Origin: Vicinamibacteria bacterium
GTDB lineage: Bacteria > Acidobacteriota > Vicinamibacteria > Vicinamibacterales > UBA8438
Direction of reading: 5' to 3'
DNA length: 51,331 bases
NCBI GenBank assembly: GCA_022820675.1
Contig: JAJEFC010000236.1
Coordinates: forward strand, 1 to 51,331
Made by a program: the position numbers and the translations under genes
Notes under the pieces: generated by a model
Told to the model about the DNA's origin: nothing
The model's input: only the letters and a program-made list of their open reading frames with translations
Database searches by the model: none
Part shown: in pieces, positions 1-51,331 of the stretch
How the letters are laid out: every line of letters starts with the position of its first letter
Position numbering within the stretch: the stretch's first letter is position 1

Positions 1-2
1 GC

Positions 3-266
3 GACCGGTCGGCGGTACGGCTGCTGCTGGCCGAGCCCGACGCGGCCGACGACGGCGCGGCCGGACTGCGGGCCCTGGCCCGGGCGCCCCGGCCGGCCTC
101 CGTGACCCTGGCCACAGGACCGGAGGGGGGCTGGAGCGCCGACGAGGTCCAGGCCGCGGCGGCCGCCGGGTTCCGCGTCGTCACCTTCGGCCGCCTGACC
201 TTCCGCGCCGACGCCGTGGTCGCGTGCGCGGCCGCGGTGCTGCTCTACGTCTGGGGCGACCTGTAG
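3..266 (+). CDS. rsmE: 16S rRNA m3U1498 methyltransferase RsmE, C-terminal part (5' truncated)
   Basis: The reading frame is open at the window edge and ends with TAG at 264-266. The visible 87 residues contain the SPOUT-fold signature ATGPEGGWSADE followed by a GFRVVTFGRLTFRAD stretch, which matches the knot region of RsmE, where S-adenosylmethionine binds. The usual GxRILRxETA motif has diverged to GRLTFRADAV. RsmE methylates U1498 of 16S rRNA in the 30S subunit. It converges on prmA with only 4 bp between the stop codons, whereas in many bacteria rsmE lies downstream of prmA on the same strand. The N-terminal PUA-like part lies outside the window. Confidence 0.85.
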   Translation, partial: DRSAVRLLLAEPDAADDGAAGLRALARAPRPASVTLATGPEGGWSADEVQAAAAAGFRVVTFGRLTFRADAVVACAAAVLLYVWGDL

Positions 267-270
267 GCGC

Positions 271-1173
271 TCATCCGCGGGCCGGGACGCGAAACGTCAT
301 CGCGACCCATTCGTCCTCCTGTTCCCGCCACGCCATCCGCCCATGTTGGCGGTAGACGGCGGCGACCGCCGCCTCTTCCCCGGCGAGGATGCCGGACAGG
401 ATCACGCTGCCGCCGGGCTCGACGAGGGCGGCCGCGACGGGGGCGAGGCGGATCAGGGCGGCGCCCGTCAGGTTGGCGACGACGACCGGCGCGCTCGCGG
501 GCTCCAGGTCCGCGATGTCCCGGCGGCGCAGCTCGACCTCTGCCGCCACGCCGTTGGCGTCGACCCCCTCCCGGGCCGAGTCGAGGGCGTCGGGGTCGCG
601 GTCGACGCCGGTGGCGCGCCGCGCCCCCAGCTTGACGGCGGCGATGGCCAGGATGCCCGAGCCGGTCCCCAGATCGAGGACGTGCCGTCCTCCCAGGTCC
701 GACGCCTGCAGGCCCTGCAGGGCGAGCCGCGTGGTCGGGTGGTGACCGCTGCCGAAGCCGAGGGCGGGCCGGATGGTCACGACCACGTCGGCGGGATCGG
801 GGTCCGGGATGGTGGACCAGGGCGGGGCGACGATGATCCGCCCGACCCGGACCGCGGGCAGATCCGCCTGGGACCGGGCCGCCCAGCTCTCGTCCGAGAC
901 CCGGATCGCCCGGGCCTGCACCCGCTCTCCGTAGACGGAGACCACCGTGGTCAGGGCGCGGTCGCGGTCGGACGCGGTCTCGAAGAACGCGCGGACGTGG
1001 TCGGGGGCGGGCTCGTCGAGGGCGGTGGGCCGGTGGCCGTCGACGGCGGCGGCAATCGCGTCGAGCCACGGCAGGCCGCCGGGGTGTCCGCCGGAGGTCC
1101 GTACGTCGAGGGCCGGGTGAAGACGCGGCGCCGCCTGCCGACCGCCGCCCGATGCTGGCGGGCCTCCGGGCAT
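271..1173 (-). CDS. prmA: Ribosomal protein L11 methyltransferase PrmA
   Basis: A 300-aa protein with the class I methyltransferase fold. GFGSGHHPTT (residues 139-148) is the PrmA version of the GTGxHxTT motif. VLDLGTGSG (165-173) is the SAM-binding motif I, VDRDPDAL (190-197) the acidic loop, and NLTGAAL (234-240) stands at the usual NI/NxP active-site position. PrmA trimethylates L11 of the 50S subunit. It is the last gene of the hrcA-grpE-dnaJ-prmA run, starting 6 nt after the dnaJ stop, so it is probably co-transcribed with the heat-shock genes. The first 20 or so residues are low-complexity and the start could lie slightly further in. Confidence 0.93.
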   Translation of the reverse strand: MPGGPPASGGGRQAAPRLHPALDVRTSGGHPGGLPWLDAIAAAVDGHRPTALDEPAPDHVRAFFETASDRDRALTTVVSVYGERVQARAIRVSDESWAARSQADLPAVRVGRIIVAPPWSTIPDPDPADVVVTIRPALGFGSGHHPTTRLALQGLQASDLGGRHVLDLGTGSGILAIAAVKLGARRATGVDRDPDALDSAREGVDANGVAAEVELRRRDIADLEPASAPVVVANLTGAALIRLAPVAAALVEPGGSVILSGILAGEEAAVAAVYRQHGRMAWREQEDEWVAMTFRVPARG

Positions 1174-1179
1174 GCTCCG

Positions 1180-2313
1180 CTATCCGAAGATGTCCTTGAC
1201 GCGCTCGAAGAACGGCCGGTCCTCGTCCGCGCCGGCCGCGGTCGGGTCGAGCACCTTCTCGGGCATCGTCTCGTCGAGGCTCTCCACCAGCTCCTTCTGC
1301 TCGCGGCTCAACCGCCGGGGCACCGCCACCTTGACCCGCACGTAGAGGTCGCCGCGGCCCCGTCCGCCGACGTTCGGCATGCCCTTGCCCCGCAGGCGGA
1401 AGCGGGTGTCTGACTGCGTGCCCCTGGGGACCTGGATGGTGGCGGGGTCGTCGAGGGTCGGGACGTGAATCTCCCCGCCGAGCACGAGGGTGGGATAGGT
1501 CACCGGGACCTCGCACAGCAGATCGTCGCCGTCGCGGCGGAAGAACGGATGCTCGCGGACGTGGATGACGACGTACAGATCGCCGGGGGGGGCGCCCCGG
1601 CTCCCGAACTCGCCTTCGCCCGTCAGCCGCAGGCGCTGGGCGGTGGCGATGCCGGCGGGAATCTTCACCGTCAGCTTCCGCTCGCGGCCGACCCTCCCCT
1701 TGCCATGGCACGTCTGGCACGGCTTCGAGATGACGCGGCCGATGCCGCCGCAGTGGTGGCAGGTCCGGGCCACCGTGAAGAACCCCTGCTGCATGCGGAT
1801 CTGGCCGTTGCCGTGGCAGTGGGAGCAGCGCTCCGGCGTGCTGCCCGGCGCGGACCCGGACCCGCCGCAGGTGTCGCAGGGCTCGTCGCGGGGGATCTGC
1901 AGGGTGGTCTCCGAGCCGTTGGCCGCCTCCTCGAACGAGATCTCCAGGTCGTAGCGCAGATCGCTGCCGCGCCGGGGGCCGCCGCGGCGGCCGCCGCTGA
2001 ACCCGAACAGATCGCCGAGCCCGCCGAGAATGTCGCCGAAGTCGTTGAAGATCGTCGGGTCGACGCCGACCCCGCCCCCGGACGCCCCGCCCACCCCGGC
2101 GTGGCCGAACCGGTCGTAGCGGCTGCGCTTCTCGGGGTCGGCGAGCACCGAGTAGGCCTCGGCCGCCTCCTTGAACCGTTCCTCGGCGGTCTTGTCGCCG
2201 GGGTTGCGGTCCGGATGGTACTGGAGGGCGAGCTTCCGGTACGCGCTCTTGATGTCCGCGTCCTCCGCGGTGCGGGGGACGCCGAGAATCTCGTAGTAGT
2301 CGCGGGTCGTCAC
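1180..2313 (-). CDS. dnaJ: Chaperone DnaJ (Hsp40)
   Basis: A 377-aa class I J-protein. The J domain carries HPD at residues 33-35, followed by a glycine-rich region (GGASGGGVG and [12 protein letters not shown]). Four CxxCxGxG zinc modules follow: [24 protein letters not shown] and CQTCHGKG. The two C-terminal substrate-binding barrels come last. It stimulates the ATPase of DnaK, and no dnaK is in this window. The ATG overlaps the grpE stop codon by 4 nt (ATGA), indicating translational coupling. Length and domain order are typical. Confidence 0.97.
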
Positions 2314-3161
2314 GCTTTCGCCACCTTGACCATCGACGGCCGGAGCAACCGCCGGCGCAGCGTGTAGCCTCGTCTCAGCTCCTCGACGACCTCGCCGTCG
2401 CGGTGGCCGTCGCCGGGCTCGTGGACCACCGCCTGGTGCAGGGCGGGGTCGAAGTCGGCGCCGACCGCCTCGATGGGCGCCACGCCGCGCTTCGCCATGA
2501 CGTCGAGAAGCTGCTTGTGGATTATCTCCACCCCGCGGCGGTAGGCGTCGCCATCGCGGGTCTCCGCGGCGAGGGCGCGCTCCAGATCGTCGACGACGGG
2601 CAGGAGGTCGCCGAGCAGGTCGCCGGCCGCCTGCTCGATCAGCTCGCGGCGCTCGCGCTCGGTGCGCTTCCGGTAGTTGTCGAACTCGGCCGTGACCCGC
2701 AGCAGGCGCTCGTGGTGCGCGTCGCGCTGGCGGACCGCCTCCTCGAGCTCGGCCGCGGTCGGGTCGACGTCGACGCCGGCGCCCTCGCCCGTGGCGCCGG
2801 ACTCGACGGGGTCCGCGCCGCTCGCCCCGGCGGGGTCCGCTGCACTCGCCCCGACGGGTTCCGCTGCACTCGCCCCGGCGGGGTCCGCTGCGCTCGCGCC
2901 GGCGGGTTCCGCTGCATTCGCGCCGGCGGGTTCCGCTGCACTCGCCCCGACGGGTTCCGCTGCACTCGCCCCGGCGGGTTCCGCTGCACTCGTCCCGGCG
3001 GCGGCCGGCGATACCTCCTGCGGCGCCGGGGAGGGTCCCCGGTCCGCCGCGGCATCGTCCGGGGCCGGTTGCGCTGACTGCTCGGATCGCGCCGACTGCT
3101 CCGATGGCGCCGATTGCTCTGGTTCGGACGGTTCAATCCGGTGTTCGTCGGGCATCTTCAC
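2310..3161 (-). CDS. grpE: Nucleotide exchange factor GrpE with a long repetitive N-terminal extension
   Basis: A 283-aa protein, whereas GrpE is usually about 180-210 aa. The conserved part starts near residue 138 with the coiled coil and [19 protein letters not shown], then the beta-wing domain with [20 protein letters not shown]. It releases ADP from DnaK. The first 130 residues are an Ala/Pro/Glu-rich tract containing seven 8-residue repeats of the GASAAEPA type, probably disordered. The start lies inside the 3' end of hrcA (29-nt overlap), and a second in-frame ATG at 3155 is equally possible. It overlaps dnaJ by 4 nt. Confidence 0.95.
2821..2988. repeat. Seven tandem 24-bp repeats inside grpE
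   Basis: Seven units of exactly 24 bp (CTCGCCCCGGCGGGTTCCGC followed by TGCA on the plus strand) run head to tail, with a degenerate unit just before and a partial one just after. The period is a multiple of three, so copy-number change keeps grpE in frame. They encode alternating GASAAEPA and GASAAEPV-like octapeptides. Confidence 0.9.
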
Positions 3162-4242
3162 TGGGCGGGGGGGCGTGGTTCAGGAGGACCCGGCTGACCG
3201 CCTGCGACACGCTGTCGACCGCGGCGATGGCCCGCGAGTAGCGCATCCGTCGGGGGCCGATCACGCCCACGGTTCCGGTCTGCCGACCGTCGAAGTAAGC
3301 CGAGGCGACGAGGCTGAAGGCCCGCAGCTCGCTCTCCGAATGCTCGGAGCCGATGACCACGCGCAGCCCGCCCGCGCCGAGATACTCGGCGAGCAGCCGG
3401 ACCAGGCGGTGCTTCTCCTGCATCATCGCCAACAGGGCCCGCAGCGTGTCGAGCGACACCGGGCCGTCCTCGTCGGACATCTCGTCGAAGAGCAGCGTCG
3501 CGCCGTCGACGAACACGCTCTCCTGCGGCACCATGTCCTCGAGGGTCGAGCTCGCCAGGCGCAGCCATTGCGACAACAGCTCGTCGTACAGGACCTGCTC
3601 CTGGCGAAGGCGCTGTATCACGAGGGCGTGGACCTCGCCGATGGCGAGGCCCCGGAACTCCCGGTTGAGGTAGTTGGCGCCCTTTTCGAGCTCGCTCCGC
3701 TGAATGGGCTCGCCGATGTCCACGACCTTGTGGCAGACCTGCTCGGCCTGGGCGGTGACGACGACGAGGATGCGCGTCCCCTCGAGCGGCACGAACTCGA
3801 TGTGCTCGAAGCCGGCGGTCTCGCTCGTCGGCGCGAGCACGAAGCCGAGGTGGTGCGAGATGCGGGACAGCTCGTGCGAAACGTTCGACAGCACGCCCTT
3901 GATCGAGCCCGCCTGCCGCAGCCGCGCTTCGACGGCCGGGGTCGAGCGGGCCGCGCGCCGGTGCTCCAGCAGGAAGTCGACGTAGCAGCGGTAGCCGACG
4001 TCGGTGGGCACCCGCCCCGCGGACGTGTGCGGCTGCGACACGTATCCGGCGTTCTCGAGCGATGCCAGAATGTTGCGCACCGTCGCCGAGGACACCGTGA
4101 AGCCGCCCTGCTCGACGAGGCGCCGGGACGAGACCGGGGCGCCGTGCTCGACGTACTCCTGGATGAGCGTGGCGAGCACCCGGCGCGTGCGCTCGGGGAG
4201 GTTCGGGCCGGCCGGATCGTGCGGGACGGGCTGCCGGGACAT
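3133..4242 (-). CDS. hrcA: Heat-inducible transcription repressor HrcA
   Basis: A 369-aa protein. The N-terminal winged helix (residues about 15-80) contains VSSRRLVEQGGFTVSSATVR and the GRVPTDVGYRCYVD segment typical of HrcA. The rest is the GAF-like and inserted-domain region ending in VIGPRRMRYSRAIAAVDSVS. HrcA represses groE and dnaK operons by binding CIRCE (TTAGCACTC-N9-GAGTGCTAA). No CIRCE copy is visible upstream of this operon. It is the first gene of the minus-strand run; a TATACT box ends 9 nt before the ATG. Confidence 0.96.
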   Translation of the reverse strand: MSRQPVPHDPAGPNLPERTRRVLATLIQEYVEHGAPVSSRRLVEQGGFTVSSATVRNILASLENAGYVSQPHTSAGRVPTDVGYRCYVDFLLEHRRAARSTPAVEARLRQAGSIKGVLSNVSHELSRISHHLGFVLAPTSETAGFEHIEFVPLEGTRILVVVTAQAEQVCHKVVDIGEPIQRSELEKGANYLNREFRGLAIGEVHALVIQRLRQEQVLYDELLSQWLRLASSTLEDMVPQESVFVDGATLLFDEMSDEDGPVSLDTLRALLAMMQEKHRLVRLLAEYLGAGGLRVVIGSEHSESELRAFSLVASAYFDGRQTGTVGVIGPRRMRYSRAIAAVDSVSQAVSRVLLNHAPPPSEDARRTPD

Positions 4243-4251
4243 CGGAAAGAC

Positions 4252-4257
4252 AGTATA
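4252..4257 (-). promoter_or_regulatory. -10 box of hrcA, probably leaderless
   Basis: TATACT on the minus strand, followed by 9 nt and then the hrcA ATG (4242). There is no Shine-Dalgarno sequence in that gap, so the transcript would start at or just before the start codon. No good -35 is visible. Confidence 0.45.
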
Positions 4258-4266
4258 GCTTGGCCG

Positions 4267-5136
4267 CTAGCCGCCGACCGCGACCTCGGACCGGGGCCGG
4301 GGGCTCCAGCTCATCGACCTGGCGCCGCGCTCGCCGTCCTGTCCGGCGCCCGCGTCGATCTTGCCGTACTTGACGCCGATGAGCTCGGCGAGGATGGACA
4401 CCGCGATCTCCTGGGGCGTCACCGCGCCCAGGTCGAGGCCGACGGGGGAGTGCACGCGGCGCAACTGCTCCGCCGGCATGCCCTCGCCTTCCAGCGCCGC
4501 CGCGAGGCGGGCGACCTTGGCCCGGCTGCCGATGAGCCCGAGGTAGCGGATGGGCTTCGGCGCCAGCGCCCGGAGGGCGTCGAGGTCGTGCCGGTGCCCG
4601 CGGGTCAGGATGACCGCGTAGGCGTGCCCCGGCAGCTCCGCCCGCTCCAGCCATTCCGGAATCGCGTCCACCACGATCTCCTCGGCGTGCGGGAACCGCT
4701 CGGCGTTGGCGAACTTCTCGCGGTCGTCGATGACGTGCAGCTTGAAGCCGACCTCGTGGGCGGCGCGGGCGAGATGATAGGAGACGTGCCCGGCTCCCAC
4801 GAGATAGAGCTCGGGCGCGGGCTCGAGGGGCTCGATGTACACCTCCATCTGGCCGCCGCAGATCAGTCCCGAGTCCTCGGCGATGTCGTCGGCCAGCTCG
4901 TACTTGGCGATGACCGGCTGCCGTGTCTCGATGGCCGTGCGCGCCTTCCAGAACGCCTCGTTCTCGTAGCAGCCGCCCCCGATCGTGCCCACCGTGCGCC
5001 CGTCCGGGAACACCAGCATCTTCGCGCCGACCCGTTGCGGGGTGGAGCCCTGGGCCCGGATGATGGTCACGAGCGCGGCCGGCTCCCCCTGCTGCAGCGC
5101 CTCGGCGACCGCCGCGAACACGTCTTCGTTTCTCAT
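4267..5136 (-). CDS. XdhC/CoxI family protein (molybdoenzyme maturation-type)
   Basis: A 289-aa protein. The N-terminal XdhC_CoxI domain shows VTIIRAQGSTPQRVGAKM and TVGTIGGGCYENE. The C-terminal Rossmann domain shows LYLVGAGHVSYHLARAA and the closing RYLGLIGSRAKV block. Family members bind molybdenum cofactor and insert its sulfurated form into xanthine-dehydrogenase-type enzymes. No molybdoenzyme subunit gene lies nearby, so the client is unknown. It lies between the parvulin gene and hrcA on the same strand. The last 25 residues are not conserved-looking. Confidence 0.85.
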   Translation of the reverse strand: MRNEDVFAAVAEALQQGEPAALVTIIRAQGSTPQRVGAKMLVFPDGRTVGTIGGGCYENEAFWKARTAIETRQPVIAKYELADDIAEDSGLICGGQMEVYIEPLEPAPELYLVGAGHVSYHLARAAHEVGFKLHVIDDREKFANAERFPHAEEIVVDAIPEWLERAELPGHAYAVILTRGHRHDLDALRALAPKPIRYLGLIGSRAKVARLAAALEGEGMPAEQLRRVHSPVGLDLGAVTPQEIAVSILAELIGVKYGKIDAGAGQDGERGARSMSWSPRPRSEVAVGG

Positions 5137-5165
5137 GGTGGCCTGCCGGTCTCTCCCGTGGAACC

Positions 5166-5183
5166 CGCGCCCTCGGGGGCGCG
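5166..5183. terminator. GC-rich hairpin after the parvulin gene
   Basis: CGCGCCC and GGGCGCG form a 7-bp stem around a TCGG tetraloop, about 25 nt past the parvulin stop codon in the minus direction. No T-run follows, so it is at best a weak or Rho-assisted terminator. Confidence 0.3.
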
Positions 5184-5207
5184 CCGTCGGCGAGCGGACG
5201 CCGGGGC

Positions 5208-6242
5208 TCAGATCAGGATGCGAACGTCGTGCGCGGCCTTCAGCTCGTCGATGAAGGCCGCGGTCCGGGCCTGCTGCTCCTGCTGCAGCAGGAGGTCGCG
5301 AATCGGGCCGCCGGCTTCCTCGAACGGCACGAGGCGGTCGTCCTGCCGCTCGATCATCTGGATGACGTGGAACCCGAACGGCGTCTCGACGACGCCGCTC
5401 AACCCGCCCGGCTCAAGCGCGAACAGGGCGGCCTCGAACGCCGGCACCGTCCGGCCTTCGACCACGAGGCCGAGATCCCCGCCGCCCGACGCCGATCCCG
5501 GGTCGTCGGAATGCTCGCGCGCGAGGGCCCCGAAATCGGCGCCGTTCTCGGCCTCCAGGCGCAGATTCAGGGCTCGCTCCCGGGCTTCCGCCTTCTCGGA
5601 CTCGGCCGCGTCGGGGCTGACGCCGATCAGGATGTGGCGCGCCCGCAGCCCGCCCCGCTCCGTGAACTGCGCGGGATGCTGCTCGTAGAACGCGCGCACG
5701 GACCCGGGGTCGATCTCGACGTCGGCGAGGACCGCCGATTCCAGGACCCGTTCGACGAGGAGGTCCCGGCGGGCTTCTCCCCGCAGAATATACAGCGAGG
5801 TGTTCCAACTGTCGAGTTGGGCCTCGAAGGCCTCCTCGTCGGGAAAGCCGGACCGAATCGTGTCGATTCGGGCCTCGACCGCCGCGTCGTCCACGACGAT
5901 GCTCCGGCGCTCCGACTCCTGCACCAGCAGGTGGAACGCCACGAGCCGGTCGAGCACGGCCCGATACACGCTGTCGCGGAACTGGGTCGGGAGGGCCTGC
6001 CCGGCCTGGATCTCGGCGCTGCGCACCGCCCGCTCGAGCTCGTCGCGCGTGATCGAGTAGGCGCCGACGCGGGCGACGACCTCCGGCAGCTCGGCCGGCA
6101 CGGGGTCCGCCGCCGGCGCGGGCGCCACGTCGGCCGCAGCCTCGGACGGGACTCCGGCGTCGGGAGGAGCCGCGCCGCAGCCGGCGGCCAGCCCCAGCAC
6201 GAGCAGCCATCGCCAGAGCGACGTGCGACAGCACCGCGTCAT
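5208..6242 (-). CDS. SurA-like peptidylprolyl isomerase lipoprotein (parvulin type)
   Basis: A 344-aa protein with a lipoprotein signal (a short basic start, WRWLLVLGLAAGC, lipobox LAAGC), so it should be lipid-anchored outside the cytoplasmic membrane. Residues about 55-190 form a SurA-N-like helical domain (YSITRDELERAV, AVLDRLVAFHLLVQESERR). Residues about 195-300 are a PpiC rotamase domain with ARHILI, DFGALAREHSDDPGSA and GGDLG, ending with PFGFHVIQM. It probably assists folding of exported proteins. A TATAAT box 6 nt before the ATG suggests a leaderless mRNA. Confidence 0.9.
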   Translation of the reverse strand: MTRCCRTSLWRWLLVLGLAAGCGAAPPDAGVPSEAAADVAPAPAADPVPAELPEVVARVGAYSITRDELERAVRSAEIQAGQALPTQFRDSVYRAVLDRLVAFHLLVQESERRSIVVDDAAVEARIDTIRSGFPDEEAFEAQLDSWNTSLYILRGEARRDLLVERVLESAVLADVEIDPGSVRAFYEQHPAQFTERGGLRARHILIGVSPDAAESEKAEARERALNLRLEAENGADFGALAREHSDDPGSASGGGDLGLVVEGRTVPAFEAALFALEPGGLSGVVETPFGFHVIQMIERQDDRLVPFEEAGGPIRDLLLQQEQQARTAAFIDELKAAHDVRILI

Positions 6243-6248
6243 CGTTCG

Positions 6249-6254
6249 ATTATA
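6249..6254 (-). promoter_or_regulatory. -10 box of the parvulin lipoprotein gene, leaderless
   Basis: A perfect TATAAT on the minus strand lies only 6 nt before the ATG at 6242. Transcription would therefore begin essentially at the start codon. No convincing -35 is seen at 16-18 bp spacing. Confidence 0.5.
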
Positions 6255-6407
6255 CGTTCCCGGCGGCTCCTTGAATCGCCGCCGTCGCGGAGATCGACGG
6301 GCGGCGGCCTCGGCGGGGCGATCCCGCCCCCGCTCGCGCGTGAGACCAGCGCAGCTCGCCGCGAGGGAGGGCGCCGTCGGGCGGTGTTCCCGGGCTCCCC
6401 GAGGGGC

Positions 6408-8714
6408 TCAGTGTCGTGAGCAGCGCGCCCCCGGTTCGGTGCCGGCGGCGAAGGCTCCCGTGACCGCCCGGGGGCAGCCGCCGGCGGCCCGCAGCCCCGT
6501 GTCGGCGCAGACGTCGAAGAGGGTGACGCCGGGCGGCGGCATGAACTCCGGTACCGTCCGTTCGGCGAGGGCGTTGCGCATGAACGCGGTCCAGATGGGA
6601 AGGGCCGCCTCGGCCCCGGTGAGGCCCAGCGGGCGGTTGTCGTCCATGCCGACCCACACCACCGCCAGCAGCGCGGGCGTGAAGCCGACGAACCACGCGT
6701 CCCGCAGGTCGTTCGAGGTGCCCGTCTTTCCCGCCGCGTCGTGGGCGAAGCCGCTCCGGCGGGCTGCGGTCGCCGTCCCCGCGTCGAGCGTGCTGCGCAG
6801 CATCGAGGTCACGAGGAACGCGCTGTCGGGGCGGGCCACCGGCCGCGGGCGGTCCTCGGCGCGGTGGACGAGCTGCCCGCCCGCGGTCACCCGGCTGACC
6901 GCGTGCAGCGGCGCGCGGTCGCCGCGGTTCGCGAGGACGGTATAGGCCGCGGCCACCTCCAGCGGCGTGCTCTCGAAGGCCCCGAGGACGATGGAGGGGT
7001 AGGCGGGCGGGGTCGCTCCCCCGGAAGCGGCGGCCCAGAGGTCGGCGACGGCCCCGAATCCCGCCAGCTCGCCGACCTTGACCGCGGCCACGTTGCGCGA
7101 CCGGGCGAGGGCCGCGCGGGCCGTCACCGGTCCATCGTAGACGCCGCCGTAGTTGGCGGGCCGCCACGGCCGGCCGCCGAACCGGAACGTCGTCGGCCGG
7201 TCGTCGATCACCGAGGCGGGGGTGAACCGCAGGCCCGGCTCGCGGGCGGCCCGCTCGAAGGCGGCCAAGTAGACGAAGGGCTTGATGACGGACCCCGGCT
7301 GCCGGCGGGCGTGCTCGACGCGATTGAGCTGCGACTCCTGGTAGGAGCTCCCGCCGACCATGGCGCGGATGGCGCCGCTGCGGGGGTCGACGGCTACCAG
7401 CGCGGCCTGGGGCCGGACCGCCGGGCGCCCGCCGCGCCGGTCGGCGATCCGGTCCAGCCCTTCCCGTACCGCGGTCTCGGCCAGGCGCTGCAGATGCAGG
7501 TCCACCGTGGTCTCGATGCGCAACGCCCCGCTGTGGTCCCGCCAGTCGTCCAGGTGGTCTCCGACCCGGGACCGGACGAAGTCGACGAGGTACGGCGCCT
7601 CCCGATCCGCGGGGTCGGCGACGCCGCCCAAGGGCTCGCGGGCCGCGACCATGGCGCGGTCGGGGGTCACCAGCCCGAGGTCCACCATCGCCTGGAGCAC
7701 GCCGTTGCGACGCTCCCGGGCGCGCTCGGGGTGGCGGTGCGGCGCGTGGGTCTGCGGAGCGCGGATCAGGCCGGCCAGGGTGGCCGCCTCGCCGAGGGTG
7801 AGGTTGCCGAGGTCCTTGCCGAACAGGGCCCGGGCGCCCTGGGCGACGCCGTGGATGGCGAACGAGCCCCGGTGGCCGAGATAGACCTCGTTGAGGTACA
7901 TCTCGAGGATGCGGGGCTTGGGCAGGCGCCGCTCCAGCAGGAGGGCCAGGGCCTGCTCGCGGAGCTTCCGCCACAGGGTCTGCTCGGGGGTCAGCAGGGT
8001 GTTCTTGATGAGCTGCTGCGTCAGGGTGCTCGCGCCGACGAGGTAGCTCCGGTTGCCGGTCAGGTTGGTGACGGCGGCGCCCGCGATGCGGATCGCGTCG
8101 ATGCCGGGGTGGCCGAAGAACCGGTGGTCCTCGGCCGCCAGCACGGCCCGGACCACGTCGTCGGGCATCTCCGCCAGCGGCACCGTCCGCCGCCGCCGCC
8201 GGTCCCGGCCGTGCAGGGTCGACAGGTGCGGGGCGTCGAGGGCGAGGCGATCGACCCGGCGGCCGGACGGGGTCTCGATCGCGGCCACGTGCCCGCCGCC
8301 GGCCCCGGCCGGAGCGAACCGGACCCGGGCCAGGCGGCCTTCCTGGAGCCCCTCGCGAGGAATCACGGTCAGCGCGTCCGGCCCGACCGCGTACTCCCCG
8401 GCCCGCCGGGCGAGGTCGCGGCGCGCGTACCCCAGCTCGTCGAGCCGGGCGGCGAGCCCCGTGGGGTCGAGGCCCAGGCCGGGCACCAGCTCGAGCGGCG
8501 CCCCGAAGACCATCGCGGCCGGGGGCGTCAGCCCCGCCGCCAGCCGCGCGTCGAGCTGCCGCGACAGGGTCCGGTAGGCCAACAGGGCGGCGGCGGCGCC
8601 CACCAGCACCAGCGCGATCAGGGTCTTGCCGTAGCGGATCCACGCCGCGGGCCGCCGCGGACGCCGCCGTGCGCGGCGCTTCGGCCGGGAACGTGTCGTG
8701 CGCGTGCCGCCCAC
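6408..8714 (-). CDS. mrcB: Bifunctional peptidoglycan synthase, PBP1b type
   Basis: A 768-aa class A penicillin-binding protein. After an Arg-rich cytoplasmic tail comes one membrane anchor (about residues 29-47), then a UB2H-like domain (APLELVPGLGLDP to FAPAGAG). The GT51 glycosyltransferase follows, with AAEDHRFFGHPG carrying the catalytic Glu and GASTLTQQLIKN. The transpeptidase has SVIK at about 475, ARSRNVA, and AAGKTGTSNDLRDAWFVGFTP near 662. It polymerises and cross-links peptidoglycan at the outer face of the inner membrane. The 165 bp between its stop and the parvulin gene holds nothing clear except the parvulin -10 box. Confidence 0.95.
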   Translation of the reverse strand: MGGTRTTRSRPKRRARRRPRRPAAWIRYGKTLIALVLVGAAAALLAYRTLSRQLDARLAAGLTPPAAMVFGAPLELVPGLGLDPTGLAARLDELGYARRDLARRAGEYAVGPDALTVIPREGLQEGRLARVRFAPAGAGGGHVAAIETPSGRRVDRLALDAPHLSTLHGRDRRRRRTVPLAEMPDDVVRAVLAAEDHRFFGHPGIDAIRIAGAAVTNLTGNRSYLVGASTLTQQLIKNTLLTPEQTLWRKLREQALALLLERRLPKPRILEMYLNEVYLGHRGSFAIHGVAQGARALFGKDLGNLTLGEAATLAGLIRAPQTHAPHRHPERARERRNGVLQAMVDLGLVTPDRAMVAAREPLGGVADPADREAPYLVDFVRSRVGDHLDDWRDHSGALRIETTVDLHLQRLAETAVREGLDRIADRRGGRPAVRPQAALVAVDPRSGAIRAMVGGSSYQESQLNRVEHARRQPGSVIKPFVYLAAFERAAREPGLRFTPASVIDDRPTTFRFGGRPWRPANYGGVYDGPVTARAALARSRNVAAVKVGELAGFGAVADLWAAASGGATPPAYPSIVLGAFESTPLEVAAAYTVLANRGDRAPLHAVSRVTAGGQLVHRAEDRPRPVARPDSAFLVTSMLRSTLDAGTATAARRSGFAHDAAGKTGTSNDLRDAWFVGFTPALLAVVWVGMDDNRPLGLTGAEAALPIWTAFMRNALAERTVPEFMPPPGVTLFDVCADTGLRAAGGCPRAVTGAFAAGTEPGARCSRH

Positions 8715-8735
8715 GCCCAGTGTATCGGTTGGTCA

Positions 8736-8997
8736 CGCCGGGAGAACATGCCGGTACGAAGGCCGGGACTCTGCGCCGTGGAACGGGGCGGACTGCGGTC
8801 GGCTGGCCGCGCCGGGAGAACATGCCGGATCGAAGGCGGGGAGTCTGCGCCGTGGAACGGGGCGGACGGCTGGGGGTCGGGTGGGCGCCGGGCGGAGCCG
8901 CGGGCGACGATTGGCGGTCCAGGAGTCTGCGGCGCAGAACGGTGCAGACTGCAGGGTTGGTTGGGCGCCCAGCGGAGCTGCAGGCGACGATGGGCGG
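8736..8997. repeat. Intergenic hairpin repeat family, locus 1 (three to four units)
   Basis: This 388-bp gap between mrcB and bshC is mostly repeats. Two 74-bp direct units start at 8736 and 8810 with CGCCGGGAGAACATGCCGG. They run into units whose core is GAGTCTGCGCCGTGGAACGG (near 8767, 8840 and 8923). The last two also have the downstream part GCGGAGCCGCGGGCGACGAT. The same core occurs near 25.4 kb and 27.1 kb. The left and right arms of the core pair as a hairpin. I see no protein-coding signal here. Confidence 0.8.
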
Positions 8998-9102
8998 GTG
9001 TCCTGGCCGTGAAGTTCGCGAAAGCTGTGAATCTCGGCAAGTGACGGTAAGACAGGGGAGTAATGCCGCGCAGAATCGTTCCACGAACCACGGTTCGGAC
9101 CA

Positions 9103-10752
9103 CTAGACCGTGATGACCCAGTGGCGGCCCGTGTCGAGGGTCGTGTCGGAGAGCAGCCGGTCCACGAGGAGGGCGCCGTACCGGTTCAGGAAGCAGATAC
9201 CGCCGACGGCGCGCTCCTGGGCATTGCCGTGGGGGAAGATCTGGGACTGGGCCCGGGTGAACTGGCGCCTCAAGGTCTGGTGCCTGCGCTTGGCGGCCTG
9301 CACGACCTTGCCCTGGAGGTTGCCGAGGTCGCGTTCCATCCGCCCGCGCGTCGACTCCGCGGCGCCCGCGAGGGTCGGGTCGACCTCGGCCACCGCTCCC
9401 GCCACCGCCGCCATCCGCTCGCGGACCGCGCCGGCTGCGCCCTCGAGCGCCTGCTCGACGGCGGGGGGGAGCTGCGCCCCCAGGAGGTGGTTCAGCGCCG
9501 ACTCGTCCCGCGGCTGCAGCGTGCCGAGGGCGAGCCCGGTGCGCCGCAGGAACTTCATCACCGCGGGATCCACGAGCGTCGCGCTGAGCCGCGGCGCGAC
9601 GAGCGGCATCGGCACCTCGAAGTGGCCGTACACGGGCTTGAGCTGCGCGAGATAGGCGAGCTCGTTGGGTCCGGCGACGTAGCAGACGGTCGGGAACAGC
9701 CGGTCCTGCACGATGGGCCGGAGCAGGACGTTCGGGCTGAACCGCGTGGCGTCGGCGCGGACCCGGTCGAGCCAGGCCGAGCGGTCCAGCGTGTCGTCCC
9801 CGGCGCGGAGGCGGTCGCCGTCGATGCGCATCGGGAGCCGGCCCCCGTTCCGGAGGAACAGGGCGACGCCGTTCACCGGCGGATCGACCTGCGCATGGAA
9901 TCCCGCCTCGCGCAGGCGGTCGCCGGTGTCGCGGGCCAGCGTCGTGCTGGCGCCGGCGCTGGCGATCTCGCGCGCGAAGAGGTCCGCGGCCAGCGGCTTC
10001 GCGGCCGGGTCGGCGGCATCGAAGACGACCAGCCCGTGCGGGCCCAGCAACTGCTCGATCCACGTGGCGAACGCCTCGACGAGCCCGCGCCCGTTCGCGT
10101 ACGCGCGGCGGAGGCCGCCCAGCACCTCGGCCGTGAAGTCCGTCTCCGGGAGGGCGTCGACGAGAGCGTCGAGCGCCGGCTCGATCTCGCGTCCGAGGCG
10201 GACCCCGGCGGCGGGCGTGCCGGCCGGCGCCTCCGTCTTGAGGGCCACGGTGGCGAGCGCCTGGTCGGCGTCGAGCACGCCGCAGGTGCGAATCTCGTCG
10301 AGATCGTGGTCTTCCGCATCGATCCAGAAGACCGCCACCGCCGGGACCCCGAAGACGCGCTCCGCGCGCCGGGCCAGGCGGATGGCCGAGACCGCCTTCA
10401 GCAACGTGTACAGCGGTCCTCCGAAGAGGCCCGCCTGCTGGCCGGTCACCACCGCGACGGACCGTCGATCGTCGAGGCGCGCCGCGGCGTCGACGGCCGC
10501 GCCCGGCGCCCCGCGGGCGCGCTGCTGGGCGCGAACGATCCGTCCGATGGCCGGCGGGTCTCCGCCGAGCTGCGCGCGGGCCGCGATGGCCGCCCCCCAG
10601 GCGCCGTCGTCGGCGGGGTCGCCGGCGAAGAACGGCCGGAGCGCGTCGAAGTTGGCCACGTACTCGGCGGCCAGCCGCTTGATGCCGGGAAACTCCTTGA
10701 AGTCGACGGGCAGCGGGACGCTGTGGGGAGGGGCGGAGAGCTCCGAAGACAC
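9103..10752 (-). CDS. bshC: Bacillithiol biosynthesis cysteine-adding enzyme BshC
   Basis: A 549-aa protein matching BshC in length and motifs. SVAVVTGQQAGLFGGPLYT near residue 105 and VFWIDAEDHDLDEI near 145 belong to the nucleotide-binding-like core. ICFLNRYG near the end is typical of the C-terminal coiled-coil domain. BshC ligates cysteine to GlcN-malate, the last step of bacillithiol synthesis in the cytosol. bshA and bshB are not in the window. It is divergent from the pseudokinase-carAB operon and starts with GTG. Confidence 0.93.
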   Translation of the reverse strand: MSSELSAPPHSVPLPVDFKEFPGIKRLAAEYVANFDALRPFFAGDPADDGAWGAAIAARAQLGGDPPAIGRIVRAQQRARGAPGAAVDAAARLDDRRSVAVVTGQQAGLFGGPLYTLLKAVSAIRLARRAERVFGVPAVAVFWIDAEDHDLDEIRTCGVLDADQALATVALKTEAPAGTPAAGVRLGREIEPALDALVDALPETDFTAEVLGGLRRAYANGRGLVEAFATWIEQLLGPHGLVVFDAADPAAKPLAADLFAREIASAGASTTLARDTGDRLREAGFHAQVDPPVNGVALFLRNGGRLPMRIDGDRLRAGDDTLDRSAWLDRVRADATRFSPNVLLRPIVQDRLFPTVCYVAGPNELAYLAQLKPVYGHFEVPMPLVAPRLSATLVDPAVMKFLRRTGLALGTLQPRDESALNHLLGAQLPPAVEQALEGAAGAVRERMAAVAGAVAEVDPTLAGAAESTRGRMERDLGNLQGKVVQAAKRRHQTLRRQFTRAQSQIFPHGNAQERAVGGICFLNRYGALLVDRLLSDTTLDTGRHWVITV

Positions 10753-10856
10753 TGGGCCTCACTGTCGCAGAGCGGGTGCGAGGTGTCAAGCGACGGCCGC
10801 GGTCCCGGCGATGGCCGGGCCGCGGGCGCGATGCCGTCGGCAATCGGCCTATCGCA

Positions 10857-10885
10857 TTGAAAAACCGTGCACTTCCTGCTATCCT
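10857..10885 (+). promoter_or_regulatory. Sigma70-type promoter for the pseudokinase-carAB operon
   Basis: TTGAAA (10857-10862), a 17-bp spacer and TATCCT (10880-10885). A GGAGGA ribosome site follows at 10899-10904, so the transcript start should be near 10892. It sits in the divergent gap between bshC and the operon. Confidence 0.6.
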
Positions 10886-10913
10886 GGGGTCCCGAATCGG
10901 AGGAACGCTCCCC

Positions 10914-13475
10914 CTGACACACGGTCTTTCCGACGCGTACCATTCTCCCCGTGCATTCGGCCCCTACGAGGTGATGCACCAGATAGGGAGCGGCGTCCTC
11001 GGCCCCGTCTACCGCGCGCGCCGCTCGGACGGCGATCTCCTCGGGGATCGTCTGTTCGCCCTGAAGGCCTTCCACGTCGATCTGACCCCCGAGCAGACCA
11101 TCGTGTTCGGCGACGCCCTGCAGGAGATGGTCGAGCTGGGGCTCACGCACGCGGCGGTGGTTAGTCCGGTGTGGGCCGGCGTCGCCGACGGGGTGCCCTG
11201 TGTCGCCTGCGAGTACGTCGCGGGCGAGTCGCTCGACGTCAGGATGCGTCCCCGCGTCCCTCTGGCGGCCGAGGCCGCCCTGCCGTACATCGTCCAGATC
11301 GCCGAAGCGCTGGACGCCGCGCACGCCCGGGGGCTCGTCCATGGCGCCCTCCATCTCCGCGACGTCCTGATCACCCCGGACGGCGCGCGGGTGGGCGGCT
11401 TCGGCATCGTCGCGGCGCTCGACCGGGTGGGACACCGTTGTCCGTTGCGGCCGCCCTACGCGGCCCCCGAGCAGATCGCAGGTGCCGAGTGGGGCGAGGC
11501 GGCGGACCGGTACGCCCTCGCGGCGGTGGCCTGCGAGCTGCTCACGGGGCGCCGGGCCGCCGCGGGCGGCGGAATGGCCGGGAACGTCGAGGGGGTCGTG
11601 GATGCGCAGGCGGCCCCGCGTCTGACGGCGCTCCTGAACGCGGCGCTCGCGACGGACCCCGCCGGGCGCCCCCCGTCGGCGGAGCGGCTCGCCGACGATC
11701 TGGCCGGTGCGTTGTCGTGGACCGGCGCCGCCGGCGTCCGCCGGGCGCTGGCCGCGGCTGACGGTGACGGGGTCGAGAAGTCGGGTGGCAGCCATGCGCC
11801 GGGTCGCGCGGAGAGCGATCCGGCGATCGCCGGCGGCGACCCTCCCGTGGGAGAGGAGCCGGTCGTCGCCGCGGCCGGAGGGACCGTGATGCGGAAACGA
11901 AGGAAGCGCGTGCCTTGGCGGGGGAAGCAGTCGGAGGTCGACTGGACGGATCGGGCGCTCGATCTCGGCCCCCCCGTCGGGCGGGCCGGGACCGGGGCCG
12001 GCGATGCGCAAGCGGGCGGCGCCGCGGCCCGGGAGCCCGTCTCGGCCGCGGGCGGCGATCCGATCGATGCGGCCCTGGGCGCCGCCCCCGGCGACGGGCA
12101 CGATGACGGCGGCGACCTCGATCTGCGGGCGGACGCCGACACGCTGGCCGACGTCGCCGAGGGTCTCCACGCCGGCCTGCGGGACGGCAGGGGGACGGTG
12201 GCCGGCGCCGGGCCGGACGAGGTCGGTCCGGATTCCGATGCGCAGGCTGCCGACGCCTACTCGCCGATCTCGGTGGGCGAGCTGGAGGCGCGGGTCGAGG
12301 GCGGCGGTGCGCGCCCGGCCGGCGACGAGCCTTCCGAGGCCGTGCCCGAACCGCGCTACGCCACGGAGGGGGGCGAGGACGGGATGCTCGCGGGCGACCC
12401 TGGGCCGGAGGCGGCGCCGGAGTCGCCCGGGTCGGCCGAGACCGGCGACGTCGACGATGACGACGGTGGGTTCGCCCTGACCCCCGAGGAGGGGTACGAC
12501 TACGGTCTGGAGGACGAGGCCGATGCCGAGGATGCGGCCGGGGAGATCTTCGGTCGCGGCCCCGCCGACCAGGGCCGCCGGCTGCCCGTCGCCCTGGTGG
12601 CGGCGATAGGCGTCGCGGTGGCGGTCACCGCGTTCGTCATCGGCCTGGGGTGGATGGGCGGCGGCGAGGACGAAGCGGCCGCCGTCATCGCCGACCAAGC
12701 GGGAGAGACGGCGGCCGCCGACGACCCCGCCCGCGCGTTCAGCGAGGCGGTCGTCGACGTCGGCGGTGCCGCGACCGAGCCGCCGGCGGCCCCGGGCGGG
12801 ACGGGGAACGAGCCGTCGGAAGCCGTGGAGGCCCCTCGTGGCGCCGGGTCTCCGGCTCCGTCGGCTCCGTCGGCTCCGTCGGCTCCGCCGGCGCTTGAGC
12901 CCTCCCCTGCGGCGCGGGTCGCGGACCCGGAAACGCCGCGGGCCGCGCCTCCGCCCCCGGCCGCGCTTCCTCCGCCGGAGCCGGTGGTCGCCGAGGGGCG
13001 GCTGCTGGTGCGTTCCATGCCTCCGGGGGCCGAGGTGATCGTCAACGGCGAATCCAGAGGCACCACCCCCCTCGCGTTGGCGGAGCTGCCGTACGGCCCC
13101 TACGAGGTCGAGGTGATCCTGGCCGGCTACCCCCCGCGGCGCGAGCAGCTCATGCTCGACGCCGGCGATCCCATCGGGTCGTTGAACGCCGACCTGGCCG
13201 CCGCCCCCGCGGCCGGAGGGACGCCGGCGGGTTCGCCTCCCGCGGAGCAAGTTGGGATAGGATCCATTCTCGCCGAGACACGGCCGCCGGGCGCCGCAGT
13301 CTGGCTCGATCAGCGGCTCGTCGGCGAGACGCCCGTGTCGATCCCCGACGTGCCGGCGGGCGCCCACCGGATCGAGTTCAGGCTCGACGGCTACCGGACC
13401 TGGACCACCACCGTCGAGGTCGCTACCGCAACCCAGGCCCGCGTGGCCGCATCGCTCGACGACGCTGCTCGATGA
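10914..13475 (+). CDS. Membrane pseudokinase with two C-terminal PEGA domains
   Basis: A protein-kinase-like domain ([12 protein letters not shown] glycine loop, FALK lysine) lies near residues 17-260. The HRD loop has become HGALHLRD, losing the catalytic Asp, the Lys and the metal-binding Asn. DFG has become GFG. It therefore looks catalytically dead. A long acidic, Pro/Ala-rich linker leads to one transmembrane helix (about 557-580). Two PEGA beta-sandwiches follow, near 696-762 ([18 protein letters not shown]) and 781-849 ([18 protein letters not shown]). The start is uncertain: the frame is open from a GTG at 10776, but the promoter at 10857-10885 and the SD at 10899 favour a start near 10914 (CTG) or ATG 10974. 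It overlaps carA by 4 nt. Confidence 0.8.
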
Positions 13476-14623
13476 ACGCCGTCCTGGCCCTCGAGAACGG
13501 AAGCTGGTACCGCGGCGCCGCCGCCGGCGCGAGCGGCGTCGCGCGGGGCGAGGTCGTGTTCAACACGAGCATGACCGGCTACCAGGAGGTGCTGACCGAC
13601 CCCTCCTACGCCCGCCAGATCGTCACCATGACGTGCCCCGAGATCGGCAACTACGGCGTCACCGTCGAGGACGTCGAGTCGCGCGGCCCCCAGGTGGCGG
13701 GGTTCGTGGTCCGCGAGGCGTCGCCGATCGCGAGCAACTGGCGGTCGACCGGCACGCTGCGCGACTACCTGGCCGACAACGGGGTCGTGGCCATCGCCGG
13801 CATCGACACGCGGGCGCTGACCCGCGAGCTCCGGACCGCGGGGGCGATGCGCGGCGTCATCGCCACCGGCGACGTCGACCCGGACGAGCTGGTGGGCCAG
13901 GCGCGCGAGGTGGCGCCGATGGAGGGCAGCGACCTCGTGCAGGCGGTGACCTGCGCGGAGCCGTTCGACTGGCCCTCGGGCGGCGACGCGGACGGGGCGG
14001 ACGGGCTCGAGCCGGCCGGGTTCCGGCGCGCCCCCGCGCGCCCCGGCGACCGGCGGTTCCGCATCGCCGCCTACGACTTCGGGCTGAAGCGGAACATCCT
14101 GCGCCGGCTGGCCGCCCACGGGTGCGACGTGCGGGTGTTCCCCGCCGCCACCCCGGCGAGCGAGCTGCTGGCCGTCGAGCCGGACGGCGTGTTCCTCAGC
14201 AACGGCCCCGGCGACCCCGCCCCCCTCGACTACGCGGTGGCCAACGCCAGGCGGGTCATCGAGGCGGACATGCCCGTCTTCGGCATCTGCCTGGGGCACC
14301 AGGTGCTCTCCCTCGCCATGGGGGCGACCACCTACAAGCTGAAGTTCGGGCACCGGGGCGCGAACCACCCCGTCAAGCAGGTGTCCACCGGGCAGGTCGA
14401 GATCACCAGCCAGAACCACGGGTTCGCGGTCGAGCCCGAGTCGGTGCCCGACGACGTCGAGGTGACCCACCTGAACCTCTACGACGGCACCATCGAGGGG
14501 CTGCGTCATCGCCGGCAGCCGGTCTTCTGCGTGCAGTACCATCCCGAGGCCTCGCCGGGGCCCCACGACGCCGACTACCTGTTCTCCCGCTTCCTCGAAG
14601 AGATGGCGCGCCGCGCCGCCTGA
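13472..14623 (+). CDS. carA: Carbamoyl-phosphate synthase small (glutaminase) subunit CarA
   Basis: A 383-aa protein. The N-terminal CarA domain starts [13 protein letters not shown] and includes [19 protein letters not shown]. The C-terminal class I glutaminase has FLSNGPGDP, the nucleophile Cys in FGICLGHQ (about residue 272) and HPEASPGP with the catalytic His and Glu. It releases ammonia from glutamine for CarB, feeding arginine and pyrimidine synthesis. Its ATG overlaps the stop codon of the upstream pseudokinase gene (ATGA) and carB follows after 12 bp, so the three genes form one operon. Confidence 0.97.
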
Positions 14624-14635
14624 CCTCTGCCGCCC

Positions 14636-17896
<3,261 letters not shown>

Positions 17897-18025
17897 CAGC
17901 CCGTCCCCCGCGCACCGGTACGAGCGCTCGCGTGGTCCGTGGTAGCATGGATTTGCGCTCTGCGCCCGCCGTGGCCGCGGCAGGTTGATGGTGCTGACCA
18001 TGGGGCGACCGAGGCACCGAGTGCC

Positions 18026-18952
18026 GTGACCACGCTTTTTCCGATCCAGTCCACCGAGGCGGCTACCCCGCTGGATGCGCGGGGGAACCACTCCCCACAG
18101 TACCTCCGCCTTGACGCAGAAACAGACGGTGAACTCCCTGCCCTGCCGGCAGCCACGCTGATTCGCGGAAGAGCCTCGGAAGCGCTCGACCTGTTGCCCG
18201 CCGAGAGCGTGCGGACCGTCGTGACGTCGCCACCGTATTGGTCCCTGCGCGACTACGACATCGCAGACCCGTTCGGACGTGACGACACGCTGCGCGACTA
18301 CGTGACGAGCATCGTCGCCGACTTCCGCAAGCTTCGGCGAGTGCTGACGGACGACGGAACCGTGTGGCTGAACATCGGCGATGCCTACACGTCGGGAAAC
18401 CGCCGTTACCGGGCGCCGGACCGGAAGAATCGGGCGCGCGCGATGTCCGTCCGGCCGCGGACACCGCACGGGCTCAAACCGAAGGATCTGATCGGGCTGC
18501 CGTGGCGTGTGGCTTTCGCGCTGCAAGATGATGGCTGGTGGGTGCGGTCCGAGGTGATTTGGCACAAGCCGAACGCGCACCCCGAGTCGGTCGGCGACCG
18601 GCCGACCAAGGCGCACGAAACGGTCTTCTTGCTGTCAAGAGACCAGGATTACTACTACGATGTCGCCGCAGTCCGCGGGACCAACGATCGCCGGCTGCGA
18701 ACGGTATGGGATATCCCGACCCGCCCGCGGCGGCGCGGCCGGATTCCGGACGATGATCACCCGGCGCCAATGCCAATCAACTTGGCCCGGCGCTGCGTCA
18801 CGCTCACGAGCGAACCGGGCGACGTGGTGCTCGATCCGTACGCCGGCTCGGGCACGACCCTGCTTGCGGCGGCGCAACTGCGACGACGGTGGGTCGGTAT
18901 AGAGCTCAAGGTGGAGTTCGTGCGCCTGATCGAGCGTCGCATGAGCCGATGA
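18026..18952 (+). CDS. Site-specific DNA methyltransferase, probably N4-cytosine (SmaI-like system)
   Basis: About 308 aa. The catalytic motif TSPPYWSLRDY lies near residue 68, and the SAM-binding motif VLDPYAGSGTTLLAA comes later, near 268; this order defines the beta class. TSPPYW is usual for N4-cytosine enzymes. The target-recognition region lies between them. The downstream overlapping gene resembles SmaI/XcyI, so the methylated site may be CCCGGG; that is inference from the family. The start is GTG 18026, though the frame is open upstream to 17939. The 130 bp after carB shows only a GAGCGCTC palindrome and a weak TAGCAT box. Confidence 0.85.
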   Translation: MTTLFPIQSTEAATPLDARGNHSPQYLRLDAETDGELPALPAATLIRGRASEALDLLPAESVRTVVTSPPYWSLRDYDIADPFGRDDTLRDYVTSIVADFRKLRRVLTDDGTVWLNIGDAYTSGNRRYRAPDRKNRARAMSVRPRTPHGLKPKDLIGLPWRVAFALQDDGWWVRSEVIWHKPNAHPESVGDRPTKAHETVFLLSRDQDYYYDVAAVRGTNDRRLRTVWDIPTRPRRRGRIPDDDHPAPMPINLARRCVTLTSEPGDVVLDPYAGSGTTLLAAAQLRRRWVGIELKVEFVRLIERRMSR

Positions 18953-19443
18953 ACGATCGGGACAGGCTCAAGGCGCGCATCGACTCATTGTCGCCGATGG
19001 CCGTGCGGTTTGTCGCGCGGCTGGTTGACTCGCTGTCCGAAGCACCGACGCCGAAGACCGTCACGCCGACCTGGTTGACCGAGCATCCCGACTGGATCGA
19101 GTACTTCGGGCTCGCGGTTTCGGCTCACCACGGCACGACGACGGAGCCTCTCGGGCAGAAGAGCTTCGAGGCCGTGTTACGCAATGCGTGCGAAGCCTTG
19201 GACTGGCCGACTGACCCGCCGGGCTCGGCGACGCGGAGATTCGTGGACATGGCGGTCACACCGGCCGACGGAACCATGCGGCGGCTGTCGTTGAAATCGA
19301 CGGCCGCCAAGAACCTCCGCGAGCGTACCGCGCATATCTCGAAGCTGACAGAAGCCGCCTGGATTCAGGATGCAAGGAGTGCCAGAGCACGCCGACCTCG
19401 ACGGCGGACGCTGTCCACGGCCTTCTCGAGTTCCCGATGTTGA
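18949..19443 (+). pseudogene. SmaI/XcyI-like restriction endonuclease, C-terminally truncated
   Basis: The ATG overlaps the methyltransferase stop by 4 nt, as expected for a restriction-modification pair. The 164-residue frame resembles SmaI in the middle: the LSLKSTAAKN segment corresponds to the LKTEAAKN region of SmaI (catalytic Lys of the PD-(D/E)xK core), then AHISKLTEAAWIQD. After that (about 19370-19395) the similarity stops and an Arg-rich tail follows. SmaI is about 247 aa, so roughly a third is missing. The lost part is replaced by DNA that reads as a TIR-like fragment on the other strand. It is probably inactive. Confidence 0.6.
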
Positions 19444-19640
19444 CCTCGCGCGTCGCGGGAATCCTCGGATGCGATGAACGCGAAGAGGTCGGCTTTGTCG
19501 ATGCGAGCTTCAATCTCAGTCCAGGTCTCGCGGGTTAGAGGGTCTTGTCGATGGAGTAAACCCACGCCCTTACGCCGTACTTGAGCAGATGGTACCCGAG
19601 AGGATACGTCGAATCCGCGGCGCCAAGGCCGCCGGGATTC
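19366..19640 (-). pseudogene. TIR-domain-like fragment with a frameshift
   Basis: Read on the minus strand, one frame gives YHLLKYGVRAWVYSIDKTL up to a TAA at about 19535. A second frame, overlapping it, continues with RETWTEIEARIDKADLFAFI and then ASEDSRDARGQHRELEKAV. Joined, they match the order of a TIR domain: the GVxxWxD strand, then the helix with ADxFxxxxS, the S-x-x-C/Q-x-x-E-L motif and the following helix. A one-base shift separates the two parts, and both ends are missing. The 3' end abuts the truncated restriction gene. Alternatively it is a chance resemblance. Confidence 0.4.
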
Positions 19641-19703
19641 GGCGGGCGTCGCCCTGGTCTAACTAAGAACGCCGACAGCCCCTTGTGTGCGATGTCGATA
19701 GAA

Positions 19704-19735
19704 CACTGTAACACGACACATGGCGTGTTGCAGTG
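19704..19735. other. 12-bp hairpin upstream of comEC
   Basis: CACTGTAACACG pairs with CGTGTTGCAGTG across the 8-nt loop ACACATGG, with a single wobble pair. It lies in an AT-richer stretch between the TIR-like remnant and comEC. No T-run follows on either strand. Its role is unknown; it could be a leftover of the insertion that damaged the restriction gene. Confidence 0.4.
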
Positions 19736-19911
19736 CCCGGCGTATCGCTCAGCTCGTCGAGGGTGTGGCCTGGTCCGGGGAGATCCGGGCTCTCTGCCGG
19801 ATCCCCCCATCGCGGTCGTTCTCGGGCGGACGCAACCGCTGCGACATGCGGCGGGCGCGGGCTGCGCAGGTTCTGCGACGCCGCACCGGCGCGTTGCCTC
19901 CTGCCCGGCGC

Positions 19912-22431
19912 ATGCGCCCCGCCACGATTCTTGCAGGGGCAGGGACCGTGTCGGTTCCTGCGTCCCTGGCGGCGGTGCCGTTGCTGGTCGGGGCGGCGGT
20001 GGGCGCCTGGGTCCCGCTGCCCGTGGGTGGCCTGCGAGCGGCCCTGGTCGCCGTCTGGGTGATGGCGCTCGCGGCCTTCGCGCGCCGCGTGGCGGGTCGC
20101 CGGGTGGCGGGGCTCCTGGCCGCCGGCTTCGCGCTCGGGGGGGCGGCGCTGGCCGCGGGGGAGCGGGGGGCGGCCCTCGAGACCCCGTTGAGGGCGTGGT
20201 TCGACCGGCAGCCGGAAGCGGCGGGCGCCGGGCGGGTCGGGCCGGTGCGGCTCGAAGGGCGGCTGTTGCGCGACGCCCGGGTCACGGACTTCGGGGCCGC
20301 CTTCGACCTGGGCGTCTCGCGCGTCGGCCGGGCCGGCGAGTGGGTGCCGGTCACGGGAGGCGTCCGGCTGTCGGTCGGCGGCGAGGCGTGGGCCGATCGG
20401 CTCCCGGCGTGGCGGGAGGGGCGCCGGCTGAGGGTGTCCGCCACGCTGCGTCCCATCTCCGCGTTCAACAACCCCGGGAGCGGCGATCAGGCGCGGCGGC
20501 AGGCGCTGCGGGGGACGGCGCTGCGGGGGTCGATCAAGAGCGGCCTCCTCGTCGACGTGGCGGCGCACGGGCCGCGGCGGTCGGAGCTGGCCGCGTCGGC
20601 CCGCGGCTTTGTCCGGCGCGCGGTGGCCCGCTCGGTGGGGCGCCACGGGGACCAGTCGGCGGCCATCGTCACCGCGATTCTCATTGGGGACCGAAACCGG
20701 CTCGACCCCGAGACCACCCGCCGCCTGCAGGACGGCGGCATCTACCACGTCATCGCGATCTCCGGCGGCAACATCGCCATCCTCACGGGCTGTCTGCTGT
20801 TCCTCGGCCGCCTGTCCGGCCTGCGGCCCCGGCCCCGGCTGCTGATGGTGGTGGCGTGCGTGCTCGCGTACAACGCCGTGGTGGGGGACGAGGCGTCGGT
20901 GACGCGGGCCACGACGGCGGCGGTGATCGTCCTCGGCGCCCGCCTCCTCGACCACCGGACGCCCGCGCTCAACGTGCTGGCGGCCACCGCCGCCGGCATC
21001 GCGATGGTCTCGCCCCTGGCCGTGCTCGATCCCGGGTTCCTCCTGACTTTCGGCGCCACCCTCGGCATCGTGCAGGGCGCAACCCGGGTGGCGGCCTTCT
21101 TCCATCGCGGCGCCGAGCGGCCGCCGATGTGGGTCGCGGCCCCGGCGGGCCTGTTGGCGGCCACCCTGTGCGCCGAGGCCGTGCTCATGCCGATAGGGGC
21201 GGCCCTGTTCGGCCGCGTGAGCTTCGCCGGCCTCGTGCTCAACTTCGCCGCCATACCCCTGATGACCCTGACCCAGATGGCGGGGCTGGCCTCGGTGGGG
21301 CTGGACGCGGTCCACCACGCCCCCGCCGCGGCCGCCGGCTACGCGGCGCATCTCGCCGCGACGGGGTTGGTGGAGTCCACCCGGCTCCTCGACGTCTGGC
21401 CGTGGCTGGTGTTCCGGGTGCCGCCGCCCGCGCCCCTCACCCTGGTCGTCTACTACGCGGCGCTCGCGGGGCTGATGTGGCGGGGGCGGTCGACCCGCCC
21501 CCGAATCGCCGCGCAGGTCGTCACCGCGGCGGCGGCGCTCTGGATCGTCTCCACGCCGTGGCGTCCTCCTCTCGCGGGACACCCGCGACCCGGCTGGCTG
21601 CGGGTGAGCGTGCTCGACGTGGGTCAGGCCGACGCGACGCTGGTGCAGACGCCCGGTGGGCAGGCGGTCCTCGTCGATGCCGGCGGGTCGATCAGCCCGC
21701 GGTCGGAGATGGGTAGGCGCATCGTGGTGCCGGCCCTGTGGTCTCTCGGCGTACGGCGGCTGGACGCGGCGGTGGCGACCCACGGCCACCCCGACCACAT
21801 CGGCGGGCTGCCCGGGGTGCTGCGCGACCTGCCGGCCGGGGAGGTCTGGGAGGGGGTGCCGGTCGAGGGGCACGGGGGTCTCGACGCGCTGCGGCAGGCG
21901 GCGGAGGCGGTGGGCGCGCGTTGGCGGCGGGTCGCGGCCGGCGACCGGCTCGAGCTCGGCGGCGTGTCGTTCGAGGTGCTCCATCCGCCCGTGCCCGACT
22001 GGGCGCGCCCGCGGGTCCGGAACGACGACTCGGTGGTGCTCGACGTGCGCTTCGGCGGCGTCGCGGTGCTGCTGCCGGGCGACATCGGGGTGGACGTGGA
22101 AGGAGCGGTGGCCGCGGCCCTGGCCCCGGCGCCGTTTCGGCTCGTCAAGGTGCCGCACCACGGCAGCGCGGGCTCGAGCTCCGAGCGGCTGGTGACAGCG
22201 GCCGGGGCGTGCGTCGCGGTGGTGAGTGCGGGCCGCGCGAATCCGTTCGGCCATCCCTTGCCCGCGGTGACCGCGCGGTACCGCCAAGCCGGGGCGCTGG
22301 TGCTGGAGACGGGGCGGGACGGGGCGGTCATTCTCGAGACCGACGGGCGCGAGGTGCGGTTGCGGACCGCCGCCGGGCGCCGCTGGCGGTACGACGCCAC
22401 CGGCGAGCCCTGTGCGGGAACGCCGGGTTGA
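19912..22431 (+). CDS. comEC: ComEC/Rec2 family DNA-uptake channel protein
   Basis: About 839 aa from ATG 19912. Upstream in-frame starts at 19720 and 19846 are possible, but the first membrane segment begins at PATILAGAG. Several membrane segments and a DUF4131-like soluble region come first. The Competence domain follows, with LIGDRNRLDPETTRRLQDGG and YHVIAISGGNIAILTG near residue 251-285. The C-terminal metallo-beta-lactamase domain starts at LDVGQADATLV (about 568) and has THGHPDHIGG (about 622) and VPHHGSAGSS (about 747). ComEC carries transforming single-stranded DNA across the inner membrane. It is not with other competence genes here. Confidence 0.93.
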   Translation: MRPATILAGAGTVSVPASLAAVPLLVGAAVGAWVPLPVGGLRAALVAVWVMALAAFARRVAGRRVAGLLAAGFALGGAALAAGERGAALETPLRAWFDRQPEAAGAGRVGPVRLEGRLLRDARVTDFGAAFDLGVSRVGRAGEWVPVTGGVRLSVGGEAWADRLPAWREGRRLRVSATLRPISAFNNPGSGDQARRQALRGTALRGSIKSGLLVDVAAHGPRRSELAASARGFVRRAVARSVGRHGDQSAAIVTAILIGDRNRLDPETTRRLQDGGIYHVIAISGGNIAILTGCLLFLGRLSGLRPRPRLLMVVACVLAYNAVVGDEASVTRATTAAVIVLGARLLDHRTPALNVLAATAAGIAMVSPLAVLDPGFLLTFGATLGIVQGATRVAAFFHRGAERPPMWVAAPAGLLAATLCAEAVLMPIGAALFGRVSFAGLVLNFAAIPLMTLTQMAGLASVGLDAVHHAPAAAAGYAAHLAATGLVESTRLLDVWPWLVFRVPPPAPLTLVVYYAALAGLMWRGRSTRPRIAAQVVTAAAALWIVSTPWRPPLAGHPRPGWLRVSVLDVGQADATLVQTPGGQAVLVDAGGSISPRSEMGRRIVVPALWSLGVRRLDAAVATHGHPDHIGGLPGVLRDLPAGEVWEGVPVEGHGGLDALRQAAEAVGARWRRVAAGDRLELGGVSFEVLHPPVPDWARPRVRNDDSVVLDVRFGGVAVLLPGDIGVDVEGAVAAALAPAPFRLVKVPHHGSAGSSSERLVTAAGACVAVVSAGRANPFGHPLPAVTARYRQAGALVLETGRDGAVILETDGREVRLRTAAGRRWRYDATGEPCAGTPG

Positions 22432-22515
22432 GGAGCACGGTCGAGGTGCAGATGTTCACCGGGCGGAAGGCGACCAACCCACCCCGGGCGCCGACAATGG
22501 GCGACGGTAGAAGCG

Positions 22516-22773
22516 TTGGCTGACACGCGCGTCGTGTTCTCCGCTCGGGCGCGCCGCGACCTGCGACGGATCGACGCGCCAGCGCGAACCCGCATCGTTG
22601 CCGGCATCGATCAGTACGCGGGAGCCGGCGTTGGCGACGTCAAGCGCGTACAGACTCGAGCGGCGCTTCGTCTCCGGGTCGGCGACTGGCGAGTGTTCTT
22701 CAGGCGGGCGGACGAAGGCACGATCGAGATCGATGCCATCCTCCATCGGCGCGAGGCGTACAGACGACCGTGA
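22516..22773 (+). CDS. RelE/ParE-type toxin
   Basis: An 85-aa protein with the compact RelE fold pattern: VVFSARARRDLRRID at the start, then VKRVQTRAALRLRVGDWRVF and the closing IDAILHRREAYR. Family members cut ribosome-bound mRNA or, as ParE, poison gyrase; which applies here is unclear. The start is TTG with a poor ribosome site. No antitoxin gene lies upstream in the 84-bp gap after comEC. A small antitoxin-like ORF is convergent just downstream. Confidence 0.75.
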   Translation: MADTRVVFSARARRDLRRIDAPARTRIVAGIDQYAGAGVGDVKRVQTRAALRLRVGDWRVFFRRADEGTIEIDAILHRREAYRRP

Positions 22774-22815
22774 CTGACGCAGCAGGCTTGACGGGATCCG
22801 TGTAGCGCCGAGTGC

Positions 22816-23010
22816 TCAGGATTCGATCCCCAACTCGCGCTTGATCTCGGCCATCGTGAAGGTGCGGCCGGCGGCGTGGTCCGCGCGTCCCTCGTCGAGG
22901 GCGTGGACTGCCTCTTCGCTCAACTCCTCCTGGGCCCGGCCAGCCTGCGGTCGCGCGGGCGGAACGCCGCGCGGGTGGGTCCGTGCCGACCGTACCCCGT
23001 CGATAGGCAT
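22816..23010 (-). CDS. Small antitoxin-like protein
   Basis: A 64-aa protein. The C-terminal half, EEAVHALDEGRADHAAGRTF followed by TMAEIKRELG, matches the tail common to many small addiction-module antitoxins (an acidic helix, then AGRxxxxxEIKxxL). The N-terminal half is Arg/Pro-rich with no clear DNA-binding fold. It converges on the RelE-like toxin with 42 bp between stop codons. It may be its antitoxin in an inverted arrangement or an unrelated orphan. Confidence 0.45.
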   Translation of the reverse strand: MPIDGVRSARTHPRGVPPARPQAGRAQEELSEEAVHALDEGRADHAAGRTFTMAEIKRELGIES

Positions 23011-23150
23011 CTTGCGCTCTCCTCAGCCGTTCATCCTGCACGATCATACCAGCCTGGCCCCGGTGCTCGCGTGTGTCGAGCAGACGGCTTGCCGAGCGGG
23101 TCGCCGCCCGCGCGAGCCAACCTGCGTTCGGCGGTTCGGTGCAGGCGAGC

Positions 23151-24161
23151 TCAAGTTCCGGCGCTCTCTCCATCCCGGGTGATTCGCGGCAGCGTCTTGA
23201 CGGCCTCCCATTCCCGCTCGAGCTCCTCGGAAGAGGCGTCGTGCAGGGTGCGGCCGCGGCTCTCGAAGCGCTTCTCGACGGCGCGGAAGCGCCGGGTGAA
23301 CTTGGCGTTGGCGGTCCTGAGGGCCGACTCGGGATCGACCCGCAGCTTGCGGGCGGCGTTCGCGACGGTGAAGAGCAGGTCGCCGAGCTCCTCCTCGATC
23401 CGCCCCGGGTCTCCTCCCGCGATCGCGTCGCGCAGCTCGGCGATCTCCTCGTCGGCCTTGTCGACGACCTGCTCCGCCTCTTCCCAGTCGAAGCCCACGT
23501 TGGCCGCGCGGGCCCCGATGCGCGAGGCCCGCAGCAGCGACGGCAACGCCTCGGGGATGCCGTCGAGGAGGGTGGTGCGGCCGCCATGCGCGCCGGCGCG
23601 CTCCTGGCGCTTGATGCGCTCCCACTGCCGCTTGACCTCGGCGGGAGAGAGCGCACGGCCGGCCCCGCCATCGGGGCCGGCGGCAGCGCCGCCGCCAGCG
23701 TCGTCTCCGGCCGCGTTGCCGCCGGAGGCGGTTCCGTCACCGGCAGCCCCGTCACCGGCGGTCCCGTCACCGGCGGTCCCGTCGCCGGCGGCCCCGTCAC
23801 CGGCGGCCCCGTCGCCGAACACGTGAGGGTGCCGCCGGACGAGCTTGGCGGTCACCGCCTCGGCCGCGTCGGCGATGGTGAAGTCCCCGTCCTCGGCGCA
23901 TATCTGGGCCACGAACACCGCTTCGAGCAGGAGGTCTCCGAGCTCCTCGCACAGGGCGGCGCGGTCGCCGCGGTCCATCGCCTCGACCACCTCGTAGGCC
24001 TCTTCGAGCACGAACGGCCGCAGCGAGGCGACCGTCTGCTCGCGGTCCCAGGTGCAGCCGCCGGGCGACCGCAGCGTGCGCATGGTGTCGACGAGCCGCG
24101 CGAACTGCGCGCCCGCGTCGGCGGTGGGCGGGAGAGGGTCGGATCGCTTCGCCTTGGTCAT
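23151..24161 (-). CDS. mazG: Nucleoside triphosphate pyrophosphohydrolase MazG
   Basis: A 336-aa protein with two MazG domains. The first shows LRSPGGCTWDREQT and EEAYEVVEAMDRGD with EELGDLLLEAVFVAQ. The second shows NVGFDWEEAEQVVDKADEEI and EELGDLLFTVANAARKL. The paired EExxE/ExxD helices bind magnesium and hydrolyse NTPs to NMPs, cleaning nucleotide pools or lowering ppGpp. Between the domains is an unusually long linker with GDGAA/GDGTA pentapeptides. The usual family length is about 260-280 aa. Confidence 0.93.
   Translation of the reverse strand: MTKAKRSDPLPPTADAGAQFARLVDTMRTLRSPGGCTWDREQTVASLRPFVLEEAYEVVEAMDRGDRAALCEELGDLLLEAVFVAQICAEDGDFTIADAAEAVTAKLVRRHPHVFGDGAAGDGAAGDGTAGDGTAGDGAAGDGTASGGNAAGDDAGGGAAAGPDGGAGRALSPAEVKRQWERIKRQERAGAHGGRTTLLDGIPEALPSLLRASRIGARAANVGFDWEEAEQVVDKADEEIAELRDAIAGGDPGRIEEELGDLLFTVANAARKLRVDPESALRTANAKFTRRFRAVEKRFESRGRTLHDASSEELEREWEAVKTLPRITRDGESAGT
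23731..23805. repeat. Five tandem 15-bp repeats in the mazG linker
   Basis: Five exact or near-exact copies of a 15-bp unit (TCCCGTCACCGGCGG on the plus strand) plus a partial unit. The period keeps frame and encodes a Gly-Asp-Gly-Ala/Thr-Ala pentapeptide. It lies exactly between the two MazG domains, where length change is tolerated. Confidence 0.85.
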
Positions 24162-24302
24162 ATCGTTCCCCCTACTTTACGATCCCGTGAAGGGCGGACA
24201 GCGGTGCGACCGCCGCGGTCATCGTTGCCCGGGGAGGCACGAGGGCTGCCGGGGCGACGGCGTCGGGGTCTGCCGCAGCATCCGGGAGCCCTCCGAGAGA
24301 CC

Positions 24303-24587
24303 ATGACCACCCCGCCGCCCGAGATCTCGTTCAATGCCCTCGTCGTCTCGCTCGCGACGTCCGCCGCCGTCCACTTCGGCGACGTCGTCGACCCCGCCAC
24401 CGGGCGGAAGCGTTCCCCCAATCCAGCCGCCGGCGGCAACATGCTCGACCTCCTGGCGGTCCTGGCGGAGAAGACGCGCGGCAACCTGACGCCGGACGAG
24501 GAGCGGTTCCTGACCCGCGTCCTCCAGGAGCTGCGGATGCGCTTCGCCGAGGTCAGCCGGGGGGGCGACCGGCCGGCCTCGCCCTGA
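24303..24587 (+). CDS. DUF1844 family small protein
   Basis: A 94-aa protein. ISFNALVVSLATSAAVHFGD, the LDLLAVLAEKTRGNLTPDEE block and the final LQELRMRFAEV are the conserved features of DUF1844, a small protein of unknown function common in Acidobacteriota and Deltaproteobacteria. The start ATG 24303 gives the normal family N-terminus. It is 4 bp upstream of the MBL hydrolase gene, so they are co-transcribed. Confidence 0.8.
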   Translation: MTTPPPEISFNALVVSLATSAAVHFGDVVDPATGRKRSPNPAAGGNMLDLLAVLAEKTRGNLTPDEERFLTRVLQELRMRFAEVSRGGDRPASP

Positions 24588-24591
24588 CGCC

Positions 24592-25371
24592 ATGCAGGTC
24601 ACGTTCCTCGGCACCGGGACCTCGGCCGGCGTGCCGGTGGTCGGCTGCGACTGCGCCACCTGCCGTTCCGACGATCCCCGGGACCGGCGGTGGCGGCCGT
24701 CGGTCCATCTCGAGCTCGCCGACCGGACCCGCGTCGTCGTCGACACCACGCCCGACTTCCGTTCGCAGGCCCTGGCCTTCGGGCTGACCGGCGTCGAGGT
24801 CATCCTGTTCACGCACGAGCACGCCGACCACATCATGGGCCTCGACGACGTCCGGCCCTTCAACTTCCGGCAGGGGACGACGATTCCGTGCCTCGGCGAC
24901 GCGTCGACCCTCGCCGCGTTGCGGCGGGTGTTCTCCTACGCCTGGGACCCCGCCGCGCCCCGGGGCGGGGGGCTGCCGCAACTGCGGCTGCTCGAGGTGA
25001 CCGGCCGGTTCTCGCTGGGGCGGGCGCAGGTCGTGCCCATTCCCCTCCTGCACGGCACTCGCCCCATCCTCGGCTACCGGGTGGACGACTTCGCGTACCT
25101 GACCGACTGCAGCGAGATCCCGGAGAGCTCTTGGCCTCTGCTCGGCGGCCTCGAGGTGCTGGTGCTCGATGCGCTGCGCCACCGTCCCCATCCCACTCAC
25201 CTGTCGCTGAGCCAGGCGGTGGAGACGGCCGCGCGCATCGGGGCCGCGCGGACCTACTTCACCCACATGTGTCACGACCTGCCTCACGCGGAGACGTGCG
25301 CCGCCCTGCCGCCCGGCGTGACCCTGGCTCACGACGGCCTCGTCATCGAGGTGCGGGAGCCTGCGCCGTAG
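24592..25371 (+). CDS. MBL-fold metallohydrolase, PhnP-like
   Basis: A 259-aa protein. It opens with the VTFLGTGTSAGVPVVGC strand-loop and a CDCATCRSDDPRDRRWRPS block typical of PhnP-like phosphodiesterases. THEHADHIMGLDDVRPF is the metal-binding HxHxDH motif. DCSEIPESS and THMCHDLPH supply further ligands. PhnP itself hydrolyses cyclic phosphates; the substrate here is unknown. The last codons and TAG (EPAP-stop) lie inside a copy of the intergenic hairpin repeat. It follows the DUF1844 gene by 4 bp. Confidence 0.85.
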   Translation: MQVTFLGTGTSAGVPVVGCDCATCRSDDPRDRRWRPSVHLELADRTRVVVDTTPDFRSQALAFGLTGVEVILFTHEHADHIMGLDDVRPFNFRQGTTIPCLGDASTLAALRRVFSYAWDPAAPRGGGLPQLRLLEVTGRFSLGRAQVVPIPLLHGTRPILGYRVDDFAYLTDCSEIPESSWPLLGGLEVLVLDALRHRPHPTHLSLSQAVETAARIGAARTYFTHMCHDLPHAETCAALPPGVTLAHDGLVIEVREPAP

Positions 25372-25515
25372 AACGGCGTGGGTTCCTGGCGGGTTGGTTG
25401 GGCGCCGAGCGGAGCGTCTGACGACGATGGGGGCCAGGAGTCCGCGCCGCGGAACGGCGCGGGCTCCTGGAGGGTCGGTCGGGCGCGGACCGGAGCCGCC
25501 GGCGACGATTGGCGG
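25355..25515. repeat. Intergenic hairpin repeat family, locus 2 (two units)
   Basis: Two units about 80 bp apart begin at 25355 and 25436. In the second, AGGAGTCCGCGCC (25436-25448) pairs with GGCGCGGGCTCCT (25456-25468) around GCGGAAC: 13 bp with one wobble. Each unit continues with a GGTTGGGCGCCGAGCGGAGC-like tail and ends near GGCGACGATTGGCGG. The first unit overlaps the 3' end of the MBL gene. The rest of the gap up to ribF (25516-25599) shows nothing clear. Confidence 0.85.
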
Positions 25516-25599
25516 GCCGCGGGTGCGGGTGACGTCCCCGCGGCCTTCGCGAGGTCCGGGAAGGCCCGGCTCGCTCGCGGCACGGGCGGCGACTGGCGT

Positions 25600-26589
25600 A
25601 TGATGATGGGCTGGCCGATGCCGTACGAGACTCGACCGGGGGACCGGGTGCGGATCGTTCGCTTTCCCGACGACGGGGACGCGCCGGGCTGGCGCCGCCC
25701 GGTGCTGGCCCTCGGCAACTTCGACGGCGTGCACCGCGGGCACGCCAAGATCATCGAGCAGGTGCGGCGCCGGGCCGACGAGCAGGGGGCGACGGCCGCT
25801 GTGCTCACGTTCGACCCCCACCCGTCCCGGGTGCTCCGACCGGACAAGGCGCCGCCGCTGCTGATGACCGGTCCGCAGAAGCTCGCGGCCCTGGCCGAGG
25901 CCGGGATGGACGGCGTTGCGGTGGTGCGGTTCACGCCCGAGCTGTCCCGCTGGGCGCCGGAGACCTTCGTCCACACCGTGCTGGTGGAGTGGCTGCAGGT
26001 GGCCGAGGTGTGGGTGGGGGCGAACTTCCTCTTCGGTCACGATCGGGCCGGCAACTTCTCGCTGCTGCGGTCGCTGGGTGCGCGCTACGGGTTCCGGGCC
26101 GAGAAGATCGATCCGGTGCGCTATCGCGACTTCGTCGTCAGCAGCTCGCGCGTCCGGCGCCTGATCGGCGAGGGTCGGGTGGACGAGGCCGGCGCGCTGC
26201 TGGGGCACCACTACGCGCTCGAGGGCACCGTCACCCGCGGGGACGGCCGCGGCCGGAACATCGGCTATCCCACCGCGAACCTCGAGACCGCGAACGTCCT
26301 GTTCCCCCCGAACGGCGTGTACGCCTCCGCGGTGGTGATCGACGGAGACATCCACGCCGCGGTGACCAACGTCGGGGTCCGGCCGACGTTCGGGGGCGCG
26401 CCGGACGGGCCGGTGGTCGAGTCGCACCTGTTCGACGTCGACCGAGACCTCTACGGGCTGGACGTCCGGGTCGCGTTCATTCAGCACCTGCGCGAGGAGC
26501 GATCCTTTGCCGACCGGGACGCCCTGCGGGCGCAGATCGCCCGCGACTGCGACGAGGCCCGCGGGCTGTTCCGGCGGATTTCACTGTAA
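25600..26589 (+). CDS. ribF: Bifunctional riboflavin kinase / FAD synthetase RibF
   Basis: About 329 aa from ATG 25600; in-frame ATGs also lie at 25603, 25606 and 25618. The FAD synthetase domain shows LALGNFDGVHRGHAKII (residue about 36), TFDPHPSRV, GANFLFGHDRAGN and the SSSRVRRLI loop. The riboflavin kinase domain shows GHHYALEGTVTRGDGRGRNI then GYPTANL, and VGVRPTFGG. It makes FMN and FAD from riboflavin in the cytosol. It is preceded by two copies of the hairpin repeat. Confidence 0.95.
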   Translation: MMMGWPMPYETRPGDRVRIVRFPDDGDAPGWRRPVLALGNFDGVHRGHAKIIEQVRRRADEQGATAAVLTFDPHPSRVLRPDKAPPLLMTGPQKLAALAEAGMDGVAVVRFTPELSRWAPETFVHTVLVEWLQVAEVWVGANFLFGHDRAGNFSLLRSLGARYGFRAEKIDPVRYRDFVVSSSRVRRLIGEGRVDEAGALLGHHYALEGTVTRGDGRGRNIGYPTANLETANVLFPPNGVYASAVVIDGDIHAAVTNVGVRPTFGGAPDGPVVESHLFDVDRDLYGLDVRVAFIQHLREERSFADRDALRAQIARDCDEARGLFRRISL

Positions 26590-26602
26590 GATCGCCACAG
26601 GC

Positions 26603-27070
26603 ATGGGAAAGACCGGGCGCGCCTCGGACTCCGCGGCGTCCATCGGCCTGAACGTGACGTTGCCCTGCGAGGCGCGGTACCTTCCGCTACTGCGTCAGCT
26701 CGCCGAGCGGGCGGCCGACCATCTCGGCTACCGGACCCCGCATCGAGACGACGTCGTCGACGCGATCGAGCAGGCGGTGCTCGGGGTGTTCGAGCCCGGC
26801 GCCGCCTATACGCACGTCGAGCTGTGTCTGGCGGCGAGCGGACGCAACCTGCAGGTCCGCATCCGCTACCTCGGCGCCTCCCCGCCGCGTGACGGCGCGC
26901 CGGTCATCGAGCGGCTCCTGTCCCGATCCGGTCCCGACGGCGTGCCCCTCGACCGGCTGCGGCGCTCGATGCGTACGGTGGTCCTGGGGTGCGGGTCGGA
27001 CGACGACGGGGCCGACTTCTGCGAGTTGACGAGGGCCCTGCCGGAGGTTTCGCAGGAGTCTGCGCCGTAG
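26603..27070 (+). CDS. Possible anti-sigma-factor-like (RsbW/HATPase-type) protein
   Basis: A 155-aa protein. The N-terminal segment VTLPCEARYLPLLRQLAERA followed by ADHLGY resembles the opening of RsbW-type serine kinases, where a strand and helix precede the ATP-binding N-box. The expected E-x-x-x-N box is replaced by AIEQAVLGVF, so ATP binding is doubtful. The 13-bp gap after ribF suggests co-transcription. Its final codons (QESAP-stop) come from a copy of the intergenic hairpin repeat. The function is uncertain. Confidence 0.45.
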   Translation: MGKTGRASDSAASIGLNVTLPCEARYLPLLRQLAERAADHLGYRTPHRDDVVDAIEQAVLGVFEPGAAYTHVELCLAASGRNLQVRIRYLGASPPRDGAPVIERLLSRSGPDGVPLDRLRRSMRTVVLGCGSDDDGADFCELTRALPEVSQESAP

Positions 27071-27290
27071 GAACGACGCGGAGTCCCGGATGGTCGGCTG
27101 GGCGGTGAGCGGAGCCGCGGGCGACGCTCCCGGGGCCAGGAGTTCGCGCCGCGGCGCGGACTTTCCGGAGGTTCAATCGGGCGGTGAGCGGAGCCGCGGG
27201 CGACGCTTCACGGCCAGGAGTCTGCGCAGATCACGGCACGTCGGCGGAACCGGAGCCGCGGGGCGACGCGTCGCCCGGGCCGGGCTTCTG
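27054..27290. repeat. Intergenic hairpin repeat family, locus 3 (three units)
   Basis: Three diverged units start with AGGAGT at 27054, 27138 and 27216. All keep the GGCGGTGAGCGGAGCCGCGG or GGAACCGGAGCCGCGGGGCG tail. The first unit contains the stop codon of the upstream gene. This fills the 232 bp between that gene and cysS; I see no other signal there. Confidence 0.8.
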
Positions 27291-27302
27291 CGCCCGAGGC
27301 GA

Positions 27303-28718
27303 ATGCGTCTTTACAACACCCTGACACGCCGGGAAGAGCCGTTCACCCCGTTGCGGGGCCGGACGGTGCGCATGTACACGTGCGGGCTCACCGTCTATGC
27401 GCGCGGCCACATCGGCAACTTCCGAACCTTCGTCGCCCTGGACGTGCTGAGGCGGGCGTTGCGGCACGTGGCGGGGTTCGACGTGCGGCAGGTGATGAAC
27501 TTCACCGACGTCGACGACCGCACCATCGTCGAGTCGAGGGCCGCGCAGGTGCCGCTGCGCGAGTACACGGACCGGTTCATCGCCGCCTTCCGGGAAGACG
27601 CGGCGTCGCTGGGGCTGGAGCCGGTCGAGGCGTACCCCCGCGCCACCGACGAAGAGAACCTGCGCTCGATGGTCGAGATGATCCAGGCCCTGGAGGCCAA
27701 CGGGCACACCTACCGCAGTGACGGGTCCGTCTATTTCCGCATCGCGACCCTGCCCGACTACGGCAAGCTGGCCCGGCTCGACCACGAGGGGATCAAGCCG
27801 GGGGCGCGCATCGACTCGGACCGCTACGACAAGGACGACGCGCGCGACTTCGTGCTCTGGAAGGCGACCGGCCCGGACGAGCCGACCTGGGACTACGGGG
27901 TGGGGCCGGGGCGTCCCGGGTGGCACATCGAGTGCTCGGCGATGGCCCATCGCCTGCTCGACGGGTCGCCCATCGACATTCACGCCGGCGGCGTCGACCT
28001 CGTGTTTCCGCATCACGAGAACGAGATCGCCCAGGCGGAAGGGGCGAGCGGCGAGACCTTCTCGCGGTTCTGGGTCCACGTCGAGCACCTCCTGCTCGAC
28101 GAGGGCGCCAAGATGTCGAAGTCGCTGGGCAACGTCTTCACCGTGCCCGACGTGCTCGAGCGGGGCTACCGGGCCTCGGCCCTGCGCTATGCGCTGCTGT
28201 CGGTCCACTACCGGAAGCAACTGCGGTTCACGTGGGGCGGGATCGACCAGGCCGAGGAGGCCCTGAAGCGGGTCATGGCGTGCCTGGCCCGGCTCGGCGC
28301 CCTCCGGGGCGGCGAGGCCCACCCCGCGGTGGCGGCGCGGGTCGAGGCGGCGCGGCGCGACTTCGACGACCGGCTGGCCGACGACCTGAACGTGCCGGGC
28401 GGCCTCGGGGTGATGTTCGAGCTCGTCCGTTTCGTCAATACCGCCATCGACGACGGCGAGATCGGCGAGCCCGACGTCCAGGCCGTCGAGGCCGCTTTCG
28501 AGGGCTTCGATCGGGTGCTGGGGGTCATCGCCCTGCGCCGGGAGGAGGAGAGCCTCGCCGCGGTGCCGGTCGAGGAGATCGAGCGCCTGATCGCCGAGCG
28601 GAAGGCAGCCCGGGCGCGGCGCGACTTCGCCGCCGCCGATGCCATTCGCGGCGATCTCGACGCGCGGGGCATCGTGCTGGAGGACACCCCCGGCGGCACG
28701 CGCTGGCAGCGGAAGTAG
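27303..28718 (+). CDS. cysS: Cysteinyl-tRNA synthetase
   Basis: A 471-aa class I synthetase. MYTCGLTVYARGHIGNFRTF holds the first zinc Cys and the HIGH-type motif HIGN (about residue 36). GRPGWHIECSAMA, and HAGGVDLVFPHHENEIAQ, give the other zinc ligands. KMSKSLGNVFT (about 269) is the KMSKS loop. It charges tRNA-Cys, and a tRNA-Cys gene lies about 600 bp downstream. The start ATG 27303 gives the usual N-terminus MRLYNTLTRREEPF. Confidence 0.97.
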   Translation: MRLYNTLTRREEPFTPLRGRTVRMYTCGLTVYARGHIGNFRTFVALDVLRRALRHVAGFDVRQVMNFTDVDDRTIVESRAAQVPLREYTDRFIAAFREDAASLGLEPVEAYPRATDEENLRSMVEMIQALEANGHTYRSDGSVYFRIATLPDYGKLARLDHEGIKPGARIDSDRYDKDDARDFVLWKATGPDEPTWDYGVGPGRPGWHIECSAMAHRLLDGSPIDIHAGGVDLVFPHHENEIAQAEGASGETFSRFWVHVEHLLLDEGAKMSKSLGNVFTVPDVLERGYRASALRYALLSVHYRKQLRFTWGGIDQAEEALKRVMACLARLGALRGGEAHPAVAARVEAARRDFDDRLADDLNVPGGLGVMFELVRFVNTAIDDGEIGEPDVQAVEAAFEGFDRVLGVIALRREEESLAAVPVEEIERLIAERKAARARRDFAAADAIRGDLDARGIVLEDTPGGTRWQRK

Positions 28719-28752
28719 CTGGCCCGGCTCTTGCTTCTGGTCCTGGCGGACG

Positions 28753-29127
28753 ATGACCCGCGCCCGCCAGTCCCTCGGTCGACTCGGTGAGGACCTCGCC
28801 TGCCGCGAGCTGCAGCGCCGGGGCTGCGCCATCCTCGCCCGCCGCTTCCGCACCCGCTTCGGCGAGATCGACGTCATCGCGCGGGACGGTCCCACGCTGG
28901 TGTTCGTCGAGGTCAAGACCCGGCGCACGGCCGCGTTCGGGGGTCCGACGGCGGCCGTGAACCCGGCCAAGCAGCGGCGGCTCGTCAACATGGCGCGCAG
29001 CTATCTGATGGGCCTCGGCGGGCCGGCGCCGCCGTGCCGCTTCGACGTCGTGGGGGTCACCGCGGCCCCCGGCCGGCCGCCGGTCCTCGAGGTGGTCGAG
29101 GACGCGTTCTCCGCGCGTGCGCCTTGA
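28753..29127 (+). CDS. YraN/UPF0102 family endonuclease-like protein
   Basis: A 124-aa protein. LGRLGEDLACRELQRRGCAI, then RTRFGEIDVIARDG and LVFVEVKTRR, form the PD-(D/E)xK-like core (GEID and EVKxR) typical of UPF0102. The family resembles Holliday-junction nucleases, but its role is unproven. It starts 34 bp after cysS on the same strand. Confidence 0.85.
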   Translation: MTRARQSLGRLGEDLACRELQRRGCAILARRFRTRFGEIDVIARDGPTLVFVEVKTRRTAAFGGPTAAVNPAKQRRLVNMARSYLMGLGGPAPPCRFDVVGVTAAPGRPPVLEVVEDAFSARAP

Positions 29128-29152
29128 TGCCGCCCCGGCCCTGTGGTACCTT
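29124..29152 (+). promoter_or_regulatory. Candidate promoter for the tRNA-Gly/tRNA-Cys pair
   Basis: TTGATG (29124-29129), a 17-bp spacer and TACCTT (29147-29152), 22 bp before tRNA-Gly. Both boxes are only partial matches to consensus. The -35 overlaps the yraN stop codon. Confidence 0.35.
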
Positions 29153-29174
29153 AGCTTTGCAGCAGTTGGGACGA

Positions 29175-29249
29175 GCGGGAATAACTCAGTGGTAGAGTGC
29201 GACCTTGCCAAGGTCGAAGTCGCGGGTTCGAATCCCGTTTCCCGCTCCA
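29175..29249 (+). tRNA. tRNA-Gly (GCC)
   Basis: A complete cloverleaf. The acceptor GCGGGAA pairs with TTCCCGC; the D arm is CTCAGTGGTAGAG. The anticodon arm CGACC-TTGCCAA-GGTCG has anticodon GCC, and the T arm is GCGGGTTCGAATCCCGT. The discriminator is T and CCA is encoded. Confidence 0.97.
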
Positions 29250-29325
29250 CTCTTCTCCGGCGGTGCGCCTCCGCATCGCCCGGGCGGTCTGCCGGGCGGT
29301 AACGCCGGTTGACCTCGTCCCTCCC

Positions 29326-29399
<74 letters not shown>

Positions 29400-29407
29400 A
29401 TTCTCCC

Positions 29408-30631
29408 ATGCGATCCTCGTTGCGGGCCCTGGGGTGGTCCGTCTACCTGCCCTCGAGCCTGATGGCGGTGGCGCAGATGGCGCTGCTCGTCGTCCTCCCG
29501 CTCTACGTGCTCGACCTGGGGGGGACCCTCTCGGTGGCCGCCCTCGTGGTCGCGATGCGCGGGTTCGGCAGCGTCGTCGTGAACGTGCCCGCGAGCCTCG
29601 TCATCGAACGCTACGGCTACAAGACCGGCATGCTCCTGGGGAACGGCCTGATGGCGGCCGGCGCGGTGGTCATCGCGCTATCCGCGTCACCCGGGGTGCT
29701 GGCCCTCGCCACGCTGGCCTTCGGCGCCGGCGCGGGCACGTGGCTGCTCGCCCGCCTGGCCTGCATCACCGAGCAGGTCGCCACCCGCCAGCGGGGCAAG
29801 GCCATGGCCGGCCTCGCCGCGCTGCAGCGCGTGGGCCTGCTGCTCGGTCCGCTGCTGGGCGGGGTGGGGGCGGAGCAGCTCGGCTTCCGCGCGGTGTTCC
29901 TGGCCATCGCGGCGGCCGCGGTGCTCACGCTGTCGCTGGTCTGGATGGTGGCGCCGCCGGCGTCGCCCGAGGGGCGCACGGCGGGCCGCGTGCCGGGGGC
30001 GGAGACCGGCCGCTCGGCCGCCGCCATGCTGCTGCTGGTGCCCCGCATGCTCCGCCGCCACCGCCGCATCTTCCTGGGGGCCGGCGTCTTCGCGTTCTGC
30101 CTGCAGCTCGTGCGCGAGCAGCGCCGCCTGCTGGTGGTGCTCTGGGGCACCCGGATCGGGATCGACCCCGAGGCGATTGGCCTCATCGTGAGCGTCGCGG
30201 CGACGGTCGACCTCGCGATGGCGCCGGTGGCGGGTGTCGTGATGGACCGCTGGGGCCGCAGGGCGGCGGGCGTCGGCTCGATCGTCACGCTGGGGACGGC
30301 GATGGGGCTCCTGCCCCTGACCGGCTCGGCCGCGACGTACGTGGGCGCGGCGTTGCTGGCCGGCATCGGCAACGGGCTGGGCAGCGGCATCCTGCTGACC
30401 CTCGGGGCGGACCTCGCCCCCGCCGACGAACGCAGCCGCTTCCTGGGAGTGTGGCGGCTGGTGGGCGACTGCGGGGTCCTCGCGGGGCCGCTGCTGACGT
30501 CGGCGGTGGCCTCGCTGCCCGCCGCCCTGGTCCTGACCTGGCTGATCGGGGCCGCCGGCGGCGGCGTGCTGTGGCGCCGCGTGCCGGAGACGCTGCGGCC
30601 GGCGGCGGACGGCAGGCAGGAGGCGGGATGA
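29408..30631 (+). CDS. MFS transporter
   Basis: A 407-aa protein with about twelve hydrophobic segments in two halves. The first half has SLVIERYGYKTGMLLGNG as its loop 2-3 motif (the usual GxxxDRxGRR slot). The second half has GVVMDRWGRRAAGVGS, a clear second copy. It is probably a drug or metabolite exporter; the substrate cannot be told. It starts 8 bp after tRNA-Cys and overlaps the downstream toxin gene by 4 nt. Confidence 0.85.
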   Translation: MRSSLRALGWSVYLPSSLMAVAQMALLVVLPLYVLDLGGTLSVAALVVAMRGFGSVVVNVPASLVIERYGYKTGMLLGNGLMAAGAVVIALSASPGVLALATLAFGAGAGTWLLARLACITEQVATRQRGKAMAGLAALQRVGLLLGPLLGGVGAEQLGFRAVFLAIAAAAVLTLSLVWMVAPPASPEGRTAGRVPGAETGRSAAAMLLLVPRMLRRHRRIFLGAGVFAFCLQLVREQRRLLVVLWGTRIGIDPEAIGLIVSVAATVDLAMAPVAGVVMDRWGRRAAGVGSIVTLGTAMGLLPLTGSAATYVGAALLAGIGNGLGSGILLTLGADLAPADERSRFLGVWRLVGDCGVLAGPLLTSAVASLPAALVLTWLIGAAGGGVLWRRVPETLRPAADGRQEAG

Positions 30632-31008
30632 GCTGGGAGATCGAGGTCACCGACGAGTTCAAGTCGTGGTGGAACGAGCTCACGGAGAAGGAACAGGACG
30701 ACGTGACCGAGGCGGTGGAGGTGCTCGAGGAGCACGGCACGAACTTGCCGAAGCAGTACTCCTCGTCGGTTCTCCCATCGAGGCACGGGCACATGCGGGA
30801 GCTTCGGGTCCAGAGCTGCGGCCGGCCGATCCGGATCTTCTGTGCGTTCGACCCGCGACGAACGGCCATCCTGCTGATTGGCGGGCGCAACAGGGGGCAT
30901 GAGCAGCGATTCTATCGGGAACACGTGCGGCGTGCGGACGCGATCTACGATCAGTACATTCGGGAGCTGCGTCGCGAAGGGCTGATCGGATCGGAGAGAG
31001 GGTGGTAG
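30628..31008 (+). CDS. HigB/Gp49-like RelE-superfamily toxin
   Basis: A 126-aa protein. WEIEVTDEFKSWWNELTEKE, then VLEEHGTNLP, MRELRVQSCGRPIRIFCAFD and AILLIGGRN make up the phage-derived Gp49/HigB-like pattern, a ribosome-dependent mRNA interferase family. The last 25 residues (YREHVRRADAIYDQYIREL) form the usual terminal helix. The ATG overlaps the MFS stop by 4 nt, an odd place for a toxin. A short antitoxin-like gene follows 2 bp downstream, giving the toxin-first order of higBA. Confidence 0.8.
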   Translation: MSWEIEVTDEFKSWWNELTEKEQDDVTEAVEVLEEHGTNLPKQYSSSVLPSRHGHMRELRVQSCGRPIRIFCAFDPRRTAILLIGGRNRGHEQRFYREHVRRADAIYDQYIRELRREGLIGSERGW

Positions 31009-31010
31009 CG

Positions 31011-31193
31011 ATGGGGCACCGACCATTCAGGGAGCTGACGAAGGACTTCAGCCCGGAACGCCGGGCGCGCATCGAGGAGGGCAAGGCGAGGATCCGCGCG
31101 GAAGTGGAGCGTGAGAAGGCGGAACGTGCCGCGCGGGAGTCGGCGCGGCGTGATGAAGGCCCGTCACGGCCGGCGGCGAGCGCGAGGCACTGA
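31011..31193 (+). CDS. Short HigA-like antitoxin lacking a visible helix-turn-helix
   Basis: A 60-aa protein. The opening PFRELTKDFSPERRARIEEG followed by KARIRAEVE matches the N-terminal part of HigA-type antitoxins. In those, an XRE helix-turn-helix of about 50 residues normally follows; here the frame continues with a charged helix (EREKAERAARESARRDEG) and ends. Either the DNA-binding part was lost or this is a compact antitoxin that only blocks the toxin. I found no helix-turn-helix in the other two frames. Confidence 0.6.
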   Translation: MGHRPFRELTKDFSPERRARIEEGKARIRAEVEREKAERAARESARRDEGPSRPAASARH

Positions 31194-31239
31194 CGCGAGT
31201 CAGAGCGACCGACGAGGGCCGCAGCCGGTGTCAGGGCGG

Positions 31240-31311
31240 CCCGGGCCGGTGCTCGGCGTCCAGGCGGCGCATCACCTCGATGGTGTGCGTCGGCGGCGCC
31301 TCGATTCGCCT
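31240..31311 (-). pseudogene. Duplicated 3' tail of the ankyrin gene
   Basis: On the minus strand this reads EAPPTHTIEVMRRLDAEHRP and a stop. That nearly repeats the end of the adjacent ankyrin gene (EAPTHTIELMRRLDAEHRL) at 31314-31390. It is about 70 bp of tandem partial duplication, perhaps the last trace of a second ankyrin gene. Confidence 0.6.
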
Positions 31312-31313
31312 CC

Positions 31314-32633
31314 TCAGGGTGCCCCGAGCCGGTGCTCGGCGTCGAGCCGCCGCATCAGCTCGATGGTGTGCGTCGGCGCCTCGAACTCCGCCTCCTCGAG
31401 GGGCGTCCGCCCGTGGTGGTCGAGGGCGTCGAAGTCGGCGCCGTTCGCGGCCAGGTACTCGACGATGGCGTCCTCGCCGGCGCGGATCGCGGTGTGCAGC
31501 GCGCTGGGCCGGCCCGCGGGGCGGGCGTTCACGTCCAGGCCCAGCTCCACCATCAGCTCGACCGCCTCGAGGTTGCGGCCACGGGTGGCGAGCAGCACCC
31601 CGCCCGCGCCGTGGTGGGAACGCGCCGCGGGGTCGGCCCCGAGGCCGAGGAGGGCCCGCAGCATCTCCACGTTGCCGGCCTGGGCCGCGGTGAGAAACGG
31701 CGTCAGGCCGCCGGTACGGCGCGCCGCCGCGGCGGCCCAGTCGTCCGCCCGCCCGGTGCGGGCGTTCAGGTCGGCCCCGCGGGCGACGAGGGTCCTGACC
31801 ATCTGGAGGTTGCCCTGTCGGACCGCCGCGTGAAGCGGCGTGCTGCCGGTGCGGTCGCGCGCGTCGACGTCGGCCCCCTCGTCGAGCATCAGCCGGGTGA
31901 CGGCGTCGCTGCCGGCGGCGATGGCGAGCAGGAACGCGGTGCCGCCGTCGGGGGCGGCGGCGTGGGGGTCGGCCCCGGCCGCGATCAGGGCGAGTGCGCT
32001 CGCGGCGTCCCCGTGCTGGGCCGCGAACAGGAGCGGCCGGAAGCCGTTGCGGGAGACCGCGTCGACGTCGGCGCCCCGCTCGACGAGGAGCGCGGCGATG
32101 GACGGATGCCCCCCGGCGATGGCCCACATCAGCGGCGTCTGTCCCATTCGCGACTCCGCCGCGTCGACGTCGGCCCCCCGGTCGAGCAGCAGCCGCACCA
32201 GCTCCTCGTCGCCGCCGTGAACCGCGGCCAGCAGCGCCGTGTCACCGCTCCAGCGGGTGGCGCCCACGTCGGCGCCGGCGTCGAGGAGGAGGCGGGCGAG
32301 GGCGAGGTTGCCGTCGGCGCAGGCGAAGAGCAGCGGCGTCTCCCCGTTCTCGTCCACCGGGTCGGGTTCGGCCCCTGCTTCCAGCAGGGCGGCGGCGATG
32401 TCGGCGTCGCCGCGGAAGGCGGCCCAGGAGAGCGGCGTCGAGCCGTCGGCGCGGACGGCGTTGACGTCTGCGCCGTCCGCCAGCAGGGCTCGCACGGCGT
32501 CGCGGTCCAGCCGTTGCACGGCGTCGAACAGGCTCCTGGCCGGGTCGGGCGCTTGCGCTGCCCCCGGTCGGGGCGCCGCCAGCGCGAGGACGAGCAGCAT
32601 GGTGCCCGTGACGAGGCGCGGCAGGGTGCTCAT
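31314..32633 (-). CDS. Secreted ankyrin-repeat protein
   Basis: A 439-aa protein from ATG 32633, which puts a signal peptide at the start (MSTLPRLVTGTMLLVLALAA, cleavage near GAAQA). About eleven ankyrin repeats follow, each with the G-xTPLxxA...LLxxGADV pattern, for example GSTPLSWAAFRGDADIAAAL and GETPLLFACADGNLALARLL. Ankyrin arrays bind protein partners; the partner is unknown and the location is probably periplasmic. It is divergent from the DUF1592 gene with 27 bp between starts. Its 3' end is partly duplicated downstream. Confidence 0.85.
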   Translation of the reverse strand: MSTLPRLVTGTMLLVLALAAPRPGAAQAPDPARSLFDAVQRLDRDAVRALLADGADVNAVRADGSTPLSWAAFRGDADIAAALLEAGAEPDPVDENGETPLLFACADGNLALARLLLDAGADVGATRWSGDTALLAAVHGGDEELVRLLLDRGADVDAAESRMGQTPLMWAIAGGHPSIAALLVERGADVDAVSRNGFRPLLFAAQHGDAASALALIAAGADPHAAAPDGGTAFLLAIAAGSDAVTRLMLDEGADVDARDRTGSTPLHAAVRQGNLQMVRTLVARGADLNARTGRADDWAAAAARRTGGLTPFLTAAQAGNVEMLRALLGLGADPAARSHHGAGGVLLATRGRNLEAVELMVELGLDVNARPAGRPSALHTAIRAGEDAIVEYLAANGADFDALDHHGRTPLEEAEFEAPTHTIELMRRLDAEHRLGAP

Positions 32634-32645
32634 GGCCGCTAATGG

Positions 32646-32651
32646 TAAACT
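32646..32651 (+). promoter_or_regulatory. -10 box of the DUF1592 operon, possibly leaderless
   Basis: TAAACT lies 9 nt before the GTG start at 32661, with no ribosome site between. It sits in the very short divergent gap with the ankyrin gene. Confidence 0.35.
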
Positions 32652-32660
32652 GCCGGCGTC

Positions 32661-35273
32661 GTGGCTCGCCAGGGTATCAGCCGTTCGAAGCTCGGAGCGG
32701 CCCGAAGCACGGCCTGCGCGGTTGCGCTGGGGCTCGTGCACGGGCTCGCCGCCGCGCCGAGCGCGGCCGGCCAGCCGGTTCCGCCGGAGCGCTCTGCAGC
32801 GTCAGCCGGGCTCGCCGCCGCCGTTCCCAGTTCGGCCGGCGAGGCGGTCTCGCAGGCATCGCCCCTCCCGCCCACGCACCTCGTCGCCGCCACGCGGCGT
32901 GTCGTCCGTCGCTCGGTTTCGCCTGGGCGCTCCGCCCCGTCTGCGGCTCCGTTCAACGCCGCGCGGAATGCGGCCGGCCAGCCGGTCGTCTCGCCCCGGC
33001 GCCCCGCCCCGCCCGCTGGGGCGGTGGCAGGCCAGCCCGGCGGACCGGTTCCGCCGCCCGGCGACCTGCTGAAGGCCACCGTCGACCGCTACTGCTTCGC
33101 GTGCCACAACGACCGAACCCGCACCGCCGGCCTGACCCTGGCCGGGGTGGGCGATGCGCCGGTGGGGGAGCAGGCGCCGGTCCTCGAGAGGGTCCTTCAC
33201 AAGCTGCGGGCGGGCGAGATGCCCCCGACCGGGCGGCCCGCCCCCGCCGCGGGCGACCGGGAGCGGCTCGTGGCGTGGCTCGAGACCGAGCTCGACCAGG
33301 CCGCGGCCGAGCGGCCCGACCCCGGCTCGCCCGCCATCCACCGGCTGAACCGGGCCGAGTACCGCAACGCGGTGCGCGATCTCCTGGGGCTCGACCTCGA
33401 CCACGCGCGCGACCTGCCGGCCGACGACTCCGGCTACGGGTTCGACAACATCGGCGACGTGCTGACGGTGTCGCCGCTGCACGTCGAGAAGTACGTGGCG
33501 GCGGCGCGGCGCGTCAGCCGGCTCGTGGTCGGCACCGGCGCCCCCGTCCCCGTCGTCCAGCGTTACCGCCCGGCGGGGGGGGCGGGGTGGGACGGCGAGA
33601 TCGCGGGGCTGCCCCCCAATACGCGCGGCGGCATCCTGTTCAAGCACCACTTTCCCTTCGACGCCGAGTACGCGATCCAGGTGCGGGTGCGGGGACGGCG
33701 CGCCCCCGGCATGCCGCCCCCGAAGCTCGACGTGCGCATCGACGGCGCCCGGGTCCGCCTGCTCGACGCCGACTTCGACGCCGAGGAGGCGAATCAGGGC
33801 AGCCGCATCTTCGAGGTGCGCCTGGCCCTCGCGGCGGGCGAGCACGAGGTGGCGGCGGGGTTCCTGACCGAGTACGCGCGGCGCGAGGGCGCCGGGGGCG
33901 GGACCACCAACGGCGTGTCCGTCGACTACGTGCTCGTCGGCGGCCCCTACGGCGCGACCGGGCCGGGCGACCCCGAGAGCCGGCGGCGCCTGTTCGTCTG
34001 CCGGCCGTCCGCCGGCGGGCCCGAGGCGCCGTGCGCGCGGCGCATCCTGACCACGCTGGCCCGGCGGGCGTACCGGCGCCCCGTCACCGACGCCGACGTC
34101 GATCCTCTCATGCGCCTGTTCGCGATGGGGCGGGCCGACGGCGGCAGCTTCGACCACGGCATCGAGATGGCCCTCAGCGGGGTGCTCGTCTCGCCGAGCT
34201 TCCTCTTCCGGGCGCCCGCCGCTCCGGCCGGCGCAGAGCCCGGCGACGTGCATCGCCTCGCGGACCTCGACCTCGCCTCCCGGCTCTCGTTCTTCCTCTG
34301 GAGCAGCCTCCCCGACGAGGAGCTCCTGCAGGCGGCCGAGCGGGGGAGGCTCGCGATGTCCGACGAGCTGTCCCGCCAGATCGCCCGCATGCTCGCCGAC
34401 CCGAAGGCGCGGGCCCTCGTCGAGAACTTCGCGGGGCAGTGGCTCCACCTGCGCAACGTCGCCGACTGGACCCCCGACCCCGAGCGCTTTCCCCACTTCG
34501 ACGACGGCATCCGCCACGCGTTCCAGCGCGAGACGCAGCTCTTCCTGGAGCACCTCGTCCGGGACGACCGTAGCGTGCTGGAGCTGTTGGACGCCGACTA
34601 CACGTTCCTCAACGAGGGGCTGGCCGACTTCTACGGCATCGACGGGGTCGAGGGCGGCTACTTCCGGCGGGTGCCCCTCGCCGGCACCGGCCGCGGCGGC
34701 ATCCTCACCCAGGGCGGGGTGCTGATGGTGACGTCGTACCCCACGCGCACGTCGCCGGTGCTGCGGGGCAAGTGGATCCTCGAGAACCTGCTGGGGGCGC
34801 CGCCCCCGCCCCCGCCCGCCGACGTGCCCGAGCTCGAGGCCGACGCCGGCTCGTCGGCCGGCGGCCTGCGGGCGGCCCTCGAGCGGCACCGCGCCAATCC
34901 CGCCTGCGCCGTCTGTCACGCCCGTCTCGACCCGCTGGGGTTCGCGCTGGAGAACTTCGACGCGGTGGGCGCGTACCGGGCGGAGGAGGAAGGGGTCGCC
35001 GTGGATGCCTCCGCGGACCTGCCGGACGGCACGGTGATCGCGGGCGCGGACGGGCTGCGGGCGATGCTGCTCGACCGCCGCCGGGAGTTCGTCGAGGCGC
35101 TGGCCGAGAAGCTGCTCACCTATGCGATCGGCCGCGGCCTCGAGGCGCCCGACCGGCCCGCGGTGCGCGAGATACGGCGCCGGGTGGAATCGGACGGCTA
35201 CCGGTTCTCGGCCCTGGTCTCCGCGGTGGTCGATAGCGTACCCTTCAGGATGAGGAGGATTCCGGAGCCATGA
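32661..35273 (+). CDS. Secreted c-type-cytochrome-like protein with DUF1587/1595/1592/1588/1585 domains
   Basis: An 870-aa protein. A signal peptide (STACAVALGLVHGLAAAPSA) is followed by a Pro/Ala-rich linker. One CFACH heme-binding motif is at about residue 145. DUF1587 follows (HRLNRAEYRNAVRDLLGLDL), then DUF1595 (RRAYRRPVTDADVDPL), DUF1592 (LASRLSFFLWSSLPDEELL) and DUF1588 (TQGGVLMVTSYPTRTSPVLR). DUF1585 ends the protein, after a second CAVCH motif. This architecture is known from Planctomycetota and Acidobacteriota but has no proven biochemical role. It overlaps the DUF1552 gene by 4 nt. Confidence 0.9.
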   Translation: MARQGISRSKLGAARSTACAVALGLVHGLAAAPSAAGQPVPPERSAASAGLAAAVPSSAGEAVSQASPLPPTHLVAATRRVVRRSVSPGRSAPSAAPFNAARNAAGQPVVSPRRPAPPAGAVAGQPGGPVPPPGDLLKATVDRYCFACHNDRTRTAGLTLAGVGDAPVGEQAPVLERVLHKLRAGEMPPTGRPAPAAGDRERLVAWLETELDQAAAERPDPGSPAIHRLNRAEYRNAVRDLLGLDLDHARDLPADDSGYGFDNIGDVLTVSPLHVEKYVAAARRVSRLVVGTGAPVPVVQRYRPAGGAGWDGEIAGLPPNTRGGILFKHHFPFDAEYAIQVRVRGRRAPGMPPPKLDVRIDGARVRLLDADFDAEEANQGSRIFEVRLALAAGEHEVAAGFLTEYARREGAGGGTTNGVSVDYVLVGGPYGATGPGDPESRRRLFVCRPSAGGPEAPCARRILTTLARRAYRRPVTDADVDPLMRLFAMGRADGGSFDHGIEMALSGVLVSPSFLFRAPAAPAGAEPGDVHRLADLDLASRLSFFLWSSLPDEELLQAAERGRLAMSDELSRQIARMLADPKARALVENFAGQWLHLRNVADWTPDPERFPHFDDGIRHAFQRETQLFLEHLVRDDRSVLELLDADYTFLNEGLADFYGIDGVEGGYFRRVPLAGTGRGGILTQGGVLMVTSYPTRTSPVLRGKWILENLLGAPPPPPPADVPELEADAGSSAGGLRAALERHRANPACAVCHARLDPLGFALENFDAVGAYRAEEEGVAVDASADLPDGTVIAGADGLRAMLLDRRREFVEALAEKLLTYAIGRGLEAPDRPAVREIRRRVESDGYRFSALVSAVVDSVPFRMRRIPEP

Positions 35274-36709
35274 TCACCGGCACAACGATCGCTCGGAGAG
35301 TGTCGTCCGGCGGCCCCGCTTGCCGTTCCGCCCATCCATCCGGGAGTGGGCGGCCGCCGGCGCGGGGCGGGGCCGTGACGCGGGGCCACCTGCCGCGTCG
35401 GACCTTCCTGCGCGGCCTGGGAACCGCCGTCGCCCTCCCGTTCCTCGATGCGATGACCCCGGCGTTCGCGTCCGCGTCGAAGCCGATCACCCGGGTGGCG
35501 TTCATCTACACCGCCAACGGCGTGATCATGAGCGACTGGACCCCGGCCGAGATCGGCGCCGGCTTCACGTTCACCAAGACCCTGCATTCCCTCGAGCCGT
35601 TCCGCGACCGGCTCCTCGTCCTCACCGGCCTCGCGCACCGCAACGGCGAGGCGCTGGGGGATGGCCCCGGCGACCACGCGCGGGCCGGCGCGAGCTGGCT
35701 GACCGGGGTGCACCCCAGGAAGACGCAGGGGGCGGACATCCGCAACGGCATGTCGGTGGACCAGATGCTGGCCGAGGACATCGGCCGCTCGACGCCCCTG
35801 CCGTCCCTCGAGCTGGGGCTGCAGGACGTGCGCATGGTGGGGGGCTGCGACTCCGGCTACAGTTGCGCCTACAGCAACACCGTGTCGTGGAGCTCGCCGA
35901 CGACCCCGCTGCCCTACGAGACCAATCCCCGCCGCGTCTTCGAGCGGCTGTTCGGCGACGGCGACACCACCGACCCCGCGGTGCGGGCGGTGCGGGCGCG
36001 GCAGAACCGGAGCCTCCTCGACTTCGTCCGCGAGGACGCGGGCCGGCTGCGGGCGGGCCTCGGCGCCGGCGACCGCCGCAAGCTCGGCGACTACCTCGAC
36101 TCGGTGCGCGAGGTCGAGCGCCGCATCCAGAACGCCGAGCGTCGCGACGACGTGGACCTGCCGGCCCTCGCCCGGCCCGACGGCGTGCCCCCGACCTTCG
36201 AGGAGCACGTGCGGACGATGTCCGACCTCATCGCCATCGCGTTCCAGGCGGACCTGACCCGGGTCGTGAGCCTGATGTACAGCCGTGAGGGCGGCAACCG
36301 CACGTACCGGTCGATCGGCGTGCCCGACGCGCACCACGGCCTGTCGCACCACCAGAACGACCCCGAGCGCATGGCGCGCCTGCAGCTCATCGACCAGCAT
36401 CACGTCGCGATGTTCGCCTACCTCCTCGGGAAGCTCCGCGACGCCAACGACGGCGGCGGGTCGCTGCTCGACCACTCGATGGTCCTCTACGGCAGCAGCC
36501 TCAGCGACTCGAACGCCCACACCCACGACGACCTGCCGGCGGTGCTCGCCGGCGGCGGCAGCGGCACCCTCCGCGGCGGGCGCCACCTGCGCTACCCCGA
36601 CCGGACCCCGATGACGAACCTGTTCGTGACCATGCTCGACAAGCTGGGCTCGCACCGAGAGCAGGTCGGCGACAGCACCGGGAACATCGAGCACCTGAGC
36701 GAGCTGTGA
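35270..36709 (+). CDS. DUF1552 family protein with Tat signal
   Basis: A 479-aa protein from ATG 35270. RRTFLRGLGTAVALPFLDAM is a twin-arginine signal near residue 43. A GTG at 35375 would place it at the very N-terminus and may be the true start. The rest matches DUF1552: FIYTANGVIMSDWTP, then VLTGLAHRNGEALGDGPGDH and SWLTGVHPRKTQGADI. DUF1552 genes usually accompany DUF1592 genes, and the pair is thought to work together outside the cytoplasm. Their substrate is not known. Confidence 0.9.
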   Translation: MITGTTIARRVSSGGPACRSAHPSGSGRPPARGGAVTRGHLPRRTFLRGLGTAVALPFLDAMTPAFASASKPITRVAFIYTANGVIMSDWTPAEIGAGFTFTKTLHSLEPFRDRLLVLTGLAHRNGEALGDGPGDHARAGASWLTGVHPRKTQGADIRNGMSVDQMLAEDIGRSTPLPSLELGLQDVRMVGGCDSGYSCAYSNTVSWSSPTTPLPYETNPRRVFERLFGDGDTTDPAVRAVRARQNRSLLDFVREDAGRLRAGLGAGDRRKLGDYLDSVREVERRIQNAERRDDVDLPALARPDGVPPTFEEHVRTMSDLIAIAFQADLTRVVSLMYSREGGNRTYRSIGVPDAHHGLSHHQNDPERMARLQLIDQHHVAMFAYLLGKLRDANDGGGSLLDHSMVLYGSSLSDSNAHTHDDLPAVLAGGGSGTLRGGRHLRYPDRTPMTNLFVTMLDKLGSHREQVGDSTGNIEHLSEL

Positions 36710-37371
36710 TCGGGGGGCGCGCCGGCCGCGCGGCGCTGGTGGTTGCGGCGCTGGCGGGCGGGACACTGACCGCGGCGGCCGGCGAGTCCCGGGGTGTCGC
36801 GCCGGACCATCTGTCCGTCCTCGTCCTGACCCCGTCCGCGAGCGACGACCGGGTGGCGCCGTCGCGCGAGGCCGTCGCCTTCTGGAACGACCGGCTGGCC
36901 GAGCTGGGGGTGGCGACCCGGTTCGCCGATCCTCGCGCGGTCGTCGAGTCTCCGGTCGAACGCGCCGTCGAGAACTACGCCCGGCAGGTCGCCCAGCGCG
37001 CCACCCGCTTGCCGGCCGGCGACGCGGAGCCGCCGCCCCCGTCCCCGCTCGTCGACCTCGACGCCGACGTCGTCCTGCTGCTCTCCCGCCAGGACATCCT
37101 GTCGTTCACGTGGCCGCTGCCCCGAGTGTCTCCGCCGCGCCACCTGGTGGTGATCCGCAGGGTCCGGGGGCCGTACCGGACCGACCCGATGGTGACGAAG
37201 CACGTCGTCGCCCATGAGCTGGGCCACGCGCTCGGGCTCGACCACAACGCGGAGCCCCACACCCTCATGTGCGGCCCCTGCCAGCCGCTGACGGCCGAGC
37301 CCGACGCGACCGGCTTCCTGCCCCTCACCGCTGGCGACCGCGCGCGCCTCGTCGAGCTGCACGGCCGCTGA
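36706..37371 (+). CDS. Secreted metzincin-type zinc protease
   Basis: A 221-aa protein starting at GTG 36706 and overlapping the DUF1552 stop (GTGA). A signal-like start (AALVVAALAGGTLTAAAGES) precedes the mature part. VVAHELGHALGLDHN at about residue 167-181 is the HExxHxxGxxH zinc motif. A later HTLMCGPC could provide the Met-turn, with a Cys after the Met. The size and motif suggest a small matrixin- or archaemetzincin-like protease. It is the third gene of a coupled DUF1592-DUF1552-protease operon. Confidence 0.8.
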   Translation: MIGGRAGRAALVVAALAGGTLTAAAGESRGVAPDHLSVLVLTPSASDDRVAPSREAVAFWNDRLAELGVATRFADPRAVVESPVERAVENYARQVAQRATRLPAGDAEPPPPSPLVDLDADVVLLLSRQDILSFTWPLPRVSPPRHLVVIRRVRGPYRTDPMVTKHVVAHELGHALGLDHNAEPHTLMCGPCQPLTAEPDATGFLPLTAGDRARLVELHGR

Positions 37372-37412
37372 GAGCCGGCGCGGCAGCGTCCAGACCGACT
37401 CTCACGGTCGGT

Positions 37413-38273
37413 TCAGCGAATCGGCCTGACACGACCTGAGGAGGTGGTTCTCGCCATGACCTCCGGGTCGCCCCGGTACGAGACCGATCCGCTGCTGTTC
37501 AACCGGGCGTCGAGCGACTCCTCCGCCCACAACCGGGCATCACCGCTGCTGCTCAGCGATACGGTCGCCCTCGTGCTGCGCACCGATTCCCCGCGGTAGT
37601 CTCCGCTGCTGTTGATGGTGAGGTCGAGACTGTCCGCCTCGCCCCCGCCGATCCTGACGTCGCCGGAGCTGCTGATGCGAACGGCCAGCGACTCCGCCCG
37701 GAGGTCGTCCACCGACAGGTCGCCGGAGCTGCCGAGTCGGACGTCGACGGTGTCGGCCTGGACGGCGTCCACGGACAGGTCGCCGGAGCTGCCGAGCCGG
37801 ACGTCGACGGCGTCGGCCCGGATGGCGTCCACGGACAGGGCGCCCGAGCTGTCGAGGCGGACGTCGAACCGTTCCGCGCGGAGGGCCGGGGCCGAGGCGT
37901 CTCCGCTGCTCGACAGCCGGATGGACTCCATCTCCCTCACCGTGAGCGTGTAGCGGATCCGCCGGGACGGCCGCAGGTGGATGCCGGGCCGGGCGCCTAT
38001 TCTGAGGACGCCGCCATCCGTCGTGATCTCGAAGTAGTCGTGCAGGTTGTCGTCGGCCGAGACCTGCAGCGTTTCCGTGTCGCCCAGGCGAATCTCCAGC
38101 CGGCCCCGGGTGGCGAGCTCCACGCCGGTGAGCCCGGTGAACCGATGGATCTCCTCGGCCATGCGGCCGGAGCCTCGTACCGTCTCGAGGCCGAGCACGA
38201 CGTTCAGACAGCCCGACGAGAATCCCAGCAGGATGACGCACGCGAGGCATGGCCCGAGTTTCCGTTTCATCAC
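37413..38273 (-). CDS. DUF2807 beta-helix lipoprotein
   Basis: A 286-aa protein with a lipoprotein-like signal (CLACVILLGFSSGC, Cys near residue 22). The mature part is the DUF2807 domain: GLTGVELATRGRLEIRLGD, then repeated SSGD turns about every 20 residues (VRLGSSGDLSVDAVQADTVD and similar), which build a right-handed beta-helix. Two neighbouring repeats are about 60 bp apart and nearly identical in DNA. The family is cell-surface and of unknown function. It converges with the metzincin gene. The 180 bp after its start toward the ATPase gene holds only a GGGGGCG/CGCCCCC hairpin near 38430. Confidence 0.85.
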   Translation of the reverse strand: MMKRKLGPCLACVILLGFSSGCLNVVLGLETVRGSGRMAEEIHRFTGLTGVELATRGRLEIRLGDTETLQVSADDNLHDYFEITTDGGVLRIGARPGIHLRPSRRIRYTLTVREMESIRLSSSGDASAPALRAERFDVRLDSSGALSVDAIRADAVDVRLGSSGDLSVDAVQADTVDVRLGSSGDLSVDDLRAESLAVRISSSGDVRIGGGEADSLDLTINSSGDYRGESVRSTRATVSLSSSGDARLWAEESLDARLNSSGSVSYRGDPEVMARTTSSGRVRPIR

Positions 38274-38453
38274 TTCCCCCTCCCTGATCCCTGTCTGACG
38301 TGCCGGCCGCGGAGCGAGTTCCGTTCGGGGCGTCGATTTCGCCGGATCGCGACGAAGGCCTCGTGCGCCGCCGTTCTCGACGTGACGGTCGGCGCGGAAG
38401 CCGGCATCGCAGCGTTTTCCCCGGGGGCGGGCGCCCCCGCCGGTGCCGCCGCC

Positions 38454-39584
38454 TCACGCGAGCTGCGACAGGAACGTGACGGCCGGCACCCGCACGGGGC
38501 GGGTGTGGTCGAAGGCGTCTGCTTCGACGTAGGGCAGGTCGAAGGCGAGCTGGAACGCGTGCGCGGCGCCGGCCACGCGCTGGAAGTAGCTCAGGTCGGG
38601 GTTCATGCTGCGCCGCGCCGAGGACTTCACCTCGACCAGGAACCACGGCCGTCCGGCGCGCGTCACGAGGAAGTCGACCTCCCGCCCCGCCTTGTCCCGC
38701 AGGTGGAACACCTCGTAGGTGCCCAGACCCGCGTCGGTCCAGGCATGCGCCGCCTTCAGCAGGTGCGAGGCGACCAGGTTCTCGGCCCGGGCGCCGGGGT
38801 CGGCAACCAGGCTCCAGTCCCACAGGAACAGCTTCGGCTGTTTGCGCAGGGACTTGGGGACCTGACGGTGCCACGGCCGCAGCCGGAAGCAGTAGAACAG
38901 GCCCTCCAGCATCGTGACCCAACGCAATGCGGTGTCCGGGGCGATGCCCGCGTCGGCTGCGAGGTTGCTGTAGTTGGCCAGGCCCCCCGCGCGCTCCGCG
39001 ATCAGCTCGGCCAGCACCTCCACCTGCCCCAGGTCCCGGGTGCGGGTGAGGTCGCGGAGGTCGTCCCGAAACAGGAGCTCCGAGCGGAGCCGGCGCCAGC
39101 GATTGTAGAACCGGGTGGTCCCCTTCAGGAACGGCTCCGGGAAGCCGCCGAACCGCATCAGCCGGGGCAGCACGTCGTCGTCCGGCCGGCTCGGTGGGCT
39201 GATCTCCGTCTCGTCGTCGCCGGCGAAGGTCCGTCCCGCGCCGGACAGCTCTGCCACCGACAGCGGGTGCATGTGGTAGAGGAAGTACCGGCCCATCAGG
39301 CTGTCGCCCGACCGGCGGAAGAACCCCAGGCGCGCGCTGCCGGTGACGACGATTCGCGCTCGTGCCTCGTGGGCGTCGAAGAAGCCCTTGAGGAACGTCT
39401 TCCACTGCCCGAACTTGTGCAGTTCGTCGAAGACTACCCGCGGCGGCCGGGGCTGGACGGTGTGCAGGTCGAGGGCGTCGGCGACGGCGTCCGGTCCCCG
39501 GATGATCGTCCGGCGGTCGGATTGCCGGTCCCAGTTCAGGTAGCGATGGACGCCGGCCGCCGCCCGCGCCGTGGTCGTTTTGCC
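38454..39584 (-). pseudogene. DUF4143 (AAA_14) ATPase, C-terminal 93%, separated from its start by an insertion
   Basis: Starting from the duplicated target GGCAAAAC, this frame gives GKTTTARAAAGVHRYLNWD, then the Walker-B-like VVFDELHKFGQWKTFLKG, VVTGSARLGFFRRSGDSLMG and RYFLYHMHPLSVAEL. The DUF4143 nuclease-like domain ends with GREVDFLVTRAGRPWFLVEV. The missing first 29 codons lie at 42307-42393 on the same strand, beyond the IS1595-like element. Removing the element and one target copy restores a continuous 405-aa protein. The open frame runs into the element, so a fused product lacking a P-loop could still be made. Confidence 0.85.
39577..39584 (+). repeat. Left target-site duplication GTTTTGCC
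   Basis: GTTTTGCC directly before GGGACATC. The same 8 bp recur at 42299-42306 directly after GATGTCCC. An 8-bp duplication is characteristic of IS1595-family insertion. On the coding strand it is the GGCAAAAC of the Walker A motif. Confidence 0.9.
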
Positions 39585-39665
39585 GGGACATCGTTTGGAG
39601 ATTAGCCCCAATTCTGCGACATTCGCTCCGGCTACGCCTTTCGCGCGCGGCCGTACACGTACGGT

Positions 39666-39752
39666 AAAAAGCTGGGTGGGCCGTGCAGGTTTGCCCTGGG
39701 CCGGTTGCTGAGACCCTGCCCGGCAGGGTTCGACTCCCTGGCGGTCCACCCA
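39666..39752 (-). terminator. Multi-branched hairpin with T-run (terminator-like, tRNA-like T arm on the plus strand)
   Basis: On the minus strand GGGTGGACC pairs with GGCCCACCC (9 bp, one wobble) and AGC plus TTTTT follows, as in an intrinsic terminator. Inside the stem, CAGGG-AGTCGAA-CCCTG, CCCTGCC-G-GGCAGGG and CAGG-GCAAA-CCTG can form. On the plus strand the segment has a tRNA-like T arm (CAGGG-TTCGACT-CCCTG) and an acceptor-like stem ending in CCA, but no valid anticodon arm. It ends 5 bp after the 38-aa ORF. Confidence 0.5.
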
Positions 39753-39756
39753 ACAT

Positions 39757-39873
39757 CTATTTTTGCCCTTTCTTCGGAGTGGTGGGCTTGGGCTTTGGTG
39801 GACCCTGCATACAAGCCAGGGCAATGTTCTCCGGGGTGTTCGGTATACGCTTCGGTAATGTCCGTTTCAGCAT
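39757..39873 (-). CDS. Small basic 38-aa protein in the IS1595-like element
   Basis: ATG 39873 is preceded by GGAG at a 5-nt distance. The product opens MLKRTLPKRIPNTPENIALA and ends in a Pro/Lys-rich tail (KPKPTTPKKGQK). It has its own candidate promoter and a terminator-like structure 5 bp after the stop, which supports a real gene. I do not recognise the family. The charge suggests nucleic-acid binding, which is only a guess. Confidence 0.5.
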   Translation of the reverse strand: MLKRTLPKRIPNTPENIALACMQGPPKPKPTTPKKGQK

Positions 39874-39902
39874 GAAGACTCCAAGGGTACAGTGAACACC
39901 CT

Positions 39903-39932
39903 CTTCTACCACAGGTTGCCGTTGGGAGTCAA
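39903..39932 (-). promoter_or_regulatory. Promoter for the 38-aa ORF
   Basis: On the minus strand TTGACT (39932-39927), 18 bp, TAGAAG (39908-39903), about 30 nt before the ORF start. It overlaps the opposite promoter of the structured RNA, so the two transcripts diverge from shared DNA. Confidence 0.45.
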
Positions 39933-39944
39933 ATCTGCTATCAT
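39916..39944 (+). promoter_or_regulatory. Promoter for the structured RNA
   Basis: TTGCCG (39916-39921), 17 bp, TATCAT (39939-39944) with an extended-10 TGC in front. The predicted start is near 39951, exactly where the first hairpin begins. Confidence 0.6.
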
Positions 39945-39950
39945 CAAAAA

Positions 39951-40125
39951 GTGGCCGGGGGAGTCTCAACCCCTCCCCCGACCAAACGCCGCTGGAATCC
40001 CCCAGCGGTTGGGAGAAAGGAGGCGCCATGGCTGATGCCGCTGTAGTTTGACTTCGCCGAACCAAGAAAGTCGTTCACTTTTGGTTCGGCTAGTCGTTTC
40101 TCCCGCTATTATAGTATTTCTCGCC
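39951..40125 (+). ncRNA. Structured RNA with an internal seven-codon mini-ORF
   Basis: From the predicted start the transcript folds into three parts. Hairpin 1: GGCCGGGGGAG with CTCCCCCGACC. Hairpin 2: CCGCTGG-AATCCC-CCAGCGG, extended by CCAA/TTGG. Then GGGAGAAA (40011-40018) pairs with TTTCTCCC (40097-40104), closing a loop that contains an AAAGGAGG ribosome site and ATG GCT GAT GCC GCT GTA GTT TGA (40028-40051, MADAAVV). The loop also holds hairpin 3: GCCGAACCA/TGGTTCGGC plus AAAGT/ACTTT. The long-range stem adjoins the ribosome site. I recognise no known RNA family. Confidence 0.5.
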
Positions 40126-40174
40126 TGTCTTGGAAGTCAAGCTCTTTTCTAAGGATATACCCAAGAGATCAGTC

Positions 40175-40621
40175 TCAATCTGTCCGTTGTGCACAACTAG
40201 CTACTGTCCAATGAACCGTATTAGACCAATCTGTGCAAAGCCTTCCAGAACCGTCCGGGCAAGAGCGTACTCTCCAGTCAAAAGGAGGACTCGACAAACT
40301 CCGAAAAAGTGGTAATGTCAAATTGGAAGTAGGTCCATGTACAATTTGAGTAGTGCCCTCAAGCAACCAAGAATCGCTTGAACTTTGTCGATATTGAATC
40401 CGAAGTCGATAATGACTACGTGGCCGTTGATCGTTATTCAGAATACGAAATTGAAAGGTCCAGTCTTCACCTACATTAGCTCGGTAATGACCAGTACAAG
40501 CTACATTTGGAGTGTAACTAGCATCGATACTCGATGGCCCCAATCCACCACATTGAGTGAGAATTGTCGAAAGGATCAACACTGAAAGAACGACGCCAAC
40601 GACAGAAATATGGCGCAGCAT
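40175..40621 (-). CDS. Secreted or membrane-anchored beta-sandwich-like passenger protein
   Basis: A 148-aa protein from ATG 40621. MLRHISVVGVVLSVLILSTI is a hydrophobic leader, with a Cys shortly after (LTQCGG) that poorly fits a lipobox. The mature part has alternating strands with WTFQFRILNND, SHYRLRIQYRQSSSDSWLL, then PFDWRVRSCPDG and DWSNTVHWTV, reminiscent of a fibronectin type III or Ig-like domain. Codon use and GC differ from the chromosome, as for the rest of the element. I assign no function; it looks like IS cargo. Confidence 0.55.
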   Translation of the reverse strand: MLRHISVVGVVLSVLILSTILTQCGGLGPSSIDASYTPNVACTGHYRANVGEDWTFQFRILNNDQRPRSHYRLRIQYRQSSSDSWLLEGTTQIVHGPTSNLTLPLFRSLSSPPFDWRVRSCPDGSGRLCTDWSNTVHWTVASCAQRTD

Positions 40622-40894
40622 CTCTGGCCCCCATTTAGCCCCGACCTGAATTGGTCGTCGGGCTCGTTGCCAAACACGCCGCTCAGAGTGTGTGTGCCTC
40701 TTGCGGGTTCCGCCTTTTCTCCACCGAAGTGGATGTTGTATGGGGCGGAAAGCCCGACGTTCTTGGGGCACGACTACACTGGTCGAACATCCGACCGAAG
40801 CGACGTGTTTGGCGAAGGCAGTCTACTCGATTCAGTACGGCGGAGTCAACGACTTTTCTCGCCTAAATCGTGGCTTATTTTCTTTCGGAAACGC

Positions 40895-40923
40895 TTGACG
40901 TCCTGTTACACCTACAGGATGAT
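40895..40923 (+). promoter_or_regulatory. Promoter of the transposase gene
   Basis: TTGACG (40895-40900), 17 bp, GATGAT (40918-40923), then GAAAGGAAA as the ribosome site before ATG 40948. The spacer contains the dyad CCTGT-TACACCT-ACAGG, a possible operator. The stretch 40622-40894 contains no gene I can support. Confidence 0.5.
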
Positions 40924-40947
40924 AAATTATCGAAAGGAAACGTGCTT

Positions 40948-41902
40948 ATGGCCAAAGAGACTCGTGAGAAGATGACGCTTTTCCAGGTAATGGAGAAGTT
41001 TCCAAACAATCAAGCTGCCGAGCAATGGTTCAAGGATGTAAGGTGGAAGGGAGGACGGTTCTGTCCCCATTGTGGCTCTTATGGAACCTATGAAGTCGAG
41101 AGCCAAAAGCCTCAACCCTATCGGTGTAAAGACTGCAAGAAATACTTTAGTCTCAAGACTGGGACTATCATGCAAGGTTCGAGGCTGGGATATCGGGTTT
41201 GGGCCTTGGCGTTCTACCTCATGTCGACCAGTGTCAAGGGCGTATCCAGCTTGAAACTCCACCGCGATCTGGGCGTGGCGCCCCTGACAGCGTGGCACTT
41301 GGTCCGTCGCATCCGGGAAACCTGGATAAATAATAGTCCCGCTGGATTCAGCGGCGAGGTCGAGGTTGATGAGGCATATCTTTTGACGTACTGGCCCTGC
41401 TTGTGGTTAACCGAGTCATGATTCGGAACGTCGTGGTACGCGGGCAATTCATCCGAGTAAACTCTAGTTCCATCCTTGGTATTCTGCTTCACGAAATTAA
41501 CCAGGTTTGTGGCGGTCGTAGCTGGAATGACCCGAGCCTTGACCTTACCTGATTTCCGTTCCCTTACTCCAACCACGATAGACTCTCCCTCTTGGTGACG
41601 CTCCCGGAGCCTCTTATCGGCATGCTTGTTCTTTTCCCTGCCTCCAGGGCGATACCCATACGAACGGTATCGAGTCGTTTTGGGCTCTGCTGAAGCGTGG
41701 TTGCCACGGGACGTACCATAAGATGAGCAAGAAGCACCTGCCGCGCTACGTGGCTGAGTTTCAGGGCCGTAACAACCAACGACCACTGGGCGATCTCGAC
41801 CGAATGAAGCTTATGGTGCGGATGGGCGAGGGCAAGCGGTTGCGGTTCGAGGATTTACGGTCAGCGCCAGGGAGTCCGCAGCCCGTGGAAATCGTGTGGT
41901 AA
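40948..41902 (+). pseudogene. IS1595-family transposase, broken by an internal inversion
   Basis: The first part (40948 to about 41379) reads MAKETREKMTLFQVMEKFPN with a zinc ribbon (CPHCG and CKDCKKYFS), then GEVEVDEAY with the first catalytic Asp. The frame then fails. The middle is found on the opposite strand: [16 protein letters not shown], the second Asp in VYSDELPAYHDVPNH, ending QGQYV. From about 41651 the plus strand resumes with [20 protein letters not shown] (the catalytic Glu in GIESFW) and ends at TAA 41900-41902. All three catalytic residues survive, but on two strands. Confidence 0.85.
41380..41647 (-). other. Inverted segment inside the transposase gene
   Basis: About 268 bp read as transposase only on the minus strand, flanked on both sides by plus-strand transposase sequence in the correct order. 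The codon for the expected Phe after DEAY is lost at the left junction. No clear inverted repeats flank it. It may be a real small inversion or an assembly error. Confidence 0.75.
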
Positions 41903-41960
41903 ACTACGCGGCGAAATCGAGCCCGACGAGAGTACCAACATCACCGAGCTTTATGTAGTT

Positions 41961-41990
41961 GGCTCCGGGGTGGTGACTCACCCCGGAGCC
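41961..41990. other. Perfect 12-bp hairpin in the IS1595-like element
   Basis: GGCTCCGGGGTG and CACCCCGGAGCC are perfectly complementary around GTGACT. It lies 58 bp after the transposase stop codon. No T-run follows on either strand, so it is not a classic terminator. It could instead protect transcript ends or block read-through. Confidence 0.55.
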
Positions 41991-42013
41991 GACACATCGA
42001 TGGAGATTGGGAC

Positions 42014-42172
42014 ATGGAAATCCGTTGTACCGATGTGCCACCACAAAACGCAGAAAATCTGCGTCAGCAGCCGAAGATTCAAGCCAAGGAATCGAAGCCC
42101 GACATCCACGGGGACCAGCATGGAGACTTGTGGGGTCGACATAATGACCACCACCTGGATTACTCCTGCTGA
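42014..42172 (+). CDS. 52-aa hypothetical protein in the IS1595-like element
   Basis: ATG 42014 has GGAG 8 nt upstream. The product opens MEIRCTDVPPQNAENL and ends in a His/Asp-rich tail (HGDQHGDLWGRHNDHH) that could bind metal. I recognise no family. Overlapping frames are also open, so this is tentative. The remaining 125 bp to the right end show nothing beyond the terminal repeat. Confidence 0.3.
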   Translation: MEIRCTDVPPQNAENLRQQPKIQAKESKPDIHGDQHGDLWGRHNDHHLDYSC

Positions 42173-42298
42173 AATGTGAGCCCGCTTCATCGGCTTCTAG
42201 GGGAAGGTAGGACGTAAGTGTCCCGTGCGGTCGGCGGGGACGGAAGTGGCGTGTTCGCATGGGTTTACGGGGTCAGGCTAAACGTTGAAGGATGTCCC

Positions 42299-42306
42299 GT
42301 TTTGCC
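42299..42306 (+). repeat. Right target-site duplication GTTTTGCC
   Basis: The second copy of the 8-bp target, directly after the element's GATGTCCC end. The ATPase coding sequence continues from 42307 on the minus strand. Confidence 0.9.
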
Positions 42307-42393
42307 CACTTGGCGGGGTCCGGTCAGGAACACCATCTGCCGGTCTTCCCGCAGGTGCCGGTCGAGCACGCCCGTGTACCGGCGATCCAGCAT
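42307..42393 (-). pseudogene. N-terminal 29 codons of the disrupted DUF4143 ATPase
   Basis: From ATG 42393 this reads MLDRRYTGVLDRHLREDRQM and then VFLTGPRQV, stopping where GKTT of the Walker A motif should follow. The rest lies at 38454-39584. The length is exactly 87 nt, so the two parts join in frame once the element is removed. The ATG follows a perfect TATAAT box by 13 nt. Confidence 0.85.
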
Positions 42394-42406
42394 CTCCACT
42401 GGACCA

Positions 42407-42412
42407 TTATAC
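42407..42412 (-). promoter_or_regulatory. -10 box of the disrupted ATPase gene
   Basis: TATAAT on the minus strand, 13 nt before ATG 42393. A GGAG sits only 2 nt before the ATG, too close for normal use, so the mRNA may have almost no leader. No good -35 is seen at the normal distance. Confidence 0.45.
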
Positions 42413-42542
42413 GAATTATGCTGGAATGGACGGAACCGTTCTACGATACTCTTGAAAACGGTTCGGCTCGCTCCGACCGGAACCGCGACATGTTCCGCGT
42501 CATCCGTTTGCGAAACCCGGCGGCGCACCGTACATTACGGAC

Positions 42543-42800
42543 ATGGGCACCGCTCGACCGGCGCCGTCCGTGACGGACGCGTTTCGCACCACGCTCGACC
42601 TCTTCGACACGGGGCTGAAGCTGAAGTATCAGAGTCTCCGCAGAAGTCAGCCGGATGCGAGCGAGGCGGAGCTCGAGCAACGACTTCAGCGGTGGCTCCT
42701 GGACCGACCGGGAGCGGAATTCGGTGACAGTCCGGGGCCACGAATCGCCTGGGCCGACCGGTGCGGGGACCTCGCTCGAAGGGGTCCTGCATCGGATTGA
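42543..42800 (+). CDS. Small partner protein of an AbiEii-like nucleotidyltransferase
   Basis: An 85-aa protein. The helical core VTDAFRTTLDLFDTGLKLKY and QSLRRSQPDASEAELEQRL, then RWLLDRPGAEFGD, is a pattern seen upstream of AbiEii-type nucleotidyltransferases. It overlaps the next gene by 77 nt in another frame, which is common for this pair. It is possibly the antitoxin or regulator. It is divergent from the disrupted ATPase gene. Confidence 0.65.
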   Translation: MGTARPAPSVTDAFRTTLDLFDTGLKLKYQSLRRSQPDASEAELEQRLQRWLLDRPGAEFGDSPGPRIAWADRCGDLARRGPASD

Positions 42801-43353
42801 TGCCGACCTCACGAATGCCCACGTCTCGTTCGCCTTGATCGGCGGCCTGGCGGTCTCCGCAAGAACGGAGCCGCGATTCACGCGAGACGCGGATCTGGCG
42901 GTCGCGGTGGCGAACGACGCGCAGGCCGAAGCCTTGGTCCACACGCTGCGCGCGCTGGACTACCGCATCGAGTCCGTCGTCGAGCAGAAGGCCGTCGGAC
43001 GACTCGCGACCGTGAGGCTCGTGGGCGGGCCTGCGCCGCGAGCGCCCGTCGTCGATCTTCTGTTCGCCTCGTCCGGGATCGAAACGGAGGTCGTGACCGA
43101 GGCCGAGGTCCTCGATCTTCTGCCACGCCTGGCGATGCGCGTCGCCACGACGGGGCACCTGATTGCGCTCAAGGTGCTCTCCCGCGACGACGTGGCCCGC
43201 CCGCAGGATCTCGTCGACCTGAGGGCGCTGCTCCGCGTCGCCACCGAGGCCGAGCTGGATCGTGCGCGACGGGCGCTCGCACTGATCGCCGCCCGAGGCT
43301 TCCACCGGGGCCGCAACCTGAACGCGGACCTGAACGGCCTGCTGCGCGCGTGA
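42724..43353 (+). CDS. AbiEii/AbiGii-like nucleotidyltransferase
   Basis: About 209 aa from GTG 42724 (VTVRGHESPGPTGAG). ALIGGLAVSARTEPRFTRDA followed by DLAVAV is the nucleotidyltransferase core: GG, then the DxD metal pair. The usual third Asp lies in VVDLLFAS. The C-terminal half is helical (QDLVDLRALLRVATEAELDR). AbiEii enzymes are toxins in type IV toxin-antitoxin or phage-abortive systems. The activity of this branch is unproven. The frame opens at 42655, but GTG 42724 gives the better N-terminus. Confidence 0.7.
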   Translation: MTVRGHESPGPTGAGTSLEGVLHRIDADLTNAHVSFALIGGLAVSARTEPRFTRDADLAVAVANDAQAEALVHTLRALDYRIESVVEQKAVGRLATVRLVGGPAPRAPVVDLLFASSGIETEVVTEAEVLDLLPRLAMRVATTGHLIALKVLSRDDVARPQDLVDLRALLRVATEAELDRARRALALIAARGFHRGRNLNADLNGLLRA

Positions 43354-43429
43354 GGCTCGACGGCGGGCGCGCGGGCGCGGCGCATCACCGCGTGGCCGGC
43401 TGTGCGAGGATGCGATGGTTCTGACGACG

Positions 43430-44123
43430 GCCGGCGCGCCGGCACCATCCGCCTGCTCGAAGCGAAGGACCTCCATCGGATCGATGTGCGTCGCCCGGCG
43501 CGCCGGGAGCCAGCAGGCGAGCAGCCCCGCGGCGACGAGCACGGCGGTGACGCCGGCGAACGTCGGCGCGTCCGTCGCGGTGACGCCGAACAGGACGCTC
43601 TCCACGACGCGGGTCGCCGCCGCTACGCCCAGCAGGCCGAGCACGACGCCGGCGGCGACGAGCGTCCCGCCCTGCCTGACGACGAGCAGGACGACATCGG
43701 CGCGCCCCGCCCCCAGGGCCATGCGGACCCCGAGCTCGCGCCGGCGCCGCGACACCGTGTAGCTGAGGACGCCGTAGAGGCCGAACGCGGCGAGGAGCAG
43801 GCCGGCGACGTTGGCGCAGGCCATCAGCAGCACCAGCCCGGTCGCCGCGCCGACCATCGCCAGCGCGGGCCGGAACGGACGGCCCCGCTCCACCCGCAGA
43901 CGGACGACGCGCGCCTCGGGGGTCCGGTCCGGGGCCGGCGGCCAGGGGTCCTCGGCCCGCTGCCGGTCGAGTATCGCCCGCACCTCCGCCTGCGCCCGAG
44001 CCGGCGTCACGCCGGGCCGCAGGCGGCCCATGCCGAGCATGAACCCGGGGTTCTCCAGCACCCCTCCGGAGGACTCGTACGGCGCCACGACGAGCGGCGT
44101 CGAGAACTGGGCCGAGGAGCAGG
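43430..44123 (-). pseudogene. ADOP-type ABC permease remnant 1 (internal deletion)
   Basis: On the minus strand the end of a MacB-type periplasmic domain (MLGMGRLRPGVTPARAQAEV) runs into a first FtsX helix (GLVLLMACANVAGLL). It then jumps straight to the second FtsX domain (AAFGLYGVLSYTVSRRRREL), ending ATHIDPMEVLRFEQ. Several hundred codons between the two FtsX copies are missing, and the normal stop after LRFE is lost. It therefore looks decayed rather than functional. Confidence 0.7.
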
Positions 44124-44152
44124 GGGAGACGATACAGCCAGGCTGGCCACCT

Positions 44153-44232
44153 CATGGTTCGGCTCCCGTGCTGTGCTCCTCCCGCCCACCCCCGACCTCG
44201 TGCAACGGGGATCCCATGGTTCGGCTCCCGTC
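44153..44232. repeat. Direct repeat of 16-17 bp between permease remnants
   Basis: ATGGTTCGGCTCCCGT occurs at about 44153 and again at about 44216, 63 bp apart, between remnants 1 and 2. It could be a deletion scar from recombination within the permease array. The 110-bp gap holds nothing else recognisable. Confidence 0.5.
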
Positions 44233-44242
44233 CTGCTGTCGC

Positions 44243-45160
44243 CTACTCGAAGCGCAGGACCTCCATCGGTTCGATCCGGGTCGCACCGCGCGCCGGGACG
44301 TAGCAGGCGAAGAGCGCCGCGGCCGCCAACGCGAGCGGCGCCGCCACGAAGGTCAGCCGGTCGTCGGTGGCGGTGCCGTAGACGAAGCTCTCCAGGACGC
44401 GGCTCGACGCCGCCGCGGCGGCGAGGCCGACGACGGCGCCGGCGGCGACGAGGGCGGCGCCCTGCCCGACGACCAGCGCGAGCACGTCGCCGCGCTGCGC
44501 GCCCAGCGCCATGCGGATGGCGATCTCGCCCCGCCTCTGGGCGACGGTGTAGCTGAGCAGGCCGTAGACGCCGAAGGCGGCGAGCAGGATGGCGAGGGCC
44601 GCGAAGCCGCCGATCAGCACCGCGTAGAAGCGGAGCTGGGCGACGGCGGACGACAGCCTCGCGTCCATCGTCATCACCGTCGCCACCGAGGCGCCGGGAC
44701 GCGCCTCGGCCACCGCCTCGCGGAGGAACGGGACCGCGGTGAGGGGGTCGCCGGTGGTCCGGGCCGCGACCACGGCCGGGCCGTGCTCGAACACGGGAGC
44801 GACGTCGATCTGCTGCACCGGGGCGAAGGCTTCCGGCCGGACTCCCGTGACCGCGAGCCCCCGGTACGTGACGTCCGCCACGACGCCGATGACCTCCCAC
44901 GGCTCGCGGTCGCTGTCGGCATCGAGGAAGCGCACCCGCCGTCCGACGGCCGCGGCGCCGCCGATCACTTCGCGCGCGAAGGTCTCGTTGACCACGACGA
45001 CCGGCGGAGCACCCGTCCCGTCGCGGCGCGTGAACAGGCGCCCGTCGAGGAGACGCAGCCGCATCGCGTCGAAGTGCCGGGGCTCGCCACCCGGAGCAGC
45101 GCCTCGGGCAGCTCGCGCGGGTCGCCCGCCGCCGGTCCGCCGTCCACCTGCACTTGCTGC
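44243..45160 (-). pseudogene. ADOP-type ABC permease remnant 2 (N-terminus lost, frameshift)
   Basis: The C-terminal 273 residues are intact from MRLRLLDGRLFTRRDGTGAP through the second FtsX domain (LLAAFGVYGLLSYTVAQRRG) to ATRIEPMEVLRFE and a stop. Just upstream, the frame shifts by one base near 45080: GDPRELPEALLRVASP continues in a different frame before RHFDAMRL. The first FtsX domain and the signal region are absent. It might still be translated from ATG 45064 as a half-protein. Confidence 0.7.
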
Positions 45161-45187
45161 ATCACGCTGCCGCTGCTCGCGAGCGGG

Positions 45188-45346
45188 AGGCGTTTCTCCC
45201 TACCTGAAGCGGAGCGCCCCTCATCGGCTCGGCGCGGGTCGCCTGCCGCGCCGGCAGTCAGCAGGCGACGAGCGCCGTCGCGACTGGCGCGCGCGGCGCC
45301 GGCCGAGCCACGGAAGCAGCCGACACAGCTTGGACGAGCGCTTCAT
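45188..45346 (-). pseudogene. ADOP-type ABC permease remnant 3 (start fused to tail)
   Basis: ATG 45346 overlaps the padR stop codon (ATGA) and opens [20 protein letters not shown], the usual beginning of an ADOP permease. After about 20 codons it passes directly into the family's last residues (ALVAC-stop-LPARQATRAEPM), with a TGA where Trp is expected. Nearly the whole gene has been deleted. Confidence 0.65.
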
Positions 45347-45711
45347 TGCGGCGCTTCCCCGGCTTCCGCCGGCCGCATGACGCGCCCGACCGCCTCGACC
45401 ATCCGCTCCCACTTCGTCGCTTCCCGCAGGAGCTGGCCGCGTCCCGTCTCGGTGAGGGCGTAGAACCTCGCCCGCCGGTTGTTCGCCGAGACGCCCCACG
45501 TCCCGGTGATCCAGCCCCGCTTGACCAAGCGGTGCAGCGCCGGATAGAGCGACCCGTGGTCGACCTGCAGCACGTGGTCGGAGGTCCGCTCGATGGTGGT
45601 GGCGATCTGGTGTCCGTGCGCCGGACCCGGCCGCAGGGTCTGGAGAATGAGCATGTCCAGCGTGCCCTGCAGCAGGCCGAGCTGGTCGTCGCTTGCCGGT
45701 GGTCGTGCCAC
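45343..45711 (-). CDS. PadR-family transcriptional regulator
   Basis: A 122-aa protein from GTG 45711, which has GGAGGG 7 nt upstream. The winged helix reads [20 protein letters not shown], then [37 protein letters not shown] and [15 protein letters not shown]. In Acidobacteriota these regulators precede ADOP permease genes and control them. Here the downstream permease genes are all remnants, so the regulator has outlived its targets. An upstream dyad could be its operator. Confidence 0.9.
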
Positions 45712-45738
45712 TTCGCGCCCTCCATGGGTAGAGCGTCT

Positions 45739-45768
45739 ATCAGACCAGCACGACCGGTAGAATGTCAA
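45739..45768 (-). promoter_or_regulatory. padR promoter with overlapping dyad operator
   Basis: On the minus strand TTGACA (45768-45763), 18 bp, TCTGAT (45744-45739). The perfect dyad AATGTC-AAGGG-GACATT (45761-45777) covers the -35 box. PadR proteins bind ATGT/ACAT dyads, so this is probably autoregulation. Confidence 0.6.
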
Positions 45769-45874
45769 GGGGACATTGGGGGAAGTCGGCCGCCGGTGGA
45801 TCGGGCCGGACCGCGATCGTGAGAGCGGAAGCCTGCACCTTTCCGGAGATCCGGCATTGTGTTACATTGGACAC

Positions 45875-46318
45875 ATGGGACGGTCCGACCGGATCACCAT
45901 CCTGCTCTCGGTCGCGGCCCTCTGCGCGACCATCGTCGGCACCTCGTGCTCGACGAACGCCCGCATTACCGACCTGAGCGCGAACGTGAACGCCCGCTTC
46001 AACGACCTGAACGCGAACGTGAACACCCGCTTCGACGACCTGAACGCCCGCCTCGACGGTGCCCGATCGAGCCTGAACGCTCGCATCGACGACGTGATCG
46101 CCCGTTTCGACGGCGAGAGCTCGGGCGTAAACGCTCGCGTCGATGACTTCAACGCTCGCATCGATGACTTGAGCGCCCACCTCGACGACGCGATCACGAG
46201 CGTGAACGCCCGCCTCGACGGCGCGGTCGCCAGCCTGAACGCCCGCATGGTCGAGCTCGGCCAGGACATCCGCGAGTTGCGGGCCATCGTGGTCGAAGCC
46301 CTCAAGGCCGCAGACTGA
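45875..46318 (+). CDS. Coiled-coil repeat lipoprotein
   Basis: A 147-aa protein. SDRITILLSVAALCATIVGT then SC gives a lipoprotein-like signal with the Cys near residue 25. The remainder is repeats of 7-11 residues built on NARxDDL (VNARFNDLNANVNTRFDDL and onward), forming an uninterrupted amphipathic coiled coil like apolipoprotein or Lpp-type helices. It may tether or space envelope layers. A weak TTACAT box lies 7 nt before the ATG. It is divergent from padR. Confidence 0.65.
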   Translation: MGRSDRITILLSVAALCATIVGTSCSTNARITDLSANVNARFNDLNANVNTRFDDLNARLDGARSSLNARIDDVIARFDGESSGVNARVDDFNARIDDLSAHLDDAITSVNARLDGAVASLNARMVELGQDIRELRAIVVEALKAAD

Positions 46319-46368
46319 CCGGCCTCCTGCCCGAATCTCGATTCAGAAGGCGCGGGCGCTCACGACAG

Positions 46369-46389
46369 CGGCCCGGCAAAGCCGGTCCG
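46369..46389. terminator. Possible bidirectional hairpin between convergent genes
   Basis: CGGCCCGGC and GCCGGTCCG pair around AAA with one mismatch. It lies in the 178 bp between the ends of the coiled-coil gene and the convergent secreted-protein gene. No T-run follows. Nothing else is evident in this gap. Confidence 0.3.
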
Positions 46390-46496
46390 TGGCTGGGTCC
46401 GGAGCGCGAGGGAGATGAGGAGGCGGCGCCGGGTCGAGAAGCCGGCCCCAGCCGATGTGTGGCGCCCCCCGGCGTTCGCCCGCCGGGGGAGGCCTG

Positions 46497-47429
46497 CTAC
46501 TCCTCGACGGTCACGGTGACGTCGATCGGGGTGGTGCTGACCGAGTCGTCGGCGTAGGCGCGCAGCACGTGGGTGCCGGGCTCGGCGAACGTGACGGTGG
46601 TCTCGACCTGACCGCCCCGACCGCCCTCGACCGAGGCGCTCTGCGGGTCGAAGCGGACCCGGCCCGGGCCCCGGTAGTGGATCCAGGTGATGCCGAGGCC
46701 CGTCTCGCTCGCGACGCTGGCCTTGACGATGGCCTGGTTCGTCGGGTGGGGCCGCCTCGCCCGCCGGGCGCGATCCGCGGCGTCTCGGGCCGCGCGCTGC
46801 GCATCGGCGTCGTCATCGTCATCGTCGTCGTCGCGGGTCTCGGGGCGCTGCCGCGGTCCCGGAATGCCGTCGTCGCCGACGACCGCGGTGATGGTCAGCG
46901 CGTCGGGCAGGGTCACCGTCAGGTCGGTGCCGCCGGGGATGGCGATCGAGGGGTCCTGGTTGTCGGTGGGAGCCCCCTGGAGCCCCATGCCCCGGTTGGC
47001 GCGTATCACGCCGTCGTCCAGCTCCCAGCTCGGCCAGAGCCGGCCGAACGCCTGGTCGGTGCGGCCGTTGGTGGTCAGGGTCCACACGAGGTCCCGCTCC
47101 TCGCCCCAGTCGGCCGGCACCTGCACCCTGAACACGAACTGCTGGCGCCGCGGGTAGAACCGCGTGGGCTGGCCGCGGTCGGCCGGGCCCGGCTCGAACG
47201 AGTTGGCGGCGCCGACCGGGGCCTCCGGCATCTCCTGGTAGTTCCGGTTCATGTACCCGAACACCATGTTGAAGGTGCCGTCCGGGTTGCGCTCCCAGCC
47301 TTCGAACACCGGGGCGACGTTCTGGCCGCGGTCGTAGCGAATCTGGGCGTCGGCCGGCGCCGCGACCGACGCGACCAGGGCCGCCGCCGCGCACGCCATC
47401 AGCATCCGTTGAGGAGTGCGTATCGTCAT
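46497..47429 (-). CDS. Secreted hypothetical protein with an acidic insert
   Basis: About 310 aa from ATG 47429. A signal peptide (MLMACAAAALVASVAAPADA) is followed by YDRGQNVAPVFEGWERNPDG and FNMVFGYMNRNYQE, a block I have no family name for. An acidic run of eight Asp (about residues 205-212) and an Arg-rich helix lie in the middle. The C-terminal 80 residues look like an Ig-like beta-sandwich (GTHVLRAYADDSVSTTPIDV). It follows the heme/copper protein on the same strand, with 123 bp between. Confidence 0.65.
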   Translation of the reverse strand: MTIRTPQRMLMACAAAALVASVAAPADAQIRYDRGQNVAPVFEGWERNPDGTFNMVFGYMNRNYQEMPEAPVGAANSFEPGPADRGQPTRFYPRRQQFVFRVQVPADWGEERDLVWTLTTNGRTDQAFGRLWPSWELDDGVIRANRGMGLQGAPTDNQDPSIAIPGGTDLTVTLPDALTITAVVGDDGIPGPRQRPETRDDDDDDDDADAQRAARDAADRARRARRPHPTNQAIVKASVASETGLGITWIHYRGPGRVRFDPQSASVEGGRGGQVETTVTFAEPGTHVLRAYADDSVSTTPIDVTVTVEE

Positions 47430-47552
47430 CTTCACTGACTCCAGGCGTCTGCGCCATGTCCGCGACACCGCCGCCTGCAGGATTGGCCGAGTGGAGATCG
47501 GCGCCGCGCGCCGCCGATCTCCCGGAACTGGTTGTCGTTCGCGTTCTCCGAG

Positions 47553-48848
47553 CTAGTCGTCGTCGTCCGCGTTCATGGCCTCGCGCTCGGCCACCGCCGC
47601 CGCGAACTCCTCGTCGTCGAGCTCGTAGTAGCTCGTCCACGTGAACGACATGTCGTCGCTCGACCGCTGCCCGAAGCCGGCCCAGTTGTCCGGATCGGGG
47701 TTCCAGCGGTTGCCGGTCGAGTTATCGTGCCACGTGATGGTGTGCAGGAACGAGCCCGCCGGCAGCAAGGGCTGCACGTCGTCGGCGTAGTTGTAGACGA
47801 TGTGCCACCCGAAGTCCCAGTTGGCGCAACTGATGGTCTGGGTGTTCCCGTCGGGCAGGATGGCCTCGATGCACTGGCGCTTGCCGCGGTTGTGCAGGTG
47901 GGGCTGGAACCCGGTCAGACGCACGTTGGTGGTGAACGGGTGGTAGCTGTCGTGCCGTACCTCGTCCTCGCCGGCCGGGATGTCGAGGTCGAAGTTCTGG
48001 GCCAGACCGCGCGAGAACAGCTCCTTCTCGGGCTCCTCGCCCTCGGGGTAGAACTGCAGCCCCACGCTCGTGCGGTCGGTGATCTCCCGGCCGACCGAGG
48101 CGTAGTGCATGTTGAACCGGATGACGGAGTTCGCCTTGACGAGGCGGCCGGTCCCCGGCGGGAAGATGTCGCCGTTCTTGCCCTGGGCGTACTCGTTCAG
48201 GAAGTCGCCTTCGTCCGAGTCCGCGGTCTCCTGCACGCGGGTCACCGCGTGGTGCACCACCGGGAAGCCCTCGGCCGACGGCTTGGTCTCGACCGCCTTG
48301 ATCCAGCGGTCCTCGGTCAGCCCCGTCGGCGAGAAGAGGTCGCCCCACCAGTTGGCGCCCTCGGCGGGCACGACGAACGGCTCGGGGATCGGCACGATCC
48401 AGTCGGGCTCGCCGATGTGCCACATGTCGCGGTCGGCGAACTGCCGCGGCGGGGGCAGGTCCTCGGGGTTGCCGCGCGGGGCGCCGGCGTCGACCCAGGC
48501 CGCGATGGTGTCGATCTCCGCCTGGCTCAGCGACCGGTCGTACTTGAAGCCCTGGACGCCCACGTTGGGGTCGATGTACCAGGGCGGCATGGTGCGCGTC
48601 ACCACCTTGTCGCGGATCGACCGCGCCCACGGGCGGGTCTCCTCGTACGTCATCAGCGACATGGGGGCGATGTCGCCCTCCCGGTGGCAGCTCTGGCACG
48701 AGTCCTGGAGAATCGGCATCACGTCGCGCGTGAACGTGACCTCCTGATCCTGGGCGAGGGCGCCGGCGGGCAGCGCCGCCACCGCGAGCAGTGCGCCGAC
48801 GACGACGCCGAGCGAGCCGGAACCGAGGGTTCTGACGCGAGTGTTCAT
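47553..48848 (-). CDS. Secreted c-heme and copper-monooxygenase-like protein
   Basis: A 431-aa protein. A signal peptide (SLGVVVGALLAVAALPAGAL) precedes VMPILQDSCQSCHREGDIAP, a CxxCH heme site at about residue 51. The later part holds His motifs resembling copper type II ascorbate-dependent monooxygenases: FPVVHHAVTR, IRFNMHYASVG, FQPHLHNRGK and FGWHIVYNYA. It ends in a run of acidic residues. By family analogy it may oxidise small organics in the periplasm using heme-delivered electrons. The neighbour downstream is an unknown secreted protein, probably in the same operon. Confidence 0.75.
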   Translation of the reverse strand: MNTRVRTLGSGSLGVVVGALLAVAALPAGALAQDQEVTFTRDVMPILQDSCQSCHREGDIAPMSLMTYEETRPWARSIRDKVVTRTMPPWYIDPNVGVQGFKYDRSLSQAEIDTIAAWVDAGAPRGNPEDLPPPRQFADRDMWHIGEPDWIVPIPEPFVVPAEGANWWGDLFSPTGLTEDRWIKAVETKPSAEGFPVVHHAVTRVQETADSDEGDFLNEYAQGKNGDIFPPGTGRLVKANSVIRFNMHYASVGREITDRTSVGLQFYPEGEEPEKELFSRGLAQNFDLDIPAGEDEVRHDSYHPFTTNVRLTGFQPHLHNRGKRQCIEAILPDGNTQTISCANWDFGWHIVYNYADDVQPLLPAGSFLHTITWHDNSTGNRWNPDPDNWAGFGQRSSDDMSFTWTSYYELDDEEFAAAVAEREAMNADDDD

Positions 48849-48984
48849 CGGGGTGTCCTCCTGATCTGCGTAATCATGCGCCCGCGGCAGGCGCTTGTCA
48901 ATCCGTCGTCACGCCTCGCGAGCCCGGTGGCGGAACGGCCGTGGCGGCCGGTGCGGAGCCCGATGCGCTCGAAGGTGTATGGAA

Positions 48985-48999
48985 GGTGTATGATACACC
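48985..48999 (+). promoter_or_regulatory. vapBC operator palindrome over the -10 box
   Basis: GGTGTAT-G-ATACACC is a perfect 15-bp palindrome containing a TATGAT -10 box (48989-48994). An extra half-site GGTGTAT lies 12 bp upstream. The box ends 8 nt before the vapB ATG, suggesting leaderless mRNA under direct VapB autorepression. Confidence 0.65.
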
Positions 49000-49002
49000 C
49001 TC

Positions 49003-49221
49003 ATGAGAACGAACATCGTGATCGACGATGACCTGGTCCGGCAGGCGATGGCGTTGACCGGCGCCCCCACGAAGCGGGAGGCGGTGCATGTGGCGCTCTC
49101 CGACCTGGTCGAGCGCCGGAAGCGCAAGAACCTCCTGGATCTGGCCGGCGAAATCGAGTTCGCGCCGGACTTCGACCACAAGGCGTGGCGCGAGCTGCGC
49201 GGGGCCGCTCGGCGATGGTGA
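49003..49221 (+). CDS. vapB: VapB-type antitoxin
   Basis: A 72-aa protein. MRTNIVIDDDLVRQAMALTG, then TKREAVHVALSDLVERRKRK, is the ribbon-helix-helix pattern of type II antitoxins paired with VapC. The C-terminal tail (EFAPDFDHKAWRELRG) would wrap the toxin. It overlaps vapC by 7 nt, and a perfect palindrome lies directly upstream. Confidence 0.88.
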   Translation: MRTNIVIDDDLVRQAMALTGAPTKREAVHVALSDLVERRKRKNLLDLAGEIEFAPDFDHKAWRELRGAARRW

Positions 49222-49622
49222 TCGTTGACAGCTCGGTCTGGATCGAGGTGTTGCGCGGCGCCCGCGGCCGGGGGCGTCTCGAGAGCGCGATAGCCGGCGC
49301 AGACCCCGGCGAAGACCCCTGTCTGACCCGGTTCTCGCAATTGGAGCTGCTGACGGGCGCGGTCCGCCAGGATCAGTGGCGCCGGCTGGAACGCTATCTC
49401 GACGGGCAGCGCTACGTCGAAGCCGACCGGGACACGTGGCGGCGGGCGGCGCGGACGTTCTTCGATCTGCGGCGCGCGGGCAAGACCGTCCGCGGCGCCG
49501 TGGACTGCTGCATCGCCGAGATCGCGATTGCCCACGACGCGCTGCTCCTCCACCGGGACCGGGATTTTTCGGTCATCGCGACCGTCCGCCCCCTCCGCGA
49601 GCGGTGGTTCGACCTGGCGTGA
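49215..49622 (+). CDS. vapC: VapC-type PIN-domain ribonuclease toxin
   Basis: A 135-aa PIN domain. The acidic residues lie in VIVDSSVWIEVL (Asp), LTRFSQLELLTG (Glu), GAVDCCIAEIAIAHDA (Asp) and LLLHRDRDFSVIA (Asp). VapC toxins cut specific tRNA or rRNA sites when the antitoxin is lost. ATG 49215 lies inside the vapB 3' end. Confidence 0.92.
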   Translation: MVIVDSSVWIEVLRGARGRGRLESAIAGADPGEDPCLTRFSQLELLTGAVRQDQWRRLERYLDGQRYVEADRDTWRRAARTFFDLRRAGKTVRGAVDCCIAEIAIAHDALLLHRDRDFSVIATVRPLRERWFDLA

Positions 49623-49690
49623 GGGGCGGCTTTGCGAGCGCGCCGGGCTGTGCGACGATGACCGGCAACGAGAGCAACGAGGAGGAACCC

Positions 49691-50641
49691 ATGCTGAAGA
49701 GGCTTGCATTGGTCGCGCTGGCGGCGGCGGTGGGCGTGGTCTCGCTGGGAGGCCAGGGCGGGGGCGGCTCGAGCGACTACACCCCCAAGCGCATCAACAA
49801 GGCGATCGAGCTGCTCGAGCAGGACCAACCGATCTACTACACCCAGGTCAGCGGCGGCGGCTACGAGGAGGGCAAGGCGCTGGCCCAGACCTGGGCCGAC
49901 TACATCACCTACAACCTCGAGCACAGCCCGTTCGACATGACCGACCTGCGCGCGTTCATGCAGGGGCTCGTCGACGGCGGGCCGACGAAGAGCGGGCACC
50001 GGACCCCGACGGTCATCGCGGTGCTGCCGTTCGGCGGCGTCAACGAGACGGTCATGTGGGGCAACTTCTGGATGGTCGAGCACCTGCTCGGCTCGGGGGT
50101 GCACGGGGTGCTTTTGGCCCACGCGCGCACGCCCGAGGTCGTGAAGGTCCTGGTCGAGTCGGCCCGCTATCCCCACGCCAAGAAGGCCGACGGCCTCGAC
50201 GAGGGCCTGCGCGGCAGCGGCGGGCAGGGCTTCGCGGCCCGCATCTGGGGCGTGTCCAACGCCGAGTACCAGCGGCTCGCGGACCCGTGGCCCCTCAACC
50301 CCGAGGGCGAGCTGCTCGTCGGCCTGAAGATCGAGGACCGGCATGCCCTGCAGAACGCCGAGGCGAGCACCGCGGTGCCGGGCGTCGGCTTCGCCGAGTG
50401 GGGGCCGGGCGACATGAGCATGTCCTACAACGTGTCGCGGTCCGAGAACCCGCAGGTGCTCGTCGACGCGCGGGCGCGGGTGTTCGCGGCGACGAGGGCG
50501 GCGGGCATCCCGTTCCTCAACGGCATGAACGCCGGCAACATCATCGCGATGATCGACGAGGGCGTGCGCATCGGGTCGAACCCCGGGGCGGAGGCGGCCG
50601 ACATGGGCCGCCGCCACACCGGGCGCGAGATGCCCTGGTAG
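49691..50641 (+). CDS. Exported HpcH/HpaI-type aldolase-like protein
   Basis: A 316-aa protein from ATG 49691, which has GAGGAGGA 5 nt upstream. MLKRLALVALAAAVGVVSLG looks like a signal peptide, unusual for this family. The fold motifs are present: VLLAHARTPEVVKVLVESAR, GFAARIWGVSNAEYQ, LLVGLKIEDRHALQNAE (the metal-ligand Glu) and VGFAEWGPGDMSMS (the second acidic ligand). HpcH enzymes cleave or form 2-oxo acid aldols with a divalent metal. The true substrate is unknown. The 116 bp after it holds no clear element. Confidence 0.75.
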   Translation: MLKRLALVALAAAVGVVSLGGQGGGGSSDYTPKRINKAIELLEQDQPIYYTQVSGGGYEEGKALAQTWADYITYNLEHSPFDMTDLRAFMQGLVDGGPTKSGHRTPTVIAVLPFGGVNETVMWGNFWMVEHLLGSGVHGVLLAHARTPEVVKVLVESARYPHAKKADGLDEGLRGSGGQGFAARIWGVSNAEYQRLADPWPLNPEGELLVGLKIEDRHALQNAEASTAVPGVGFAEWGPGDMSMSYNVSRSENPQVLVDARARVFAATRAAGIPFLNGMNAGNIIAMIDEGVRIGSNPGAEAADMGRRHTGREMPW

Positions 50642-50757
50642 ACGTTCATCGACGGGGGGCGGCCGCGCGGGATCGTCGTGCAGCCGTTCCCCGGCAGCGA
50701 GGTCTTGGCTGCGCTCGTATCGGCAACGCGGGCCGGCGGCCCGGGAAGGAGCCGGAG

Positions 50758-51331
50758 ATGAAGCCTGCGCCCAGTCGGTTCCCGGCCCTGTGCGCGCTCG
50801 GGTGCGCGGCGGCGGCCCTGACGGCCGCGCCGGCGCCCGGCGTGCGGGCCCACGGCAGCGAGGCCCGCTACGTGGTCGAGGTCGACTGGGCCCGGCCGCG
50901 CATCGCCCACACCTACGGGCTGAGCTACTCCGAGCTGGGCCTGGGCGCCTACCGCAACGAGGTCGAGACGCGCACGGTCGCCGGACGGCGGTGCGTGGTC
51001 GGCGGGCTCATCGGCTTCGATGTCGACGACGCCTACGCGTTCGACGTCGACGAGCCGGTCACCCTGACCTACGCGACGGCCCTGACCACGCCGTTCACCG
51101 TCGTCTGGGACCGGAACGGCGGCGACGGCCTGGGCCGGACCGAGGTCCGTCCGGAAACGGGGGAAGCCGGAGGCGCCCTGCAGAGCGTCACCCTCACCCT
51201 CGACCGCGCCCGGCTCGCCGGCCACGGCACTCGAGGCATCGACTTGGCGGCCGGCAGCCGCGACGGGCTGGCCGTGTGCGACGTCGAGGTCGCCCGCAGC
51301 GGCGCCACCGAGGCGCCGGCGGCGTTCGGCC
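50758..51331 (+). CDS. Secreted protein of unknown function, N-terminal part (3' truncated by window end)
   Basis: ATG 50758 is preceded by GGAG at a very short distance (AAGGAGCCGGAG just before). The frame stays open to the end of the window, at least 191 residues. A signal peptide is visible (FPALCALGCAAAALTAAPAP, cleavage near VRAHG). The mature part is strand-rich (RYVVEVDWARPRIAHTYGLS, VTLTYATALTTPFTVVWD) and may be a beta-sandwich domain of a larger protein. I do not recognise the family. Confidence 0.55.
   Translation, partial: MKPAPSRFPALCALGCAAAALTAAPAPGVRAHGSEARYVVEVDWARPRIAHTYGLSYSELGLGAYRNEVETRTVAGRRCVVGGLIGFDVDDAYAFDVDEPVTLTYATALTTPFTVVWDRNGGDGLGRTEVRPETGEAGGALQSVTLTLDRARLAGHGTRGIDLAAGSRDGLAVCDVEVARSGATEAPAAFG

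Follow-up and report, generated by a model that had tools for sequence, protein, structure and literature searches.

Between two short genes of a 51,331-nucleotide stretch of acidobacterial DNA (the whole stretch analysed, hereafter the window) lies a segment whose strands both fold into several stable hairpins, and the question that it raises is what this segment encodes and on which strand. A sequence-only reading had taken it for a structured RNA of the plus strand carrying a seven-codon mini-ORF, divergent from the gene of a small basic protein of 38 amino acids (aa), the whole forming a cassette within an insertion sequence (IS) that might serve as a regulator, an addiction module or a transposition-control RNA. 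Small RNAs inside insertion sequences are known from few cases, well studied and mostly antisense controls of the transposase; a small RNA seemingly independent of the transposase would widen the known cargo of such elements. Here we weigh the reading of this locus on either strand, and describe a second RNA structure in the same element, R2. The coordinates of all features are collected in Table 1.

Table 1. Features of the element and its surroundings in the window, with copies of R2 at other loci
Feature	Position	Strand	Remarks
IS1595-family element	39585-42298		2714 bp, between terminal inverted repeats (TIRs) and target site duplication (TSD)
TSD GTTTTGCC	39577..39584	+	8 bp, exact; second copy 42299-42306
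Left TIR GGGACATCGTTTGGAGATTAGCC	39585..39607	+	repeats 23-24 nt
Right TIR GGGACATCCTTCAACGTTTAGCC	42276..42298	-	repeats 23-24 nt
38-aa passenger gene	39757..39873	-	IPxTPENIAxACMQGPPK motif family
Opposing extended -10 promoter-like match	39916..39944	+	TTGCCG-17-TATCAT, TG present
Direct repeat TTGGGAGTCAA	39922..39932	+	left of RNA module
Direct repeat TTGGAAGTCAA	40130..40140	+	right of RNA module; 10/11 identical to left copy
Structured small RNA	39944..40104	-	about 155-161 nt, 5'-GGGAGAAACGAC...GGCCACUUUUU
Putative promoter of small RNA	40108..40140	-	TTGACT-18 nt-TACTAT, TATAAT overlapping; 9/12 match; TTGACT...TACTATAAT
P1 stem, 5' arm GGGAGAAA	40097..40104	-	pairs with 40011-40018
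Hairpin within P1, GCCGAACCAA...UUGGUUCGGC	40056..40090	-	from the fold
P1 stem, 3' arm UUUCUCCC	40011..40018	-	after partly exposed CCUCC, anti-Shine-Dalgarno-like (unpaired probabilities)
Hairpin 2 CCGCUGGGGGAUUCCAGCGG	39989..40008	-	from the fold
Intrinsic terminator	39946..39984	-	TGGTCGGGGGAG-9 nt-CTCCCCCGGCCA-C-TTTTT; 12-bp hairpin, -25.1 kcal/mol
Mini-ORF MADAAVV	40028..40051	+	Shine-Dalgarno (SD) AGGAGG at 40018; probably not used
Passenger gene, small lipoprotein or exported protein	40175..40621	-	no Pfam family
R2, structured 5' leader of lipoprotein gene (likeliest role)	40637..40814	-	strongly covarying family
Transposase, N-terminal part	40945..41385	+	Zn_ribbon_IS1595
Transposase, middle of catalytic core, inverted	41386..41647	-	tblastn pieces on opposite strand, adjoining the others; breakpoints approximate
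Transposase, C-terminal part	41648..41902	+	
R2 copies elsewhere	L062:1719-1860, L012:2275-2417, L124:3207-3356, L126:3423-3565, L127:5313-5450 and others		

The host transposon

The segment lies in an element of the IS1595 family which splits an AAA_14/DUF4143 ATPase gene. The family assignment draws on a zinc ribbon at the start of the transposase (PF12760, E 2.7e-10), a DDE core that is partly inverted, TIRs and a TSD of about 8 bp; ISApl4, another IS1595-family element, likewise makes 8-base target duplications (PMC12561309). We considered GGGACATC as the target duplication and rejected it, as it is an inverted repeat and the true TSD is GTTTTGCC. For several relatives (L012, L062, L128, L063) a simple search did not find clean IS ends. 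The element resembles other IS1595 elements with passenger genes in its Zn_ribbon_IS1595 transposase, TIRs and 8-bp TSD, but differs from them in holding two structured RNAs and a partly inverted core.

In relatives a single frame encodes the segments that here read as three transposase pieces, on the plus, minus and plus strands; about 260 bp of the core are inverted, and flipping them would restore the order of the protein. With a transposase core that is partly inverted, this copy is probably dead or not autonomous. Its own genome (G000, a draft of 6.55 Mb in 441 contigs) has no second copy of the element.

Two observations on the elements may be added here. The flipped segment (41386-41647) is a candidate inversion, switch or assembly error. 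Genes of tRNA type occur close to related transposases, i.e., a tRNA-Ser(AGA)-like gene immediately upstream of the transposase in the related element of genome G012 (L012:1997-2082, minus strand) and a tRNA-Ser (CGA) near an IS1595 transposase fragment (L018:2371-2461).

A probable small-RNA gene on the minus strand

Both strands of the segment are strongly structured. The minus-strand fold of 39944-40104 reaches -81.7 kcal/mol (z -5.8), which no shuffle equals, and its parts stand out on their own, the 5' domain closed by P1 with z -5.4 and hairpin 2 together with the terminator with z -5.0. The several stable hairpins claimed for the plus strand are found there too, shuffles being much weaker (-78.6 kcal/mol, z -4.6 for 39940-40135; z -4.8 for 39951-40104), and the long-range stem described for them is present as GGGAGAAA with TTTCTCCC. 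Either strand of 39944-40104 folds much better than its shuffles (z about -5 to -6). The minus strand is the better by 5-7 kcal/mol, i.e., some 0.4-1.3 standard deviations (sd) of the shuffles, and strand assignment by folding energy alone was dropped as not decisive within about 1.3 sd.

It is the terminator that decides in favour of the minus strand. In a scan of both strands it is the only strong intrinsic terminator of the element, and it stands directly after hairpin 2, its stem being followed by CTTTTTG; a simple scanner, which allows loops of up to 8 nt, passed over it on account of its 9-nt loop. Upstream, the predicted RNA start, GGGAGAAA near 40104, falls 4-7 nt past the -10 box, so that promoter, start and terminator follow one another in order on this strand. 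Promoter-like matches are frequent in the element (9 against 1.9 expected). When the whole element was shuffled 1000 times with dinucleotides preserved, no shuffle had a promoter with a terminator of -25 kcal/mol or below at a distance of 60-300 nt, against 1/1000 shuffled elements at -20 kcal/mol or below and 14/1000 at -15 kcal/mol or below, counts which are guides and not clean p-values, the criteria having been set after the sequence was seen.

We therefore prefer the minus strand, and on balance we favour, from these sequence signals, a stand-alone small-RNA gene between the two passenger genes of the element. A sigma-70-type promoter would start the RNA at about 40104; the transcript would form a 5' domain closed by P1, with two hairpins inside, and then the second hairpin; and the strong intrinsic terminator would end it, leaving a free RNA about 155 nt long. 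The hairpins are a real structure, of which the strand and the mini-ORF had probably been misread.

A match to a known Rfam family, which would have spoken against a new structure, was looked for by covariance-model search of Rfam 15 and none was found at gathering level, a lax search giving just mir-1011 (E 3.4). The description of a compact structured-RNA and small-protein cassette within an IS holds in this respect, the element having TIRs and a TSD and the RNA no Rfam match. A tmRNA or permuted tmRNA with MADAAVV as its tag was rejected, since ARAGORN and Rfam find none.

Origin of the RNA module

Searches by DNA found no homologue of the small RNA in its own genome, 100 relatives, 396 genomes of the phylum, phages or plasmids. 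A covariance model built on the single sequence (R1) and run on 60 relatives and related IS loci recovered its own copy and no true homologue; two weak matches (E 0.06-0.09), in which little is kept beyond the GC-rich terminator hairpin, were taken as chance. The nearest related element, in genome G012 of the same family, is without the small RNA: the interval that separates its 38-aa gene from the neighbouring one reads TTCTACCAC-gc-AAGTCAAGC, as against TTCTACCAC-[RNA]-AAGTCAAGC in the window. In the window the module stands between two near-identical direct repeats. These sequences fit either a gain of the module in the window's element or its loss from that of G012.

The partly inverted transposase core, the single copy and the lack of a homologue would suit a degenerate remnant, i.e., a module decayed within a dead element and now functionless. 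We regard this as a minor though serious possibility, as the stems, the promoter and the terminator are all intact and decay would have eroded them.

The 38-aa gene and the small RNA

The 38-aa gene is genuine. Its product belongs to a family without a Pfam entry, characterised by the motif IPDTPENIAxAxMQGPPK, whose loci include L012, L021, L022, L023 and L024. The related element in G012 encodes a homologue of the 38-aa protein (MPSKLKIPPRIPDTPENIALACMQGPPKKKW..., 61% identity), and further homologues stand beside IS1595 transposases in genomes G200 and G182, one Chloroflexi genome and one Terriglobia genome, so that the family spans several phyla. The small basic protein of the earlier reading is confirmed by these homologues, which share [R/P]IPDTPENIA.A.MQGPPK. 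As a pattern, the small protein occurs at only four loci in 84,980 genomes, none with the small RNA, and has no match in IMG/VR. Its role as part of an addiction module finds no backing: the protein is basic and proline-rich without a hydrophobic stretch, its family adjoins IS1595 transposases, and the small RNA does not overlap the 38-aa start as would be looked for in a type I toxin-antitoxin pair.

Nor does the layout appear to be divergent, the structured RNA and the 38-aa gene most likely being separate units on the same strand. That common strand, the short distance (the gene starts 73 nt beyond the U-run of the small-RNA terminator) and the position of the terminator between promoter and gene would also suit a 5' leader of the 38-aa gene with a conditional terminator, and in the nascent RNA an alternative fold can pair the 3' arm of P1 with the 5' arm of the terminator. 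However, in 96% of shuffles such a fold is stronger: the interference of the 5' part with the terminator amounts to a gain of -4.9 kcal/mol, against a shuffled mean of -10.0 kcal/mol. So weak an interference fits an unconditional terminator and speaks against a conditional attenuator, and forcing hairpin 2 to pair with the terminator as an antiterminator carries a penalty of about 13 kcal/mol. Furthermore, no such leader accompanies the homologue of the 38-aa gene in the element of G012, and a promoter-like match at 39969-39940 on the minus strand, which overlaps the terminator end, could serve the 38-aa gene alone. A leader of this kind is unlikely, and a transcription attenuator was rejected on the interference just given, which likewise does not suggest the competing antiterminator of a riboswitch. 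If the RNA is a free small RNA, as we favour, its terminator may insulate the 38-aa gene from the lipoprotein transcript.

Beyond the 38-aa gene, the plus strand at 39675-39750 can be drawn as a cloverleaf resembling that of a tRNA, in which the T-arm (GGGTTCGACTCCC) follows the consensus and CCA is present; its scores against the models of tRNA-Sec and mascRNA, 20-22 bits, stay below cut-off. Read on the minus strand, the same stem is followed by CTTTTTA and could end the 38-aa gene.

The plus strand and its mini-ORF

The earlier reading placed a structured RNA on the plus strand from about 39951, with a ribosome-stalling or regulatory seven-codon ORF. A promoter-like match with an extended -10, as it described, does exist there, and is about as good as the minus one in the same scan; the plus fold is stable and the spacing from SD to ATG is clean. 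Ribosome-stalling leader peptides of the erm/cat type have such a short ORF with a strong SD within hairpins, which the plus-strand reading resembles, but here there is no downstream plus-strand gene to regulate. In a scan of the element, the plus strand after the hairpins has no terminator and no downstream gene, only sequence antisense to the lipoprotein gene. The string AGGAGG-N3-9-ATG with a mini-ORF turns up in 13% of shuffled elements, i.e., at chance level, and so the mini-ORF needs no explanation; it is kept by no homologue, and an exact-pattern scan of IMG/VR for the SD and mini-ORF gave no match. The string of SD, ATG, seven codons and stop at 40018-40051 is present as described, but its translation is not confirmed; the mini-ORF, complementary to the region of the 3' arm of P1, is probably not translated. 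We consider the plus-strand RNA decidedly unlikely.

Known systems and possible targets

The closest known system to the small RNA of the window is ISPpu9 of Pseudomonas putida, which encodes two small RNAs of about 180 nt, Asr9 and Ssr9, both terminator-ended and outside the transposase frame; Asr9 is antisense to the 5' UTR of the transposase, and Ssr9 pairs with Asr9 and is found in only some ISPpu9 copies, behaving as a movable module (PMC8450116). The small-RNA gene of the window is likewise inside an IS, outside the transposase frame and with a predicted terminator end, but pairing of this kind is not seen for its RNA, and the element belongs to another IS family. That both strands are transcribed here, a plus antisense RNA pairing fully with the minus RNA as in Asr9/Ssr9, is suggested by promoter-like matches facing each other on opposite strands across the hairpins and by the precedent of two mutually pairing RNAs of about 180 nt in one IS (PMC8450116), but is highly improbable, as the plus promoter falls within the terminator region of the minus RNA, with neither a plus terminator nor conservation.

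Our preferred small RNA, if made, may act in trans by base pairing through exposed single strands, for which AAACUACAGC and the partly open CCUCC beside P1 are candidate stretches. Other precedents, RNA-OUT of IS10 and art200 of IS200, are IS-encoded small RNAs antisense to the transposase start. The window's RNA is also encoded within an IS, with a promoter and a terminator as judged from sequence, but unlike them it lies about 800 bp from the transposase start and has no significant complementarity to the 5' part of the transposase (duplex -32.8 against a shuffled mean of -33.0, p 0.47; no overlap). Antisense control of the transposase was rejected on this pairing, which is no better than chance, and a transposition-control RNA is not upheld for this copy, whose core is partly inverted. 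The 38-aa start (p 0.44), the R2 leader (p 0.08) and the lipoprotein start (p 0.04, uncorrected for the four tests) complete the four regions tested inside the element, none of which gave a convincing target.

R2, a covarying RNA and probable leader

The probable small-RNA gene, an orphan whose host transposon is probably dead, is moderately interesting; the second RNA of the element is better supported and more deserving of further work. R2 is an undescribed, evolutionarily conserved RNA structure, built of a long variable stem around conserved inner motifs and a hairpin with GACCAATTCnGGTC, after which come an SD and the ATG. In an alignment of seven copies, 18 of the 44 pairs have changes on both sides; in 17 copies fitted to the resulting model it is 31/44, a figure less conservative than that from seven copies because the larger alignment had been fitted to the structure. 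The covariation score of the 17 copies is 0.442, compared with 0.07-0.10 for slid partners (0/500 shuffles). No Rfam match was found for R2 in the window or in five further R2-bearing loci.

R2 occurs in nine genomes of the family, in whose genomes every close IS1595 transposase that was found has a copy nearby (7/7). It is demonstrably within the element boundaries in the window and at G007:C91 (TIR GGGGATTATAAAGAAA, TSD CAAACTTG); other copies neighbour IS1-family transposases or precede resident genes for exported proteins, e.g., a PQQ dehydrogenase. Weaker matches to the R2 model extend to a second acidobacterial family (six genomes), some ahead of apparently exported proteins.

R2 is likeliest a 5' leader controlling exported-protein genes. 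We would tentatively go further, with slightly less than even confidence, and see two RNA devices in the element, the orphan stand-alone small RNA and, in R2, a new class of leader before variable exported proteins in IS1595 and IS1-like transposons, a portable cis-regulatory RNA that mobile elements would have spread and resident genes would use too. R2 matters more than the small RNA in that it is clearly covarying, undescribed and placed before exported-protein genes, with acidobacterial IS1595/IS1-like transposases, and it is directly testable as a regulator of cargo expression.

At four loci (L081, L090, L092 and L095) a short hairpin, GGTGACCAATTCCGGTCACC, directly precedes start codons, the large R2 domain being absent; it is a candidate for a leader or operator motif in its own right.
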